Of a DNA stretch of 64,000 nucleotides, positions 1 through 64,000 are shown piece by piece. The position numbers and the translations under genes were made by a program. The stretch is from Dysidea avara. Taxonomy: Eukaryota; Porifera; Demospongiae; Dictyoceratida; Dysideidae. Location: contig NC_089279.1 in assembly GCF_963678975.1 (NCBI RefSeq), positions 30,091,160-30,155,159 of the forward strand, given 5' to 3'. Within the stretch, counting starts at the first letter, position 1. Each line of letters starts with the position of its first letter. The notes under the pieces were generated by a model, which was not told the origin of the DNA, did no database searches, and saw only the letters and a list, made by a program, of their open reading frames with translations.

Positions 1-396
1 CCGTCGAATGGGTAAAAGGCAGGAAGTGACGTGGTGGATCACGTTTTTCCGCTTTGCTTTCAGACATATAGCAAAGATTTACGCAATAGAGCGGTGACAC
101 CTGACGTCACAGTCGCTTCCTCGGGGCAGAAAATGTATCACGCCACAGGATAAGAGTTATGTTCGAGCGAGCGAGACTACGTTTTGAGCGTTCGATTGGT
201 GTTGAGCAAACGAGTATGTAGTTGTGTGATAACTAAGCTGGTAAGTTTATAATGGGTTTAATTCCACGTAACTACTGTGAGCTTACAGACAGCAATTGGG
301 TGTGGCTTCGTACACATCTAATATTACAATTTCCCAATAATTATATTAAAGTGGGTGTGGCTCACAAAAGTACTTATCCTGCTGCAAGACTAGACT
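1..396 (+). promoter_or_regulatory. 5' flank of the RecQ-like gene, partly repeated elsewhere
   Basis: Non-coding leader before the RecQ-like start codon. The stretch from about 148 to 215 is clearly similar to 19139-19216 inside a hAT-like MITE (shared words include GACTACGTTTTGAG and TGTTGAG), and 345-365 resembles 19372-19390 (AAGTGGGYGTGGCTCAC). A weaker match to 68-110 (ACGCAATAGAG followed by ACACCTGAC) occurs near 55520. I see no clear TATA box. The segment is richer in CG dinucleotides than most of the window, as a promoter could be. Its repetition fits the leader of a mobile element. The left terminus of that element was not identified and may lie outside the window. Confidence 0.4.
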
Positions 397-1850
397 ATGT
401 ACAACGTCTCAGGTACTGAACAAGTACAATTGGAAGATACTCCAGAGAGAATAATACTTGATGTAGCGGAAAAGATGGGCATAGCAAACCTCAAGCCCAA
501 ACAACTTGAAGCGATTTCTGCATTTTTGTCTGGAAGAGATGTTTTTGTATCATTGCCTACAGGATACGGGAAATCCATAATATTTGCTCTTTTGCCTGCA
601 ATGTTTAATAGAATAAGAGGTATGAACTCTTAATGATGCTAAACACACACTGACACATTTATTACATTGTGCCTCTAGATTGCAATGATAGCCTGGTCGT
701 GTGCATCAGCCCTTTAGCATCCCTTGAAATGGATCTTACGGAGAAATTTAGAAGCAGAGGGATAAATGCTGTGTTTGTCGGTGAGCAGCAAAAAGACTGG
801 GGTCAAAGAAGAAGAGTGTTGGATGGAAATGTTGAAATTGTGTTCACCAGTCCGGAAAACATTATCTGCAATAAAATGTACAGAAACATGTTACGCAGTG
901 AAGTATACAAGAAGAGACTAGTGGCTTTGGTTGTTGATGAAGCACATTGTGTGAAAACATGGTGAGTTGTACATGTGTGCTTTTATAATATAGTGCTTAA
1001 AAACTACATTTGCAGGGGTGATGAGTTCCGAACAGAATTTTCTAAGATTGGAGAATTGCGCAGTTTAATTCCTACCTCTGTAAACATCATGGCATTGACA
1101 GCAACAGCAACTTCAGAAGTTCTCAAAGTTGTTACAGAACGTCTGTCACTTGATAACCCACTCATCATTGGATTATCTCCCAGCCAAAGCCATATATTCT
1201 ACAATGCAGAAAAGCTTCCAGATATTGCAAACTATTGTAGAGAACTGAGTGCAAAATTGAAGATCAAACGCCTCTCTTTTCCTAAAATATTGATTTTTTG
1301 TCGCAGTTATGCTGACTGTGGTACAATGTACCGTATTTTAGAAGTACTGATGGGACCACACTTCACTGAGCCATATGGTAGTCCTGCCAAATTCCACTGT
1401 TTTAGGCTTGTAGATATGTACACCAGGGCCTCTACCAGCAAAATGAAACAGAAAGTTTTGAACTCATTCGTCACTGTCAACGGAAAACTCCAGGTAGTGA
1501 TAGCAACAACAGCTTTTAGTATGGGCATAGATTGTCCTGAAATCAGGACAGTAGTACATTTTGGAACACCTGGTACTGTTGAGGAATATGTACAAGAGAG
1601 TGGTCGTGCTGGTAGAGACCATAACCCTGCAACAGCACGTATGTTGTATGGAAAACCTCCAAAAGGTACATCAGTGCAAATGAAATCTTATGGCACCAAC
1701 AAAAGAGAATGTAGGAGAAAGCTTCTTTTCAAGAACTTTTTGTTTAGCTCTGAAAACAGCGATGATATCCAGTTATGTAAATGTTGTGATAACTGTGCCA
1801 AAACTTGTAAATGTAGTGATTGTAGTAGTGGTGATAACATTGTACAGTAA
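397..1850 (+). CDS. RecQ-family superfamily 2 DNA helicase, element-associated
   Basis: Predicted ATP-dependent 3'-5' DNA helicase of 446 residues from three exons: 397-619, 679-961 and 1016-1850. The introns are 59 and 54 bases with GT-AG ends, and splicing keeps the frame. Visible motifs in order are a Q-motif-like lead (LKPKQLEAI), Walker A (LPTGYGKS), DEAH box (VVDEAHCVKTWG), motif III (ALTATAT), motif V (TAFSMGIDCPEIRTVVHFG) and motif VI (QESGRAGRD). After the helicase core comes a short cysteine cluster (CKCCDNCAKTCKCSDC) like the RecQ zinc-binding subdomain. No HRDC or exonuclease domain is present, so it is far shorter than BLM or WRN. The frame is fully open. It converges on the DUF6589 gene with 64 bases between stops. 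Helicase assignment is firm; membership in a mobile element is inferred from the pairing, the repeated leader and the compact introns. Confidence 0.93.
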
Positions 1851-1868
1851 TTAAATTTACAATAACTA

Positions 1869-1874
1869 AATAAA
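1869..1874 (+). terminator. Candidate polyadenylation signal of the RecQ-like gene
   Basis: AATAAA lies 19 bases after the TAA stop, inside the 64-base gap that separates the two convergent genes. The gap is so small that the two 3' UTRs must overlap or be extremely short. Confidence 0.5.
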
Positions 1875-1914
1875 AGTTAATATTACAGTGAGAAAGATCC
1901 AGACAAAATTACGA

Positions 1915-4900
1915 TTATGAATGTTTACATATTATACTATCAATCTTTTCCTTTAGCCACTTGTCCAGCTTTTCCTTGTTGATCTGCTCTAAATGTCCCT
2001 TAGGCAACTTAAAGCTGCTGTGTGTCCTTTGGTCTTTCTTGACAAAAACTTCCTTCTCTTCAAGTGTCCGTAAAACTATGTTAAAGTCCTTCTCATTTGA
2101 TTTCTTTTTATGATGGTCACTCTCTCTCTCTACTCCCAATTCTCTAGCAAACTGACGACAAACATCACTCACAACACCAATAGTGTTTGCTGCTCTCTGG
2201 ATGGTACCAAAGCTGTTGTTAGGACCAAGGTTTCTTAGAATCCCTTTTAGCCTATTATTCAAATGTTCCATGTGCAGGTCTGAGGGGATGTTGCATCCTG
2301 CTCTGCCTTTAGTATTAACAAACCGCCCCCATTTCAGCTGTGCTACTAACCTGGGGGATAAAATATGCAATTGACTAAGAAGGTTTACAGCTTCACCAGA
2401 ATAATTCTTGCAACCACCAGACTTGAAGACAAACAGCAGGAATCGCCAATACATTATCACTTTGTCACCATCTCCCTCCCTGATGGCATCGTTGAATCCA
2501 CTCCATAACAACCCTAAAGTTAGCACTTCTGTGGCATAGACATGCACACTGTCTACAGATTGGCATGGTTGTCCAGGACGCCTTGTTTGCCTGGGTTGAC
2601 GTTGCCTTGGTTGACGTTGCCTTGGTTGAGGTGGTTTAGGCTTCGGTAGCTCAATTTTAACATACTGCTCAACTAAAGCAGCAGCCATGTCATAGACCAT
2701 TTCATAATCATTGGAAGTCAGGATGGTCTTGGCAGCTGCTACGACATGAGCATCTAGGACAACACCTAAAAAATCTTCACATGCTCTCAAATTGTCTTTG
2801 GGATCAGTAGGAATATTGGTTCTGTTAATCTCATTTTTAAGCTGAAACAGAGTGCCCTTCTGTGTAGCTGACTGCTTGGAGTAAAGCCATTTCCATATTA
2901 CCTGTGAACAAAATTGTAAAATATAAACAAGCTGTTTTCACAGTAAGAAATGAATTCTACCTTGACAAGAGTCATATTAGTATGCCAGTCATCAACTACA
3001 GGTACAAGTCCTTCCAATCGGTCCAGCTCATTCTCAGAATGATGGCGTACAGATTGGGCAGTACGCTCACGAGCTGCTGTTAACTGGTCTCCACTGCAGC
3101 AAATTGGATGAAAATTGTACTCAGTGTATGTCAGTGTATCTCCTGCGTCTGCAAAAGTTATTGTCACATTGTTAGTTTGAGTAGGCACATATCGATGTAT
3201 CTGATCCATGATTCTTGCCATCTCATCGATCTTGTTTTCATTAAGATTAATGACTCCCAGTGGGACCTGATATACGTAGATTAAATCCATAAATCACAAC
3301 ACAATACACATATTCATACCACAGTAGATTTCATTGACATTTCTTCACTGTACAGAAATGGAATGTGCCATAGTACATCTTTCTTCTGTGTTGAAAATTT
3401 CTCCATCTGCTGTACAAGTATCCTAAATAAGCAAACAATAGCAACCCTTTTGTGTATGCATATATATATATACATTATTTTTTATAGCAAATAGTATAAT
3501 AATAATGACACAGCAAGTGTATAAACACTATTGTAATTAGCTGATTCGGCTCTCCACCAATCGCAGTTCAGTGGAGATAGCAGGATGCTCTGATGGCTGC
3601 AACTTTCTGCTCCCTCAAACAGCCAGCACAGCAGAACATAATAAAGAAAATGAGATGGTACAACACATCCAGGAGAGTGAACACACACACGCACGCACGC
3701 ACACACACACACAGACACACTAATGAATACCAACATACCTTGAAACTAGTACTTTAAAGTGTTCTTTTATACTACACAGGTCATTAAGACTTGGTAAGAT
3801 ATCTTCAGGAGTGATGGCTACATTTTGTGGTGGAGCATTAGAGTAAAGAGAAAGGTCTATCCAATCTTTAGCTGCATACATATGAACACAGTGTAACGAC
3901 TTGGTTTGATGATAAATACGCTGGAAGCTTGGACGGAAGTTCTTGTCCACATTGTCTATAGTAATCTTGAAACCTGACCAAGCATTTGATTGTACTGTCA
4001 CTACATCCCCTAATGTGGCTCCTTCATTTGTGTTGACTGGTGTTTGTTGTCCAACTGTGTCTTCATTTGCACGAGCTACATGATCAATAGTTACAGGTTG
4101 TCCTGGTAAACTGTGTTCATCATTGGGTGATCTCACTGGACTATAGGCAGGAGCAATATAGGACATGTCTAATTCACTGATAGAAGTATCAGGCTGGATA
4201 TATGAATACTCATTAAAAGTAAGTGATGTATCCATTTCTATATGTGATGTATCAGAAGCCGGCCAGAAAGACTCAGATTCTTGTGATTCACCACTACCAT
4301 CAGCAACGCTACCATCAGTAAAACTATGATCAACAACACTACTATTCACAGACACTTGTCTACTAAGTACTGATGATCTGCTGGGTGAGAACTCAGCAGC
4401 TGAATCTTCACACTGACCAATGTCAATGTTGCCAATTGTTTCATAGTTAAAGGACCTTTCCTATAAATATAAAATACAATTAAACGGCATTCATAAACTA
4501 TAGCAACTCTGTATAACTGACTCTAAGACATTGACAAACTATTTTATGGAGAATGTGCTGTTCTTAAAAAAAAATTATATAGTAATGCACAAGGTCGGGT
4601 CAATTGAATGGTTAAATGCAGCTCAAGTAGGTATATATGTTCATGAAACCTACCTCTATATATTTCTTCAACTCATCCGCCCAAAACAAAACCTCAACAT
4701 CATGGTCTTCTGACAGACGGTTCACCAATGCAATGGTCCGCTTGTGGGACAGGCAAACCATTAAAGGTTGCAAGCATTTGTATACCTGAAATTATACTTG
4801 ATCGTATATTTTGGTTAGACATAGATTCTGTATGTCCATACCTGTTTATTAGCGCCATTGGCATACAACATAACTGATACGGCTCTTTGGACAAGGGCCA

Positions 4901-5757
4901 TGTGAGGTGATCGACTTTTAATGATGACTCCAATAACAAAGCAGAGCAGGGTCTTGCTAACATGGGGTAAGATAAACTTCACTAAGGCAACCAAAGTAGG
5001 AAGCTTCGCTTTGAATTCTAGAAAGATGGTTTCCCAGCTAAACTGTTTAACAGCTTCATTACTGTCACGCATCATTGAGGGTATTCTTGTGCTGCATATA
5101 TCAGTGAGCTCATTACAGATCTTTCTCCCAAAAGCATTACATGAGAATGCACTGGTTTCTTCAGCATTCACCAATGAACTAGCAAGTGATTTATAAGATC
5201 TGTAAACCAACTTCCTTACACATGTTTTGCGTAGTTGGTCATCAATGTTATATGTGCGTGGTCCAATTACAACCTATAAAAAGCTTGTATATAATACTGA
5301 TCAGTAAGGCTATTAAACATACCTTGACATCTTTTGATGTTGAACTTGGTTGGGAGATTGAGGTGTTTTGACAAACTACTTTGTTTGGTGCCTGCAATTG
5401 GGAATTTAAACTAGGCCTTTTCTGTCCCACATGCGCTGTCGCTGAAGGTGACTGAGTATTGACTGACAATCTTGTCAACTTCCTTGTGATGCCATCAATC
5501 TTCTTTTTCAGATCTTTCTCAATCCGTTCAACAGACTTAGCCAGGTTGTTACAGCAGTTACACAAGTAAGCATTACTGTTGCACTCACAATAGGAAGACA
5601 ATGGTCTTTCAGTGTACTCTAGACTTATCCTTTCCAAGACTCTCTTGGCTTCTGAACCACCTGCTCCATACAGCTTCTTCCGCTTGTGCTGAGAAGAGGT
5701 GTCATCAATTGGCGACTGGCATAGGCAACACTTATCACTCTGTCCATTCGCCATCAT
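1915..5757 (-). CDS. DUF6589-type protein, 1038 aa, seven exons
   Basis: Seven exons on the minus strand join in frame: 5757-5323, 5273-4842, 4785-4654, 4460-3739, 3422-3320, 3266-2961 and 2901-1915, all with GT-AG introns, giving 1038 residues. The N-terminus has a cysteine-rich patch (CCLCQ, then CECNSNAYLCNCC) that could bind zinc, followed by a lysine-rich helix. A serine- and acid-rich linker fills the start of exon 4. The later exons contain signatures I know from the DUF6589 family: IDNVDKNFRPSFQRIYHQTK, ICCSGDQLTAARERTAQ, GLVPVVDDWHTNM and KGTLFQLKNEINR, and near the end CNIPSDLHMEHLNNRLKGIL. The spaced acidic residues (DN.D, GDQ, E) could be an RNase H-like active site, but that is my inference. 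There are no internal stops. Function is unproven; the convergent RecQ helicase suggests a shared role in movement of a DNA element. Confidence 0.85.
3680..3721. repeat. (AC/GC)n microsatellite in an intron
   Basis: A short run of ACACAC and GCACGC units lies in the intron between exons 4 and 5 of the DUF6589 gene. This intron is the longest in the gene and also has a TATATA run near 3461. Confidence 0.8.
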
Positions 5758-5920
5758 TCACGAGGTGACTTTGTCATTCGCGCGCCAAAACTACGCAAGG
5801 GAAAGGCGTACAAACTCGATGAAGACATCCTTGGGTCGTTGTCACCTCTTTAGTTCGTGGTCCAGGCCAATCAACGCTCACCAACCAAGGGGTGATTTGC
5901 CTGCAGAACTTTTCTATTGT

Positions 5921-6009
5921 AGAGTCCCCAGACCCTTTCGGAGCAGGCGCTTATAATTTCCAATCGATAAGCGCCGTGCGGAGAAATAGGGTCTGGCTAC
6001 GCGAGACTA
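5921..6009. mobile_element. Short hairpin MITE (CAGACCC ends)
   Basis: The ends are inverted copies: CAGACCCTTTCGGAGC with GGCGCTTA on the left, and TAAGCGCC with GGGTCTGGCTACGCGAGACT on the right, around a centre of about 12 bases. It would fold into one long hairpin. It lies immediately downstream of the DUF6589 start codon flank and may mark the edge of the two-gene unit. It is followed by a G-run and a C-run (6013-6050) ending in TGGATCCGCCCCTG; a similar GGCGGATCCAGG word occurs near 18318. Confidence 0.6.
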
Positions 6010-6066
6010 GAAGGGGGGGGGCTTCAGCCCCCAAGGCCCCCCCCCCCCCCTGGATCCGCCCCTGCA

Positions 6067-6512
6067 TAATTAGCTAGCTACAAACTTTCTAAATCCACTC
6101 CTTGTAAGATCACATTTTTTTTCGAAATTTTTTTACCAATCATAGCTATTAATGAATCAATGAAATTCTCCTTTCCTGCCATGCAATTAGCTAACACCCA
6201 ATCAGTCACCGTGCAGTTGTTATTAGCTAATGACTTAAGGGTGTGTTTGGGCAGAAATTGGATCATTGATGAGAGGCCATGCAATGGCCTGCTAGCATTT
6301 CTAGACGTTACTGGCAGTGCATGCTCACTCAGGGGCATATTCCACCAAGCCATTATTAATGGGTGTGGCCAGTCAACGAGGCCAGGGAGCGAGGCAGTCA
6401 GGGATCTACGGTGCACCAGATTAGTTTGTCAGTGTCACCTTTACAGTTTACTTTTTGTAATCGCGTTTGTATTTGTAGAGTTGAGATTGAATACATATAA
6501 ATACGCAATAAC
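6067..6512. other. No recognisable gene
   Basis: A frame of about 110 codons exists on the minus strand (6416-6078), but I recognise no domain in it and the composition is unremarkable. Probably repeat-derived spacer before the retrotransposon copy that begins at 6522. Confidence 0.4.
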
Positions 6513-6521
6513 AATTACTCA

Positions 6522-7913
6522 AGGCAAGGCATTTCATCTGACCAACTGGTGACATATACCATCCTGATTTTCATCTTGGTCGTCCTGCCTATTTTAATCT
6601 CTCCGTCAGGAGTACCACTCAGTCTGCTGTCATATCTTCTGCTTCTTAGGCTGGGGTGGCCGCTGCTGTTGGTGAGATAGCTAAGGACACTCAATACCAG
6701 GACATTGTGAATGATAATGAAGGAGATTTTATCCCTCTTGTATGTGAGACCTTTGGTGTTTGGTCACCATATGCCCTATCAATTTTAGGATCCATAGCTG
6801 ACAGAACAACTGTTAGAAACGGTTTGCCTCGAAAGTTTGCTAGGCGCCAACTTCTCCAGCAACTGTCTGTGACTTTGTGGAGGTACAATGCGAAAATGAT
6901 ACTCCGCCAGCATTCGCTTACTTCTGAGGACGAATTTCATGACTTTGACATTCAGTGGTTAAGTTACACTGTAAGTATGATACCAGAGCTCTCAACTCTC
7001 ACTCATTCTGCGTGAGTCTCACGCATTGAAGCAAAATCTCACTCTCTCACTCACAACACCTCAAAACTCACGCATTAATCTCTCAGACTCACAGCATGAA
7101 TCTCGAATCAAAGCAGCACTTTCTTAGCATCACGTGATCACTCGTAAGGGTCTTGCATGCTTGTATGCATGAGAGTGATTATATTCACATATGTTAGGGT
7201 TGTTCAGCCACTAACCATCAACAGAAGCCACGTAAACAGAAAGTTTCCCATTGCTATTATTGACTCATTGGACACACCATAATATAGCTAGCTATATAAT
7301 TAACTGACTTCACAATATTATTTTTAATTATTATTAGCTATACTTAGTCATTTCCATGTTGTGTAGTTATTGTATGTATTTTGGTCATTATCTGTTATAA
7401 TCAAAACAGAGCCTTGTTATAAATGCAGCCCTGTAGACGCGGTGCTCAAATCTGCAAAGAAAGCAACATCAGAATATAACAGGGCACATGCACAGCAGCA
7501 GCAAACAATGAATTATATAATAGCTACGTATACATTATGCAATATAATCCCTTTCTGTATGTGATTAAAGTCTGTATGATTTTTGTCCAAAAATCATGAA
7601 TTTTGATCAAAATTGCATCTGAGAATGTCTTGAGTTACAAACTTTTCTCATACCCCAGACCCCCTTAAGGCAAAATCCTTTGCATTTAGGAGTATGATTG
7701 ACACACTGCAGGTGAGTCTCCTATCCTCTACATAATCTCACTCATTTTCATACCAATCTTACTCTCATTTTCACTTATGTTCTCACTCAAAGTGATTTCC
7801 ACCAGTTGAGAGCTCTGAGTACGCAGCTAGTAATAAGTATATAGTTAGGTAATAAGTAGTAGTATGGTGTAGTTTTCAGTATGTACGTGTGTTTCAGTAC
7901 TTTTGTAAAAAAA
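6522..7913 (+). mobile_element. 5'-truncated non-LTR retrotransposon, copy 1, with nested MITE
   Basis: This is the 3' end of a LINE-like element. The coding part (about 6545-6957) encodes a conserved C-terminal domain with the blocks VAAAVGEIAKD, DFIPLVCETFGVWSPYALS and LPRKFARRQLLQQLSVTLWRYN. It ends in a shared 3' tail (AATAAGTATATAGTTAGGTA...TGTACGTGTG) and an A-run. The insertion is flanked by a 9-bp target duplication AATTACTCA (6513-6521 and 7914-7922), which supports target-primed integration. An 834-bp TIR element (6984-7817) interrupts the 3' UTR. Two further copies in the window (minus strand 7993-8528, and 27521-28186) share the domain and tail. The domain resembles the restriction-like endonuclease region at the C-terminus of R2-type LINE proteins. 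The copy is dead: it lacks the reverse transcriptase. Confidence 0.8.
6984..7817. mobile_element. 834-bp TIR element nested in retrotransposon copy 1
   Basis: The ends are perfect 14-base inverted repeats, CAGAGCTCTCAACT at 6984-6997 and its reverse complement at 7804-7817, extending outward to TAC on both sides with one indel. The flanking sequence is a contiguous retrotransposon tail in the other copies, so the insertion is confirmed by comparison. The subterminal regions are rich in repeated TCTCACTC / CTCACGCATT words. No transposase is encoded, so it is non-autonomous. Confidence 0.75.
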
Positions 7914-7992
7914 AATTACTCACAACTGATTACACTTTTGTCATACTCGCGGAAGTGCGGTCGCAGCTACGTAATTATGTTTCTTTTGTCAA

Positions 7993-8528
7993 TTTTTTTT
8001 TACTGAAACACACATACATATACTGAAAACTACACCATACTACTACTTATTACCTAACTATACACTTATTACTAGCTACGTACTTAACTTAACCAATGTC
8101 AAAGTCAGAAAATTCGTCCTCAGCAGTAAGCGAATACTGGCGGAGTATATCATTTTCACATTGTACCTCCACAAAGTCACAGACAGTTGCTGGAGAAGTT
8201 GGCGCCTAGCAAACTTTCGAGGTAAACCATTTGTTCTGTCAACTATGGATCCTAAAATTGATAGGGCATATGGTGACCAAACACCAAAGGTCTCACATAC
8301 AAGAGGGATAAAATCTCCTCCATTATCATTCACAATGTCCTGGTATTGAGTGTCCTTAGCTATCTCACCAACAGCAGCGGCCACCCCAGCCTGAGAAGAA
8401 GCAGAAGATATGACAGCAGACTGAGTGGTACTCCTGACAGAGAGATCAAAATAGACAGGACGACCAAGATGAAAATCAAGGTGGAATATGTCGCCAGGAC
8501 GAGGAGGTTGACAGCATGGAGAGCCTTG
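7993..8528 (-). mobile_element. 5'-truncated non-LTR retrotransposon, copy 2 (minus strand)
   Basis: Reverse-strand copy of the family at 6522-7913. It starts at a T-run (7993-8001, the poly-A tail on the other strand) followed by the same tail, then the coding blocks VAAAVGEIAKD, DFIPLVCETFGVWSPYALS and LPRKFARRQLLQQLSVTLWRYN. The frame shifts near the end, after MIYSAS, and six bases are missing where copy 1 reads DRTTVRNG. Together with copy 1 it forms a tail-to-tail inverted pair around a unique spacer of about 70 bases. Confidence 0.75.
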
Positions 8529-8582
8529 CCAGTATTAGCTATACACTGTTCAAGTTGTTTGCACTGTTTTGTTTTTCTACAG

Positions 8583-9277
8583 TTCAATTACTCATCTTCC
8601 TAGTAAAAAATCTACTACAGTTTGGCCGGTAGATACAAAAATTATGATTTTTGAAGCAAAGTTTATTGTGCTATTCACAGTATGTCTTATTCTCTTTGTA
8701 GCGTTATTGATGTTTAATGGTCTTCTGTTGTTCATCAGACCACTGTCTCGCTTTAAATTTATTAATCATTTCAAACCTCTACTGGATGCATATCAAGGTC
8801 CATACAAAGACAAATTTTATTATTGGACTAGATTACAACTTTAAAAAAAGAGCTGTATTTTTTGGAATATCTGCCTTGGATAGAAGTATCCATTTGATCA
8901 CTGCATGTATGCTGCTTTGCATTGTTGCTTACCTGCATGGACAGTTCAATCCATTTAAGAAAAAAGAGAGGAATAGTCAAGAGGGATTCTTCTTACTAAA
9001 TTTACAGGGTTTATTTTTAATAAGGATTTTGACAGCTACAAATGGTGTTATTGTTGACATACTGATTGTAATAGCAGCAGCACAATTTGGAGTAATATTG
9101 GCAAAACAAGTTAAAACAATTATGCCACGTGATAAAGTCCCACAATTTGGGAATATTATTAATCTAAAGTTTTGCAAATGAAAGCAAACTCAAGCTCAAA
9201 ACATTGGACTAACAGGTATAGTGCCAGAAAGAAATATTTATCATGAATTTCAGGAACCAATGCTTCAAGATTTTTGA
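8583..9277 (+). pseudogene. C-terminal exon of a sponge-type TRP-like multi-pass membrane protein
   Basis: A splice acceptor (GTTTTTCTACAG, ending at 8582) opens an exon for the C-terminal part of a large membrane protein. Blocks I recognise from this family are LPSKKSTTVWPVD, RPLSRFKFINHFKPLLDAYQ, GPYKDKFYYW, RAVFFGISALDRSI and, at the end, YHEFQEP. Several hydrophobic helices are visible (ALLMFNGLLLFI, LITACMLLCIVAYL, VIVDILIVIAAAQFGVIL). It is broken twice: a one-base frameshift at the A-run near 8844, and an in-frame TGA at 9179-9181, after which the frame stays open for 31 more codons to 9277. The upstream exons are missing; retrotransposon copy 2 ends about 55 bases before it. The proposed channel or adhesion role of the family is from memory and uncertain. 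Confidence 0.7.
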
Positions 9278-10239
9278 ATACGTTACTAGTTGAAGAATTT
9301 GTGCATCATTGTTGGTTCACTCAACTTCATGCATACACACATTTTGAGAATACTTATAATTTTTAAATGATTATTATTTTTTACAGTACAACTGAAATTA
9401 CCAACAACTCCTATACACATTGCCAGCTATGTATAGAAGTAACCTTCTATAACAGAATGTATCAACTATGGAAACTCTGGGTGCAGTGAATTGAAGTAGT
9501 ACAGCAGTAATACAGTATACCAATCCAAAAAATAAATATTTGCTTTACTTTGTATAACAAGCTTCAAAACTAAACATTTAAAGCCAACAATATTGTCTAC
9601 CACCTCTCCAGTCCCTTCAAAAGTTCACTGGCAAGCATTAAGGACTTTGACAACATATAGAAGTCTCTGCACAAATTAAAGCAGACTTATTAAGCTTAAA
9701 GCAAGGGCAGTGTGAATAATAGTTGTGTGTATAGGTATTTGTGCCATTATAAAAACTAAATGATTTCTAAAATGATGGTGATCATCTTGCCAGTTGCCAC
9801 CCCATGCATCTTTCACAAATAGCGAAACATTGAATAAGGGAGTGTAAATCTTTCTGAGAAAACTGAAGAGTCATAGCTAACCACATTAACAGTATAATTA
9901 ATAGTAATATAACAAATAAAGAACTTTTATTCACAAAATAAAAATATATTCTTGAGTTTAGAATTGGAAGGTAAGTAACATTAGCAATGTCATTTCCCTT
10001 TTATATAAGTCATTTCATTTCATAGCAAAGTCCCTAAAGGGATAAAATCCTAATACAAAAATTAAGTTATAGTTATTGGTCAATTAATACATGTTTAAAT
10101 CTGCAAGGGATATGTTATTACTGTTATTGATTTGGATGACTATTCCAATCGTTCTGGGGAAGAAGGAGAATTTTGTACGTACAGTATGTATCACAAAAGG
10201 TTTTGAACGTGGTAAAATTTACAAGGATGATTTGATCTA
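9278..10239. other. No recognisable gene
   Basis: AT-rich sequence with no convincing open frame, long inverted repeat or known domain. Confidence 0.4.
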
Positions 10240-11285
10240 GTTTTCAAAAAGCCTATAATATGGGATTAGCATTTGTAATAAACAGAAAGTCATGAAAATC
10301 TTAAATGTGTATGGCCACCATATGGTTGTACCTGCTGCCACACACCCAACAAGCCCCATGATTTTGGATTTTCTCCAGAGCAGAAATGTTTTTCTGAGTG
10401 TGAGGATTCCAAACAGAACTTGCATAATCTAAAACTGGTAGGACAAGTGCTCTGAATGCCTTTCTCTTGGCTGAAAAATTACATGTGTACATGTTATGAT
10501 GCAACAAATTTAAAGTTCGAGAAGCTTTCAATGAAACATGCGAGACATGTTTATTCCAAGATAGTTTAGAGTCTACAATAACTCCTAGATACTTGACAGA
10601 TGACGAACACTGAAGAAGGTGGTTGTTCAGGTAGTAGGAATGATGGATAGGTGAATGTTTATTAGAAATACATAAAAACTCACATTTCGAAGGATTCAGC
10701 CTCATTTGTCATGTGGAACACCAAGATGATATTAAATCCAGATCTTTTTGTAAATTTTACAGTCAGCTGTGGAACCCACTGGGCAGTAAATTGCAACATC
10801 GTCTGCAAAAATCTTCATAGGAGATGAGACAACTGGTGATACTCCAGATAGGACAATGGACCAGTCCGAAGCACAACCATTGATCACTACACATTGCTGC
10901 CTAGTAGTAAGAAATGATGAGAACCGCTTTAGCATAGATATCCCAACACCGTAAGCTTTAAGCTTCAGTAAAAGGCATTGATGAGGCACGGAGTCAAAAG
11001 CCTTAGCAAAATCAATGAAAATACAGTGGGTACAAAGATGATTATTTAGGTTAGATGCCCAATCATTAATGGCAGACAGCAACAATGAGGTAGTGGAGCA
11101 CTTTTTTATGAAACCCAAACTGAGCATCACAAAGAACTTGATGGAACTCCAACAACTCATAAAATTTGTTGAAAATAATCCTCTCAAGCACTTTAACTAT
11201 AACACAAATTAAACTGATTGGTCGATAATTGCTAACAAGATGACAATTGTTTATTACCTTTTTGATAAAACTACCATTTGTGATT
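10240..11285 (-). pseudogene. LINE reverse transcriptase fragment (CR1/Jockey-like)
   Basis: Minus-strand remnant of a non-LTR reverse transcriptase. Reading from 11285 downward, the blocks are NYRPISLICVIVKVLERI, HCIFIDFAKAFDSVPHQCLL, QCVVINGCASDW, SGVSP, the catalytic FADD box (KIFADDVAIY), LNPSKCEFL, VKYLGVIVDSKLSW, and the thumb block RALVLPVLDYASSVWNPH. About 20 residues between SGVSP and the FADD box are missing (normally PQGSVLGPLLF...), and frames shift at about 11187 and 10720. Endonuclease and 5' regions are absent. The order and wording fit the CR1/Jockey group. It is a dead, internally deleted copy. Confidence 0.85.
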
Positions 11286-11690
11286 TCTGATCATAACAGT
11301 AATGTATTTAAATAAAATTGAAACACCAAACATGTTAAGAAGTTAGTTTGAATGTTAAACCAAAACAGCTAGTGTAGTGAATGTTGTCTTTATGTATTTT
11401 CAATGTATTCTTTCAGCTCCAGTTCCATGTCTAATAAACATGTGTGTGCATGTGCTATTTGGTTGCTTGCAATTCCAATAGGCACAGCCACTGTAGCTCT
11501 GTAGTTATAATAATTAAAATACAGAAATAGATAGTGCTGAAAAACAGAAGTAGCAATAGTAAAACAAGTCAGCTAGATCTAGCTATGATACAGCATGTTA
11601 AATAAGCTAGATGTCTATTTGGACACGAAGGATATATGATACATAGTCACCCTGCTATCTGCTGATGGTGATACATATATCATTGAATAA
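11286..11690. other. No recognisable gene
   Basis: AT-rich spacer between the LINE fragment and the minisatellite; no feature supported. Confidence 0.4.
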
Positions 11691-12730
11691 GTGAACTTTC
11701 TACAGGGTGTAATTAAACACTCTACAGGGTGATTTTACTCTCCACAGGATGACCTGTTTATAGCTGAATCCTCTATACAGGGTGATTTGTTTGTAGCTGA
11801 ACTCTCTTAGTCTACAGGGTGACTTGTTTTTTTTTCCCCGGGGGTATCCAGCACCCCTTGCCACCAGCCGTAGCACTAGATACTGAAGTGCTAGCCAAAA
11901 GAAAGACTGAAAATTAATTGGGAAAGGATCAAATTAAGGGAAAGGCACCTGACCTTCTATCAGAGCAAGGTCAAGAGCCCTATGGCTAGCTGGGCAGCCA
12001 CTATGAGAGCGTGCTCCCCTAAGACAAGCCATCACTGAATGCAGCAGCGAAAAACTAAAGTGACAGCGTAGCCAGGCCATAACACTACTGTAAGGAACAC
12101 CCCTTTTCAAAGACAACAAATAGGCCAGACATTTGTAAACAACATTAGTACATCCACTCATTCCACCAAATGTGGAAAACACTAACAGTACAAAAGAACC
12201 CATCTCAACTTCCCTGATCCTTTGCTCATACTTTCTGCATTTCTCCTCCTCAAATCACCAATACAGTGAAGACACTGGAGTGGTGCGGTATGATGAGGCA
12301 GTTGGGTTAAAAACCCTGACACCATAAAAAACCCTCTGGTGTTGGCCACCCCAGAACCCATCAGCTGAGACGTCCAAATGAACCCCATCCTCAGCAATTG
12401 CCATTGAGTATGTGTGTGTTTCACCTGAAAGTGTCTGTAATGAAGGTTCCACACACATACCAGAGCACACTTCTGATAGGGCATCAGCAGTAAAGTCCCT
12501 TTTTTCATTATGTCTTAGGGTGGGTTCATAGCATGATCCATGGAGAATCCCTTACCACAAATGCACTGTGTAGGCAATCCAGATAGAAGCCACCCATAGT
12601 GCAAGCAAAGTGCATCTTGTTTCTAGCTGAACTCTCTACAGGGTGATTTGAAATGTAGTTAAACTCTCTACAGGGTGACTTGTTTCTAGCTGTACTCTTT
12701 ACAGGGTGACTTGTTTCTAACTGACTCAAG
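11691..12730. repeat. Degenerate minisatellite (CTCTACAGGGTGA unit), split by an insertion
   Basis: Imperfect tandem units of about 30-35 bases with the core CTCTACAGGGTGAYTTGTTT followed by CTAGCTGAA occupy 11691-11829 and 12616-12730. The 786-base gap between them is the LINE insertion at 11830-12615, so both parts were once one array. Confidence 0.8.
11830..12615 (-). mobile_element. 5'-truncated LINE insertion with poly-A tail and target duplication
   Basis: Minus-strand retrotransposon 3' end. Conserved C-terminal blocks, read from right to left, are CICGKGFSMDHAMN (zinc-knuckle-like, near 12560), RHNEKRDFTADALSEVC, DVSADGFWGGQHQRVFYGVR with VFNP, MGSFVLLVFSTFGGM, AWLRCHFSFSLLHSVMACLR and GARSHSGCPA, ending at 11934. 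There is a stop and frame change between VSSLYW and FEEEKCRKY (near 12254). The 3' end finishes in an A-run (T-run 11830-11835 on the plus strand). The 7-bp duplication CTTGTTT flanks it (11823-11829 and 12616-12622). The CxC..DHA, RHN and D..(V)FYGVRV pattern resembles the restriction-like endonuclease domain of R2-type LINEs, but the family differs from the one at 6522-8528. Confidence 0.8.
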
Positions 12731-12919
12731 ATTTGCAATTGATACTTCATATGTGACCTGAATAATAATTGAATTGTCATGTGTGTTTAGGAAGGACTGT
12801 TAAGTTGTGTGTTTAGTTAGGTGCATTAAGAGGACAATGGATGAAACATTCTTATCTGCAGATGCCAGTTAATCAAAAAAGCACCAAGGAGCTGGATCTC
12901 CTGAGAATTCTGTCACTCA

Positions 12920-13828
12920 GAGTCTTCCTTCATTATCAGATAAGTTAACTGCAGTAAACAAGATATCAGTTATATGTGGTCATTATAATGAACATGTGAT
13001 GCTGATGGTGTAAAGGGTGAAGCATTTCAGTGTGATTGGTTTCATGCTTTGTGTGAGAACATTGGTATAGTAAACATTACAAATCATTTTCCTCCCTTGC
13101 AAAGTCAATACCAAATGTTGCATACTATTGCAATTAGTGTTATGCATGAATCAAATGCATAGTTGCTGAATTTGTGAGATCATCAGTAAATGAATCAGTT
13201 AAAATTTCCAATGTAGTTGAAAACTCACTTCAAAGGTTTGACAAGTCTTTTGCATCTACCTGACAGCTCAAATTGGAAAGTGTATTGAAGATTTCAGTAC
13301 AGAAATAGAGGATCTGCTTTCAAGTCAATCTGGTTTACAGATGGAAGTTGACCAAGTTTCAAAATCCCTCCAGGACGCTGCTGTTCCTGTTGGTGGTTCT
13401 ATTGTGAGAACTACTCCAACCACAGCTAACACATCTGTGTCAAGTGCTGCGCAAAGCATTGTAGATGAATTAGCGGACAGGGAGAGAAGGGAAAGAACAT
13501 TGTAATGTATGACTTACCAGGAGCTAAAGATAGAGAGGCTGACAAACTCTCTGTTTTAGCCTTACTCAAAACTGCATGTGTAATTGTGTATGATCTTGAA
13601 ACCCCAATTAATAGAGTTGTACATTTGAGAAGAAAGGTTGAAAACAAGCACAGACCTTTGTTAGTCTGTTTTGAGTCTGCTGATCACAAAGCTATTGTTG
13701 TTTCCCGTTCGTACTTATTACATCATCACGATCAGTTTAAAAGAGTTTTTATAGCCCCAGTCCCAGATAGAACTGTACTTGAAAAGCATCAAAGATTGGT
13801 CATTCAACTCAGAGAAAGAAAAAGTTGA
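12920..13828 (+). pseudogene. LINE ORF1-like protein (PHD-like finger plus RRM-like domain), decayed
   Basis: The best-preserved part (13505-13828) encodes VMYDLPGAKDREADKLSVL, then LRRKVENKHRPLLVCFES, RVFIAPVPDRTVLEKHQRLV and IQLRERKS. This pattern (a D-L-P strand, RPLLV, and an I-P-D-R-T block before a helical end) matches the RRM-like domain of LINE ORF1 proteins. A frameshift at about 13500 separates it from ADRERRER. Further upstream in other frames there are CGHYNEHVDADGVKGEAFQC and DWFHALCENI, which look like a PHD finger, a common companion domain in ORF1. No reverse transcriptase in the same orientation follows, so this is an isolated relic. Confidence 0.6.
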
Positions 13829-13966
13829 GACGAAACTGGTTTAATAATTAGAAATGGTAGTATGATTATGAGACACCCACACACTGCTGGACATTAACAG
13901 TAATTAATTAGTATAGCAAAGTACGTAATGTATAATTTGTTTATGAATGTACAGGTGCAAACCTTT

Positions 13967-14304
13967 CACTGTGAAAAAGGTGGGATATAAGATGGTATTT
14001 CCAGTGGCTTATTGAATACAAATAAGCCTTAATATAAACCCTGTATTATACTCATGTTATACTTTAGTATAATGCATACTATACTATTAACATATATGGT
14101 TTCAGTTTATTTACTACATTACCTGAAACAGTTTATATTGAATATAATTCCCACACTATACTATCACATATATGGTTTCAGTATGTTTAACACATTAACT
14201 AAAGCCTTACATGAGATTGTTAGTATAATACAGGTTATATCAAGCTTTTTTGTATTCAATAAGCCACTGGAAATACCATCTTATATCCCTCTTTTTTCAC
14301 AGTG
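13967..14304. mobile_element. 338-bp MITE with ~55-bp terminal inverted repeats
   Basis: CACTGTGAAAAAGGTGGGAT at 13967 is inverted at 14285-14304, and the inverted similarity continues through AAGATGGTATTTCCAGTGGC to about 14022 on the left. TTT flanks both ends, a possible 3-bp duplication. The centre contains two imperfect copies of a TATATGGTTTCAGT segment. No coding capacity. Confidence 0.75.
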
Positions 14305-14874
14305 TTTATCCTTACAAATACAAATAGATTTGAAAATACTGTAATTTAGCATATTCGTAATTCATGAATTATTGTGCAATTTGGTAATTATGTTGCAATT
14401 AATATGTATTATATCATAAGTAATATTAACAGATAGCTTCATTTCCATGTGCAGACTAAACAAAGGTGAATTTAATGTGTACTGCAATGCTAGTGTTTAG
14501 GACATTCCCAACTCTAAGCGTTAGTTCAAATTTTCTGTAATAAAGGAAAAGTGCAGGAGAATTTCATACCACAGACATATTTCCAGTTGCTGATAAAATA
14601 CAGGTCAATTTGATGTGCACTGCAAAGTAAGTATATATGGTATTCCATACATTAAGGTTAACACCAGGTCTAGTAGGAATGTCCTGCATCAAAGGAAAGG
14701 TGCAGGAGGAAACCATGTGGTAAGTCCAGTATATCTGCTAGAAATCTGCCACTTAACTGTCCTGCACATTTCCTGAGCTCACAGAACTATGTATAGGAAA
14801 TTTGTCTTTTCTTCCAGTGTTGGCAGTATCGGTCAAGCCAAAAAATGCCTTCAATATAATAGTTGTATCATGGG
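14305..14874. other. No gene; weak tandem duplication
   Basis: Two diverged copies of a unit of about 140 bases (14455-14575 and 14600-14720) share AATTTRATGTGYACTGCAA and AAAGGAAARGTGCAGGAG. No coding potential recognised. Confidence 0.35.
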
Positions 14875-15570
14875 CCCAAGTAATTTGCTAGATATGTACA
14901 CCCCAGCCTGAGGGCTGCAGGTCCGAGGATGTGGGTGTAGATATCAGGCAAATCACAAGGGCACATACAACTGATAGGCGCCCCTATACAGGCTAATAGC
15001 CTGCTATGGTGGGCAACAAATAACCCAAACCAATATGAGGCAACCTGCTGACAGTCTTGTAAAATGCGATTATGGGTCAGCAGCAAGTAACTTTGTAGTT
15101 ACGTTTGTTAGCATAAATGGGCAAATCCTATAGATATCATGGAAATGCTAAATTTAGTGATTTTACAAGTGTTTCAGAGTTGCTACATTGCATAAACACT
15201 GTTTACAAGTTTCTAAGCATCCAGAGGGGTAAGCTTCATTGTAGCATGGTTACCTCATGATATACGAAAGGTGGATGTAGTCCGCTATCAAACATACAGA
15301 CAAGTGCTTGTAAATTTCCCATGACACTAGTTCTCACCTTAAACTTCCATTTGTCAACTTATAGGGTGGTAAGGGCATCAAATCGCCTCCACCTGAGTGC
15401 TGTAGGATGCTAAATCGGGTGCATGGTTTTCATCACATGAGCAACAATAAACTCCCACAATCAACTTCTTACAAAAGCAAACAAACGTTACCACATAAAC
15501 CAATGCCAGCCATGGTTTAACTTAAGTGTACCATGGCAAGCCAGGGTTTATGAGATATGTACCCTGATAT
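14875..15570 (-). repeat. Dispersed repeat family D, copy A (minus strand)
   Basis: Reverse-strand copy of a repeat seen again at 23735-25040 and 30780-31380. Shared blocks on the reverse strand are CTCATAAACCCTGGCTTGC, GATTGTGGGAGT, ATGAAAACCATG, AAGGTGAGAACTAGTG, TCGTATATCATGAGGTAACC and GCTGCTGACCCATAATCG, in the same order. Scattered short open frames shift between copies, so I treat it as a non-coding or long-decayed repeat. I cannot assign a class. Confidence 0.6.
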
Positions 15571-15722
15571 TTGCCTTTGAAGTTGGGTGGCTTCATGGTA
15601 CATACGACCCTAAATACTTCCAATAGATTGATATGAAATTGAATTTTTTTGGAATTTTACACTCAGTAACTACCTGCCTGATACCTTCATCAAGTGTAAC
15701 TTGATAACGGCTAAGGCTATGG

Positions 15723-16391
15723 GTAGGGTTCCAACTCAAAATAGGAAGATGCTTCTATTTTTTGTTCCTGAAAATTTTCACACAGACTGACCTTTAAGAT
15801 AAAGCAAACAAATGCTAATTTATTATTTGATTGCTGGTAGCATTGCACAAGTTTAACACACAAAAATATACAAAAAGTGGTCACATGACAAAGAATACCA
15901 TAATAGTTACATTGGACAAAGTAATTATATCTTAGGTCATAATTAGTGTATTTCTTACCTTAATGAAGGCTTCTACATCTTGTGATGCTATAGTACATCC
16001 TGTATAGCTGTAATGGGATTGTTGGCCACTTTTTGGATATTTACAGTTAAAACTGCACTGATATTGAAAGCAACTGACAGTTTAATAATGTAATAGCTAG
16101 CACTTGTTCATTTATCTTAAGCTCAGTCTGTGTGCAAATCATCAGAAACAATGAAAAGAGCTGAGGCATCATCCCATTTTGCAGTAAAAATCCTTATAAA
16201 GGGATTTTTGGTCACATGACCACTTTTTGGATATTTACAAATTATTATGTTAAAATTATGCTGATATTCAATGCTACAAACAATCCAATAACAAATTAGC
16301 ACTTGTTTGCTTTATCTTAAAAGTAAATCTGTGTGAAAATCTCCAGAAACAACAAAATGAAGCACCTTCCTATTTTGAGTGGAATCCCTAC
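15723..16391. mobile_element. 669-bp TIR element, copy 1
   Basis: The ends are inverted (GTAGGGTTCCAACTCAAAAT / inverted GTAGGGATTCCACTCAAAAT) and flanked by TATGG on both sides (15718-15722 and 16392-16396), a 5-bp target duplication. The interior is a series of alternating inverted subunits around words such as CAGACTGACCTTTAAGATAA and GTCACATGACCA, so the whole element can fold repeatedly. A second copy of exactly the same length lies at 45241-45909. Confidence 0.8.
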
Positions 16392-16919
16392 TATGGGTTT
16401 GATTGTTTCACTGTTCAATGTCGCTTCAGCCCAATAAGTGCCTATTGACTAGTGAATCCCATACTTAGCTACCCAGAAAGTATGGCACCAGAGTTAATAT
16501 TTTCATCCTGAACACTTGCTCCCACCATCAATTATTGACTCAAAAGTGAAGTGACCATTACGCACTGCTTTCGGCAATGTTTACCCCATTACGCAGTGAA
16601 AAACTTCCTTTGCAATCAATCCAGTCACCCCAAAAACACAGATGATTCACATGCCCCAACTATCAGTTACTGACTCAAAAGTGAAGTGGTTATTACATTT
16701 CATGTTTAGCACATTAACAGCATTACAAACGAAGCAAAGCGCATCTGCAGTCTCCATGCTATTCTTGTTTAAAAACTGCATAGGGAAGCCATCACGCTAC
16801 CGCAAATCAACACCTTGGGCTGTCAGCAAAAAGAAATGGGACACAAAGAAGGACAAAGGTAAGTCCATGATGTGTGCATTGTATGCACTGCAGAATTTTA
16901 CAAAAAAAAGGTAAACAAG
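16392..16919. other. No recognised gene; possible repeat-derived frame
   Basis: An open frame of 90 codons (16642-16914) has no domain I recognise. The surrounding sequence has no clear boundaries and is probably part of a dispersed repeat. Confidence 0.3.
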
Positions 16920-17515
16920 GAAAAATTAGGAATTTCAAGTTCGATTATAAAAATTAGGGATCATTATATAATAGAAAAATGTAGGGAAACAAGGGAGGTC
17001 ACTTACACCTGCAGATGTATTAGAGGAGATTTAATCCAGATTCCCTATACTTCAGTCATCAGGGGTGTACCGAGGGGGGTTTCAGGAAACCCCTTTGGAT
17101 TTTACACACTACTTGAAACATTAAGAAGTTGAAACTTCAGGTTTCAAGAATCTGGAATCTATCATGGAACAGGATGAATTTTAAACTTTTATCTTAGTTA
17201 AATATAGTTTCTCACCTGACAACAATACTTATAACATTGTTCTGAATTATGATTTTGGTGAAAAGATGGAGATACTCTAATAGAACAGTCAGGTGAAGTA
17301 AACTACTCTAATATAACAGTCCCTTAGCTGTAGTGGAAACCCCTTTTCAAAATTCCTGCGTACGCCCCTGGTCAATATGTGGTCATGGGTATAGAATGAA
17401 TTAGGGATTAAATGTTCACTAGACACTAGTACATCTGCAGGTGTAGGTGACCTCCCTTGTTTCCCTACAGTACTTTTTCAACCAAACTTATAATAAAATT
17501 CCTAATTTTTGTTAC
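16920..17515. mobile_element. TIR element with an inner CAGGGG-type hAT-like element
   Basis: Outer arms of about 120 bases are inverted copies: AAAAATTAGGAATTT, TGTAGGGAAACAAGGGAGGT and CACCTGCAGATGTA occur at 16920-17020 and inverted at 17420-17515. Within it 17060-17370 begins CAGGGGTGTACC and ends GTACGCCCCTG, a hAT-style terminus, and contains two copies of the ACTCTAATAKAACAGTC motif. No perfect 8-bp duplication is visible around the inner element, so its class is less certain than the others. Confidence 0.55.
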
Positions 17516-18089
17516 AATATAGCTATGCATTGAAATTTCTCAATTCCAGGACTCTAAGAGCACAATTATAATTCATCAAGCATAATTTCATTATTGATGT
17601 TGGAGCAGTATACAGCGCTCAAACATAGTAGACAGTACCATGGTAGTCTACATGCAAGATAATTATGACAGACATGATATAATATTCAAAGCTGACTATA
17701 TATTAATAATAGTGCAACAGCATGGTACAGTATAGATTAGTGTAATGAGCCACCTTTCATATTGAGTATGGACTTGTCTGACAACATGATTTGACAACTG
17801 CAGACACTGAAAAATGACGTACACTTCAGAAAATGAATGGTTTAGGCTTTTAAAAATACCAATAATCCTCTTGTAGATCAGATATTACATACATAGCTCC
17901 ACACCACACATGTAAAGGTAATACCATTTTAAACAAAAATATAATTATCTCAAAAAATGTAGCAATAGTAATCTAAAAGTTGCTAAACAGATACACTACA
18001 TAATATATAATCATTGCAAACAAAAATACCGTAGCTAGTATATGCAGTAACCAAAATGGCTAACGTATAGCATGTTCTGTTTCCAAACA
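17516..18089. other. No recognisable gene; possible 3' UTR of the MARVEL-like gene
   Basis: AT-rich sequence downstream (minus strand) of the MARVEL-like stop codon. It may include the 3' UTR, but no polyadenylation signal could be singled out. Confidence 0.3.
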
Positions 18090-21000
18090 CTACTGAGTAG
18101 TATCCTCTTTGTAATCAGATGTGTTACTATTTCTTTGGCCTTTCCTAGTAAGCAGTATCGTCAGAATTACAATTCCTGCCAATGTTCCAAATGCTATTAT
18201 GGCAAAGAAGGAGAATGCCTAAAAAAATATGTATCCATGCATACTAAGTATGTACTTGCAGATGTAACATCACTGTTACCATGTTCAAAAGTTTGTGATA
18301 CCACTAGTATAACAATGGCGGATCCAGGATGGGGCATTTGGGACAAATGCCCCCCCCCCCACACACACACACACACACACACACTTTGTGAAGGAACCAT
18401 ACTTCTTTTGATTGAAATACTAAGTCCATAATATAGATAAAAATATGTATAAATTGCTAACATTTATTGCAAACTCACCTAAAACAAGTCAGACTGTCAC
18501 CCAGCACCTTCATGCATACTAAGCGCCTCTAAAATAATTATTGTGTTGGTGGTATTTAAGACATTCTAGCCTTTAAGAGGTGATTATTTGCTACCTTAAA
18601 AATACAAGAGAATCAACTCTCCAAAACCATCTATATTAGTTTGTTTGTGACCCTCCGCCCCTGTATAATGTACATACATACATACATACATACATCCACA
18701 CATACATACATACACACAGACATACATACATACATACATACATACATACATACATACATACATACATACATACATACATACATGCATGCATCCATACATA
18801 CACACATCCATGCATGCATGCATTCATACATACATCCATGCATGTATGCATCCATACATACATACATACATACATACATACATACATACATACATCCATC
18901 CATCCATCCATCCATCCATACATACATACATACATACATACATACATACAGACATACATACATACATACATACATACATACATACATACACACAGACACA
19001 CAGACACACAGACACAGACACAGACACACACACACACATACATACCAGCGTTGAAACCGGGTCACTACTGCTGACCCGGTTGACCCACTGACCCGGATTT
19101 GACCCGGATGTGACCCGGATTAATTAAAGCCGAGGCGTGCGATAAGAGCTATGTTTCAACTAGTCTCAAGCGAGCGAACAAGACTACGTTTTGAGTGTTC
19201 GATTCGTGTTGAGTAAATATTGCAACTTCAGCCTAGCTGTAGGTTGAAGACCAAAAAAAAAGGTCACCTACTGACAATAGCTACCCCTCATCATAGATAC
19301 CCTCAGTTTCGTGCTACATACTGGACTTACTAATAAATTGGCGTGGCTGAGCGTATGTTGGTAACGCGATAAGTGGGCGTGGCTCACGAAGAGCTACGCG
19401 ATAGCATTTATAAGTTTCCACGTCGTCAAACGAACAATTTCGTTTCTCACGTGATCCAATCTGGGTCAGACCCGGATAATTTGTAAACCGGGTCGGACCT
19501 GGATGATCCAGAGAAAATGTGACCCGGTTGACCCAACCCGGTTTCAACGCTGATACATACATACATACATACATCCATCCATACATCCACACTTACATAC
19601 ATACACACAGACATATATACATACATACATACATACATACATACATACATACATACATACATACATACATACATCCATCCATCCATACATACATACATAC
19701 ATACATACATACATACATACATACATACATACATACATACATACATACATACATACATACATACATACATACATACATACATACATACATCCATCCATAC
19801 ATACATACATACATACATACATACACACAGACATACATACATGACATACAACACCTGAGAGATTTGTATCTGATTTGCAACCATGATGCCTGAGGCCTGC
19901 AGGCCAGTAGGTAGAGTGTTTACAAATCCATTAGATACAATCTGAATGGTGACTGTTTTGTTACGCGGTAAGCTTAATTGAGTCTATATTATATTAATAT
20001 TATGCTCCAAAGTTTTCCTATTGTTCTTTTGGGCACTTCCCTAATTTTCTACCTGTTATGCTTGCTTTTATGCTTTTGAGAAGTGCATTACGTTTTATTT
20101 TGTGCACTTTTCTTCTTTGTGTAGATTTCTTCCAATGAATTAAATGTGAATTTAGGGTGTTACATGAACTGCAACATACTGATAATAGAAATGGCTTGAA
20201 AAGGGCATGGGCACATAAGTTACCAGGCATAATAGCAGGGATCTGGAGGCAACACCAGAGAAGCTACTATATAGCCTAAATATTTTGAGGGAGAAAAGTT
20301 TTGCTGATTTCGAGGTTTTGAGGGTTAACAGTGAAAGTTTTATTCTTGAAATATTTACACCTCCATATATAGTCTAATACATTGTGGGAGTGTGCAAATC
20401 CACGAAAATTTAAATTAGGCAGCATTGCTCAACCTTGAAAACTTTTCCCTTTGAATTATTTAGGCTATATGGTATAGGCATTTTATTGTCTAATACTAAA
20501 CATATCATATTAGTTTTGTATGCAAATATGTGTAAAAATGTTATGCATCGTTTCTGACTGATCTCATGGAATTCTAGCAATTGATATTCAAATGACAGCA
20601 ATTGCTCAGTATATTTTGCAACTTAAATGCAGCACTATGCCATGAAGGTAAGTTACTGCTTGTGATGCCAGCTACTAATGCATTCAGTGAATGTAGCTTC
20701 TCAGCAATGAGGAGAATTGAGACGTATTGCCTGGCGTGGGACCGACTCCCTTCTGGTAAGCTTTGTAAATACTCAAGGCAGTCACTAAGAGTGAGTGGGT
20801 CAGTTCATCTTCTGATTCAATTCAATCAAAAATTGCATTTCACTTAGGTGAAAACTGGATCAACTTAGTGATTTCAAAAGCTACATCAAGTGCATCAATC
20901 TTTGATTGCTTGATGGTAGAAGCAATAGCCATTTTGAGTGCATGGTAGTAGCAGTGTGTCTAAAGTGTTTGTTTCTTAATATCTGCAGTTGTTTTGCAGC

Positions 21001-24000
21001 TCCATTTTTAGTCACATTCATTTTGGATGCTCCATAATTACACTGTCCTCTGCAGTTGGATAGTGGAAAGGTCATTCAAAGCAAAACATCCTAAATGCTG
21101 AATATTAGCAAATTAGCATCAATGACATCCATTACATATAAACCAATAAATGTGACCGGGCCTACGACTATAGGGCATGTGGGCACATAAAATTTGCCTA
21201 CTTTTTCAAGTTTCTATCGCCCATAACTTTTTTATACCATCACGCTATGGCCTTGACATTTTCAGCATGCATTCAATAATCAATGGGCTTTATAAAAAAA
21301 GTTCCAGAGTGCAAATATTCTACTCCTGTACTGAGATATTCCCTAATGTGTGAGAGGGTGTAGTTTGTGCCCACATGCCCTATTTTCGCAGGCCCGGTCA
21401 CAAATTCTGTGTGGTGCTGCAACTTTGAATCAACCCACAGTGTGATAGTGAATTGCTTACATAAGCCCTGGTGTACGAAAAACCTCAAAAAATTTTCAAT
21501 TTGTGCATAAACATCTTCCTGTTGTTTTTCCTTTCTTCTTGATGGCCCTGGTCACACATCTCACCAACATCATCTTGCGACTGCGATGGCAACAACATGA
21601 GAGATTCAACAGTGAGTGGCACTGAGTAGGTGCATTTCAAATGCATCCTTCCAGTATGTGAATCTAGTTGCATAAAAGCTGGCCCACATGTTTCTGGCTA
21701 GCTAAAAACTTCTTCTCATGTTCAGCTTGCACACATAAGTAACAAAATGCGGCATCCTTCTCAACATCATAATGAAACCACATCTAGGTCTGGCACCACT
21801 CAGCTCAAAATGATAATTTCTGTCCATTCACACCATTTGCACCATTCATTCATTCACCATTCGCATTCACCTCCATTCACCTTCGCATTCACCTTCACGA
21901 TTCGCATTCACCATTCATTCACTCACTCACTCACTCACTCACTCACTCACTCACTCACTCACTCACTCACTCACTCACTCACTCACTCACTCACTCACTC
22001 ACTCACTCACTCACTCACTCACTCACTCACTCACTCACTCACTCACTCACTCATTCATTCATTCACCATTTGCATTCACACCATTTGCATCATTTTGGAA
22101 TTTAAACAGTCGTGATGGATGAAATATTGTACCATGTAACAAAACGTACAAGCAACTAGAACTACAAAAACCACTTACAGAACAGAAAATATACAATAAC
22201 TACTTACAGAATAGAAACTACAAAACTTAATAATGTTTATGCCATCCTCTGGACACAGAGCATAGTGCCTGAGAATCATTCTGACATTCTATCGCCATTG
22301 AGTAACTGACAAGCATTGCAGCAGTTGCCTCCTAGTTACTTTTTGGGACAAACCATTCTTAACAGTTGAATGATCAGCAATTGTAAACAATGTGGTAAAG
22401 CAGAAGGTGACCAACACCAAATGACTTGCAAACTAAAGGAATAAAATCACCTCCATAGTAATTAACAGTTTCTAAATAGTGTGGTTGTGGAATTGCCTTA
22501 AGCCAGCTAATGCTGGTACCAGAAGAATGGGAGACTGCACGCAGATGTGATGGTTGAGGTGTTCAAAAGCTGTGTAAATGATTGATCATCCAGGGAACCT
22601 TATAGTTCAATTTGGAAGGATACTCTAGAAGCAGGTATCAAAAAAGAAAGCACATTCCTTTCCAGGTAATGACAGAATAGCATCAAGCCTTTCTACTAAG
22701 CAAGACAATAATACCCAGGCTGAATTACACAATTCTAGAAATACTGAATGAAAAAAGTGCTGCGAGTCATGAAAACCCAAGCCTCTAAGATGAAAAGGAG
22801 CTAGTAGTGGCTTGATACCGAACAGTATCAGATATGTTGCAGCACATAATCCTACTAAGGCAGTTGCATAAGTTAGAGTCAAACAAAGATGGAAAGCAAC
22901 CAATATTGGCTGCACAGACTGATTAGAACTAGCTGATGAACTCTTCAAAAACTAGAGGACACATCACCAAGGTACACATGTTTCTATCACTCAAGTGAAG
23001 GACAAAATGTGGTCTGGCACTTGCCGGTTATGTTGGACCTATTCCACCACCCCTGTTGTATCTATACCGAGTAACCAGAATCAGGAATGTATCAGAATGA
23101 CCAAACTTTTATGCTCACTGTGTAGCTCCCTGCACCATGTCAGTAATGCAGCTGCATGTGTTTATTACAGTTTATGTATACCGTGAAGACTTTATGTATA
23201 TCGTGAGGCTTATAGACATGGGGTTTGTCTTAATTACTCTAATAGAGCAATCAGTTATCAGTGCAATATAGAGCAATCAGCTATCAGTGCAATATTTTCT
23301 AATCAAGCAGTCGCTTTGTAGTAGTATACTTTCTGTTCTTTATTGTTGGATTCTCTTCTTGTATTTCATATGATTATAGCTATAGTGTTCACACAATGCA
23401 ACCACAGATATTATATCTATGGTATGACTAATGCTTGCGTTTATGTAGGATACCCACCATAATGATCATAGCTTTTAGCTACTGGACCTCTGGAAAAAAT
23501 TCAATGAAGAGCTTATCACACTTTATGATTGCACTATTGTAGTCACATTGTCAACTACCACTTCACATGGATACCTACATAAACAGTTATCTACTTCCCT
23601 ATAGAGCAAAAAGAGAATGAAATGACCTCCCACCACAAGTATTGGCTCTGACTCACTTACAAGAGCAACAACTAGTTATTAGATATTAATGTTAATAATG
23701 TACCATGAAACCACCTAACTTCAACGGAGAATTCCAGGGTACATGTCTCATAAACCCTGGCTTGCTATGGTTTAATTTAAATGTACCATAGCCAATGGCC
23801 TTGATATCTGATGAGGTAATGTTGATTATTTTTATAAGAATCCTGGCAGTATTCGATTGTGGGAGTGTATTATTGCTCACATGATGAAAACCATGAACCC
23901 GATTTTGCATTGTACAGCACTCAGACGGAGGTGCTTCGACACCCTTACCACCCTGTGAGTTGACATACGGAAGTTTAAGGTGAGAACTAGTGTCATGGTT

Positions 24001-27000
24001 AATTTACACTAGCCATTACGTACAGTATGTTACCATTTCGGTTTTTATCGTAATTTCGTGTAATTTTGCTCTTACTCTCGCTCTTACTGTGTTCCTAGGA
24101 TTAGTAACAGCACCCCTAGGGTTAGAAAACGCCTTTAGGATTAGGAACAGCGCCCTTAGGATTAGGAACAGCGCCCTTAGGATTAGGAACAACGCCCTTG
24201 GGATTAGGAACAGCGCCCTTGGGATTAGGAAAAGCGCCCTTGGGATTAGGAAAAGCGCCCTTAGTATTAGGAAGAAGCGCTAGTAGGATTAGGACAACGT
24301 TTTAAAACATTAGGTTAGGGTTAGGGTATGGGTTAGATATATAGCTACAGTCTTTGAGCAGGCTGTAGGACCAGGTGTCCTACAGACCTTCAGCACTTGT
24401 GCTGTAAAGCATTAATAAAAATAAAAAATAATATATATTGATTTACATTTGTGACATTTAGACTAAATATGGCAAAATAAGAAAAGCTATCGGCTAGCAC
24501 CGGTGGTACAGTGGTTAGGAACACTGCTCTTCAGGCTGGAGGTCTGTGGTTCGATTGCCCGTTATGTCAAGTTTTTATTTCATTTTCTGTACCTTTTGGT
24601 GTCATATTTTTTCTAAGTTATAATGGTAACATACTGTACCTAACGGCTTTTGTTAATTTACAATCGCGTGTCCGCGTATTTGATTACGTACCATGCCCAC
24701 TTTTCGTATATCATGAGGTAACCACTCTACAGCAAAGCCTACCCCTCTCGATGTTTAGAAAATGTTGTAAACAGTGGTTAAACGATGTAGCAACTTTGAA
24801 ACACTTGTTAAATCGCAAATTTGAGTGTTTCCGTGATATTCATAGGATTTTCCCCGTTTATGTTAACAAACGTAACTGCAACATTACTTGCTGCTGACCC
24901 ATAATCGAATTTTACAAGACTGTCTATATAATAAATCCAGCGTGTTGCCTCGTATTGGCTTTGGTGATTAGCCGCCCACCACAGTAGGCCACATGGTACA
25001 TATCAGTTGTATCACGTGCCCTCGTGATTTGCCTGATTACCCTGTTAATACTGTACCTAACAAAGTAATTTATTGTGAATTGTAGTACAAGCTAATCCCC
25101 TGGGCATAATCAACTGGATAATAAATAGTAAATATGGCCCAGTATTCAAACTAGCTAGTTCAATAGTATGCCATAACTAGCTAGTTTTAAGGTGTCAGTG
25201 AACACTGCATGTACAGGAAGAGAATCCAAAAATACTGTTAACTCTTATTAGCCAAATACTCTATTAGGGTAGTTTGATCTTCATAACAAACAGTATGTCA
25301 CAGTAAGTCTTGAAATAGTGAAGTACAATTAAATATATGCAGCTGTATGAGTGAGGATCTAAACAGTGCACACTATACAACTAAAGTTTGGTCATTCCAT
25401 TCCATTCCATTCCTGATTCCATTCTGATTATTATAATTTGCCCTAATAGCATGATTAAAAACATTAAGTAGCTATACTAAATTCTCCTACATGTATGTGC
25501 TATAATGTGACATTGGTTGTATGTGCATAGCTACGTAGATTGAATATGGCACAGATGCAATGATGTAGTGGAATGGCTGAATTGTCTCATATATTATTGT
25601 GTAACCACATTCCTGATGTAGGGCACAAACAAGATGCTCCAGTAGGCAATTTGGTCACTACAAATTTGAATTTTGAGGCTGAATTTCCAAAAGAACACAC
25701 AGCCAACAAACTTCCAGCATATGAGGGAAAGTTTCGCAGGGCAAAAGTTTCGCATGACAAAAGTTTCATATTTTCAGTTTCAAAGTAAACCATAAAAGTT
25801 CCCCACTAAATCAATAATTTTACAGTGTACATTATATACTATACTTAACCACAAAACCTTGGTAAGATAGTTGAATAGGGCAATGAGCTGTGGTTTTAAA
25901 CTATGCACAAATAAATCAGCCCAGTTTATCTTTCGGAATGCAATTATTCAGCACCTTTAAGTTATAATAATTTATATAGTTTGCAACCATACCAGCCTGT
26001 TATAGCAAGTGTGCCAGTCTCTTTTACAACACATAATAGCAAGCATGCATGACCCCCTTGAACAACACCTATTGGCAGGTGTACCAGTTCCTCTTGAGTA
26101 ACACGTAATGGCAAAAGCGCTTGATCCTCTTTAGTAACACATAATGGCAAGTGTGTCTGTCTCTCTTGCTTTCAGCCTGTTTGGTCACTACTAGAAGGCA
26201 AACCAAAAATGAAACATATGATTAATGTGGTATGGCCTAATGGCAAGTGTTCCAGTCCCCCTTGAGTAACACACAATGGCAAATATAGCAGTCCTTCTAG
26301 TGTGCCTGACCAACACTGTTGTGGGCTTTGTGATACATGAGGTTGCCAAACATTGTTAGAAAATTAAAAAGAAGAGGACAGCCAGACAATAGTCAAATTT
26401 CTGATGGAGGTGGAACATAATATTTTCTTTCCATTACTTTTTCAAGTCAGTGGAGTTTCTCAAGAGATAATGTTTAGTAGATTGCATTTGGTTGCTTGAT
26501 GAGTCAATCCAGTTTTGATTGGATTTGTATAGTAAATAAAGTCTAGATAATGCTGGGAAAATATTTGACATTGAGGAAATTAGTTGTATACACATTCCAT
26601 TTAATCAATTATAATGTAACTCAGATCTGCCATAGTGCTCTTGTTTGTATATTTCCTGCCCAACATTTAATATCTAGAATTCCTCTTGGCAGCTCCATGC
26701 AACAAAACAATTGCATGCATACCACAAAATAACAGAATGGAACACCATATTAAGTGACAAGTACCCGCTGGTTCACCACAGTAATGTCAGGAAGGTGTGC
26801 AGGCTGTTCCCACACTATTCCAATAGGTTTTAAATATTGGGTAAGGGAATTTTGAAAACACAGCTCAAGGTGCTGCCCAAGCTTCTACACTGGACCCACA
26901 TGCCTAAGTCTATACAGATATTCATCATATCAACTACCTGCTGGAAAACCGTCAATATACGCACAATAGTACTTTTGTAATAAAACGCATTTAAAAACTA

Positions 27001-30000
27001 TGGGTAAAAAATGCAAGCTCCAGAAAAAAATTATGCAAGTTTTTATCGCCTCACTGTTGGGCGAATTAAACTTCCAATGGATAAATCCTGAGTATCATCG
27101 CGTTCGCCTGTTCATAGGGAGTACAAACATCTATGTTTCATCTCCATACAGGAAAAGATTTCAAAGTTACAGACATTTGTTTACGTTGCGGTGACAAAAG
27201 AATTTACCGACGATCGTTTGTCAGTGAATTTGCTTTCCTTCGCGAACACAGAAGCATGCCTGGGGCAAAAACTATACCTTGGTGGATGCAAAAATTCATG
27301 GCGAACACAATGAGCTAAGATTCAATTCCGTACGCCACTGTATCAGTATGTTATGATGGTTTATGTAAGCGCCTGTAGATTCTTTTCTTGATAACTTCTG
27401 TACATATCAATTTATTTGCTCATTCGGCTGTCTAGTACTGTATTTCCAACGCTGCTTAACTTATCAAGCTGAAACTTAGCTAGTCCATTCCTCTGTCCCT
27501 GTAGAAAACAAAGAACAAGTTGGTGATCATCTGCTGGGGTGCTCTCATGGTCCCTTGAGGATCCAGCGTCATAATACTTTAGTGTCTGTTGTACACCATG
27601 CCTTGCTCCAAGATCACCCTGGTGTTCTTAGGGAGCAAGGCATTCCATCTGACCGATCTCGTCCTGGCGACATATACCACCCTGACTTTCATCTTGGTCG
27701 TCCTGCCTATTTTGATCTCTCCATCAGGAGTACCACTCAGTCTGCTGTCATATCTTCTGCTTCTTCTCAGGCTGGGGTGGCCGCTGCTGTTGGTGAGATA
27801 GCTAAGGACAACCAATACCAGGACATTGTGAATGATAATGGAGGAGATTTTATCCCTCTTGTATGTGAGACCTTTGGTGTTTGGTCACCATATGCCCTAT
27901 CAATTTTAGGATCCATAGCTGACAGAACAACTGTTAGAAACGGTTTACCTCGAAAGTTTGCTAGGTGCCAACTTCTCCAGCAACTGTCTGTGACTTTGTG
28001 GAGGTACAATGCAAAAATGATACTCCGCCAGTATTCGCTTACTGCTGAGGACGAATTTCCTGACTTTGACATTGGTTAAGTTAAGTACGTATAGGTAGTA
28101 ATAAGTATATAGTTAGGTAATAAGTAGTACTATGTTGTAGTTTTCAGTATGTACGTGTGTTATGATCATCATAAAAATAATTTTAAAAAGAACAAGTAAA
28201 ATGCAGTTTGAAAATTGTGCGTATATCGACGGTTTTCTAAAATTAGGTCACATTTGTGGAATTGTCAGTTGAGGAGAAAAGAATAATTATGTAAGCAGTG
28301 TTTTTCACATAGCAATTACAAGTTTGGGGCCATGTTTTTATCAACATCTCCACCCCAAATCAAAAACTGATCTACTGAGGGAAGGTCTTTGAGAAAGCAA
28401 CAACATCCCCTACAGTTTGCTTGTGGAATGTCACTAAGTAAGCAGTTGGCAGGTAGCAAGTCTGTTGGTGCATGTGGCTACTCACTGCGTTCTTACTCAG
28501 ATTTACCATGTCAACAGTGTTATATGTATGTGAGAAGAACCTTCTAGTTAACACTGTTTAGCCACTTGCATTAATTATTAATCTATTTGAATTAAAATTA
28601 CATCTGCTAAACTTACCACAGATGCTGCTTCAGAATTTCTCACTCTCTTTTCATCATTACAAATGTCTCTGTCACAGTCATCCAGGTAATCGTTACCAAT
28701 ATAATCACTGAAATATACTGCACTAGCAACCCCTCCAGAAACATAGGATATTGCAAATACAACACTGATACCAACATCCTGTAAATGCAACATTTGGTGA
28801 ATAAATAATATGCATGTGTATGCGCATAATTAAACATGCAACACTTATGCATGTGGTAAGTGCATTACTAATACTGTACCATACATGCAAAATCCATAAT
28901 AATTGAATTTGACTCTTCTATGTTGCTGTTTCCTACACACTTTACATACAGGGACAGTTAGGGCTACGGGTTTCTCTTCTAAAGTAATAAACATTGCCAG
29001 ACTTCTCCAAATGCAAAGCAGTGTAACCACTACCGTGCCGTTTCTGATTATTAGATATTGTCAAGACAGATGATGGTGTGCAAAAGGAATAGGTGAGACG
29101 GATCACAGATGATGGAATAGGTGTATGATATGGTCCCTTCTTGAAAGTACACAGATTTTGCCTTTCATCGTATAGTCGATACCCCAAATACCAAATTTAA
29201 ACAAGATCACCTGTTTCTGAAATATGAACCTCAAAATTAAGTTATTATTTTTTGTGGGGACCTAATTTTCCACATTTTTGCACACTTTACAAAAACAGTA
29301 TAAAGCAAATGCACTCAATTGCCATGAAACTTGGCATATAATAAGGAAGTATTGAGGCAAATTCACATACCAAGTCTGGTATAAATCTGATATCCATTCA
29401 TAAAGTGATTGTGATATCTTTATTATTCTAATTGATACACACTCATTACATAACATAATATTACATCATCAATATGCTAAAGTGATTACTTGTGTAATAA
29501 AATCGCCACATGTGTGGGGTAAACTGCTTATAGGAATAAGTTGAAAATTGGTCTTACATAGGTTAAGCATCAAAGCTAAAATGCTTCTGATTAAATGAAT
29601 CATAGTGATAGCTACAGAGATACAGAGAAAACTAAACTAGTGTAAACTTTCAAAATATGTATTCTAATAGAACAGTCACTGACCATATCAAACTCCCAAA
29701 CCCTTCACTTTGGTCAGCTGCTCATCTCATTTAATTTCTACCCTATGAATGAAAACCTAGCTAAGCTAAATAATTATACAATTAAGTACTAAGAATAATA
29801 CAAAACGCGGTTAAAATTACGTCATAAATAAATAAATAAACAATTAATAATTAATGTTTGAGAAAACTACGAGGCCTAGAGACATAAACTAACTGGGGAT
29901 TGATTCACCTGTGAATGAAGGCACAAACGTATAATCGTTGCGCCCGTTTGTGCTGATGACTTGACCATACATGTAATTCTATATAAAGCCCAGTACCACA

Positions 30001-33000
30001 CCCTTGCTTAATTACAGATTGCACAAAGAAGATTAGTGAATGTCCGTGAAGTCACTTCAGGAGAGCGAGAGGCCACTTTACATGTAAACAAGAAGATTAC
30101 AAATGAGTTTTTATGTTTGTAACGTCTCAAATCTCCATGCCAGCTACCAGTCACATAAAATATTTAATTAATTAACAATACAAGCCGAAAAACATTAAAA
30201 CACATGCCACGTTCTTTACAATATAAAATACAAGTAAACAATCTTGTCTTGTGCAGCTGGCATGGCAATCTTCCTTTGTGTTGGTGTCAGGAAATTCAAC
30301 ACATGCTTAATCTTTTTTGCCTTCACCTGGCTTAGCTACTAGGTTCTGGCTGGCTTGGCTATCTTCCTTTATCTGGTTCATCTGGCTTGCATACTCCTAC
30401 AGTATTGTGTAGCTATCTCCTGCAAGTTGTGTATGCATAATTATAGTGTGTCACCCATCACTGTGCCATTGCTACACCACTGATGAACCTTATTTAGCTC
30501 TAGTTGATGTTGATAATTTTCTGTATATTGGTTAATAATTTTTATCTATTGATGTTGCCTATAATGTATTGCTGCATACAATACTGCAATAATGCATAGT
30601 TCTCTCCTGTACGTTTTGTATACATACTTACATGTAACACTTTCACACCGCAGATCAAAGGAGCCGCCCGGGCTACATTTCGTATGTAGCCCAGCTAGCC
30701 TGGCTACATACGAAATGTAGACCAGGCTACAACCTGGCAGTGATTATATAGACGTTGATGCTGAAATCGATTGTGGGGATAGATTAATATTCACATGATT
30801 AGGATGCACGGCTTGGATTTCGCTATGAAAACCACTCAAACGGAAAGCATTTTGTAATCCTCGCCATCCTACGAGTTGAAAAACGTTGGGCTAAGGTGAA
30901 AACTAGTGCTACAGCTTGTTCATTCGATCTTTTCCGCACGTTTTCGAATACGGACATGCCCCCATCACGAAGCTACCACTCTGCATGGAGTAACCACTCT
31001 ACAAGCAAGCTTACCTGTCTAGGCCTTTAGTGAACTGCATAGTTTTCCCATAAACGATTCAATAGCACTGATTAAAACATTAAACTCGCGTAACGGAAAT
31101 TCTTCGTGATATCTCTAGGATATGTCCGTTTATTATAACCGAACGTAACCAGAACGTACTAGGTGCTGACCCATAATCGAAAATTTTAGGTGTGCATATA
31201 TAATACATCCAGTGGTTGCACTCGTATTGGCTTGGGTGGTTGATCGCCCTGCATAGGCTATCAACCTAACAAGTGTTACATATTAGCTGTAACACAGGCA
31301 TTCGGGCTTTGCCTGATATGTATGCCCGACTGCCCGAGGGCCGCATTCATGCCCATGTTACAACTATTACATATACTGTGTACACATCACTGTGCCATTA
31401 CCACATCAATGATGTACTGACTCTTAGCTACTGGTGGCCTAATTAGTTACGATGCCACTATTGTGTTATATCTGTCACTACTGTGACATATTGAGTTGAT
31501 TTGGGGATCGTACCTTCACCACCTAATAGCCTCACCAGGGGGCTGTCACATTGGTGTATGTATGTGACGTGGTCCTAGTAATAATAATAATAATAACAAA
31601 AATTATGTCATAAATAAATAATGAATAAATAATTAATGTTCTCAAACACTATGGGGCCTAGAGATCTAGACATGAACCAAGTGGGGATAGATTTGCCTGT
31701 GCACAACTGTATAAACAGTATGCCTGTTCATACTGATGACTTGACCATACATGTAATTCTATATAATGCCCAGTACCATACCCTTGCTTAATATAACAAG
31801 TGCAAGAAAAAATTAGGAATTTTCCATATGAGTAGGGACTGTAGCAAAAAAAAGCACTGAAACAAGCCGCTGAGACAAAACACAACTGAATTATTGCATT
31901 ATAATCCCTACTTTAACCATACATCATAGCAGGCTAAAGTAGGGATTAAAATGCAATTGTTCAGTTGTGTTTTGTCTCAGCGGCTTGTCTCAGTGCTTTT
32001 TATTGCTGCAGCCCCTACTCATATGGAAAATTCCTAATTTTTTCTTGCACTTGTTTGTGTACTTTTTTTTGTAAATTTTTATTGAATAACTGTATTTAGT
32101 AATTCCCCCCTCTGCAATTCTCGAAATACATAGCTAAACGTTCCTAAGGATGCGGATTTTTAACAAACCGCTTTAAACAACACATTACCCACAGAAGTAT
32201 CTTTTCAACTGTTTTATATAGTGTGTCTACAGTATTATTTTCCACTAATTCTCTCAACAGAGCCTCAGGGCTGCTCTTACTTTTAGTTCGCGTAAGTACG
32301 GGTCACACCTACTTTCTAGACGACCAGATACGTGAGCCTATGAGGCCTACTACAGTGTTTTTCAGTTGTAGTATGCCTGAAAAGTGCTCTGGGAAAGCTA
32401 CCCATAGAGTTTGTAGAAAGGCACCACATACAACTGGTTTTTAAACTCAGAAAAGAAACCACCTTTGAGCCAAAGCAAACACTCTAATCCGGCTTACGCG
32501 TGTAGTGGCGATGTTGAACAGGCAGCAGCATATCCCGAGGTGTATCCCAACATTAAAATCACGTGCTTGCTACAATTACGCTACACGTTTATTCCAATAT
32601 GTTGGGGCGCTGTGGTGTGCGTGCTTTGATGGAAGCCGTACCCATGAGAGATGGCCACAATAAAGAAGGATCAAAGATAAAACAGTAAGACAGTAGCGCA
32701 CACATCGTAGGTATTTAATATTGTGAAAGGTTTTTTCTCCACAAAATTCAAAGCGTTTCTGCCAAAGAAGCAAGGCTGTAGGTGTAGCCAGTTTTCCACT
32801 ACGCTTGACTGAACGCATCAGTGAGGCAGGCAGTGAGGCAGTAGAAAATTCGCTACAATAATGTTTTTTTCAAAATTTTGTAGCACCTTATCGAAAACGT
32901 TTCGGGTCATTCTGAAGACACATTTGGGCTTATACCTGACCAATACTGTGAAATGGCCGTGAAGGATTTCTGAAGATGATTTTGGGTAGATTTTTCTTTG

Positions 33001-34333
33001 TGGACCATGCGCACACCTTCATCGTCCCTACTATACAGTACTATTGTACTGTATGATTGCGACCAGATTTGCGAAAAGGTACCTTTTTCACACACAAAAT
33101 TTGACCCATTTTATGAATTTTACAGCTTCATAACTGTTTGATCATGGAATACAATTGCTTGAAATTTTCAATAAATGTAACTACAGTATCTGGCTACACT
33201 TTGATACTAAGAGCAAGTTAATCAGTATAAGGAGTCAAGTGTTACATAATTTTGTTTGCTGGTATGTAAAATGTGTAGAAAAGGTACCTTTTCGCAAATC
33301 CGGTCACAATTACAGATTGTGTGAAGGAGAAGATTAGCAAACATCCACAGAGTGATTGCAGGAGAGCCAGAGGCTACTAGTACTGGACCAAATAAGGATA
33401 TTTGTGGAAATGTTGGGAGTGACAGTGAAGATGACCTGCACTCAGACGAGGCAATTAGAGGGCAAGCTGACGGTATAAGATATGCAGTATTCAGGTGGTG
33501 ACTGACCAATAGAATGGACGACTCTACCTATGAGGGAATCATTCAGGCAGGCCCAGACACGCTGGGGGAGAGGTCAGTTAGCTACATGCAACATTATTAC
33601 AGTTACACAATTGCACATGCGATGAATAATAATGAAAGTGTACATGTGACTACAACCATCACTGTCACTGACGCACCACACAAGAGTTGCTACGCAGTGA
33701 GGTGCCTTGAAAGCAAGAGACTCTATTTGGTCCTTGAAAAGGTCAAGTCTGAGATTGCCAAGTTACATATGAATAATCAATTAAGAAAATAAATATTACA
33801 TATTTTGATATGAATTGCAATTATAATGTCTAGCCTGTGACAATATTTTATTGGGACTCATCAAACAAAGCCACAAAATCGAACTTTACCCTCAACTAAA
33901 ATATATTCTATGTTTCTTTCATAGTCATAGTTTGATTATTAATCTGGTTGATTTTAAACCTCATTGTATGATGTCCATTTTCCCATTTCCTATGCAAATA
34001 CTTGAATTTTACACTGCATACAAGGGTGAATTGGCACCCATATGATACAACAGTATGTGATGATTATTAAAGCATTAGTTCCTATATATTTATAGAACTT
34101 ACAATGCAGCCAGCAATCATAAAATATATAAACTTTTGATTGAAAATCTCCAAATTCAGGAAACGAAGAAGTACTACAAATGGCTCATAGATCACTCCCA
34201 TTACTGACACAAATACTAGCCAGCCAGCAGCAGATTTATATTTGTCTTCGACTTCTATCCCAATTACATCCTCAACATCTTCAATAGCTGACAGTGTAAT
34301 TGCAGCACATATCGTTATTATGAAGCACAACAC
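18090..34333 (-). CDS. MARVEL-like four-helix membrane protein (partial; 5' exon not found)
   Basis: Three minus-strand exons join in frame, all in phase 0: 34333-34103 (77 codons, acceptor ATTCCTGCAG, donor GTAAGT), 28778-28617 (54 codons, donor GTAAGT) and 18218-18090 (42 codons plus TAG, acceptor TTTTTTTAG). Helices in order are VLCFIITICAAITLSAI, AAGWLVFVSVMGVIYEPFVV, a third helix crossing the first splice (FIYFMIAGCI then DVGISVVFAISYV) and FAIIAFGTLAGIVILTILL. A loop with two cysteines (DYLDDCDRDICNDEKRVRN) precedes RNSEAASV|AFSFFAII, which resembles the last helix of MARVEL proteins such as synaptogyrins. The tail is short and polar (RKGQRNSNTSDYKEDTTQ). The family suggests vesicle or junction membranes, but the exact role is unknown. 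Introns of 5.3 and 10.4 kb hold most of the repeats in this part of the window. At least one upstream exon with the start codon is missing. Confidence 0.75.
18350..18384. repeat. C-run followed by (AC)n
   Basis: A run of Cs followed by about ten AC units, next to the GGCGGATCCAGG word that also occurs near 6051 in inverted form. Confidence 0.8.
18669..19045. repeat. (CATA)n microsatellite, left part
   Basis: Long run of CATA units with interspersed CATC and CATG variants, ending in ACAG/ACAC. Open frames on both strands are tetranucleotide artefacts. The array resumes at 19553 after the hAT-like insertion. Confidence 0.95.
19046..19552. mobile_element. 507-bp hAT-like MITE inside the (CATA)n array
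   Basis: The ends are CAGCGTTGAAACCGGGT and its inverse, and the subterminal regions are full of GACCCGG words in both orientations. The 8 bases on each side are ATACATAC, the duplication size expected for hAT elements, although the repeat array makes this less decisive. The interior (19139-19390) resembles the RecQ leader at 148-365. No transposase. Confidence 0.75.
19553..19843. repeat. (CATA)n microsatellite, right part
   Basis: Continuation of the array at 18669-19045, mainly perfect CATA units with a few CATC units. Confidence 0.95.
19844..20267. other. No recognisable gene
   Basis: No domain or repeat structure supported. Confidence 0.35.
20268..20470. mobile_element. ~200-bp MITE
   Basis: ATATAGCCTAAATA at the left is inverted at 20457-20470, followed inward by GGGAGAAAAGTTTT and its approximate inverse. 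No coding capacity. Confidence 0.5.
20640..20760 (+). pseudogene. hAT transposase C-terminal (dimerisation) fragment
   Basis: A short frame encodes LLLVMPATNAFSECSFSAMR with RIETY, the signature of the C-terminal hAT dimerisation domain (usually PATNASSERSFSALRRIKTYLR). The frame degrades directly afterwards. It is too short to be functional. Confidence 0.75.
20840..21080 (-). pseudogene. hAT transposase catalytic-region fragment
   Basis: Minus-strand frame with RGQCNYGASKMNVTKNGAAK, matching the conserved RGQGYDGASNMSG block of ZMYM/DUF4371-type hAT transposases. After a frameshift come IASTIKQSKIDALDVAFEI and TKLIQFSPK, as in the same family. It lies opposite in strand to the C-terminal fragment at 20640-20760, so the original gene was rearranged or two relics are juxtaposed. 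Confidence 0.7.
21151..21402. mobile_element. TGTGACC-type MITE 1
   Basis: The ends are TGTGACCGGGCCTACG... and the inverse of TGTGACCGGGCCTGCGAAAA; the inverted region continues through ATAGGGCATGTGGGCAC. About 250 bases, no coding frame. It is related to 41949-42193 (same terminal and interior words) and, through the TGTGACC ends, to the elements at 33058, 37684 and 54258. Confidence 0.75.
21915..22065. repeat. (TCAC)n microsatellite
   Basis: About 35 uninterrupted ACTC units flanked by degenerate ATTC/ACCATT units. It lies in intron 2 of the MARVEL-like gene. Confidence 0.95.
22235..22950 (-). pseudogene. Decayed non-LTR retrotransposon fragment (family of 6522-8528)
   Basis: Minus-strand frames, much frameshifted, include DFIPLVCKSFGV, HSTVKNGLS and RRQLLQCLSVTQWR, the same C-terminal blocks as the better copies at 6522, 7993 and 27521. 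Upstream (22950-22625) an open frame of 107 codons may be the preceding part of the same protein, but I recognise no motif there. The copy is older than the other three, with many more frame breaks. Confidence 0.55.
24098..24295. repeat. 21-bp minisatellite (GGATTAGGAACAGCGCCCTTA unit)
   Basis: About nine imperfect copies of GGATTAGGAAMAGCGCCCT. The open frame through it reads a seven-residue repeat (RIRNSAL) and is an artefact of the 21-base period. It is followed by GGTTAGGGTTAGGGTATGGG at 24313-24332, a telomere-like run. Confidence 0.9.
24335..24432 (+). repeat. SINE 3' tail
   Basis: CAGGCTGTAGGACCAGG, then CCTTCAGCACTTGTGCTGTA and an AATAAAAATAAAAAA end. The same tail ends the SINE at 35204-35370 and, more diverged, those near 58560 and 61800. 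Confidence 0.65.
24495..24562 (+). repeat. tRNA-like segment (SINE head), not a functional tRNA
   Basis: Box A-like TGGTACAGTGG and box B-like GGTTCGATTGC are spaced as in a tRNA gene, but the acceptor stem does not pair. Probably the RNA polymerase III promoter of a tRNA-derived SINE. Confidence 0.55.
25041..25999. other. No recognisable gene
   Basis: AT-rich. An open frame of 71 codons at 25573-25788 has no recognised domain. A short CATTC run occurs near 25395. Confidence 0.35.
26000..26305. repeat. Degenerate ~48-bp minisatellite
   Basis: Five or six diverged units with the core ACACATAATGGCAAGTGTG and CAGTCYCYCTTGAGTAACAC; one unit is displaced by unrelated sequence at about 26165-26245. 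Confidence 0.65.
26306..26943. other. No recognisable gene
   Basis: No supported feature. Confidence 0.35.
26944..28237. mobile_element. TIR element containing retrotransposon copy 3
   Basis: GAAAACCGTCAATATACGCA at 26944 is inverted at 28218-28237 with one mismatch (GAAAACCGTCGATATACGCA). Without the nested LINE (27521-28186) the element would be about 620 bases. It has two short open frames (27000-27194, 27133-27318) that I do not recognise. Confidence 0.55.
27521..28186 (+). mobile_element. 5'-truncated non-LTR retrotransposon, copy 3
   Basis: The longest and least damaged coding copy of the family: the frame runs from the insertion point to 28079. It begins with GDHLLGCSHG and RIQRHNTLVSVVHHALLQDH, then RPGDIYHPDFHLGRPAYFDL, VAAAVGEIAKD, FIPLVCETFGVWSPYALS and QLLQQLSVTLWRYNAKMILR. 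The 3' tail matches copies 1 and 2. AAAGAACAAGT flanks both sides (27510-27520 and 28187-28197), a clear target duplication. The CxGDH..C, RHN and RPGD...FDL order is that expected of an R2-type zinc knuckle followed by a restriction-like endonuclease; the class is an inference from pattern only. Confidence 0.82.
28779..29804. other. Intronic sequence without recognised features
   Basis: Part of the first visible intron of the MARVEL-like gene. One TCTAATAGAACAGTCACT motif near 29663 belongs to the dispersed motif described in the findings. Confidence 0.4.
29805..30065 (+). repeat. Direct duplication D1, intact copy
   Basis: Shares a series of blocks with 31590-31796 plus 33309-33380: GGGCCTAGAGA-like start, TGATGACTTGACCATACATG, CCCAGTACCA, CCCTTGCTTAAT and then ATTACAGATTG. 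In this copy the parts are contiguous; in the other they are separated by about 1.5 kb of inserted elements. Confidence 0.7.
30668..30724. repeat. Perfect hairpin
   Basis: CTACATTTCGTATGTAGCC and its exact inverse, separated by about nine bases. It precedes family D copy C. Confidence 0.8.
30780..31380 (+). repeat. Dispersed repeat family D, copy C
   Basis: Diverged plus-strand copy of the repeat at 14875 and 23735: ATGAAAACCACTCAAACGG, TAAGGTGAAAACTAGTG, GAGTAACCACTCTAC, GTGCTGACCCATAATCG, CACTCGTATTGGCTTGGGTG. Confidence 0.6.
31590..31796 (+). repeat. Direct duplication D1, left part of interrupted copy
   Basis: Counterpart of 29805-30010. The remainder resumes at 33309 (ATTACAGATTGTGTGAAGG), so 31797-33308 was inserted after the duplication, in one or more steps. 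Confidence 0.65.
31797..32053. mobile_element. 257-bp foldback element
   Basis: Two arms of about 120 bases are near-perfect inverted copies (CAAGTGCAAGAAAAAATTAG, TGAGACAAAACACAACTGAA, TAATCCCTACTTTA) around a centre of about 15 bases. Practically the whole element is one hairpin. Confidence 0.85.
32054..33057. other. Inserted sequence without recognised gene
   Basis: Lies within the interruption of duplication D1. Open frames at 32223-32444 (+) and 32818-32576 (-) have no domain I recognise. Confidence 0.35.
33058..33308. mobile_element. TGTGACC-type MITE 4
   Basis: The ends are TGCGACCAGATTTGCGAAAA and the inverse of TGTGACCGGATTTGCGAAAA, continuing through GGTACCTTTT; AT flanks both sides. 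Same superfamily as 37684-37922. Confidence 0.75.
33514..33792 (+). CDS. Unrecognised 92-residue open frame
   Basis: Begins ATG at 33514 and ends TAA. The product (MDDSTYEGIIQAGPDTLGER...KVKSEIAKLHMNNQLRK) is polar, without signal peptide, membrane helix or motif I know. It directly follows the second copy of duplication D1 and lies antisense within an intron of the MARVEL-like gene, so it may be a terminal fragment of a repeat-encoded protein. Coding status is uncertain. Confidence 0.25.
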   Translation: MDDSTYEGIIQAGPDTLGERSVSYMQHYYSYTIAHAMNNNESVHVTTTITVTDAPHKSCYAVRCLESKRLYLVLEKVKSEIAKLHMNNQLRK

Positions 34334-34423
34334 CTGCAGGAATACCAACACAGTTAAGCTCATACATTTATAACAGTTTCACTGTTTTGCCATGTTTTAA
34401 TTTGTCTTTTATATGTGGCCTAT

Positions 34424-34466
34424 CTCCAAAGCTGGCATAAGCCAGCTTTGTGGATAGGCCAGCTAT
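34424..34466. repeat. Short palindrome
   Basis: GGCCTATCTCCAAAGCTGGC and its near-perfect inverse, separated by about three bases. Confidence 0.75.
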
Positions 34467-34807
34467 TGGCCCAATTTTTGTCTTCTATGTAAATACAAAT
34501 ACGCTATATTGCATTACACTGTATTTGAATACGTGAGAACAAAATAGGGCAAACACTTTTTTGGACTTCTAATGAAACACACACTAGAATTACTATTGGT
34601 AGAACTAAAGTTTTACTTGAAAGTTCATTTCTAAGAAATTTAAGAGAGGAGAACGACTGAACATGTAATATATAAGCCATGACTATGGCTGAGGTGTATT
34701 GCACTTATACACACAAATTCAGAGGAACTTTACTGTTGATATACATATACTTGAAATTAACAAGAAGACATCCTGACCACCTGGCAGATTCATGTAAGTG
34801 TTCAAGC

Positions 34808-35203
34808 ATTATAGTATGTTCACGTTGAGCTGAATCCTGAAAAGCAGCTAAAAATTAAAAGTAGATTTTTTTCTCAACAAAGTTAACATATCAGCCAACC
34901 AGATGATTATCGTTAACAGTAAAGGTGTCAACAACAGACATGTACAGTTTGGCTCCATTACAAGTTCGGGAAAGAACTGTAATCCACACTGTACTTATAT
35001 GGCTTCCATATAGGAAATGTATTGTTAAAATTTTAATTGGCTGTAAATATTATGTCAAACATCTGAACAAAAAGATTTTGAAATATTTTTAGCGGGTCAG
35101 GCAGTACTACAAATGAGCCAAATTTCAAGATCGTGTGTAATTGCATCCATGAGTTATTAAGTGTTTTTGAGGATTCAGCTCAATGTGAACATACTATAAT
35201 TGG
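34808..35203. mobile_element. ~395-bp MITE
   Basis: TTATAGTATGTTCACGTTGA with GCTGAATCCT is inverted at the right end (AGGATTCAGCTCAATGTGAA...). The ends lie in TA-rich flanks. No coding frame. Confidence 0.75.
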
Positions 35204-35370
35204 ATGGCTGCAGGTTCGAGGCTACCTAGGTCCAGTTATGAATTTTTCTCCTTTCTCCACCTTTTCAAACACAATATTTTCTGTAACAACTGTAAACAGG
35301 CTGTAAGACCAGGAGTCTTACAGTCCTTCAGCACTTGTGATGTGAAGTTTTAATAAATAAAAATTAAAAG
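35204..35370 (+). repeat. tRNA-derived SINE
   Basis: A box B-like CAGGTTCGAGGCTACC near the start and the tail CAGGCTGTAAGACCAGGAGT, CCTTCAGCACTTGTGATGTG, AATAAATAAAAATTAAAA. The tail is shared with 24335-24432. Confidence 0.65.
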
Positions 35371-36023
35371 GAGTGTGTATAATAGTATGCTTATCCAACC
35401 CCTGGTCTATAGATTAGTCCTAGGCCTGTTAATGTATTACCATGAAAATTTGTAACTATGCCATTTATATAGCAAGATATATTTACTCTTTATTCCTCTC
35501 ATTTAGTGTTAAAATGAGTTGTGTTCTTGCTGCTCTTGTTGCTTTGGATAAGAAAGGTAGTAGAATCCTTCAATACAAGTAGAGAAGCTTGTCTAGTCAA
35601 AGAAGACTTTTGCTGTATAAACAGAGGAGATCTAGGGTTTACTTTCAGCAATGATAATGCTGATTCCTTGACGACCTAGATTTGTGTGGATAATTTATAG
35701 GTATAGACTACTTGTAATGTACATGTATGTATTGACCACATTTTCAGGATAGAAAACTTTTGTATGAGCAAGACTATAATTTCTTTTATTTACGCCAACA
35801 ATTGAAGTCACTGATCAAAATAATATTGTCATACTACATTACATAAGTCCATTTGCATATATACAATAATGACTTGTTATATCACCTTGTGGTTTCTAGC
35901 TACATGTAGGGAGTACAGAACTATATTGGCCATTTATTCGGAGTTGCTAGATGTACTGTTTGTGCTATAGTGCACGAGACTTGTACTGCAACAGTATCTA
36001 AACTATTGAAGCAGTATATACAT
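35371..36023. other. No recognisable gene
   Basis: No supported feature. Confidence 0.35.
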
Positions 36024-36526
36024 ATCCCATCCAAAAACAGCTTATAGCTATAAAAAAAGTGCGCATCCAAGTAAAGCAGAGTTAATTGCAACAAAAAGTA
36101 ATGATATCATAATGTGGCCATGTGCGAGGTGTGCAAGTTGTAAAATTATATTAGCTAATTAGATAATACAATGTTATTGTTAAAGTGTTAATGAGAACTA
36201 TGTGATGCTGCTAGTTTTTAAGTGTGTGAGCATCTTCATAAATGCCACACAAATTTGATTCTCAACAAAGCAATGTGTATAGATTCTCTGATAGCAATAA
36301 ATAATTTGAGTTTGGCCGCCTTTCCTTTGTTAAAAACTAGCAGCATCGCATAGTTCTCATTAACACTTTAACAATAACATTGTATTATCTGATTAGCTAA
36401 TATAATTTTACAACTTGCACACCTCGCACATGGCCGCATTATGATATCATTACTTTTTGTCGCAGTTAACTCTGCTTTACTTGGACACGCACTTTTTTAC
36501 AGCTATAAGCTGTTTTTGGATGGGAT
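36024..36526. mobile_element. ~503-bp foldback element with ~205-bp arms
   Basis: Long arms are nearly identical inverted copies, from CCCATCCAAAAACAGCTTAT through GTAATGATATCATAATG and TGTGCGAGGTGTGCAAGTTG to GATGCTGCTAGTTTTT. The loop is about 90 bases. No coding frame. Confidence 0.85.
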
Positions 36527-36648
36527 TTCAATACTTTTTGTTAGAATAAGCATACACTGTTGATAACAGTAGGTGGGTTTCCATGGTTTTTACAGAAACC
36601 CCAGATTACAGTGACAGAATATTAGAATATAACTGTAATTTTAGTGGC

Positions 36649-37048
36649 CAGGGCCGCCCACAGTGGGAGGGTGGGTAACTGGGGCATTCTGCCCCTGGCC
36701 CCAGCCTGAAAGAGGTTCCAGGAGGCTCCAGGAGGCCCCATCAAGGGCTCCTTGAATATCTGTTTAAAAGATCGATATACTCTAATAGAGCAGTCAGGAT
36801 CTAGATACTCTAATAGAGCAGTCACAGTATTCTTCAGAGGAGCAGTGTAGCAAGTTATAATTAAGGAAATATGATTGGTGATGGGAAGCTATTGTCATTG
36901 TCAGCATGTAATGACCTTTTTTGTCTTTTTGGTCTTCGACTTACAGTTAGGCTGAAGTTGTGATTCATTCAGGGTGGAACCCTTCCTTTCCCCTGGGCCC
37001 CTCTTTAACCCTTTGCCTTGGGCCCCCTAATTTTTCTGGACGGCCCTG
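36649..37048. mobile_element. 400-bp hAT-like MITE with perfect 8-bp target duplication
   Basis: Starts CAGGGCCGCCCA and ends TGGACGGCCCTG. TTAGTGGC flanks both sides (36641-36648 and 37049-37056), the 8-bp duplication diagnostic of hAT transposition. It contains two adjacent copies of ATACTCTAATAGAGCAGTCA. Non-autonomous. Confidence 0.88.
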
Positions 37049-37683
37049 TTAGTGGCATGCAACTGCAGTCAACTAACACCCATTTTAACTAGTAAACCCT
37101 TAGTAACACTTTGCCTTTCATCTAGTACTGCATTAAAATGATTAAGATACTCTAATTGAGCAGTCACAAAACAGCTGTAACACAGTAATCAATATTTAGC
37201 ATAGTTTCATCGGATTGTATAGTTTAAATTACTAGCTACTTACAGACTTTACAATATAAAAATACAGTACTTGTAGAAATGTGACTGTTCTATTAGAGTA
37301 TCTCGATCTACTTCAAGCATTGACTAATTCAAGCTAAGAAGACACGCCCCTGCCCATATCAATAAGAGCTCTTGTGAAATGAAATGAGAATAGTAGAGAA
37401 ATGGCAAGTATGTACAGAGACAATAGAGGGGCATGTAATTATGTCCTGTTGTAAATAAGCGCCTTTAAAATTTGGTAGTGGTTACTGAACCGAAAGGTTT
37501 TTTATTTTCGCGTCTAGTAGTTTCCTCGAGCATTCGACTTTAGGGGACGTGTCTAATAGTTTCCCCGAGCATTCGGCTTTAGGGGACACGAAAAATAACA
37601 CTAGCGTTAGGGTTAGGCTCGGGTTCAGCTTTGGTTTCTTCTTCATCTTTACGTTACGTTCTTCTACTGTATAATAGCGTATA

Positions 37684-37922
37684 TGTGACCGGATTTGTGA
37701 AAAGGGGTCTTCCACACACATCCAAATTACCAACTTTGATGACTCGTGACTACAGATTGGAAAATGCTATAGAGTTGAAACTTGGTCAGTAGTGAGCACC
37801 AACATAGCTTAGTAGATGGATAAATTTTCACATTAGTGCATTACTTGAGCACTTAGATATGGCCTTCTGAATTCATAGAATTGGATGTGTGTGGAAGACC
37901 CCTTTTCGCAAATCCGGTCACA
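37684..37922. mobile_element. TGTGACC-type MITE 3
   Basis: TGTGACCGGATTTGTGAAAA continuing through GGGGTCTTCCACACACATCC is inverted at the right end; TA flanks both sides (37682-37683 and 37923-37924). Nested inside the element at 37474-38161. Confidence 0.82.
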
Positions 37923-37984
37923 TATAGTGAGACTACTATGTGAGTAGCATTTATAAGGTAGAAAATTAGGGGTAGTGGGTAGCT

Positions 37985-38050
37985 AGCAGCGGTAGCACAG
38001 TGGTAAACCCACTGCCTATAGTTCCAATAGTCCAGGGTTCGAGCCCAGGT
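37985..38050 (+). repeat. tRNA-like segment, not a functional tRNA
   Basis: Box A TAGCACAGTGG fits the consensus exactly and box B GGTTCGAGCCC fits too, with tRNA-like spacing of about 43 bases, but the acceptor arms do not pair. Likely a SINE promoter carried within the TIR element. Confidence 0.6.
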
Positions 38051-38170
38051 TGAGTTTTGTGGTTTTTTTTCGTTTAGTGGCCCTTTTTTGTCAAGGTTTT
38101 ACTGTCGGTTCAATAGCGAGTACGGCTTATTGAACCGACTTTCGGTTTAGTAACCACTGCCTTAAAATTT

Positions 38171-40339
38171 ATATTACTACTAAATAAGCACACCAGAATA
38201 GGCTTACAAGGCTGTTGTCTCATTTTTTGTCTTTTCGTGTTGAAGGGATTTAGTGCCACTGAGACACAATTGGTGAGTTTAACTATACAAGTATTTGTGC
38301 TGTAAAACTTAATTGTAAAAATGCGATTAGCACATACCATGATAAAACACGTATTTGTACAGTAGAGTCTCTCACGATTATTAGACATTGGACCAGGTTA
38401 AAAATTTTACTGCTATATTTAGAGGTTGTAGCGTTTGTGTATCTTAATAAATAATCCTCCATGATCACTAATAGTACAGTGAAAACTGGTCATTATTCAG
38501 GTAGGGACAAAGTTTTCTGACCTAGCTTATTAAAGAGGACACTGCATTTTGCACCTTAAAAATGGTAAGAAGCATGCTTTTCTAATGGTAAGAAGCACTG
38601 CTTCAGACGTAGGCAGTTGGCTGTCAGCCCAAAGTGTAACAATTTCCACTTTTGGTCCTTATAAGCTCCTGAAGAAGAAAGTGATGAAGTCATTATCCAT
38701 AGGATATATATTTTTCAGAGTATCCGTTTCGGTTCTACTATATAGTAGCCAAGCATAAGACAAACATAACACAGCATTCCAGTGGTTTAGTGGTGACTAT
38801 AACACTGCCTGAGTTAAACTGTGGTGAGATTTGAGACTACCAGAATGCCTTCAACACATGAAATACCAAATATCTAATGCCTGGCTTTCATCCACAGTGG
38901 ACCTGTCTCGGTGGCCACTTGTAGAGAAGGGAAACAGCTGCCACACAGTCTTGCGAGCAAAACAGTTGCCATGCCCCTTAATTATCAATTTTTAAAATCT
39001 TGAGTAAAATTGTGCGTGTGAGCAAGTGCGATGTTGTGCTTCGGCAGTGCCGTGTATATGGTTGCCATATCAGAACTGCCTAGCAGTGACACATCATGAG
39101 TATTTAAGTCACAATGCGTTACTTTATCATCCATCTAAATACAATCTCTGAATGTGTCATTTTGTGTACAGAACAAGAAGTGACCTGAGTAAGGCTTCAG
39201 TGTATATTGTTAACCATTAATATTGTTCACCATTGTTAACCATATGTGCAGTGAAGCTTCACTTAGTGACCACCTCTTTAATAAGACCACCTTGTTATAT
39301 TGGCCACCTCTAGTAGGTCCCAATATAGTTAAGCAGTACTTTATGAGTCCTTATGACCTCATTAATAAGGCCACCTTGTTATTCAGGCCAAATTTTTTGG
39401 TCCCAGAGCTGGCCCTATTAATGAGGTTTCATTGTACTTATGTGAATTTTTATTTTTCATAACTTTTCTTCTTCAGGTTTACTGATGGGAATTATGAAAC
39501 ATTGTTGACTGGTCCGTACATAATGTGGTGACTTGAAATGCTAAAGTGTTGTAATGTGTTGTAATGTGTCCACACATCCACACATCTTAGAAATAAATAT
39601 AGTTGTATTCTCTATAAATACTCAGTTCCATTGTGCCACTTGGTCATAAGTGGGTTGAGTATGGATCGTCCAGGACATTTGGGTCACATTTTGTTGTCTT
39701 GGATCTCATCCACTGACAGAATATATACAGAATCAGATCACATGTATAAATTACGGTGGAACTTGTTTATTGCCACCTTCACTCAATAAGCAGGTAGCAG
39801 TGTATAAATTCTCAATTTGGAATTGGTTTTTCAAGAGAGGTTGTCTTTCTATACTGGTGGCCATTAAGACAGGTTGGAGTGTACATACTAGAGATGCTCC
39901 ACTTAGTGTCGTTGGACAGTGATGCAATGGAGACTATGTATTGTTGCATTTAAATACTGTACTATTATATTGCAACTCTAGCACATATTTATAACAAGAA
40001 TGTATGTTAACTGTTTAGACATACTGGAGCCACACCCACTCATCTGGATCTACAAATGGAGTTATACCAACTTGTTGTCATTGTACTTGCTCGTTACTCC
40101 CGGATGAATATACATGCCGTCATGTGAGGCTTGTTACCACTGGAGAAGATTTTCATAGCAGTTATATTACAGTCATTATTGTACAATTCTTACATTATTG
40201 TTGTGAAAACTGTTTGGTGTTCATGTGACCTCTGTATGTTGTAATTACATGTTACATGTGTAATTTTGAGTGGGGGTGCTATAAAATGCATGGTGACAAT
40301 TGTAAATTATCAGGTGGTTTTGCACACTTCCTTTTAGGC
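38171..40339. other. No gene; decayed repeats
   Basis: 39240-39440 has an imperfect tandem of AATAAGRCCACCTTGTTAT and GGTCCCA units. 39760-39880 (TTGTCTTTCTATACTGGTGG, CATTAAGACAGGTT) is an inverted relative of 60915-61060. No coding region is recognised. Confidence 0.4.
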
Positions 40340-40690
40340 TAGCTACATGTACTAATTACTCACAGCTTGTGTCAACAACTGGTAACCGCAGTTGTGCTCT
40401 GTGTCATTCCTTAAGCCGCACCCTTAGAGAGCAAATTACGTGGGGGCGACGAAATTCAAATTTCAAAACGAACGATGGTATGCAGCACCATAGATTATAG
40501 ACTATAATCTATGGCAGAGTCTATAATCTATGGCAGCACACTTCATTGTGGCTACATGCACTGACTAACTACCCACAGTGCCAGTTCATCAATAACCAGT
40601 GACCGCAGTTGTGCTCTGCATCATTCTTTAAATTCCGAGTTAAATTCTTACAGAGAGAAAAAATTACGTGGGGGTGACTAAATTCAAATT
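40340..40690. repeat. ~200-bp direct duplication with an internal palindrome
   Basis: GACCGCAGTTGTGCTCTGC, ATTACGTGGGGG and AATTCAAATTTCAAA occur in two successive copies (40340-40464, 40545-40690). Between them ATAGATTATAGACTATAATC and TCTATAATCTATGGCAG form a nested palindrome at 40489-40535. Confidence 0.7.
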
Positions 40691-41948
40691 TCAAACTAGC
40701 CATTCTCGAAAACATAATTATGTTTCAATCTCAACAAAACTTTTAGAACAGTTTAAAGACACATTGCCCTACATGCCAAGCGAGTATTGTGGAAAACAAC
40801 AATATGGGTTTTGCATTTGGCCTCTTGGTCAACTGAGGACGACTGAAACTTCATTTGGTGCTGAAATTACGAGTGTAGGATAATGATGTATGGTGAAATC
40901 GATGATGTGAATCTTGAGGCAATCGAGATAGTACTAAAGCGATAGCAGGGCAATCAATGTTCGGAATGCACAAAGGAACACAAGGCATGCACCTTTGGTT
41001 ACGTCTAACCGCATGCGAAAAAAACCCACCAAAAAAACTAACATACCCTTTGATGTTGGCAATCTCGATCACGAAACAATCGGCATGGATTTGCTTCACT
41101 GCTTGTGTAGTAGTTACTAGTGACATGATGAGTTCAACTCTAGAGTTTCAGCGCGATAGCGTAAGTGACAGGTGAGTTACAGGAAGGCAGAATTTGACAA
41201 CGTTTGTTCCTGTAAAATCCTCACGTGTAGTGGTCGCGTCATTTATTGTCTGCGGCGCGCGTTTCTGCTTTACTGGCCGTGCGACTCACTACTGTGAGTC
41301 TTGATATTTTCTACATGATGAACAACTTGCAGCAGGGTTCAAGTCTAAAGGTTGGTTACCATATAACCATAAATTTCCTGCTCACTGTTTGTGGCTATAT
41401 ACTGGGGTCTTGATGGGAACATATGAAACAAAGCTCGCCAGTATTGCAATGACTGTGCTGCAGCCACCGCAAGAGTTGGGAGAGGTTCAACCATTCCACC
41501 TGTTCTGGCATTGCATGAAGGACAATTTGCATATGGAAACAAACACTGCAGGTAATATAAATGCTGGAAATGATCAACACGAAGAAACCAAGAATGACAC
41601 CTACATGTATACAACATGTTGTCTTGTGTCACTAAAACATCTGCAATGTGTCGTGTAGTAACAAAATAATGAAGGTGTACTTTTGCTGTCATGTTCATTC
41701 CCAAGGTTTGCTATATTTAATGAAATACGGGAAAATACAGATGTATGTGTAGCGAACTGTTTATTCACCTGGACTATTATTGCAGGGATAGTTGCAGGCT
41801 TCTAGTTCACATTTTTTGAGCCAATCATGCTGATAGGACTGAAATCATACCAAGCTGGCAGGCCTGCACTACTGTTGATAATTCAATTACACTAATAGTA
41901 AACTGTAGTATTAAAATCACACGTTGCGTCGTATCACATGATCTAATA
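40691..41948. other. No recognised gene; CG-rich patch
   Basis: A patch with many CG dinucleotides at about 41215-41290 (GTCGCGTC, GCGGCGCGCG) might be a promoter, but no convincing exon follows on either strand. TTGGCCGTGTGACTCACTAC at 46347 resembles 41273-41294. Confidence 0.3.
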
Positions 41949-42193
41949 TGTGACTGGAGCTGCAAAAATAGGACACATGGGTACGTAAAATTTGCCTACT
42001 TTTTCAAACTTTCATGACACACAACCTGTTAAGGCATGTTGGTATTGCCATTTCAGCACTTCGTAAACATTTAATTGGCTTTAAAATGAAGGATACAGAA
42101 TGCAGATATTCTGTCATGGTGCTGAAATATGGTCTGATATGTGATGGGATGTAGTTTGTGCCCACATGCCCTATTTTTGCAGACCTGGTCACA
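41949..42193. mobile_element. TGTGACC-type MITE 2
   Basis: Relative of 21151-21402: same interior words (AAAATTTGCCTACTTTTTCA, GTAGTTTGTGCCCACATGCC) and inverted ends TGTGACTGG... / ...CCTGGTCACA, with TA on both sides. Confidence 0.75.
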
Positions 42194-43689
42194 TACGTAC
42201 ATGATGTGGAAATGAAGGACAGAAAATGGTACACAATTCTCTGAAGTAAACCATTTTTATGTATGTGCTATGTTGTAGGAATGACTATTCCACAAGTACC
42301 TCTAAAATAAAATATTTAAATTTCAGTAGGTACATTTTGGGCCAAAACAACATTAAATAACGTTAACAGTAACACATTTGTGGTTAGTTGAAGATATCAG
42401 CTAGTGATTAGTTTTGTCTGTTACTTAAATTAGTAAGTGTTTAATCATTTTCGAAAAATTCCATGGCATCACTGTAAATGTAATAATTTTACTTTTACTC
42501 ACATATCCTATACCACAGCAAAAATAGTGTCAATACTACCTATACGTAACCTGATAGCTAAATACATAGTCACCAATTATCAAGAATCCATATTTGTTAT
42601 TTCATATAGCAAAACTATAAGTTGCAGTACCTACTTTCCTGAGAGAGCAAGGAATTTGATGAAATATTGTCAGCAAAAGATGAAGAAATTGCTGCACTAT
42701 TCCAGCTGTCAAGAAACTCCATGCACTCCTGTCTCTGCAAGTACTGAACAAGCTAGTCAACCTGGGCCATGACCAATACACCACTGCAAGGGAAAGGCCC
42801 CACCAGTAGATTCTTACTCAGGAGATGACCCCCTACTGTGATTTGGAGATTGGTTGCCAGGACTGAAGTGGGCAGCTGACTGGTACACATGGACAGAAGA
42901 AGAGCACCTTCATTGGTACCTGCCCTACATGCACGAACATTTCTACATTTTTACTTGAATTTTGTTCTATATCATGCAAGCCTAATAGTAAAAAGATGTG
43001 AACATCCACGTTAACTAAACAGCAGAACCATGTAAGCTAAAGCATAATGTCAACACATGTCCAAACTATTTAGTGCTAGAAGTACGTGTCCTATCACATA
43101 GAAACTGTAGCATGGTCTATTATATTGTATTGCAAGCAGCAAAGGATTAGTTTAACACACAAGTGTACACTTCCTGACCCCAGGTTACTTATTTTCATAA
43201 TTTAGGTAAACAGTTAATTTCATACAGAATTGAAGTTACTATGAAGAGGTGGCACTTACTCTAATAGAACACACAGACAAACACACAAACAAAACAACAT
43301 GCACCCAATTGGCTTGCCCATGCCTGTCCTATACCTATCTAACATGCTACTATATACTTTTCCAACAGTCCATATGCTGTGAAGCAATACCAGGTGCTAT
43401 GAACTTACTATAAGCAAAAAAAGTTAAGCTAGAAAAAGTATGCACTAAAAAGGTAGACAAAACCAGAAGTTTTCTCTACATAATGGCGCTCAACATGCTG
43501 TAGCATACAAAGGAATGCATGTAGAAGCTTGCAATAAACTTTGCAATGTATCCAGATGGTGGGTGTTTCATTTTACATATGAATCATGTTGATATATGCA
43601 CAGATTGTCGAGTAAACGCTGTCAATAGCTCACATATGAAAAAGTGTGTCATGAAAAGGTGGCACTGAGAAGAAAAGAAGTTGTCATGT
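42194..43689. other. No recognisable gene
   Basis: No domain-bearing frame or clear repeat boundary. Confidence 0.35.
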
Positions 43690-43830
43690 GTCATGGGCAG
43701 AAATTGAACCCTGGACCTTTGGGTTAACAGTTCAATGCACTAATGCTTGTGCCTTTGGCTGGATTCAAACCCACAGCCTACACTGCCAATGACCACAATA
43801 ACTTCAGGGAGGTGCTATATCAGCTGACTG
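43690..43830 (-). repeat. tRNA-like SINE sequence (minus strand)
   Basis: On the reverse strand two box B-like words occur (GGGTTTGAATCC and CAGGGTTCAATTTC) about 55 bases apart, suggesting two tRNA-like units in tandem. No tail identified. Confidence 0.45.
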
Positions 43831-44544
43831 TTTATTGTGTAGTTAGTAATGGAATGCAGCTGACCAGAATGTAACCCAAGTATTTCTCTATACCAATTCC
43901 TTCAACGCTGTATAGAGAACGAGTGGAAGCACGTAGTGATTTGTAACAACAAACTTGGAGTTGCCAGATGACAAGCACTAAATTTTGTTATAAAGTTCCA
44001 CGTTGATACGTGCTTTGATTGTCAAGTTAGCGGCATCACGAAGCAGATGGACAGACAGATAGACAGACAGCTTTTCATATTATGGATTAGTATGATGTGC
44101 ACTAAAAAAGGACTCAAGAGTGAACAGCAAATGAAAGGTATGGCCTCCAAACACACAGAACAACTAGTACTCTTTCCCTACTGAAAATAGTTCCTGAAAA
44201 ACACTGCAGGATAAACTACTTCACCTTTCTAACCCAAGGACAAGTAGATAACATTCACAGACTACTGGATTCAAATAATAGCCATGGAATTTATCCAAGG
44301 GCGATGGAAATTATCCAAGGGTAGCATTTATGTTCTATCTGTAAGGGCACAGTGTGGCTATTATTCAAATGTGGCTACTATTAAAGGTGCCGCATTAACC
44401 AAGTAAATATGGTATGCATAATAATTAACATGAAAGCCACGATGTGAGTGACTTCTTGTCACTGGGGTTGGTATTGCTATGTAACAAAGCTGTTCAGCTT
44501 GACTACCAGACATTTTCATATATTTTGCATTCACAGTCAATAGA
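43831..44544. other. No recognisable gene
   Basis: Contains a short (GACA/GATA) run near 44045 and a tandem ATTTATCCAAGGG pair near 44290; nothing else supported. Confidence 0.35.
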
Positions 44545-44990
44545 TACCAAAATGTTGAATTTATTAAACAAAATCTTAACAACTATCCACCTGATACTAA
44601 AGGAACAGCCTATTTGACATTAGTTAGATCCATAATGAAATAAACTGCCCCAGTCTGGGATCCTTATTATAAGTTAGAAAAAGTACAAAGAAGAGCTGCA
44701 AGATGGATTTTATCTGAATACTCTAGAACTACCAGTGTTACATCACTATTATCCTCTCTTAATATACCCACATTACAACAGCATCATCGGTCATCAAGGT
44801 TACAAAATAATTAACAATACACTACCAATCTTCATCCCTTCACATTACCAAAGAACTCAATTTCACACACAACACCATTCGAATCACTTCATCCTGCCAC
44901 AAGCCACTGTCAACATTATAGTTTTTATCCTAGAACAGTTAAAGACTGCAATAATTTCCCAATAAAATGGATGAATTTACTTGCTAATTT
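44545..44990 (+). pseudogene. LINE reverse transcriptase 3' end fragment (CR1/L2-like)
   Basis: The plus-strand frame reads FIKQNLNNYPPDTKGTAYLT, LVRSIMK, a stop (TAA at 44641-44643), then TAPVWDPYYKLEKVQRRAAR, WILSEYSRTTSVTSLLSSLN, IPTLQQHHRSSRL. After a frameshift comes SFYPRTVKDCNNFPIK at the C-terminus. These are the thumb and tail blocks of CR1/L2-type reverse transcriptases. The palm domain with the catalytic aspartates is absent. Confidence 0.8.
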
Positions 44991-45240
44991 TTGAAGGGTT
45001 GTATTTTCAACGAGGCCCTTCTCTTCAAAAATAAATTCCCACAAGTGAAAGCAACAATCCAACTTTCAGTGATTTGCTTGTGCATTCCTTGATGTTTAGC
45101 TTGGTTAAACTGTAACAATACTATGCCAATAACCAGAAAACAGGAGATCCAGAATGGGAATTGATGCTGTCTGCTCTAAAATCTATGCCTAACTATGATC
45201 AGGCACAGTTGAGCCAGTAAATTTACTTCACTCCCCTAGT

Positions 45241-45909
45241 CTAGGGTTTCCACTCAAAATGGGAAGGTGCTTCATTTTGTTGTTTCTGGAGATTTTCACA
45301 TAGATTTACCTTTACAATAAAGCAAACAGGTGTTAATGGATTTTTTGCAGCATTCAATATTAGCATAATTTTAGCATATGTAAATATCCAAAAAGTGCGT
45401 GATCACATGACCAAAAATCCCTTATATAGGATTTTCACTGCAAAATAGGATGATGCCTTAACCTTTTAATTGTTTCTGATGATTTTGACACAGACTGACC
45501 ATACAATAACACAAACAAGTGCTAACTTATTATTAAACTGTCTATTGCCTTCAATATCAGTGCAGTTTTAACTGTAAATACCCAAAAAGTGGTTACATGG
45601 CCAACAACCCCATTACAGGATGTGCTATAGTACTGCAAGATGTAGAAGTCTTTAATACCAACTGTGAATAGATCATCCTAAAATGCAATCATTTTCGATT
45701 AAGCTGCATGTCTAGTATAACTATTATGGAATTTTTGGTCACGTGACCATGGACTTTTTATGTTTTGTGTGTTAAACGTATGCTGATACCCAATGCTACA
45801 AGTAATCCAATAATAAATTGGCACTTGTTTGCTTTATCTTAAAGGTCAGTCTGTGTGAGAATCTCCAGAAACAATAAAGGAAGCACCTGGAGTGAGTTGG
45901 AAACCCTAC
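45241..45909. mobile_element. 669-bp TIR element, copy 2
   Basis: Second copy of 15723-16391, with the same length, end sequences (TAGGGTTTCC...GGAAACCCTAC) and alternating inverted subunits (CAGACTGACC, AAGCAAACA, GGTCACGTGACCA). CTAGT flanks both sides (45236-45240 and 45910-45914), again a 5-bp duplication at a different target. Confidence 0.82.
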
Positions 45910-48127
45910 CTAGTCTCAATTCTCTGCAGTGCACAGGGGTGGAGATTATTCCATCAGTAAGTCAGTCTTGTGCAAACATCCATGTATCTTCATAGTTTGT
46001 GAGACGAATTCTGTTTATTTGAAATCCATCCGGACTTTGAAATATGCACTATATGGTAGATAATATCTGTGCTAGATGGACTATACAATCACGGGTACGT
46101 TGATGGTAGGTGTATAGAATGGAGTGAAATATGTCTATAAAATAGCTATGCTTATTTGTCTATTTTAGAGGAATCACAAGAAAATGACAACTAAAGATTT
46201 TTATTGTGTAATGCAAAAATCATTACTAATATTAATATTTTAACAAAATTGAGAGATGTTGCATAATCCTGGGCTAGTTTTACGAAACCATCCCTATACA
46301 CAATCCCATGTGTCTTTTATTGTAGGCGTGTGCTTTGTAGTTTCTTGGCCGTGTGACTCACTACCAAGATTAATGTATGTATGATAACCACGCATGGGTT
46401 ATTTTTGTATAGTTACCAATTCTGTATATTGCCTTAAAAGTGAGTAAGTAAATACAGTGTGCATTCCAGTGGCTTGCATCCGCAATGATGAATTTTAGCT
46501 TGCTAATTGAGTAGTTTACACACTCAGTACCACATAACCATTGTGGTACAGTGGGGGTATCCTGCATATAAATAAAATATGCACTGTACAAGGGACATGG
46601 AATGTGGGATGGAAAAGTAGCTAAGGAAAGAATCTGAAAATCCATACAGACAACACTAACTGTCCTTGGGGGGATGAATGGCAAAGGGTTGAGGTTCAAC
46701 TAAAAGCAGGAGTTCATATGCGCTGCAAGGCGCAAAGGAGCATAACACTCAGGATTTGGCTGTGTTCTATCTTTCGTTAATGAAACATGTTCTTATAAAG
46801 AGAGCAGGACTGTGCTTAGTTATGTTAACAGGTGCTAGCAGTTAATATGCAGCCATAGAGTGTCAGTAATACTGGTAGGGTAATTAATAGAATGATTTCA
46901 ACAATAGCTCTGTTTCTGGTCCTCTACAGCACTGAGGGTTTACAAAATATATGGTTACTTAGTTCACTGCTTTGACTCTTTTAGTTTACAAATAGCTTAG
47001 ACTCATCATGGCTTCCTTTGAAAATACTTGAAGGTGATGATGCAATAAACCACTGAGTAGCAGTGAATATAGGATGAATGCCCTACATGGACTTGAGGCT
47101 TATTATCTAGCCTCCCCCGCATCATTGTACTACACACTTTGGTTTGATTAATCAGCTAGTTAACTATTGAGAAATTACTGGTTTCTATCTCTTCCCCCTG
47201 ATAGCTCTGCCAGTGTGCTCTGCCAGTATGGTTTGTAAAGTCAACCAAACATCTTCATCAGATCCATCTGAGAAGACACTGGTAGGGCCAACAGGGACAA
47301 GAGGCAGAAAATAAAAAGTAGAGCCATGCATTTTAACTGGTTCTCAAACAGACCAAGACAGGGAAAATTTGTTCCATTTACCGTTTCTTGGTAACTCTTT
47401 CATATAGCAGGTAGCTGTTCAGAGCAAATTTGATGTCCTTTGCACAGATACTAGTCTTTAGGGTAGTTTGTATTAACTACCAATGGACACATAAAACCAT
47501 GTACATACTATATATGTGTCCTTGGAAAGTTAATGCACTGTAAGAGTGTATTGTCTCTTGGTACATAATTAATTTAGTGAATGAAAACTTAAAATACTGA
47601 GTGACCTTACATTAAATTTATCACAACAAAGGAATTATATTTTATTCCATTATTCTACATTAAGTACATTAATGTTTAACAACATCCCCCTGCATAGGTA
47701 GCTAAGCATTGAGTGGTGTTAGAGTCTAAACACTGGACTGAACTGGAATACTGGAATGGACTGCTGGACTGACAATTTTTTTTATAGTAAGCAAAATTAA
47801 AACGTATGTTTAGGGTGAAATTCTACTAGGTTAGTTAGATGGTAAAGCAATACAGTGCTTGCAAATGGCTACAAGGCCAGAAATCATTTTAAAATTTTGC
47901 CACAAAGTGTCTACCTAGCTCACAAAAGAGCTCAAGACAACTCGCACAGTAATGATGCCATAATTGATACAGTAAGTCATCAAATCACTGCATATTAACT
48001 TCATTATAGATCACAACACTATTCAACAAGGATAAATTAATAGTGTGGCTCCAGAAGCTTCTGAAAATCTGCATCACAGAATAGCCCATTTTCACACAAG
48101 GGCTAAGGAATGTGGTGGTTAACATCC
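45910..48127. other. No recognisable gene
   Basis: About 2.2 kb of AT-rich sequence without a supported frame, long inverted repeat or tandem array. Confidence 0.4.
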
Positions 48128-48792
48128 GGTGTCCTTTAAAATGTATTAGAGCCTATGGGGGCGAGGTAAGAAATCTTCACAGGAGCCTAAACCATACGTT
48201 TATTCTTATTATGAGAATGAAATTGTAATCTTCAGATTGCTAGCATCACGATGGTATATAGTTTGTGAAGATTCGCTGTGTTGTAAAGCGGAAAGAAGCG
48301 ACTTTAGCATGCAAGAAAACTCTAGTAACTTTGTTTTCAGCACCTAGAAAATCTACTTAGTGAGATAAACTTGTTACTATGTTTCTACAAGACTGGGAAC
48401 ATCGCTATCATGTGGCAAAATTTTAATTGCAGAAATAGGCAATCTTTCATTGCTGTGATTCTACCAATACTAGGTGATTATTTCACCCACTAAAATAGGT
48501 TTAGTGGCATGTTTTGTTGCCTAACGATCCTCAATACTTATAAGAGTAAAAATACCTCACTTTAGGAAAGATGCAGCCTTTAAAACTTAAGATATCACTA
48601 CCATTTGACACAAGATCGCTGATTTCTTGATCACAACACAGCATATCTTTCCAATTTTCACGTCATTGTTGTAGTGTAGTGGCTGCTATAAAAGTATGTT
48701 CTTATAATAAGAATAAACGGTATGGTTTGGGCTCCCGTGAAGTGTAAAGGTCCTTAGGTTTCAATACATTTTAAGGCCTCCTAAAGGACACC
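48128..48792. mobile_element. ~665-bp TIR element
   Basis: GGTGTCCTTT, AAAATGTATT and AAACCATACGTTTATTCTTA on the left (48128-48220) recur inverted at 48695-48792 with small indels. The interior has no coding frame. No target duplication is evident. Confidence 0.6.
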
Positions 48793-48939
48793 ACATGTAA
48801 TAAATTAATGTTCATTACCATACCATGAATACTTCAGCTTGCGGGGAAAGTTGCTAATCTAGCTAATATATAGCCTTTAAAATGTTTTATGGGGCTTCAC
48901 ATATCACCTTAGGGGTAGTCTGTTATGACTGAACTCGAC

Positions 48940-49036
48940 TATAGACCATGTGCGCGCTAAGGCGTGGCACCTTATTACATCATCAAAAATATTACGTGAA
49001 ATACGCATCCGCCATTTTTGGAGGGCAAAAGACTTA
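48940..49036 (+). repeat. Left terminal inverted repeat of the ISL2EU-like transposon
   Basis: Matches 53938-54033 in inverted orientation, with one extra A and a few substitutions (CACCTTATTACATCATC versus CACTTTATTACATCATC). The first codons of both genes lie just inside the repeats. Confidence 0.92.
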
Positions 49037-49970
49037 GAAGGTGACTCGAGAATGTCTTCAGAATATTTCCATTCATTGGAACATTTAGCTCAAAGAGTAT
49101 ATTTAGAGAACCTTAAGATCGATGGCGAAGTTCTCCCCGACCCGTTCTCCATTTCCCAGGATTTATGGAAGGATGACATGACGCAGTGGCCAGATTTGCT
49201 GTATGGAGATGTGTACTCGTATTTGATAGAAACGAAAGGACCATATACCAAGGAGAAATTGAGAGCTTATAAGTCTCTTGATGCATTTAATTATTTCGTT
49301 TGTGGACACGTCCGCACAGTCTACTGCCATTGCTTGGAAAATTATGTTGTCCTAAAGGCCTTTGTGAATCCTAGTCAGAAGACCCCAGATAAACCCCACT
49401 CAGCCTGGCTGGTTGTGCATAAGGAAAGTGCTGAAGTAAAGACTGGTCACTGCACATGTATGGCAGGGTAAGGTTTGCTTGTTGTGTTTACCATGAATCT
49501 AATAATTTTTGCAGTCAAGGTGAAGTGTGCAGCCATGTTGCTGCAATACTTTTTAAGATTGAAACTGCATGCCGATTAGGACTTAATAAGCCATCTTGTA
49601 CCTCTACAAGCTGTGGATGGAACAACTGGTATAAAGAAAATGTTGGTTTACAGCTTTAATATGTGTGCATTTTAAATTTTTGCAATTCCAGATTAATCCA
49701 GCTGAGGTCAGAAAAATTGATTTTGTTAAACCAAAACATGCGTCTAAAAGAAAAGGACAAGTCAACAGCCAGCCAGATGCTGTGGCTAAGCGTATGAAAA
49801 CAAATTCACCACAGATTCCCTCAGAAATTGTGTACAATGCCATGTACACTGCAGTACCTAATGCTTGCTTGTTTACAATTGTCCCTAAACCAGATCATAT
49901 ACTTGCTCAACCAGCTACTGTCTCTGTCACCCTGTCATCAACTGTAACAGCATCATCATCACCGCTAGTC

Positions 49971-50470
49971 ATTCAATCAACTGTTACTTCTCTGCCCGTC
50001 ACTCAGTCGACTGTCACATCACTGCCCGTCACTCAGTCGACTGTTACTTCACTGCCTGTCACTCAGTCGACTGTTACTTCGCTGCCCGTCACTCAGTCAA
50101 CTGTTACTTCACTGCCCGTCACTCAGTCGACTGTCACATCACTGCCCGTCACTCAGTCAACTGTTACTTCACTGCCCGTCACTCAGTCAACTGTTACATC
50201 GCTGCCCGTCACTCAGTCAACTGTTACATCGCTGCCCGTCACTCAGTCAACTGTTACTTCACTGCCCGTCACTCAGTCAACTGTTACATCACTGCCCGTC
50301 ACTCAATCAACTGTTACTTCACTGCCTGTCACTCAGTCAACTGTTACATCACTGCCCGTCACTCAGTCAACTGTTACATCACTGCCCGTCACTCAGTCAA
50401 CTGATACTTCACTGCCCGTCACTCAGTCAACTGATACTTTACCACCGGTCACTCAGCCGACTGTTACATC
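49971..50470 (+). repeat. 30-bp in-frame minisatellite (TVTSLPVTQS repeat)
   Basis: About sixteen copies of a 30-base unit (ACTGTTACTTCACTGCCCGT CACTCAGTCA) encode the decapeptide TVTSLPVTQS. Differences between units are mostly silent (TTC/TCA/TCG, CCC/CCT), so the array has kept its frame and sequence while drifting at third positions. It links the SWIM and YqaJ regions as a serine/threonine-rich spacer. Confidence 0.92.
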
Positions 50471-50882
50471 CCATGTATCTACTGATACTATGTCCAGCGT
50501 GTGCTTACTTCCCTAATCTCTTATAGATTTATAAGATACACAATACAAATTGCTGAATAAGGAGTTGTTGCTAAAGAAAAGCCAAGAAATATTTAGAAGT
50601 ATTTCTTTTACTGTCAACCAATGTAAAATCATTGAGCAGGTGACAAGGTCTCAAAGGCAGAGCACCAAGTGGTACAACCAAAGAAGAGGCCGTATCACTG
50701 CTTCTTCGTTTCATGACATTTTCATTTTTAAAGAAAAAAAAGATCCTGTTAATCTTCTGAAGAGACTGCTTCAACCTCAGGACATTTCTCATGTCCCTGC
50801 TATCAAATGGGGAATCGAGAAAGAAGATCTTGCAAGGTCAGCATATGTTGCAAAGGTGTCACCATTGCATCAGGGCTTTGAA

Positions 50883-51411
50883 GGGAGTTTGTAAAAGACA
50901 GAATAAGGAATAGCGGAATAACGGAATAACTCGCATCACAACGAACGGGCATTTATATGGCTTATGCAATGTTAGGGTGATTGTACTGTTACAGCTGTGA
51001 ACTCATCCTTCGTAGATATCCTTACAATGTTAGGGCGATTGCGTGTACTGTTACAGTTGTGAACTACACTGTTTCGTCGCTCATAGCCGTCCTAGCGAAG
51101 TGATTACTATATGCTCTTACTACTACTGTATGTAGCTAAGTATCATTGTGCTAGTACAGCTAGAATATACAGTAGTTAGCTATTAGTTTCGTTTTAAGTC
51201 TAGGACATCTATGAGTGACAAAGCAGTGTAGTTCACAGCTGTAACAGTACACGCAATCACCCTACATTGTAAGGATATCTACGAAGGATGAGTTCACAGC
51301 TGTAACAGTACAATCACCCTAACATTGCATAAGCCATATAAATGCCCGTTCGTTGTGATGCGAGTTATTCCGTTATTCCGCTATTCCTTATTCCGTCTTT
51401 TACAAACTCCC
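50883..51411. mobile_element. 529-bp Mutator-like MITE inserted in the YqaJ gene
   Basis: Arms of about 200 bases are near-perfect inverted repeats from GGGAGTTTGTAAAAGACAGA inward past CGCATCACAACGAACGGGCA to GTTACAGTTGTGAACTACAC. GGCTTTGAA flanks both sides (50874-50882 and 51412-51420): a 9-bp duplication with long TIRs, as in Mutator-like elements. Within each arm a shorter unit (GTGATTGTACTGTTACAGCT...) is itself duplicated. The reading frame of the host gene continues exactly across the insertion if one duplication copy is ignored. Confidence 0.9.
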
Positions 51412-52162
51412 GGCTTTGAATGCAGTTCTAGTGGATTGATTGTTAGCTGTCGTTATCCACACTTGGGTGCAAACCCTGATGTATTGGTTAGGTGTGATTG
51501 TTGTGGTGAGGGTATACTTGAAATTAAGTTCCCATTTTCAGGCAGAGAATGCCATCCAACTGAGCTTCAAATCAGAAAGAATTCTTTCTTGACTGAGTTT
51601 GGACTTCTGCGTAGTCACAAATATTTTGCACAAGTACAAGGGCAGCTTGCAATTTGTGGCAAACAATACTGTGACTTTACTGTGTGGACACCACATGGAA
51701 TTTTGGTGCAAAGAATAGAGGAAGATACTAACTTTACAGAAGGTTTGCTTAAAAAACTGACCAAGTTTTATGTTGAGCACATGCTACCAGAGATCATGAC
51801 ACACTCTATTGTGGATGTGGGTACTGATGAACCAAATAATTCCCAGTCTACTTTTGCAGCTAGTGGATCATCAGATGTAAAAGAAAAATATTGATATTGT
51901 CGTAAGGGAGAAAAGGGAAGGATGATTTGTTGTGACAATGATGACTGCAAGATTTCTTGGTTTCATTTCAGTTGTCTTAAAATAAAGCGAGCTCCAAAGG
52001 GTGACTGGTTTTGTCCGGACTGCAGAAATTAATTACTTTACCATGGATACAGTTTTTTGTATATACACACAATTTTGCTTACTGTAAGATTAGTTGTAGT
52101 ACAGTATATAATTTATTTGCATTTCATTATTCTATGATTCAAACAGCATAAACAAATTAATG

Positions 52163-53922
52163 TCAAACTAAAGGTGGCTGCATGTTGCAGAGTGCAGCAC
52201 ATACAAATAGAATATTGTCTATGGTAGCAAACTCATTGTCTTGACGTGCTTTAACCAAAGTGATAGGTAGTGTACATTGCAGTATCTTGAAGTTCTTAAG
52301 TCTCCCTATTGCACGTTCTACATGGATTCTTACTCTTGATAGTGCTCTTGCTGTTTCAACTTCCTTCTGTGAAAGTTGTGCCTTTCCTTTGGTAAAAGGG
52401 GGGATTGCCAGGGAAGCACCACGAAGAGCTAGAGGTTCAGTAATGTTGAATCCACGATCATCAAGAATTAAATCACCATGCATTAATTTATAAAGGAATC
52501 CACTATGTGCAGTAATATGTTTATCACTGGTACGTCCTCCCCAACATCTTGAAACAAAAATAATTGCTCCTGTTGGACTGATTGCAATTAAAAACTTTAC
52601 AGTGTTGTGATGTTTGTAGTTAGAGTAAGTCTCGGCTCTTGCTGACAATGCACTTGGATGCTGTATAAAAATTTCGGAGCAATCTATAATACACGTGGTA
52701 CGAGAGTACAATGGCTTAAAACAGTCTGGTAAAGTGCTCCGAATCATCCCTCGATCTGGCCATTTCACAAGTGGGGTGAGCTGAGTGGCCATTGTGTCAA
52801 TCCAAAGGTGAAAATTTTTGGATACACGAGTCATGTCAATGTTAAATCTATACCCCAAATCTTGATTAGTCATTGCTGGCCTTAGCTTCATCAGAACCAT
52901 CAAAAGTTGATCGCTTGGGTTTATCCCACATTGCTCATAGGGTGGCATAACACTTGACAATAAGCCAAGCAAGGTGGTAAAGGCTACATATGATGGCAGA
53001 CCAGTATAGAAATGTATTTGCTCATCATCGTCTTTCATCTGTAGAGAAGGGCTGTGTGCTCGTGATGCAATTTTCAATTCTTCTTTTATCATTGCATTGA
53101 TTTCCTGCTGCTTATGAAGACTATTCACAAGTGACTCATTTTGTTCCTTCAGTTCTTTTATTACCAGTTGGTGGTGGTGAAGACTATTTACTAGCAAATC
53201 ATTCTGTTGCTCCAGTTCCTCAATAGTTTTCTGTTGCTGACAAATGGTTGCTGCAAGCCTAGCTGGCTGATGTCTAAGATAATTCTGTGTTAATTCCGAT
53301 AACTTCATTGGTTGATGTAAACAAGCAGATTGGTTGCTGTCTTGAAGCACTTCAGTATCATAATCTACTACCATTTCATCTTGTGCCATATCTACTTGAT
53401 TCTCCAATTCATTTGCAGCTGCACGTCCACGTCTTGGATTCCTGCGTTTCCTCACCGTCTCAGCATTCCTTGGGATCTCATTATTTTGACTCTCTATTTC
53501 ATTTGCAACTGCACATCTACGCCTTAGATTCCTTTGTTTCCTCACCGAAGCATTCCTTGAGATCTGGTTTCGTCTATGCAGCCTCCTACTTCTAGCTTGC
53601 TTGCTGTTTTCTGTTGTAGTGTCTCTCTTTTTAAAGGTAAATATAGATGGCACATAATCTGGATCCCATTTCAACCTGACAGGTTTTCCTGTAAAGGCAG
53701 AAGAATAAAACTACTTTCACAAAGATGCGAGGGAGGAACTGTACCTGATATAAAATGCTCCCCACAGAGACGGGAATGCTCAGTAGGCTGCCATGACTCA
53801 CGACGAAGTGCTTGTATCCACAGGTTCCTTCGTTCTGAATTCTTTGGAAATGTGTAAAGTTTCACTTTCTTCAACCTACTACAACGATTAGTACAGTCTA
53901 TAGCGCTGCAACTTGACAGCAT
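52163..53922 (-). CDS. THAP-domain DDE transposase (Harbinger/ISL2EU-like), intact, 567 aa
   Basis: Exon 1 (53922-53745) encodes a THAP finger: CSAIDC, then LYTFPKN, LWIQALRRESW and CGEHF, and after a 56-base intron exon 2 (53688-52163) completes it with WDPDYVPSIF. A basic stretch with repeated RRRRNxRR-like segments follows, then a coiled coil (QQKTIEELEQQNDLLVNSLH and a second copy ELKEQNESLVNSLHKQQ). An HTH region (LSSVMPPYEQCGINPSDQLL, LGYRFNIDMTRVSKNF) precedes the DDE_Tnp_4 core, with acidic residues in CIIDCSEIFIQ, GDLILDDRGFN and RIHVERAIGRLKN. The frame is open throughout. It binds element ends and catalyses cut-and-paste transfer, judging by the family. The start chosen is the ATG of MLSSCSAIDC, the usual THAP position. 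Confidence 0.93.
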
Positions 53923-53937
53923 TACTCTATTCGCCAA

Positions 53938-54033
53938 TAAGTCTTTTGCCCTCAAAAAATGGCGGATGCGTATTTCACGTAATATTTTGATGATGTAATA
54001 AAGTGCCACGCCTTAGCGCGCACATGGTCTATA
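53938..54033 (-). repeat. Right terminal inverted repeat of the ISL2EU-like transposon
   Basis: Inverted copy of 48940-49036; it ends ...GGTCTATA at 54033 and starts only 15 bases upstream of the transposase start codon, so it probably also carries the promoter. Confidence 0.92.
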
Positions 54034-54257
54034 CTGGAATCCAAAACCAAACCTTGAAACAAACTGTGTATATGTTTCAGGTGAGTTTATGAAAAACAGT
54101 ACAGTATACAAAATGCTGTACGCATATCAAGCATGCACTTGATGGAAACCATAAACTATACAATTACAATACACTCTGCCATGAGGGTTCTAAATATGAC
54201 ACAACCAGTACTACCAGAGTGTAAGATAACTAAAACATTCACCAATCACTATAATTA

Positions 54258-54891
54258 TGTGACCCAATTTTGGAAAACCATCCTTTTGGGTGCATGCAAA
54301 TTTTGCAGGAAAACTCAATTGAAACTTTCAGCATTTTTTAAAAATTAATTTTTTTACACATTTGGATAATGCAACTATTAAGCCTTCTCCCTGTGAAATT
54401 TCACACCCAAAGCTTCTTTCTGCTAGGAGATATGGATGATTTTATCACACCATGTAGTGATTTCATCATGCGTGGGACACCAATTAACTTACCAATGGGG
54501 TGATTTGTTCAGGTGCTAGAATAGTTAAAACTATAAGTCCTAGACAATGATACATGGCATTTAATTGAAGAAAAGGACCAGGAACACTTGATTAAACTAT
54601 CAGAAGTCTCTTTATAACATTTTTAGACAGTAGGAATGGAATTATTTGTAAACAAAGTGATTTGTCACAATTTGTCATGCTTAATCACTCACAGAATTCA
54701 ATGCATTAATATCAGTGAAAAACTACTTTGTAATGTGTTAGACAGTAAATGGACCATATCTCTGGAACCCTTCAAGATATCAAGCTGAAATTTTGACACA
54801 AGATAGATAAACACCCATTTCCTCATTTTAGCTACAAAAGAGAAAATCGACCAATGTGCCAAAAAGGATGGTTTTCCAAAATTGGGTCACA
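54258..54891. mobile_element. TGTGACC-type MITE 5, 634 bp
   Basis: TGTGACCCAATTTTGGAAAA with CCATCCTTTT is inverted at the right end (AAAAGGATGGTTTTCCAAAA TTGGGTCACA); TA flanks both sides. Lies about 220 bases beyond the transposon end. Confidence 0.82.
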
Positions 54892-55850
54892 TATATACTA
54901 TTGATACTGTATTGTTAATTTGTTTTTTGTCCTTGTACTCCTCGTTTGCTTTTTGCTGGGTAGCTATTTGGTTGTTAGCTGTATATAGCTATAATATTGT
55001 ATGTTTTAATTTAATTGTAGGGCACTGCTTAAAAAACAGTTCATAGAATTGATGCAGTTAGCTACCCACTTATCATTAAACATTAGACATTGAATTAGGC
55101 CAAACCAACTAGATTCCAGTTTCAACTATTTTCTAAGATCTTAAATGGTAGAGCAGTTAGGAATTCAATTGCTGTTTTGTAAGCAAACCTAATAGCTGCA
55201 AATCCACTAGCCACATAATATTATTATAGTAATGAAAATTTTGTGGCACTTCAAGCAAGCGTACGGAGACGCCTGTGAATCATTGGTTTGACCGGCCACT
55301 TATAGTCAGCTATATATTAAATTTAGCGTACCGTACATGCTCCACGCAATGCTATTTCCATTTTTACGTACCAGGTCTTCAGGATAGCGGTACCAGGTTT
55401 GACTAACGCCATTTCTTCTTTCAGTCTTTCTCTCACAACAGCACACAATTTAACCGGAAAACGCCTTTTCTAAGAGGGGACAAACCCACGTGAACGGATA
55501 TGCATTTTATTTATACGCAATAGAGACACCTGACCGGCCAACCTATTATCTTAAAGTACATGGACAAATAGTCCAAAGGTACATGGTGCGTTAGTTTGGA
55601 CTATCGGTCCATACGAGCACTAGAGTAGTGTACGGTATTGGAATACGGGGTGATTAGCAGTATACTAGCTACGCTGCTTTAGGCTTCCCACAATCAATCG
55701 TGCCACAGTGTTCTGTGCTGAATACTCAGCGAGCGAGTCCATCTCGGAGTCGATTGACCTGGACCAGTTGGATTTGAGTGATGCTTGTGTAGGTACGTGT
55801 TTAGTTTTATATAGCTACTTTGTGCCTTTATAGCTAAAGTGAAGTTCTTA
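54892..55850. other. No firm gene; one candidate exon
   Basis: 55690-55791 can be read on the plus strand as RATVFCAEYSASESISESID followed by LDQLDLSDACV and ends in a good donor (GTGTAG|GTACGTG). The frame has no ATG before an upstream stop, so a preceding exon or non-coding leader would be required. A short imperfect palindrome (GGACAAATAGTCC, GGACTATCGGTCC) lies at 55560-55610. Confidence 0.25.
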
Positions 55851-56244
55851 TGCACTTGTCAATTTCATGCCCCACCCCCCCACCCCCGGGGAGGGTGGGG
55901 GAATACAGGGGATTTGACAAATCGTGGTGTCAAATTCCCCACTGCTGGGGCAAAATCGGTTGTCAAATCCCCACTATGTCCCCACCCCTATAGGTAGGGG
56001 ATTTGACGACACCTCAAGGGCGACTAAGCACATATTTCATGCATGTAACTAGTAATAAACTTGCCCTGTATAGCTATAGCAAGTGCGATTTTATTGTTTA
56101 GAAATGCAACTACCGAAAACCGGTCAGTGAATTGGACAAATGTCAATTGCCCCAGGGGTGGGGACAAGAAGCAATGTCAAATCCCCACCTGGGATGTGGG
56201 GACGCCCGGGGGTGGGGGGGTGGGGCATGAAATTGACAAGTGCA
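55851..56244. mobile_element. 394-bp GC-rich MITE
   Basis: TGCACTTGTCAATTTCATGC with CCCACCCCCCCACCCCCGGG is exactly inverted at the right end, giving about 40-base repeats. TTA flanks both sides (55848-55850 and 56245-56247). The interior has many ATTTGACA / GGGGATTTGACA words in both orientations. Confidence 0.85.
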
Positions 56245-57287
56245 TTAAAATGTAGTACAGGCTCTGTCTTCTGTCCCTCCAGTCACTGACTAGTATCAAG
56301 CTGGGACTACACTTTGCCATTTATGTATTTATTTGGTATTATTTCCCACCAGCATGGAGCATTTTTAGATGCTTTAATTTGCACCAATGAATGTTCAGCC
56401 CCCTACCACTCACCCCTACCCTCCACACAGGCCTGTTAAGTCCAAAGCTGTCCTAACGTAGGAACCATGATTGAACTATCCTCCTGCCTATGGCTTAGTA
56501 CTTTTACTTTGCGCTGTTTTCTTTTGTTTCTTTTGTGCAGCTTTGGTGAATCTATCTTCATGCTTTAATCCTTTGTGATGACGTTTCACTTTCTCAAAAT
56601 TTTTCAACTATGCTACAGTAATCTTTTAATCTTTACTGGGCTGCACTGAAAATCAGTATTCAGTTACTGAGTGGATCCCCTGTTAAAGAATTACAATTAC
56701 AATCTACCAAAGATACTGCGGGTTGCTACACTTGATTTTCAACCAATATCTCATGCTGCTAACATAATAAGCACTATAAATACTGATGTGTGAACATAAT
56801 TTTGTCACAAGCCATCAATTAAAAATATACTAGTCAGTGATTATAATTTATGTGATGCATTCTAATTTTATTTCAACATTCACACTGCACTATAATTTTC
56901 TTACTTGCTTGTACAGTAATTATTAATTATAGATGTGAAAAAACACAGGCATGTGAATGCTAGTACTAGTGAATACATATTGTAGTGTATGTAGTTAAAG
57001 AATGAGTCACTTCCATACAATAGATCCATGCATGTGTACTGCATGCGTGTGTAGCATGTGCATGCGGTGCGTACGTGTGTGCGTGTGTGTGATGAGCATG
57101 TGTATGTGTGAGTGTGTAAAGTTGTATGTCTGTGTCTGTCCTTATCTCCCACAGCAGGTGATAGTCCAGGTGGGACTCTTTAGGTGCCCACACCTTCATC
57201 TGTGTGACATGGTGCAGCCTCCTGCGGGTTACTAGTACATAGCTACTGGGATATTCGAGCCTATCTAGTGAACCAGCACTGTGTAGG
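56245..57287. other. No recognisable gene
   Basis: No supported feature apart from GT-rich words increasing towards 57000. Confidence 0.35.
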
Positions 57288-57315
57288 TATGTGTGTGTGT
57301 GTGTGTGTGTGTGTG

Positions 57316-57379
<64 letters not shown>

Positions 57380-57480
57380 TGTACATGTAGTGAGTGTGTA
57401 TGTGTGTGCGTACGTGCATGTGTGTGTGTGTGTGTGTGCATTTGTGTGTGTGTGTGTTTGTGTGTGTTGTGTGTGCTTAG
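57288..57480. repeat. (GT)n microsatellite
   Basis: Long GT run with interruptions, followed to about 57770 by a degenerate TGTAGTGTAGTGYGTGTG minisatellite. The inverted counterpart is at 62600-62965. Confidence 0.93.
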
Positions 57481-59442
57481 TGTATGTGTGTAGTACGTAT
57501 GCAGTGCTTGTAGGACATCTGACATTTTCCGGCCAAAATTGGTGTTTGTCCTTGCATATTAGCAAGGATTGTGTATGTGTGTGTAGTGTAGTGCGTGTGT
57601 ATATTGTAGTGTATGTGTGTAGTGTAGTGCGTGTGTGTGTGAGAGTATTGTAATGTAGTGCACGTGTGTAGTGTAGTGCAGTGCGTGTGTATATTGTAAT
57701 ATACTGCATGTGTGTGTAGTGTAGTGTAGTGTGTGTAATGTAGTGTAGTGCGCATGTGTGTAGTGTGTGTGTTTGTCCATGAATATCCGCATATTCATTG
57801 AAGGGTTAGTAGGAAAGGCACACAACTGTTCATGTAATTGAAGTGTTATGCAGATACCCTGGGTTGGTATTTGACCATTAATGTGGTAGCTATTTCATAT
57901 TGTGTTTGCTGTGCTAATTTTAATCACAGTGTGGCTACAAGGAACTACGAGCATGATATCAGTGATGTGTGATGGTCTGGTGTCACCAGCATGATGCAAA
58001 CTCTGTAAGGTGGGTGTGTTAGAAGTATTGTTGCTATAGTAACCATTGATGATTGTCAAATGTTTATGATTTACATAGCCGGTACCAGCTGTGGGACACA
58101 TAACCAACCTACGATGACTTATCCAGGTATGCAAAAAGGTGTGTCCACAATGACCATATCATTCACTCCTAGGTACAGTTTATCAAGAAAAGTGAAGAGG
58201 GGAGCAAATCCAGCAATTGTTCAGTGAGTTGAGTTTTTTGGCTGTGCAGTACATAGCACGTCTACCTGTATGTAAATCAACAGTTTGTTTCTGTTTCCTG
58301 TCCTATGAATGTTTGGCTTACATACTTAATAAATACTTAGGTTTAAAGGAAGAAAATTCATCCCTCCTGGAGGAGATTGAGTGTTGCGCTCAACTAGACA
58401 TTGGGTGGCCTGCAGTTCAAATCTTGGGGTAGGAGGAATTTTTTCCTTTCTTTGTCCCTTTTCTGTTACACCTTATTGTTAGGTAGGTAATCATTTAAAG
58501 TCTCCAGTTCCTGTTAGGTTAGGCAATCCAAAGGCTGCAGCACATGTTACTGTCAGACCTTCAGTGCTGGTCACTGTAAAGCTCAAATAACAATAACGTA
58601 CCTCTACACACATTGCATACTTGTGTGTTGTCAAAAGAAATTGTGTGTAACTAATGCTTTCCTTGCAGTTGAGCTACGTGGTTAGTTGAGACTCAGTCAA
58701 TGCCTGCTCACAGAAATGATTTGTGTAGGTGAGCTGTACTAGTGCAAGACATATAGGCGCATTAAATGCATAGTTTTTTCCCCATGTAGCTGTTGAGGAT
58801 TGGCAATGTGACAGATGGTAATAGCTGCTACGAACAACCTATTGTACTTACTTATGCAAATATTTTTATTTTTTGCTTGATGTGATATTTACTATATTTT
58901 GACTTTTTAATTATGTCAGGTTAACTGGTAGTATATAAAAGTCAGTGGTACAGGGGTTGAGTCACTAACAACTGTCACGTGGGAATATATTGTTTAAGGC
59001 AATTTACATTGTATTTACTGTACATTCAACTAACAGAAATCACACGCACATGACCATAACAGCAATTGCAAGTGTCTGAGCTTATTCACTCATATGTATC
59101 ATATAGCATGAGGAAAAAAATTAATATTGGTAATGTGACATTAGTGTATATAAGTTGTATATGCACAGAGTGGAGTTTTTGATCTGGCAACAGTGAAATT
59201 CACTTAACAATGTTTAAAGGCTATGATGTATACAGAACAATCAGTCAAGAATGAAATATAAAATAAACTATACTGTAATGAGGAGTCATGATCAGTGCAT
59301 GGTATTGGTAAGCAGGACTGATGGCTGCTCTATAATTGTAAATGCCTGAACGTCTACTATAGATCTGATACATTATGTACGTGTGTATGTATTATTAGAT
59401 TACAAACCTGTACATTGTGTAGGGTTGACATACATATAGCTT
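57430..59442 (+). repeat. Left arm of a large imperfect palindrome
   Basis: Aligns in inverted orientation with 60271-62890. Anchor pairs include AAGGCACACAACTGTTCATG (57814 / inverted near 62540), TTGGCTGTGCAGTACATAGC (58239 / near 62110), TAGCTGTTGAGGATTGGCA (58788 / near 61590), CACAGAGTGGAGTTT (59166 / near 61190), GAGGAGTCAT (59280 / near 60905) and GGGTTGACAT (59422 / near 60285). Similarity is very high in the outer part and becomes broken by indels towards the centre. Confidence 0.85.
58380..58590 (+). repeat. tRNA-derived SINE in the left palindrome arm
   Basis: Head with box B-like GCAGTTCAAATCTTGG and tail CAGACCTTCAGTGCTGGTCA then CTGTAAAGCTCAAATAACAA, related to the tails at 24335 and 35204. 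The right arm has the inverted copy at about 61780-61990. Confidence 0.55.
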
Positions 59443-60270
59443 GAACTTAGTTTCCCAGAACATGTACATGCTTTATTGATCATGATCATTGATCTTTATT
59501 ATTCACATTTCCATTACTGATTGTGTAAAAACTGTAAAGCAAGCAAATGTAGTAACAGTGTAATAGTGTATCAGTTCCTAGTACTTTCTACTGTGACAAT
59601 TTAGTAGATTCTTACAATTGTTATTATCCTTCAAAACATTTAATCATGGTACTTATACTGTCTAGTTATAATTATATATTCAAACAAGCTGATCAAGGTG
59701 AATGGATCACATTCGGCCAATAAGTTGCAAGTATTATAGTTACGAAGACACATTATGTAGATAGAAAATGTATATATAATAGCATAAGGACCATGCATGC
59801 ATATGATACATGGCTTTTTTTATTTTTTACATGCAAATATAATTATGACATGAAAAACTAGGTATATAGCAATAAGTAGTCATGAGTTGTTTTGTTATGA
59901 ATCATGATCAATTATCACATTTTTAATTGCATCATGATTTATGGTGGTACAGTACATTATAGTAGCTATTACTTGGTCTATACACTTTTGTCCTCCAAAA
60001 TGATCAATCCAGCTGGTATGAATGCATAGCCAGACTGTATGATAACATAATTATTCTGAATATCAATTCTCATATCCATTAAACACCAAAATTGTGTAAT
60101 GTTGGTGTCAGTATAACAAGTTACTGCAAGCTGCATACAAAGCCAGCAGCTATATACTCTATTGACACTTATCCTCTGCTTTGCTTCAGAATCATTATTA
60201 TGCAGCCACACGCAGTTGTGAGAATCTCCTAAGTTGTGTGAACAACCTGTATACTATTATATTACCACAT
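59443..60270. other. Central spacer of the palindrome
   Basis: About 830 bases with no inverted similarity that I can see; AT-rich with many ATCATGATCAT-like words. No gene. Confidence 0.5.
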
Positions 60271-60377
60271 AAGCTGTATAGTCATGTCAACCTTGTGTTT
60301 CAAACAATGCACATCTCTATAATATTATCTAATAATACATACGCATGTGTATGAATGTATCACAATTCAGACGTATG

Positions 60378-60826
60378 TAGGGATGCGGCGATTATGCTGG
60401 CATAATTTCGGGCATAATAGGTATGTGTGGAAATCAGGAATTATGCTAGCATTTTGAGGTGATTATAAAGCTTTAACAGTAGGAAAATCTGCAGATTGTA
60501 CAATTCCGTTAAAAAAGATCGAGATACTCTAATAGAGCAGTCAGAAACTCTAATAGAACAGTCATTGAATATTATTTACTCTAATAAAGCAGTCATATTG
60601 AAATGAAATTCTCTAATACAGTAACCAGCTAAAGAATTCAAGACTATTTGAAGCCTAAACATCAATGAAAATGGTCTGATACAGCAATAAACTGGCATTA
60701 TTAGCCAATTATGGTGGCATAATTTTGGGAATAATGGGCAATTCTCAAAAGCATAATAGGTGATTTTTTTGAGCACTGCTCAAAAGCATAATGCTCAATT
60801 TTTGGAGCATAATAGCCTCATGCCTA
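60378..60826. mobile_element. 449-bp hAT-like MITE with 8-bp duplication
   Basis: Starts TAGGGATGCGGCGATTATGC and ends with the inverse of TAGGCATGAGGCTATTATGC. GACGTATG flanks both sides (60370-60377 and 60827-60834), the hAT duplication size. The left palindrome arm has the empty site (AACGTCT at about 59351). The interior carries three CTCTAATARAGCAGTCA-type motifs and several GCATAAT words. Confidence 0.85.
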
Positions 60827-61779
60827 GACGTATGCCATTACAGATTTGCCATCAGTCCTTGGTGATACTGCTTGCCAATACTATGCACTGATTATAATAT
60901 GACTCCTCATTGGAGTATTCAGTTGAACCTGTCTTAATGGCTACCTGTATAGAAAAACCACTGGTACCTTTCTAAAAAGACCAATTAACTTTAAAATTTT
61001 CAACTGAAGAAGTTGTACTCCAGGCCAATTAATTCACCTGTTTTAAAGCAGTCACCTGCCTACTGAGGCCAACAATGTTGGCTTGAAATTAGACATGTAT
61101 ATACATTGATTGCAATTGATTGTTCCGGGTACAAATTGTAAAGTGAAGTCATGTTTCACCATTTCCAATATCAGATTATTTACAAACTCCACTCTGTGTA
61201 CATACATATTTATACACTGTATATTATATGTGAACATATCGGTTTTGACTGTCAATATCATCACAATCCCCTTCTAATTTCCTAGAAAGAGGCCAGGAAT
61301 CTAGATGTTATGCAAAGGAGTGTATCAGCTCAGACACTTTCCGTTATGGTCATGTGTGTGTGTGTGTTTGTGTGTTTGTGTGCGTGCGTGCGTGTGATTT
61401 CCTTTAGCTGAATGTATTAAATATAATACATAAAAGTAAACTACCACGATAGATGTGGTGACTTAACCCCTGCACCACTCACTTTACTACTAGCTAACCC
61501 GACAAAATTATAAAGTCAAAGTATAGTAAATATCAAATGGAACAAAAACACATAATTAGGTAGCAGCTATTACCGTCTGTCACAATGCCAATCCTCAACA
61601 GCTACATGGGGAAAAACCATACATTTAATATGTCTTGCACTAGTACAGTTCACTTACACAAATAAATCATTTCTGTGAGCAGGTGTTGACTGAGTCTCAA
61701 CTAATCACGTAGCTCAACTACAAGGAAAGAATTAGTTACGCACAATTTCTATTGACAACACAAAAGTATGCAATGTGTA

Positions 61780-61990
61780 TTTGAGCTTTACAGTGACCAG
61801 CACTGAAGGTCTGACAGTAACGTGTGCTGCAGCCTTTGGATTCCCTAACCTAACAGGAACTGGAGACTTTAAATGATTACCTAGCTAACAATAAGGTGTA
61901 ACAGAAAAGGGGCAAAGAAAGGAAAAAATTCCTCCTACCCCAAGATTTGAACTGCAGGCCACCCAATGTCTAGTCGAGCACAACACTCAA
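61780..61990 (-). repeat. tRNA-derived SINE in the right palindrome arm
   Basis: Inverted copy of 58380-58590 with only a few differences, so the SINE was present before the duplication. Confidence 0.55.
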
Positions 61991-62599
61991 TCTCCTCCAG
62001 GAGGGATGAATTTTCTTCCTTTAAACCTAAGTATTTATTAAGTATGTAAGCCAAACATTCATAGGACAGGAAACAGAAACAAACTGTTGATTTACATACA
62101 GGTAGATGTGCTATGTACTGCACAGCCAAAAAACTCAACTCACTGAACAATTGCTGGATTTGCTCCCCTCTTCACTTTTCTTGAAAAGCTGTACCTAGGA
62201 GTGAATGATATAGTCATTGTGGACACACCTTTTTGCATATCTGGATAAGTCATCGTAGGTTGGTTATATGTCCAACAGCTGGTACCGGCTATGTAAATCA
62301 TAAACATTTGACAATCATCAATGGTTACTATAGCAACAATACTTCTAACACACCCACCTTACAGAGTTTGCATCATGCTGGTGACACCAGACCATCACAC
62401 ATCACTGATATCATGCTTGTAGTTCCTTGTAGCCACACTGTGATTAAAATTAGCACAGCAAACACAATATGAAATAGCTACCACATTAATGGTCAAATAC
62501 CAACCCAGGGTATCTGCATAACACTTCAATTACATGAACAGTTGTGTGCCTTTCCTACTAACCCTTCAATGAATATGCAGATATTCATGGACAAACACA

Positions 62600-62965
62600 C
62601 ACACTACACACATGCGCACTACACTACACACATACGCACTACACTACATTACACACACTACACACATGCACTACATTACAATACTCTCACACACGCACTA
62701 CACTACACATATACACTACATTACAATATACACATGCAGTACACTACACACACATACACAATCCTTGCTAATATGCAAGGACAAACACAAATTTCGGCCG
62801 GAAAATGTCAGATGTCCTACAAGCACTGCATACATACTACACACATACACTAAGCACACACAACACACACAAACACACACACACATACACCTACACACAC
62901 ACATACGCGCGCGCACATGCACACACCACACACGTACACGTACACCGAACTCTACACACACACAC
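62600..62965. repeat. (AC)n microsatellite and TACACACA minisatellite
   Basis: Inverted counterpart of the GT-rich repeat at 57288-57770; the shared non-repeat island AGGACATCTGACATTTTCCG (57511) appears inverted near 62800. Confidence 0.88.
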
Positions 62966-63011
62966 ACCTTGGAAGCCGCCCACGGCAGCAAGTACCATGA
63001 TTAGCGGAGCC

Positions 63012-64000
63012 TCAGGACGAATCCTGGGCTAGTGACGAACTGTACACATCACAGAAATGACGATGTCTTGTCAGATCTCCTTGGCGTTTGAAACGTCTTC
63101 CACAAATGCAAGGAAAATTTCTTTCCTGGGATGCTCTGTTGGCAGCACAAGTATTTCCTTCCCTACACCGTGCTACCTCATCAACAGCTATTGCACACAA
63201 GTTAGACCACCTTTCACGATCTTGACATACCACATACCAATCCTCAACACTAATTGCCCTTAAGTCAGACATCACTTCATCCCTCCATCGCTTCTTGGCA
63301 CCATAAAATGGCCTTTTCTTCAATAGCTCTCCAAACAAAAGTTGCTTTGGAAATCTGTCACTACTCATACGGCCCAGGTGACCAAGCCACCGTAACCTTT
63401 GATCCAAAACAAAATCAGCTATCGACCAATACAGGCCAAACTGTCCAGATAACTGTTGGGTAGTAATATGATTTTGCTATTGTTGGAATTTAGACACACC
63501 CAAAATTGTTCGTACACAACGGTTGTCAAATGTGGTTAGCCTTCTCACATCAGGAGCTTTCAGAGTCCATGTCTCTGCTCCATATAGCAAAATAGAAATC
63601 ACCACAGCCTTATAGACAACTCTCTTAGTATTAATGGAGAGAGTGCGATTGAGGAAGATTGGTACCCTCAAGCAACCAAAGGCTTTGGAAGCCTTAGCAA
63701 TTCTACAGCTAACCTCTGCAGTGATCTCACCATCACTAGACAACTTGGAGCCTAAATAAGTAAAATCTCTCACCATTTCCATCTCACCACCTTCAACCAC
63801 CACTGGGGAATCATCACCCTCACCAACTGCGGCTCCCACCGCCAAACCTTTTGTCTTAGGCAAGCTAACAGTCAGACCATAAAAACTTGCCACTTGTACA
63901 AATCTCTTACAAACTGACTCAAAGGCTGTACGAGTTACAGCATACAAAGCAAGGTCATCAGCGAACTGTGACTCAGTCACCTGCACCTTCAATAACCTAG
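63012..64000 (-). pseudogene. LINE reverse transcriptase, 3' part, running off the window
   Basis: Minus strand, truncated by the window edge. It begins within the palm (SQFADDLALYA, the catalytic ADD box), then VSLPKTKGLAVG, FTYLGSKLSSDGEI, RIAKASKAFGCL, VVISILLYGAETW, RRLTTFDNRCVRTILGVSKF. After one in-frame TAG (63477-63479) the frame stays open: LDQRLRWLGHLGRMSSDRFP, KQLLFGELLKKRPFYGAKKR, ending in a C2H2-like finger (CICGRRFKRQGDLTRHRHFC) and a stop at 63012. The C-terminal finger is a feature I know from a group of invertebrate LINEs. With a single stop in about 330 codons it is the youngest LINE fragment in the window. It is not the same family as the other LINEs here. Confidence 0.88.

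Follow-up and report, generated by a model that had tools for sequence, protein, structure and literature searches.

A facing RecQ helicase and DUF6589 gene pair in the sponge Dysidea avara, probably the coding region of an AcademH-type DNA transposon

The gene pair is located near the start of a 64,000-nucleotide stretch of the Dysidea avara genome (assembly GCF_963678975.1, contig NC_089279.1, 30,091,160 to 30,155,159 of the forward strand), here called the window, and all positions are counted from its first base. A RecQ helicase gene on the forward strand (397–1850; exons 397–619, 679–961, and 1016–1850) encodes 446 amino acids. It faces a gene on the reverse strand (5757–1915; exons 5757–5323, 5273–4842, 4785–4654, 4460–3739, 3422–3320, 3266–2961, and 2901–1915), which encodes the 1038 amino acids of a DUF6589 protein, the presumed transposase. 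The stops are 64 bases apart (1851–1914). Neither the three-exon nor the seven-exon spliced frame contains an internal stop, and all eight introns are GT-AG, with lengths of 49–59 bases in six of them and of 193 and 316 bases in the other two. Both genes look real and intact, and in these respects (two intact facing genes, GT-AG introns, stop spacing, and open frames) the original prediction is confirmed. The unused frames of the DUF6589 exons contain 3–35 stops each in six of the seven exons and one each in the 103-base exon; given these stop-rich frames and the strong Pfam and NCBIfam matches described below, chance open frames are not a serious option.

The RecQ protein scores 227.2 bits against recQ_fam (NCBIfam TIGR00614; curated cut-off 219.8). 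In Pfam, it matches DEAD (6.9e-25), Helicase_C (3.1e-15), and ResIII, all above cut-off; RecQ_Zn_bind is matched below its cut-off (3.5e-4), and the Pfam scan gave no match to HRDC. With recQ_fam above its curated cut-off and both DEAD and Helicase_C matched, the protein is a RecQ helicase, as had been proposed. Three motifs, which we take to be Walker A, DEAH, and QESGRAGRD, are all intact. Compared with solved structures (best 60 of 132 matched sequences), it scores 153.8 bits with BLM, 144.6 with RECQ1, and 121.4 with RECQ5. Several solved RecQ proteins thus score alike, with no single close relative among the matches listed.

The DUF6589 protein matches PF20231 (E 1.7e-52, 179 bits, gathering cut-off 27) over residues 550–974, covering profile positions 8–410 of 410, and no other Pfam family is matched at E up to 0.001. 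Conservation was read from PF20231 scores of two fragments and eight single-alanine versions, the residues being chosen and none random. Fragment one scores 48.6 bits unchanged, 42.0 with D668A, 44.1 with G667A, 44.8 with Q669A, 40.4 with H703A, and 49.8 with D700A; fragment two scores 58.0 bits unchanged, 49.7 with E922A, 51.1 with D918A, and 53.1 with H923A. D700A is the sole version of the eight that does not lower the score. The drops identify GDQ and the glutamate as features of the DUF6589 family, and D668 and E922 are conserved in its profile. A GDQ, a histidine, and a glutamate kept in this way would be as expected of a DDE transposase. Of the conserved DN.D, GDQ, and E positions that had been claimed, GDQ and E are borne out by the profile scores; DN.D falls outside the Pfam match, D502 being 48 residues ahead of it. 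Taking D502 as the first DDE residue is conjecture, based on its position in a probable β strand. The N-terminal region (residues 10–69, encoded at 5551–5730 of the reverse strand) contains eight cysteines (10, 11, 13, 57, 59, 66, 68, and 69) and is a possible zinc-binding part. An eight-cysteine feature (Cys8) is known from Academ transposons.

The search of solved structures for relatives of the DUF6589 protein gave a best E of 0.76, which is unusable, as is a model of exon 7 alone, made with no alignment (mean pLDDT 41.4, pTM 0.24). DUF6589 could be an independent transposase family, belonging neither to Academ nor to Kolobok, which took up RecQ separately; RecQ would then have been recruited by at least three transposase lineages. 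In keeping with this, no solved structure matched below E 0.76, and we found no paper that ties DUF6589 or PF20231 to a named transposon. The literature searched yielded no link between DUF6589 and Academ, and the one article in which the string PF20231 occurs deals with optics. Transposon papers, however, use Repbase names, so a missing Pfam name weighs little, and the pairing with RecQ already fits Academ; we regard a separate family as unlikely.

The nearest rival to Academ is a Kolobok transposon of the kind that carries RecQ, such as KolobokH or Kolobok-1_CCri, with a DDE transposase, TTAA duplications, and RecQ as accessory gene. It is the nearest because the DUF6589 protein contains DxxH and Kolobok lineages also carry RecQ. 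Kolobok transposases have C/DxxH between the second D and the last E, and Kolobok-1_CCri, like the present pair, encodes RecQ on the complementary strand (PMC9587614). In the DUF6589 protein, DxxH occurs as DDWH (700–703, 32 residues past D668) and DSVH (827–830), and the one beside the second D could point to Kolobok. H703 is kept in the DUF6589 profile, but D700, which would belong to the Kolobok tetrad, is not favoured, the score rising upon its replacement. The protein matched DUF6589 alone in Pfam at E up to 0.001, and KolobokH is reported from fungi only, its transposase domain being upstream of RecQ (PMC9587614). A Kolobok origin of the pair seems improbable.

In the left flank of the RecQ gene (1–396), a GT at 241 resembles a splice donor. 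The right flank of the DUF6589 gene (5758–6523) is bounded by a repeat with more copies in the window, which starts at 6524, and the right end of the element is expected inside this flank. The left end is probably before base 1, outside the window, and the searches for ends are to be read with this in mind. Between the flanks, the highest-scoring inverted match reaches 23, within the range of 200 shuffles (up to 28, 95th percentile 24), a search with 9-base seeds gave one stray match only, and none of the best 25 of 27 pairs from an inverted-repeat search joins both flanks. For comparison, find_repeats recovered the long inverted termini of a different element of the window. Likewise, 14-base ends (at least 12 of 14 matching) together with exact duplications of 3, 4, 9, or 10 bp were found neither in the flanks nor in three shuffled controls; this includes the 3 or 4 bp range into which TTAA would fall, and the left end is probably outside the window. 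The absence of terminal repeats from the window, reported originally, thus extends over seed, inverted-repeat, local-alignment, and joint end and duplication searches. A fold-back repeat of about 100 bases (5912–6012) adjoins the DUF6589 gene; with up to three mismatches allowed, its outer 21 bases match nowhere else in the window.

No further fragments of either gene were found in the 64,000-base window (tblastn, E up to 1). Relatives of the DUF6589 protein were not confirmed in viral contigs (exons 7 and 6) or in prokaryote genome contigs (exon 7 and whole protein), results of little weight, as exact-peptide patterns were used on non-animal collections. The window contains no known RNA at Rfam gathering scores and no tRNA by ARAGORN. 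The RecQ leader had been said to recur at 19139–19390. This holds for 47 bases at 89% (164–210 with 19171–19217), and a 32-base pattern built from both copies occurs twice in the window and in none of 100 shuffles. Beyond these bases, the match is weak: a gapped extension over 148–373 scores 90, and other 600-base pieces of the window reach up to 68. Strong matches with the repeat that holds the leader copy are absent from the right flank (best score 29, given here with no shuffles for comparison). With 47 good bases only, we left the leader match as a weak sign of a non-autonomous derivative.

The surroundings of the pair had been described as mobile-element genes throughout. Forty neighbouring open reading frames of at least 110 amino acids start after base 6000. 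Fourteen were scanned with Pfam, and seven gave matches: six to mobile-element domains, one of these being RVT_1 at 63480–63998 below cut-off, and one to Extensin_1, also below cut-off. The other seven are unmatched, and the description has thus been checked for part of the surroundings. Reverse transcriptase fragments are located on the reverse strand at 10735–11196 and at 63480–63998, the second being the RVT_1 match just mentioned. A repeat is present in three copies (6524–6966, 8085–8497 inverted, and 27635–28083; 92–93% to the first copy), and the reading frames that overlap it (6650–7012, 8079–8534, and 27480–28076) match no Pfam family. A second two-gene element at 48930–54043 has long inverted ends (48930–48988 with 53985–54043, 92%; 48986–49036 with 53938–53988, 98%), with a THAP domain, HTH_Tnp_4, and DDE_Tnp_4 on the reverse strand and YqaJ pieces on the forward strand; it resembles ISL2EU. 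Between two YqaJ pieces, a 148-base inverted repeat (99%, arms 233 bases apart, 50883–51411) is perhaps an insertion in the YqaJ gene.

With several other mobile elements nearby, and neither shared ends nor a second copy in the window, the two genes could also be unrelated, host or domesticated, and neighbours by chance. Both are intact and 64 bases apart, however, and transposons that pair RecQ with a DDE transposase are known (PMC9587614, PMC3627910, PMC6416283). A host or domesticated RecQ is also at odds with the short protein, the unmatched HRDC, and the similar scores with BLM, RECQ1, and RECQ5 among the matches listed. We consider a chance association very improbable; the pair is likely to be a mobile two-gene unit, and it is a fair inference that the two genes are what such an element encodes, a DDE-type transposase among them.

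AcademH was reportedly defined in Kojima 2020. 'RecQ Helicase in Academ' was in print in 2013, as one of the accessory proteins that Kapitonov and co-workers had reported (PMC3627910). In fungi, 1,568 of 1,938 Academ copies have recognisable domains, e.g., PF00270 (DEAD) and recQ_fam, and copies are often annotated as host genes (PMC6416283). AcademH is a named helicase-bearing lineage with target duplications of 9 or 10 bp; those of AcademX are 3 or 4 bp, a difference related to the helicase and nuclease (PMC10045372). DEAD and Helicase_C are AcademH-associated domains (PMC10799480). The pair from Dysidea avara possesses a RecQ-type (SF2) helicase, as expected of AcademH, with recQ_fam above cut-off, DEAD, and Helicase_C, the place of the gene in the element being judged from its position. 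The gene span (397–5757) is 5361 bases, near the mean of 5565 bp of 100 curated bivalve Academ elements of unspecified Academ lineage (PMC10294476), which lends weak support to AcademH.

Taken together, the RecQ identity, the DUF6589 match, the conserved D668 and E922, the published RecQ in Academ and AcademH, and the similar length suggest that the pair is probably the coding region of an AcademH-type cut-and-paste DNA transposon. Against this are the missing link between DUF6589 and Academ in the papers found, the flanks with neither ends nor duplications, the single copy in the window, and the DxxH at 700–703; the last has been allowed for in our estimate. AcademH is the most likely assignment, made by way of the RecQ pairing and the papers' descriptions rather than by comparison with any Academ protein.

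In such an element, the DUF6589 protein would be the transposase in cut-and-paste transposition. Its cysteine-rich N-terminus may help to bind the element ends. Cutting and joining of the DNA would fall to an RNase H-like DDE centre (D502, D668, and E922), proposed from family conservation and analogy. The small RecQ protein may act as an accessory helicase that unwinds DNA at the ends or at the cut or gap during excision or integration.

The pair had originally been put forward as an undescribed two-gene mobile element with a new transposition architecture. The mobile two-gene unit is retained as a fair inference; the claims that it is undescribed and its architecture new are not supported, as RecQ helicases have been published in Academ (PMC3627910, PMC6416283, PMC10045372) and in some Kolobok transposons (PMC9587614). 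The find is largely ordinary, AcademH having been described previously in animals and fungi, and the pair leaves knowledge of transposition unchanged. If the assignment is correct, the pair would provide an AcademH copy that looks intact, with open frames in both genes, and DUF6589, a Pfam family with no assigned function, would gain a likely transposase role. The naming of DUF6589 as a transposase, then of Academ type, is the probable and modest gain. A further caution is that genes of this kind should not be taken for host helicases in annotation, a problem noted for fungal Academ (PMC6416283).

Three known systems can be set beside the pair.

With RecQ helicases (recQ_fam; BLM and RECQ1), the RecQ protein shares the helicase core and what we take to be its Walker A, DEAH, and QESGRAGRD motifs; it differs from them in its length of 446 amino acids, its sub-cut-off zinc-binding match, the unmatched HRDC, and the lack of a single close solved relative. 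KolobokH and Kolobok-1_CCri combine a transposase with RecQ, as here, and a C/DxxH-like tetrad is present in the DUF6589 protein; RecQ is on the complementary strand in Kolobok-1_CCri. KolobokH is reported from fungi only, with RecQ downstream; in the pair, the tetrad D is one that is not conserved in DUF6589, and TTAA duplications are not seen. The 9–10 bp duplications and terminal repeats of AcademH were not found in the window, the left end being probably outside. The DUF6589 protein is likened to the AcademH transposase by way of published descriptions of the lineage. AcademH joins a gene for a DDE-type transposase to one for a RecQ-type helicase, as the pair described here probably does, and the coding span is near the published length of bivalve Academ elements.
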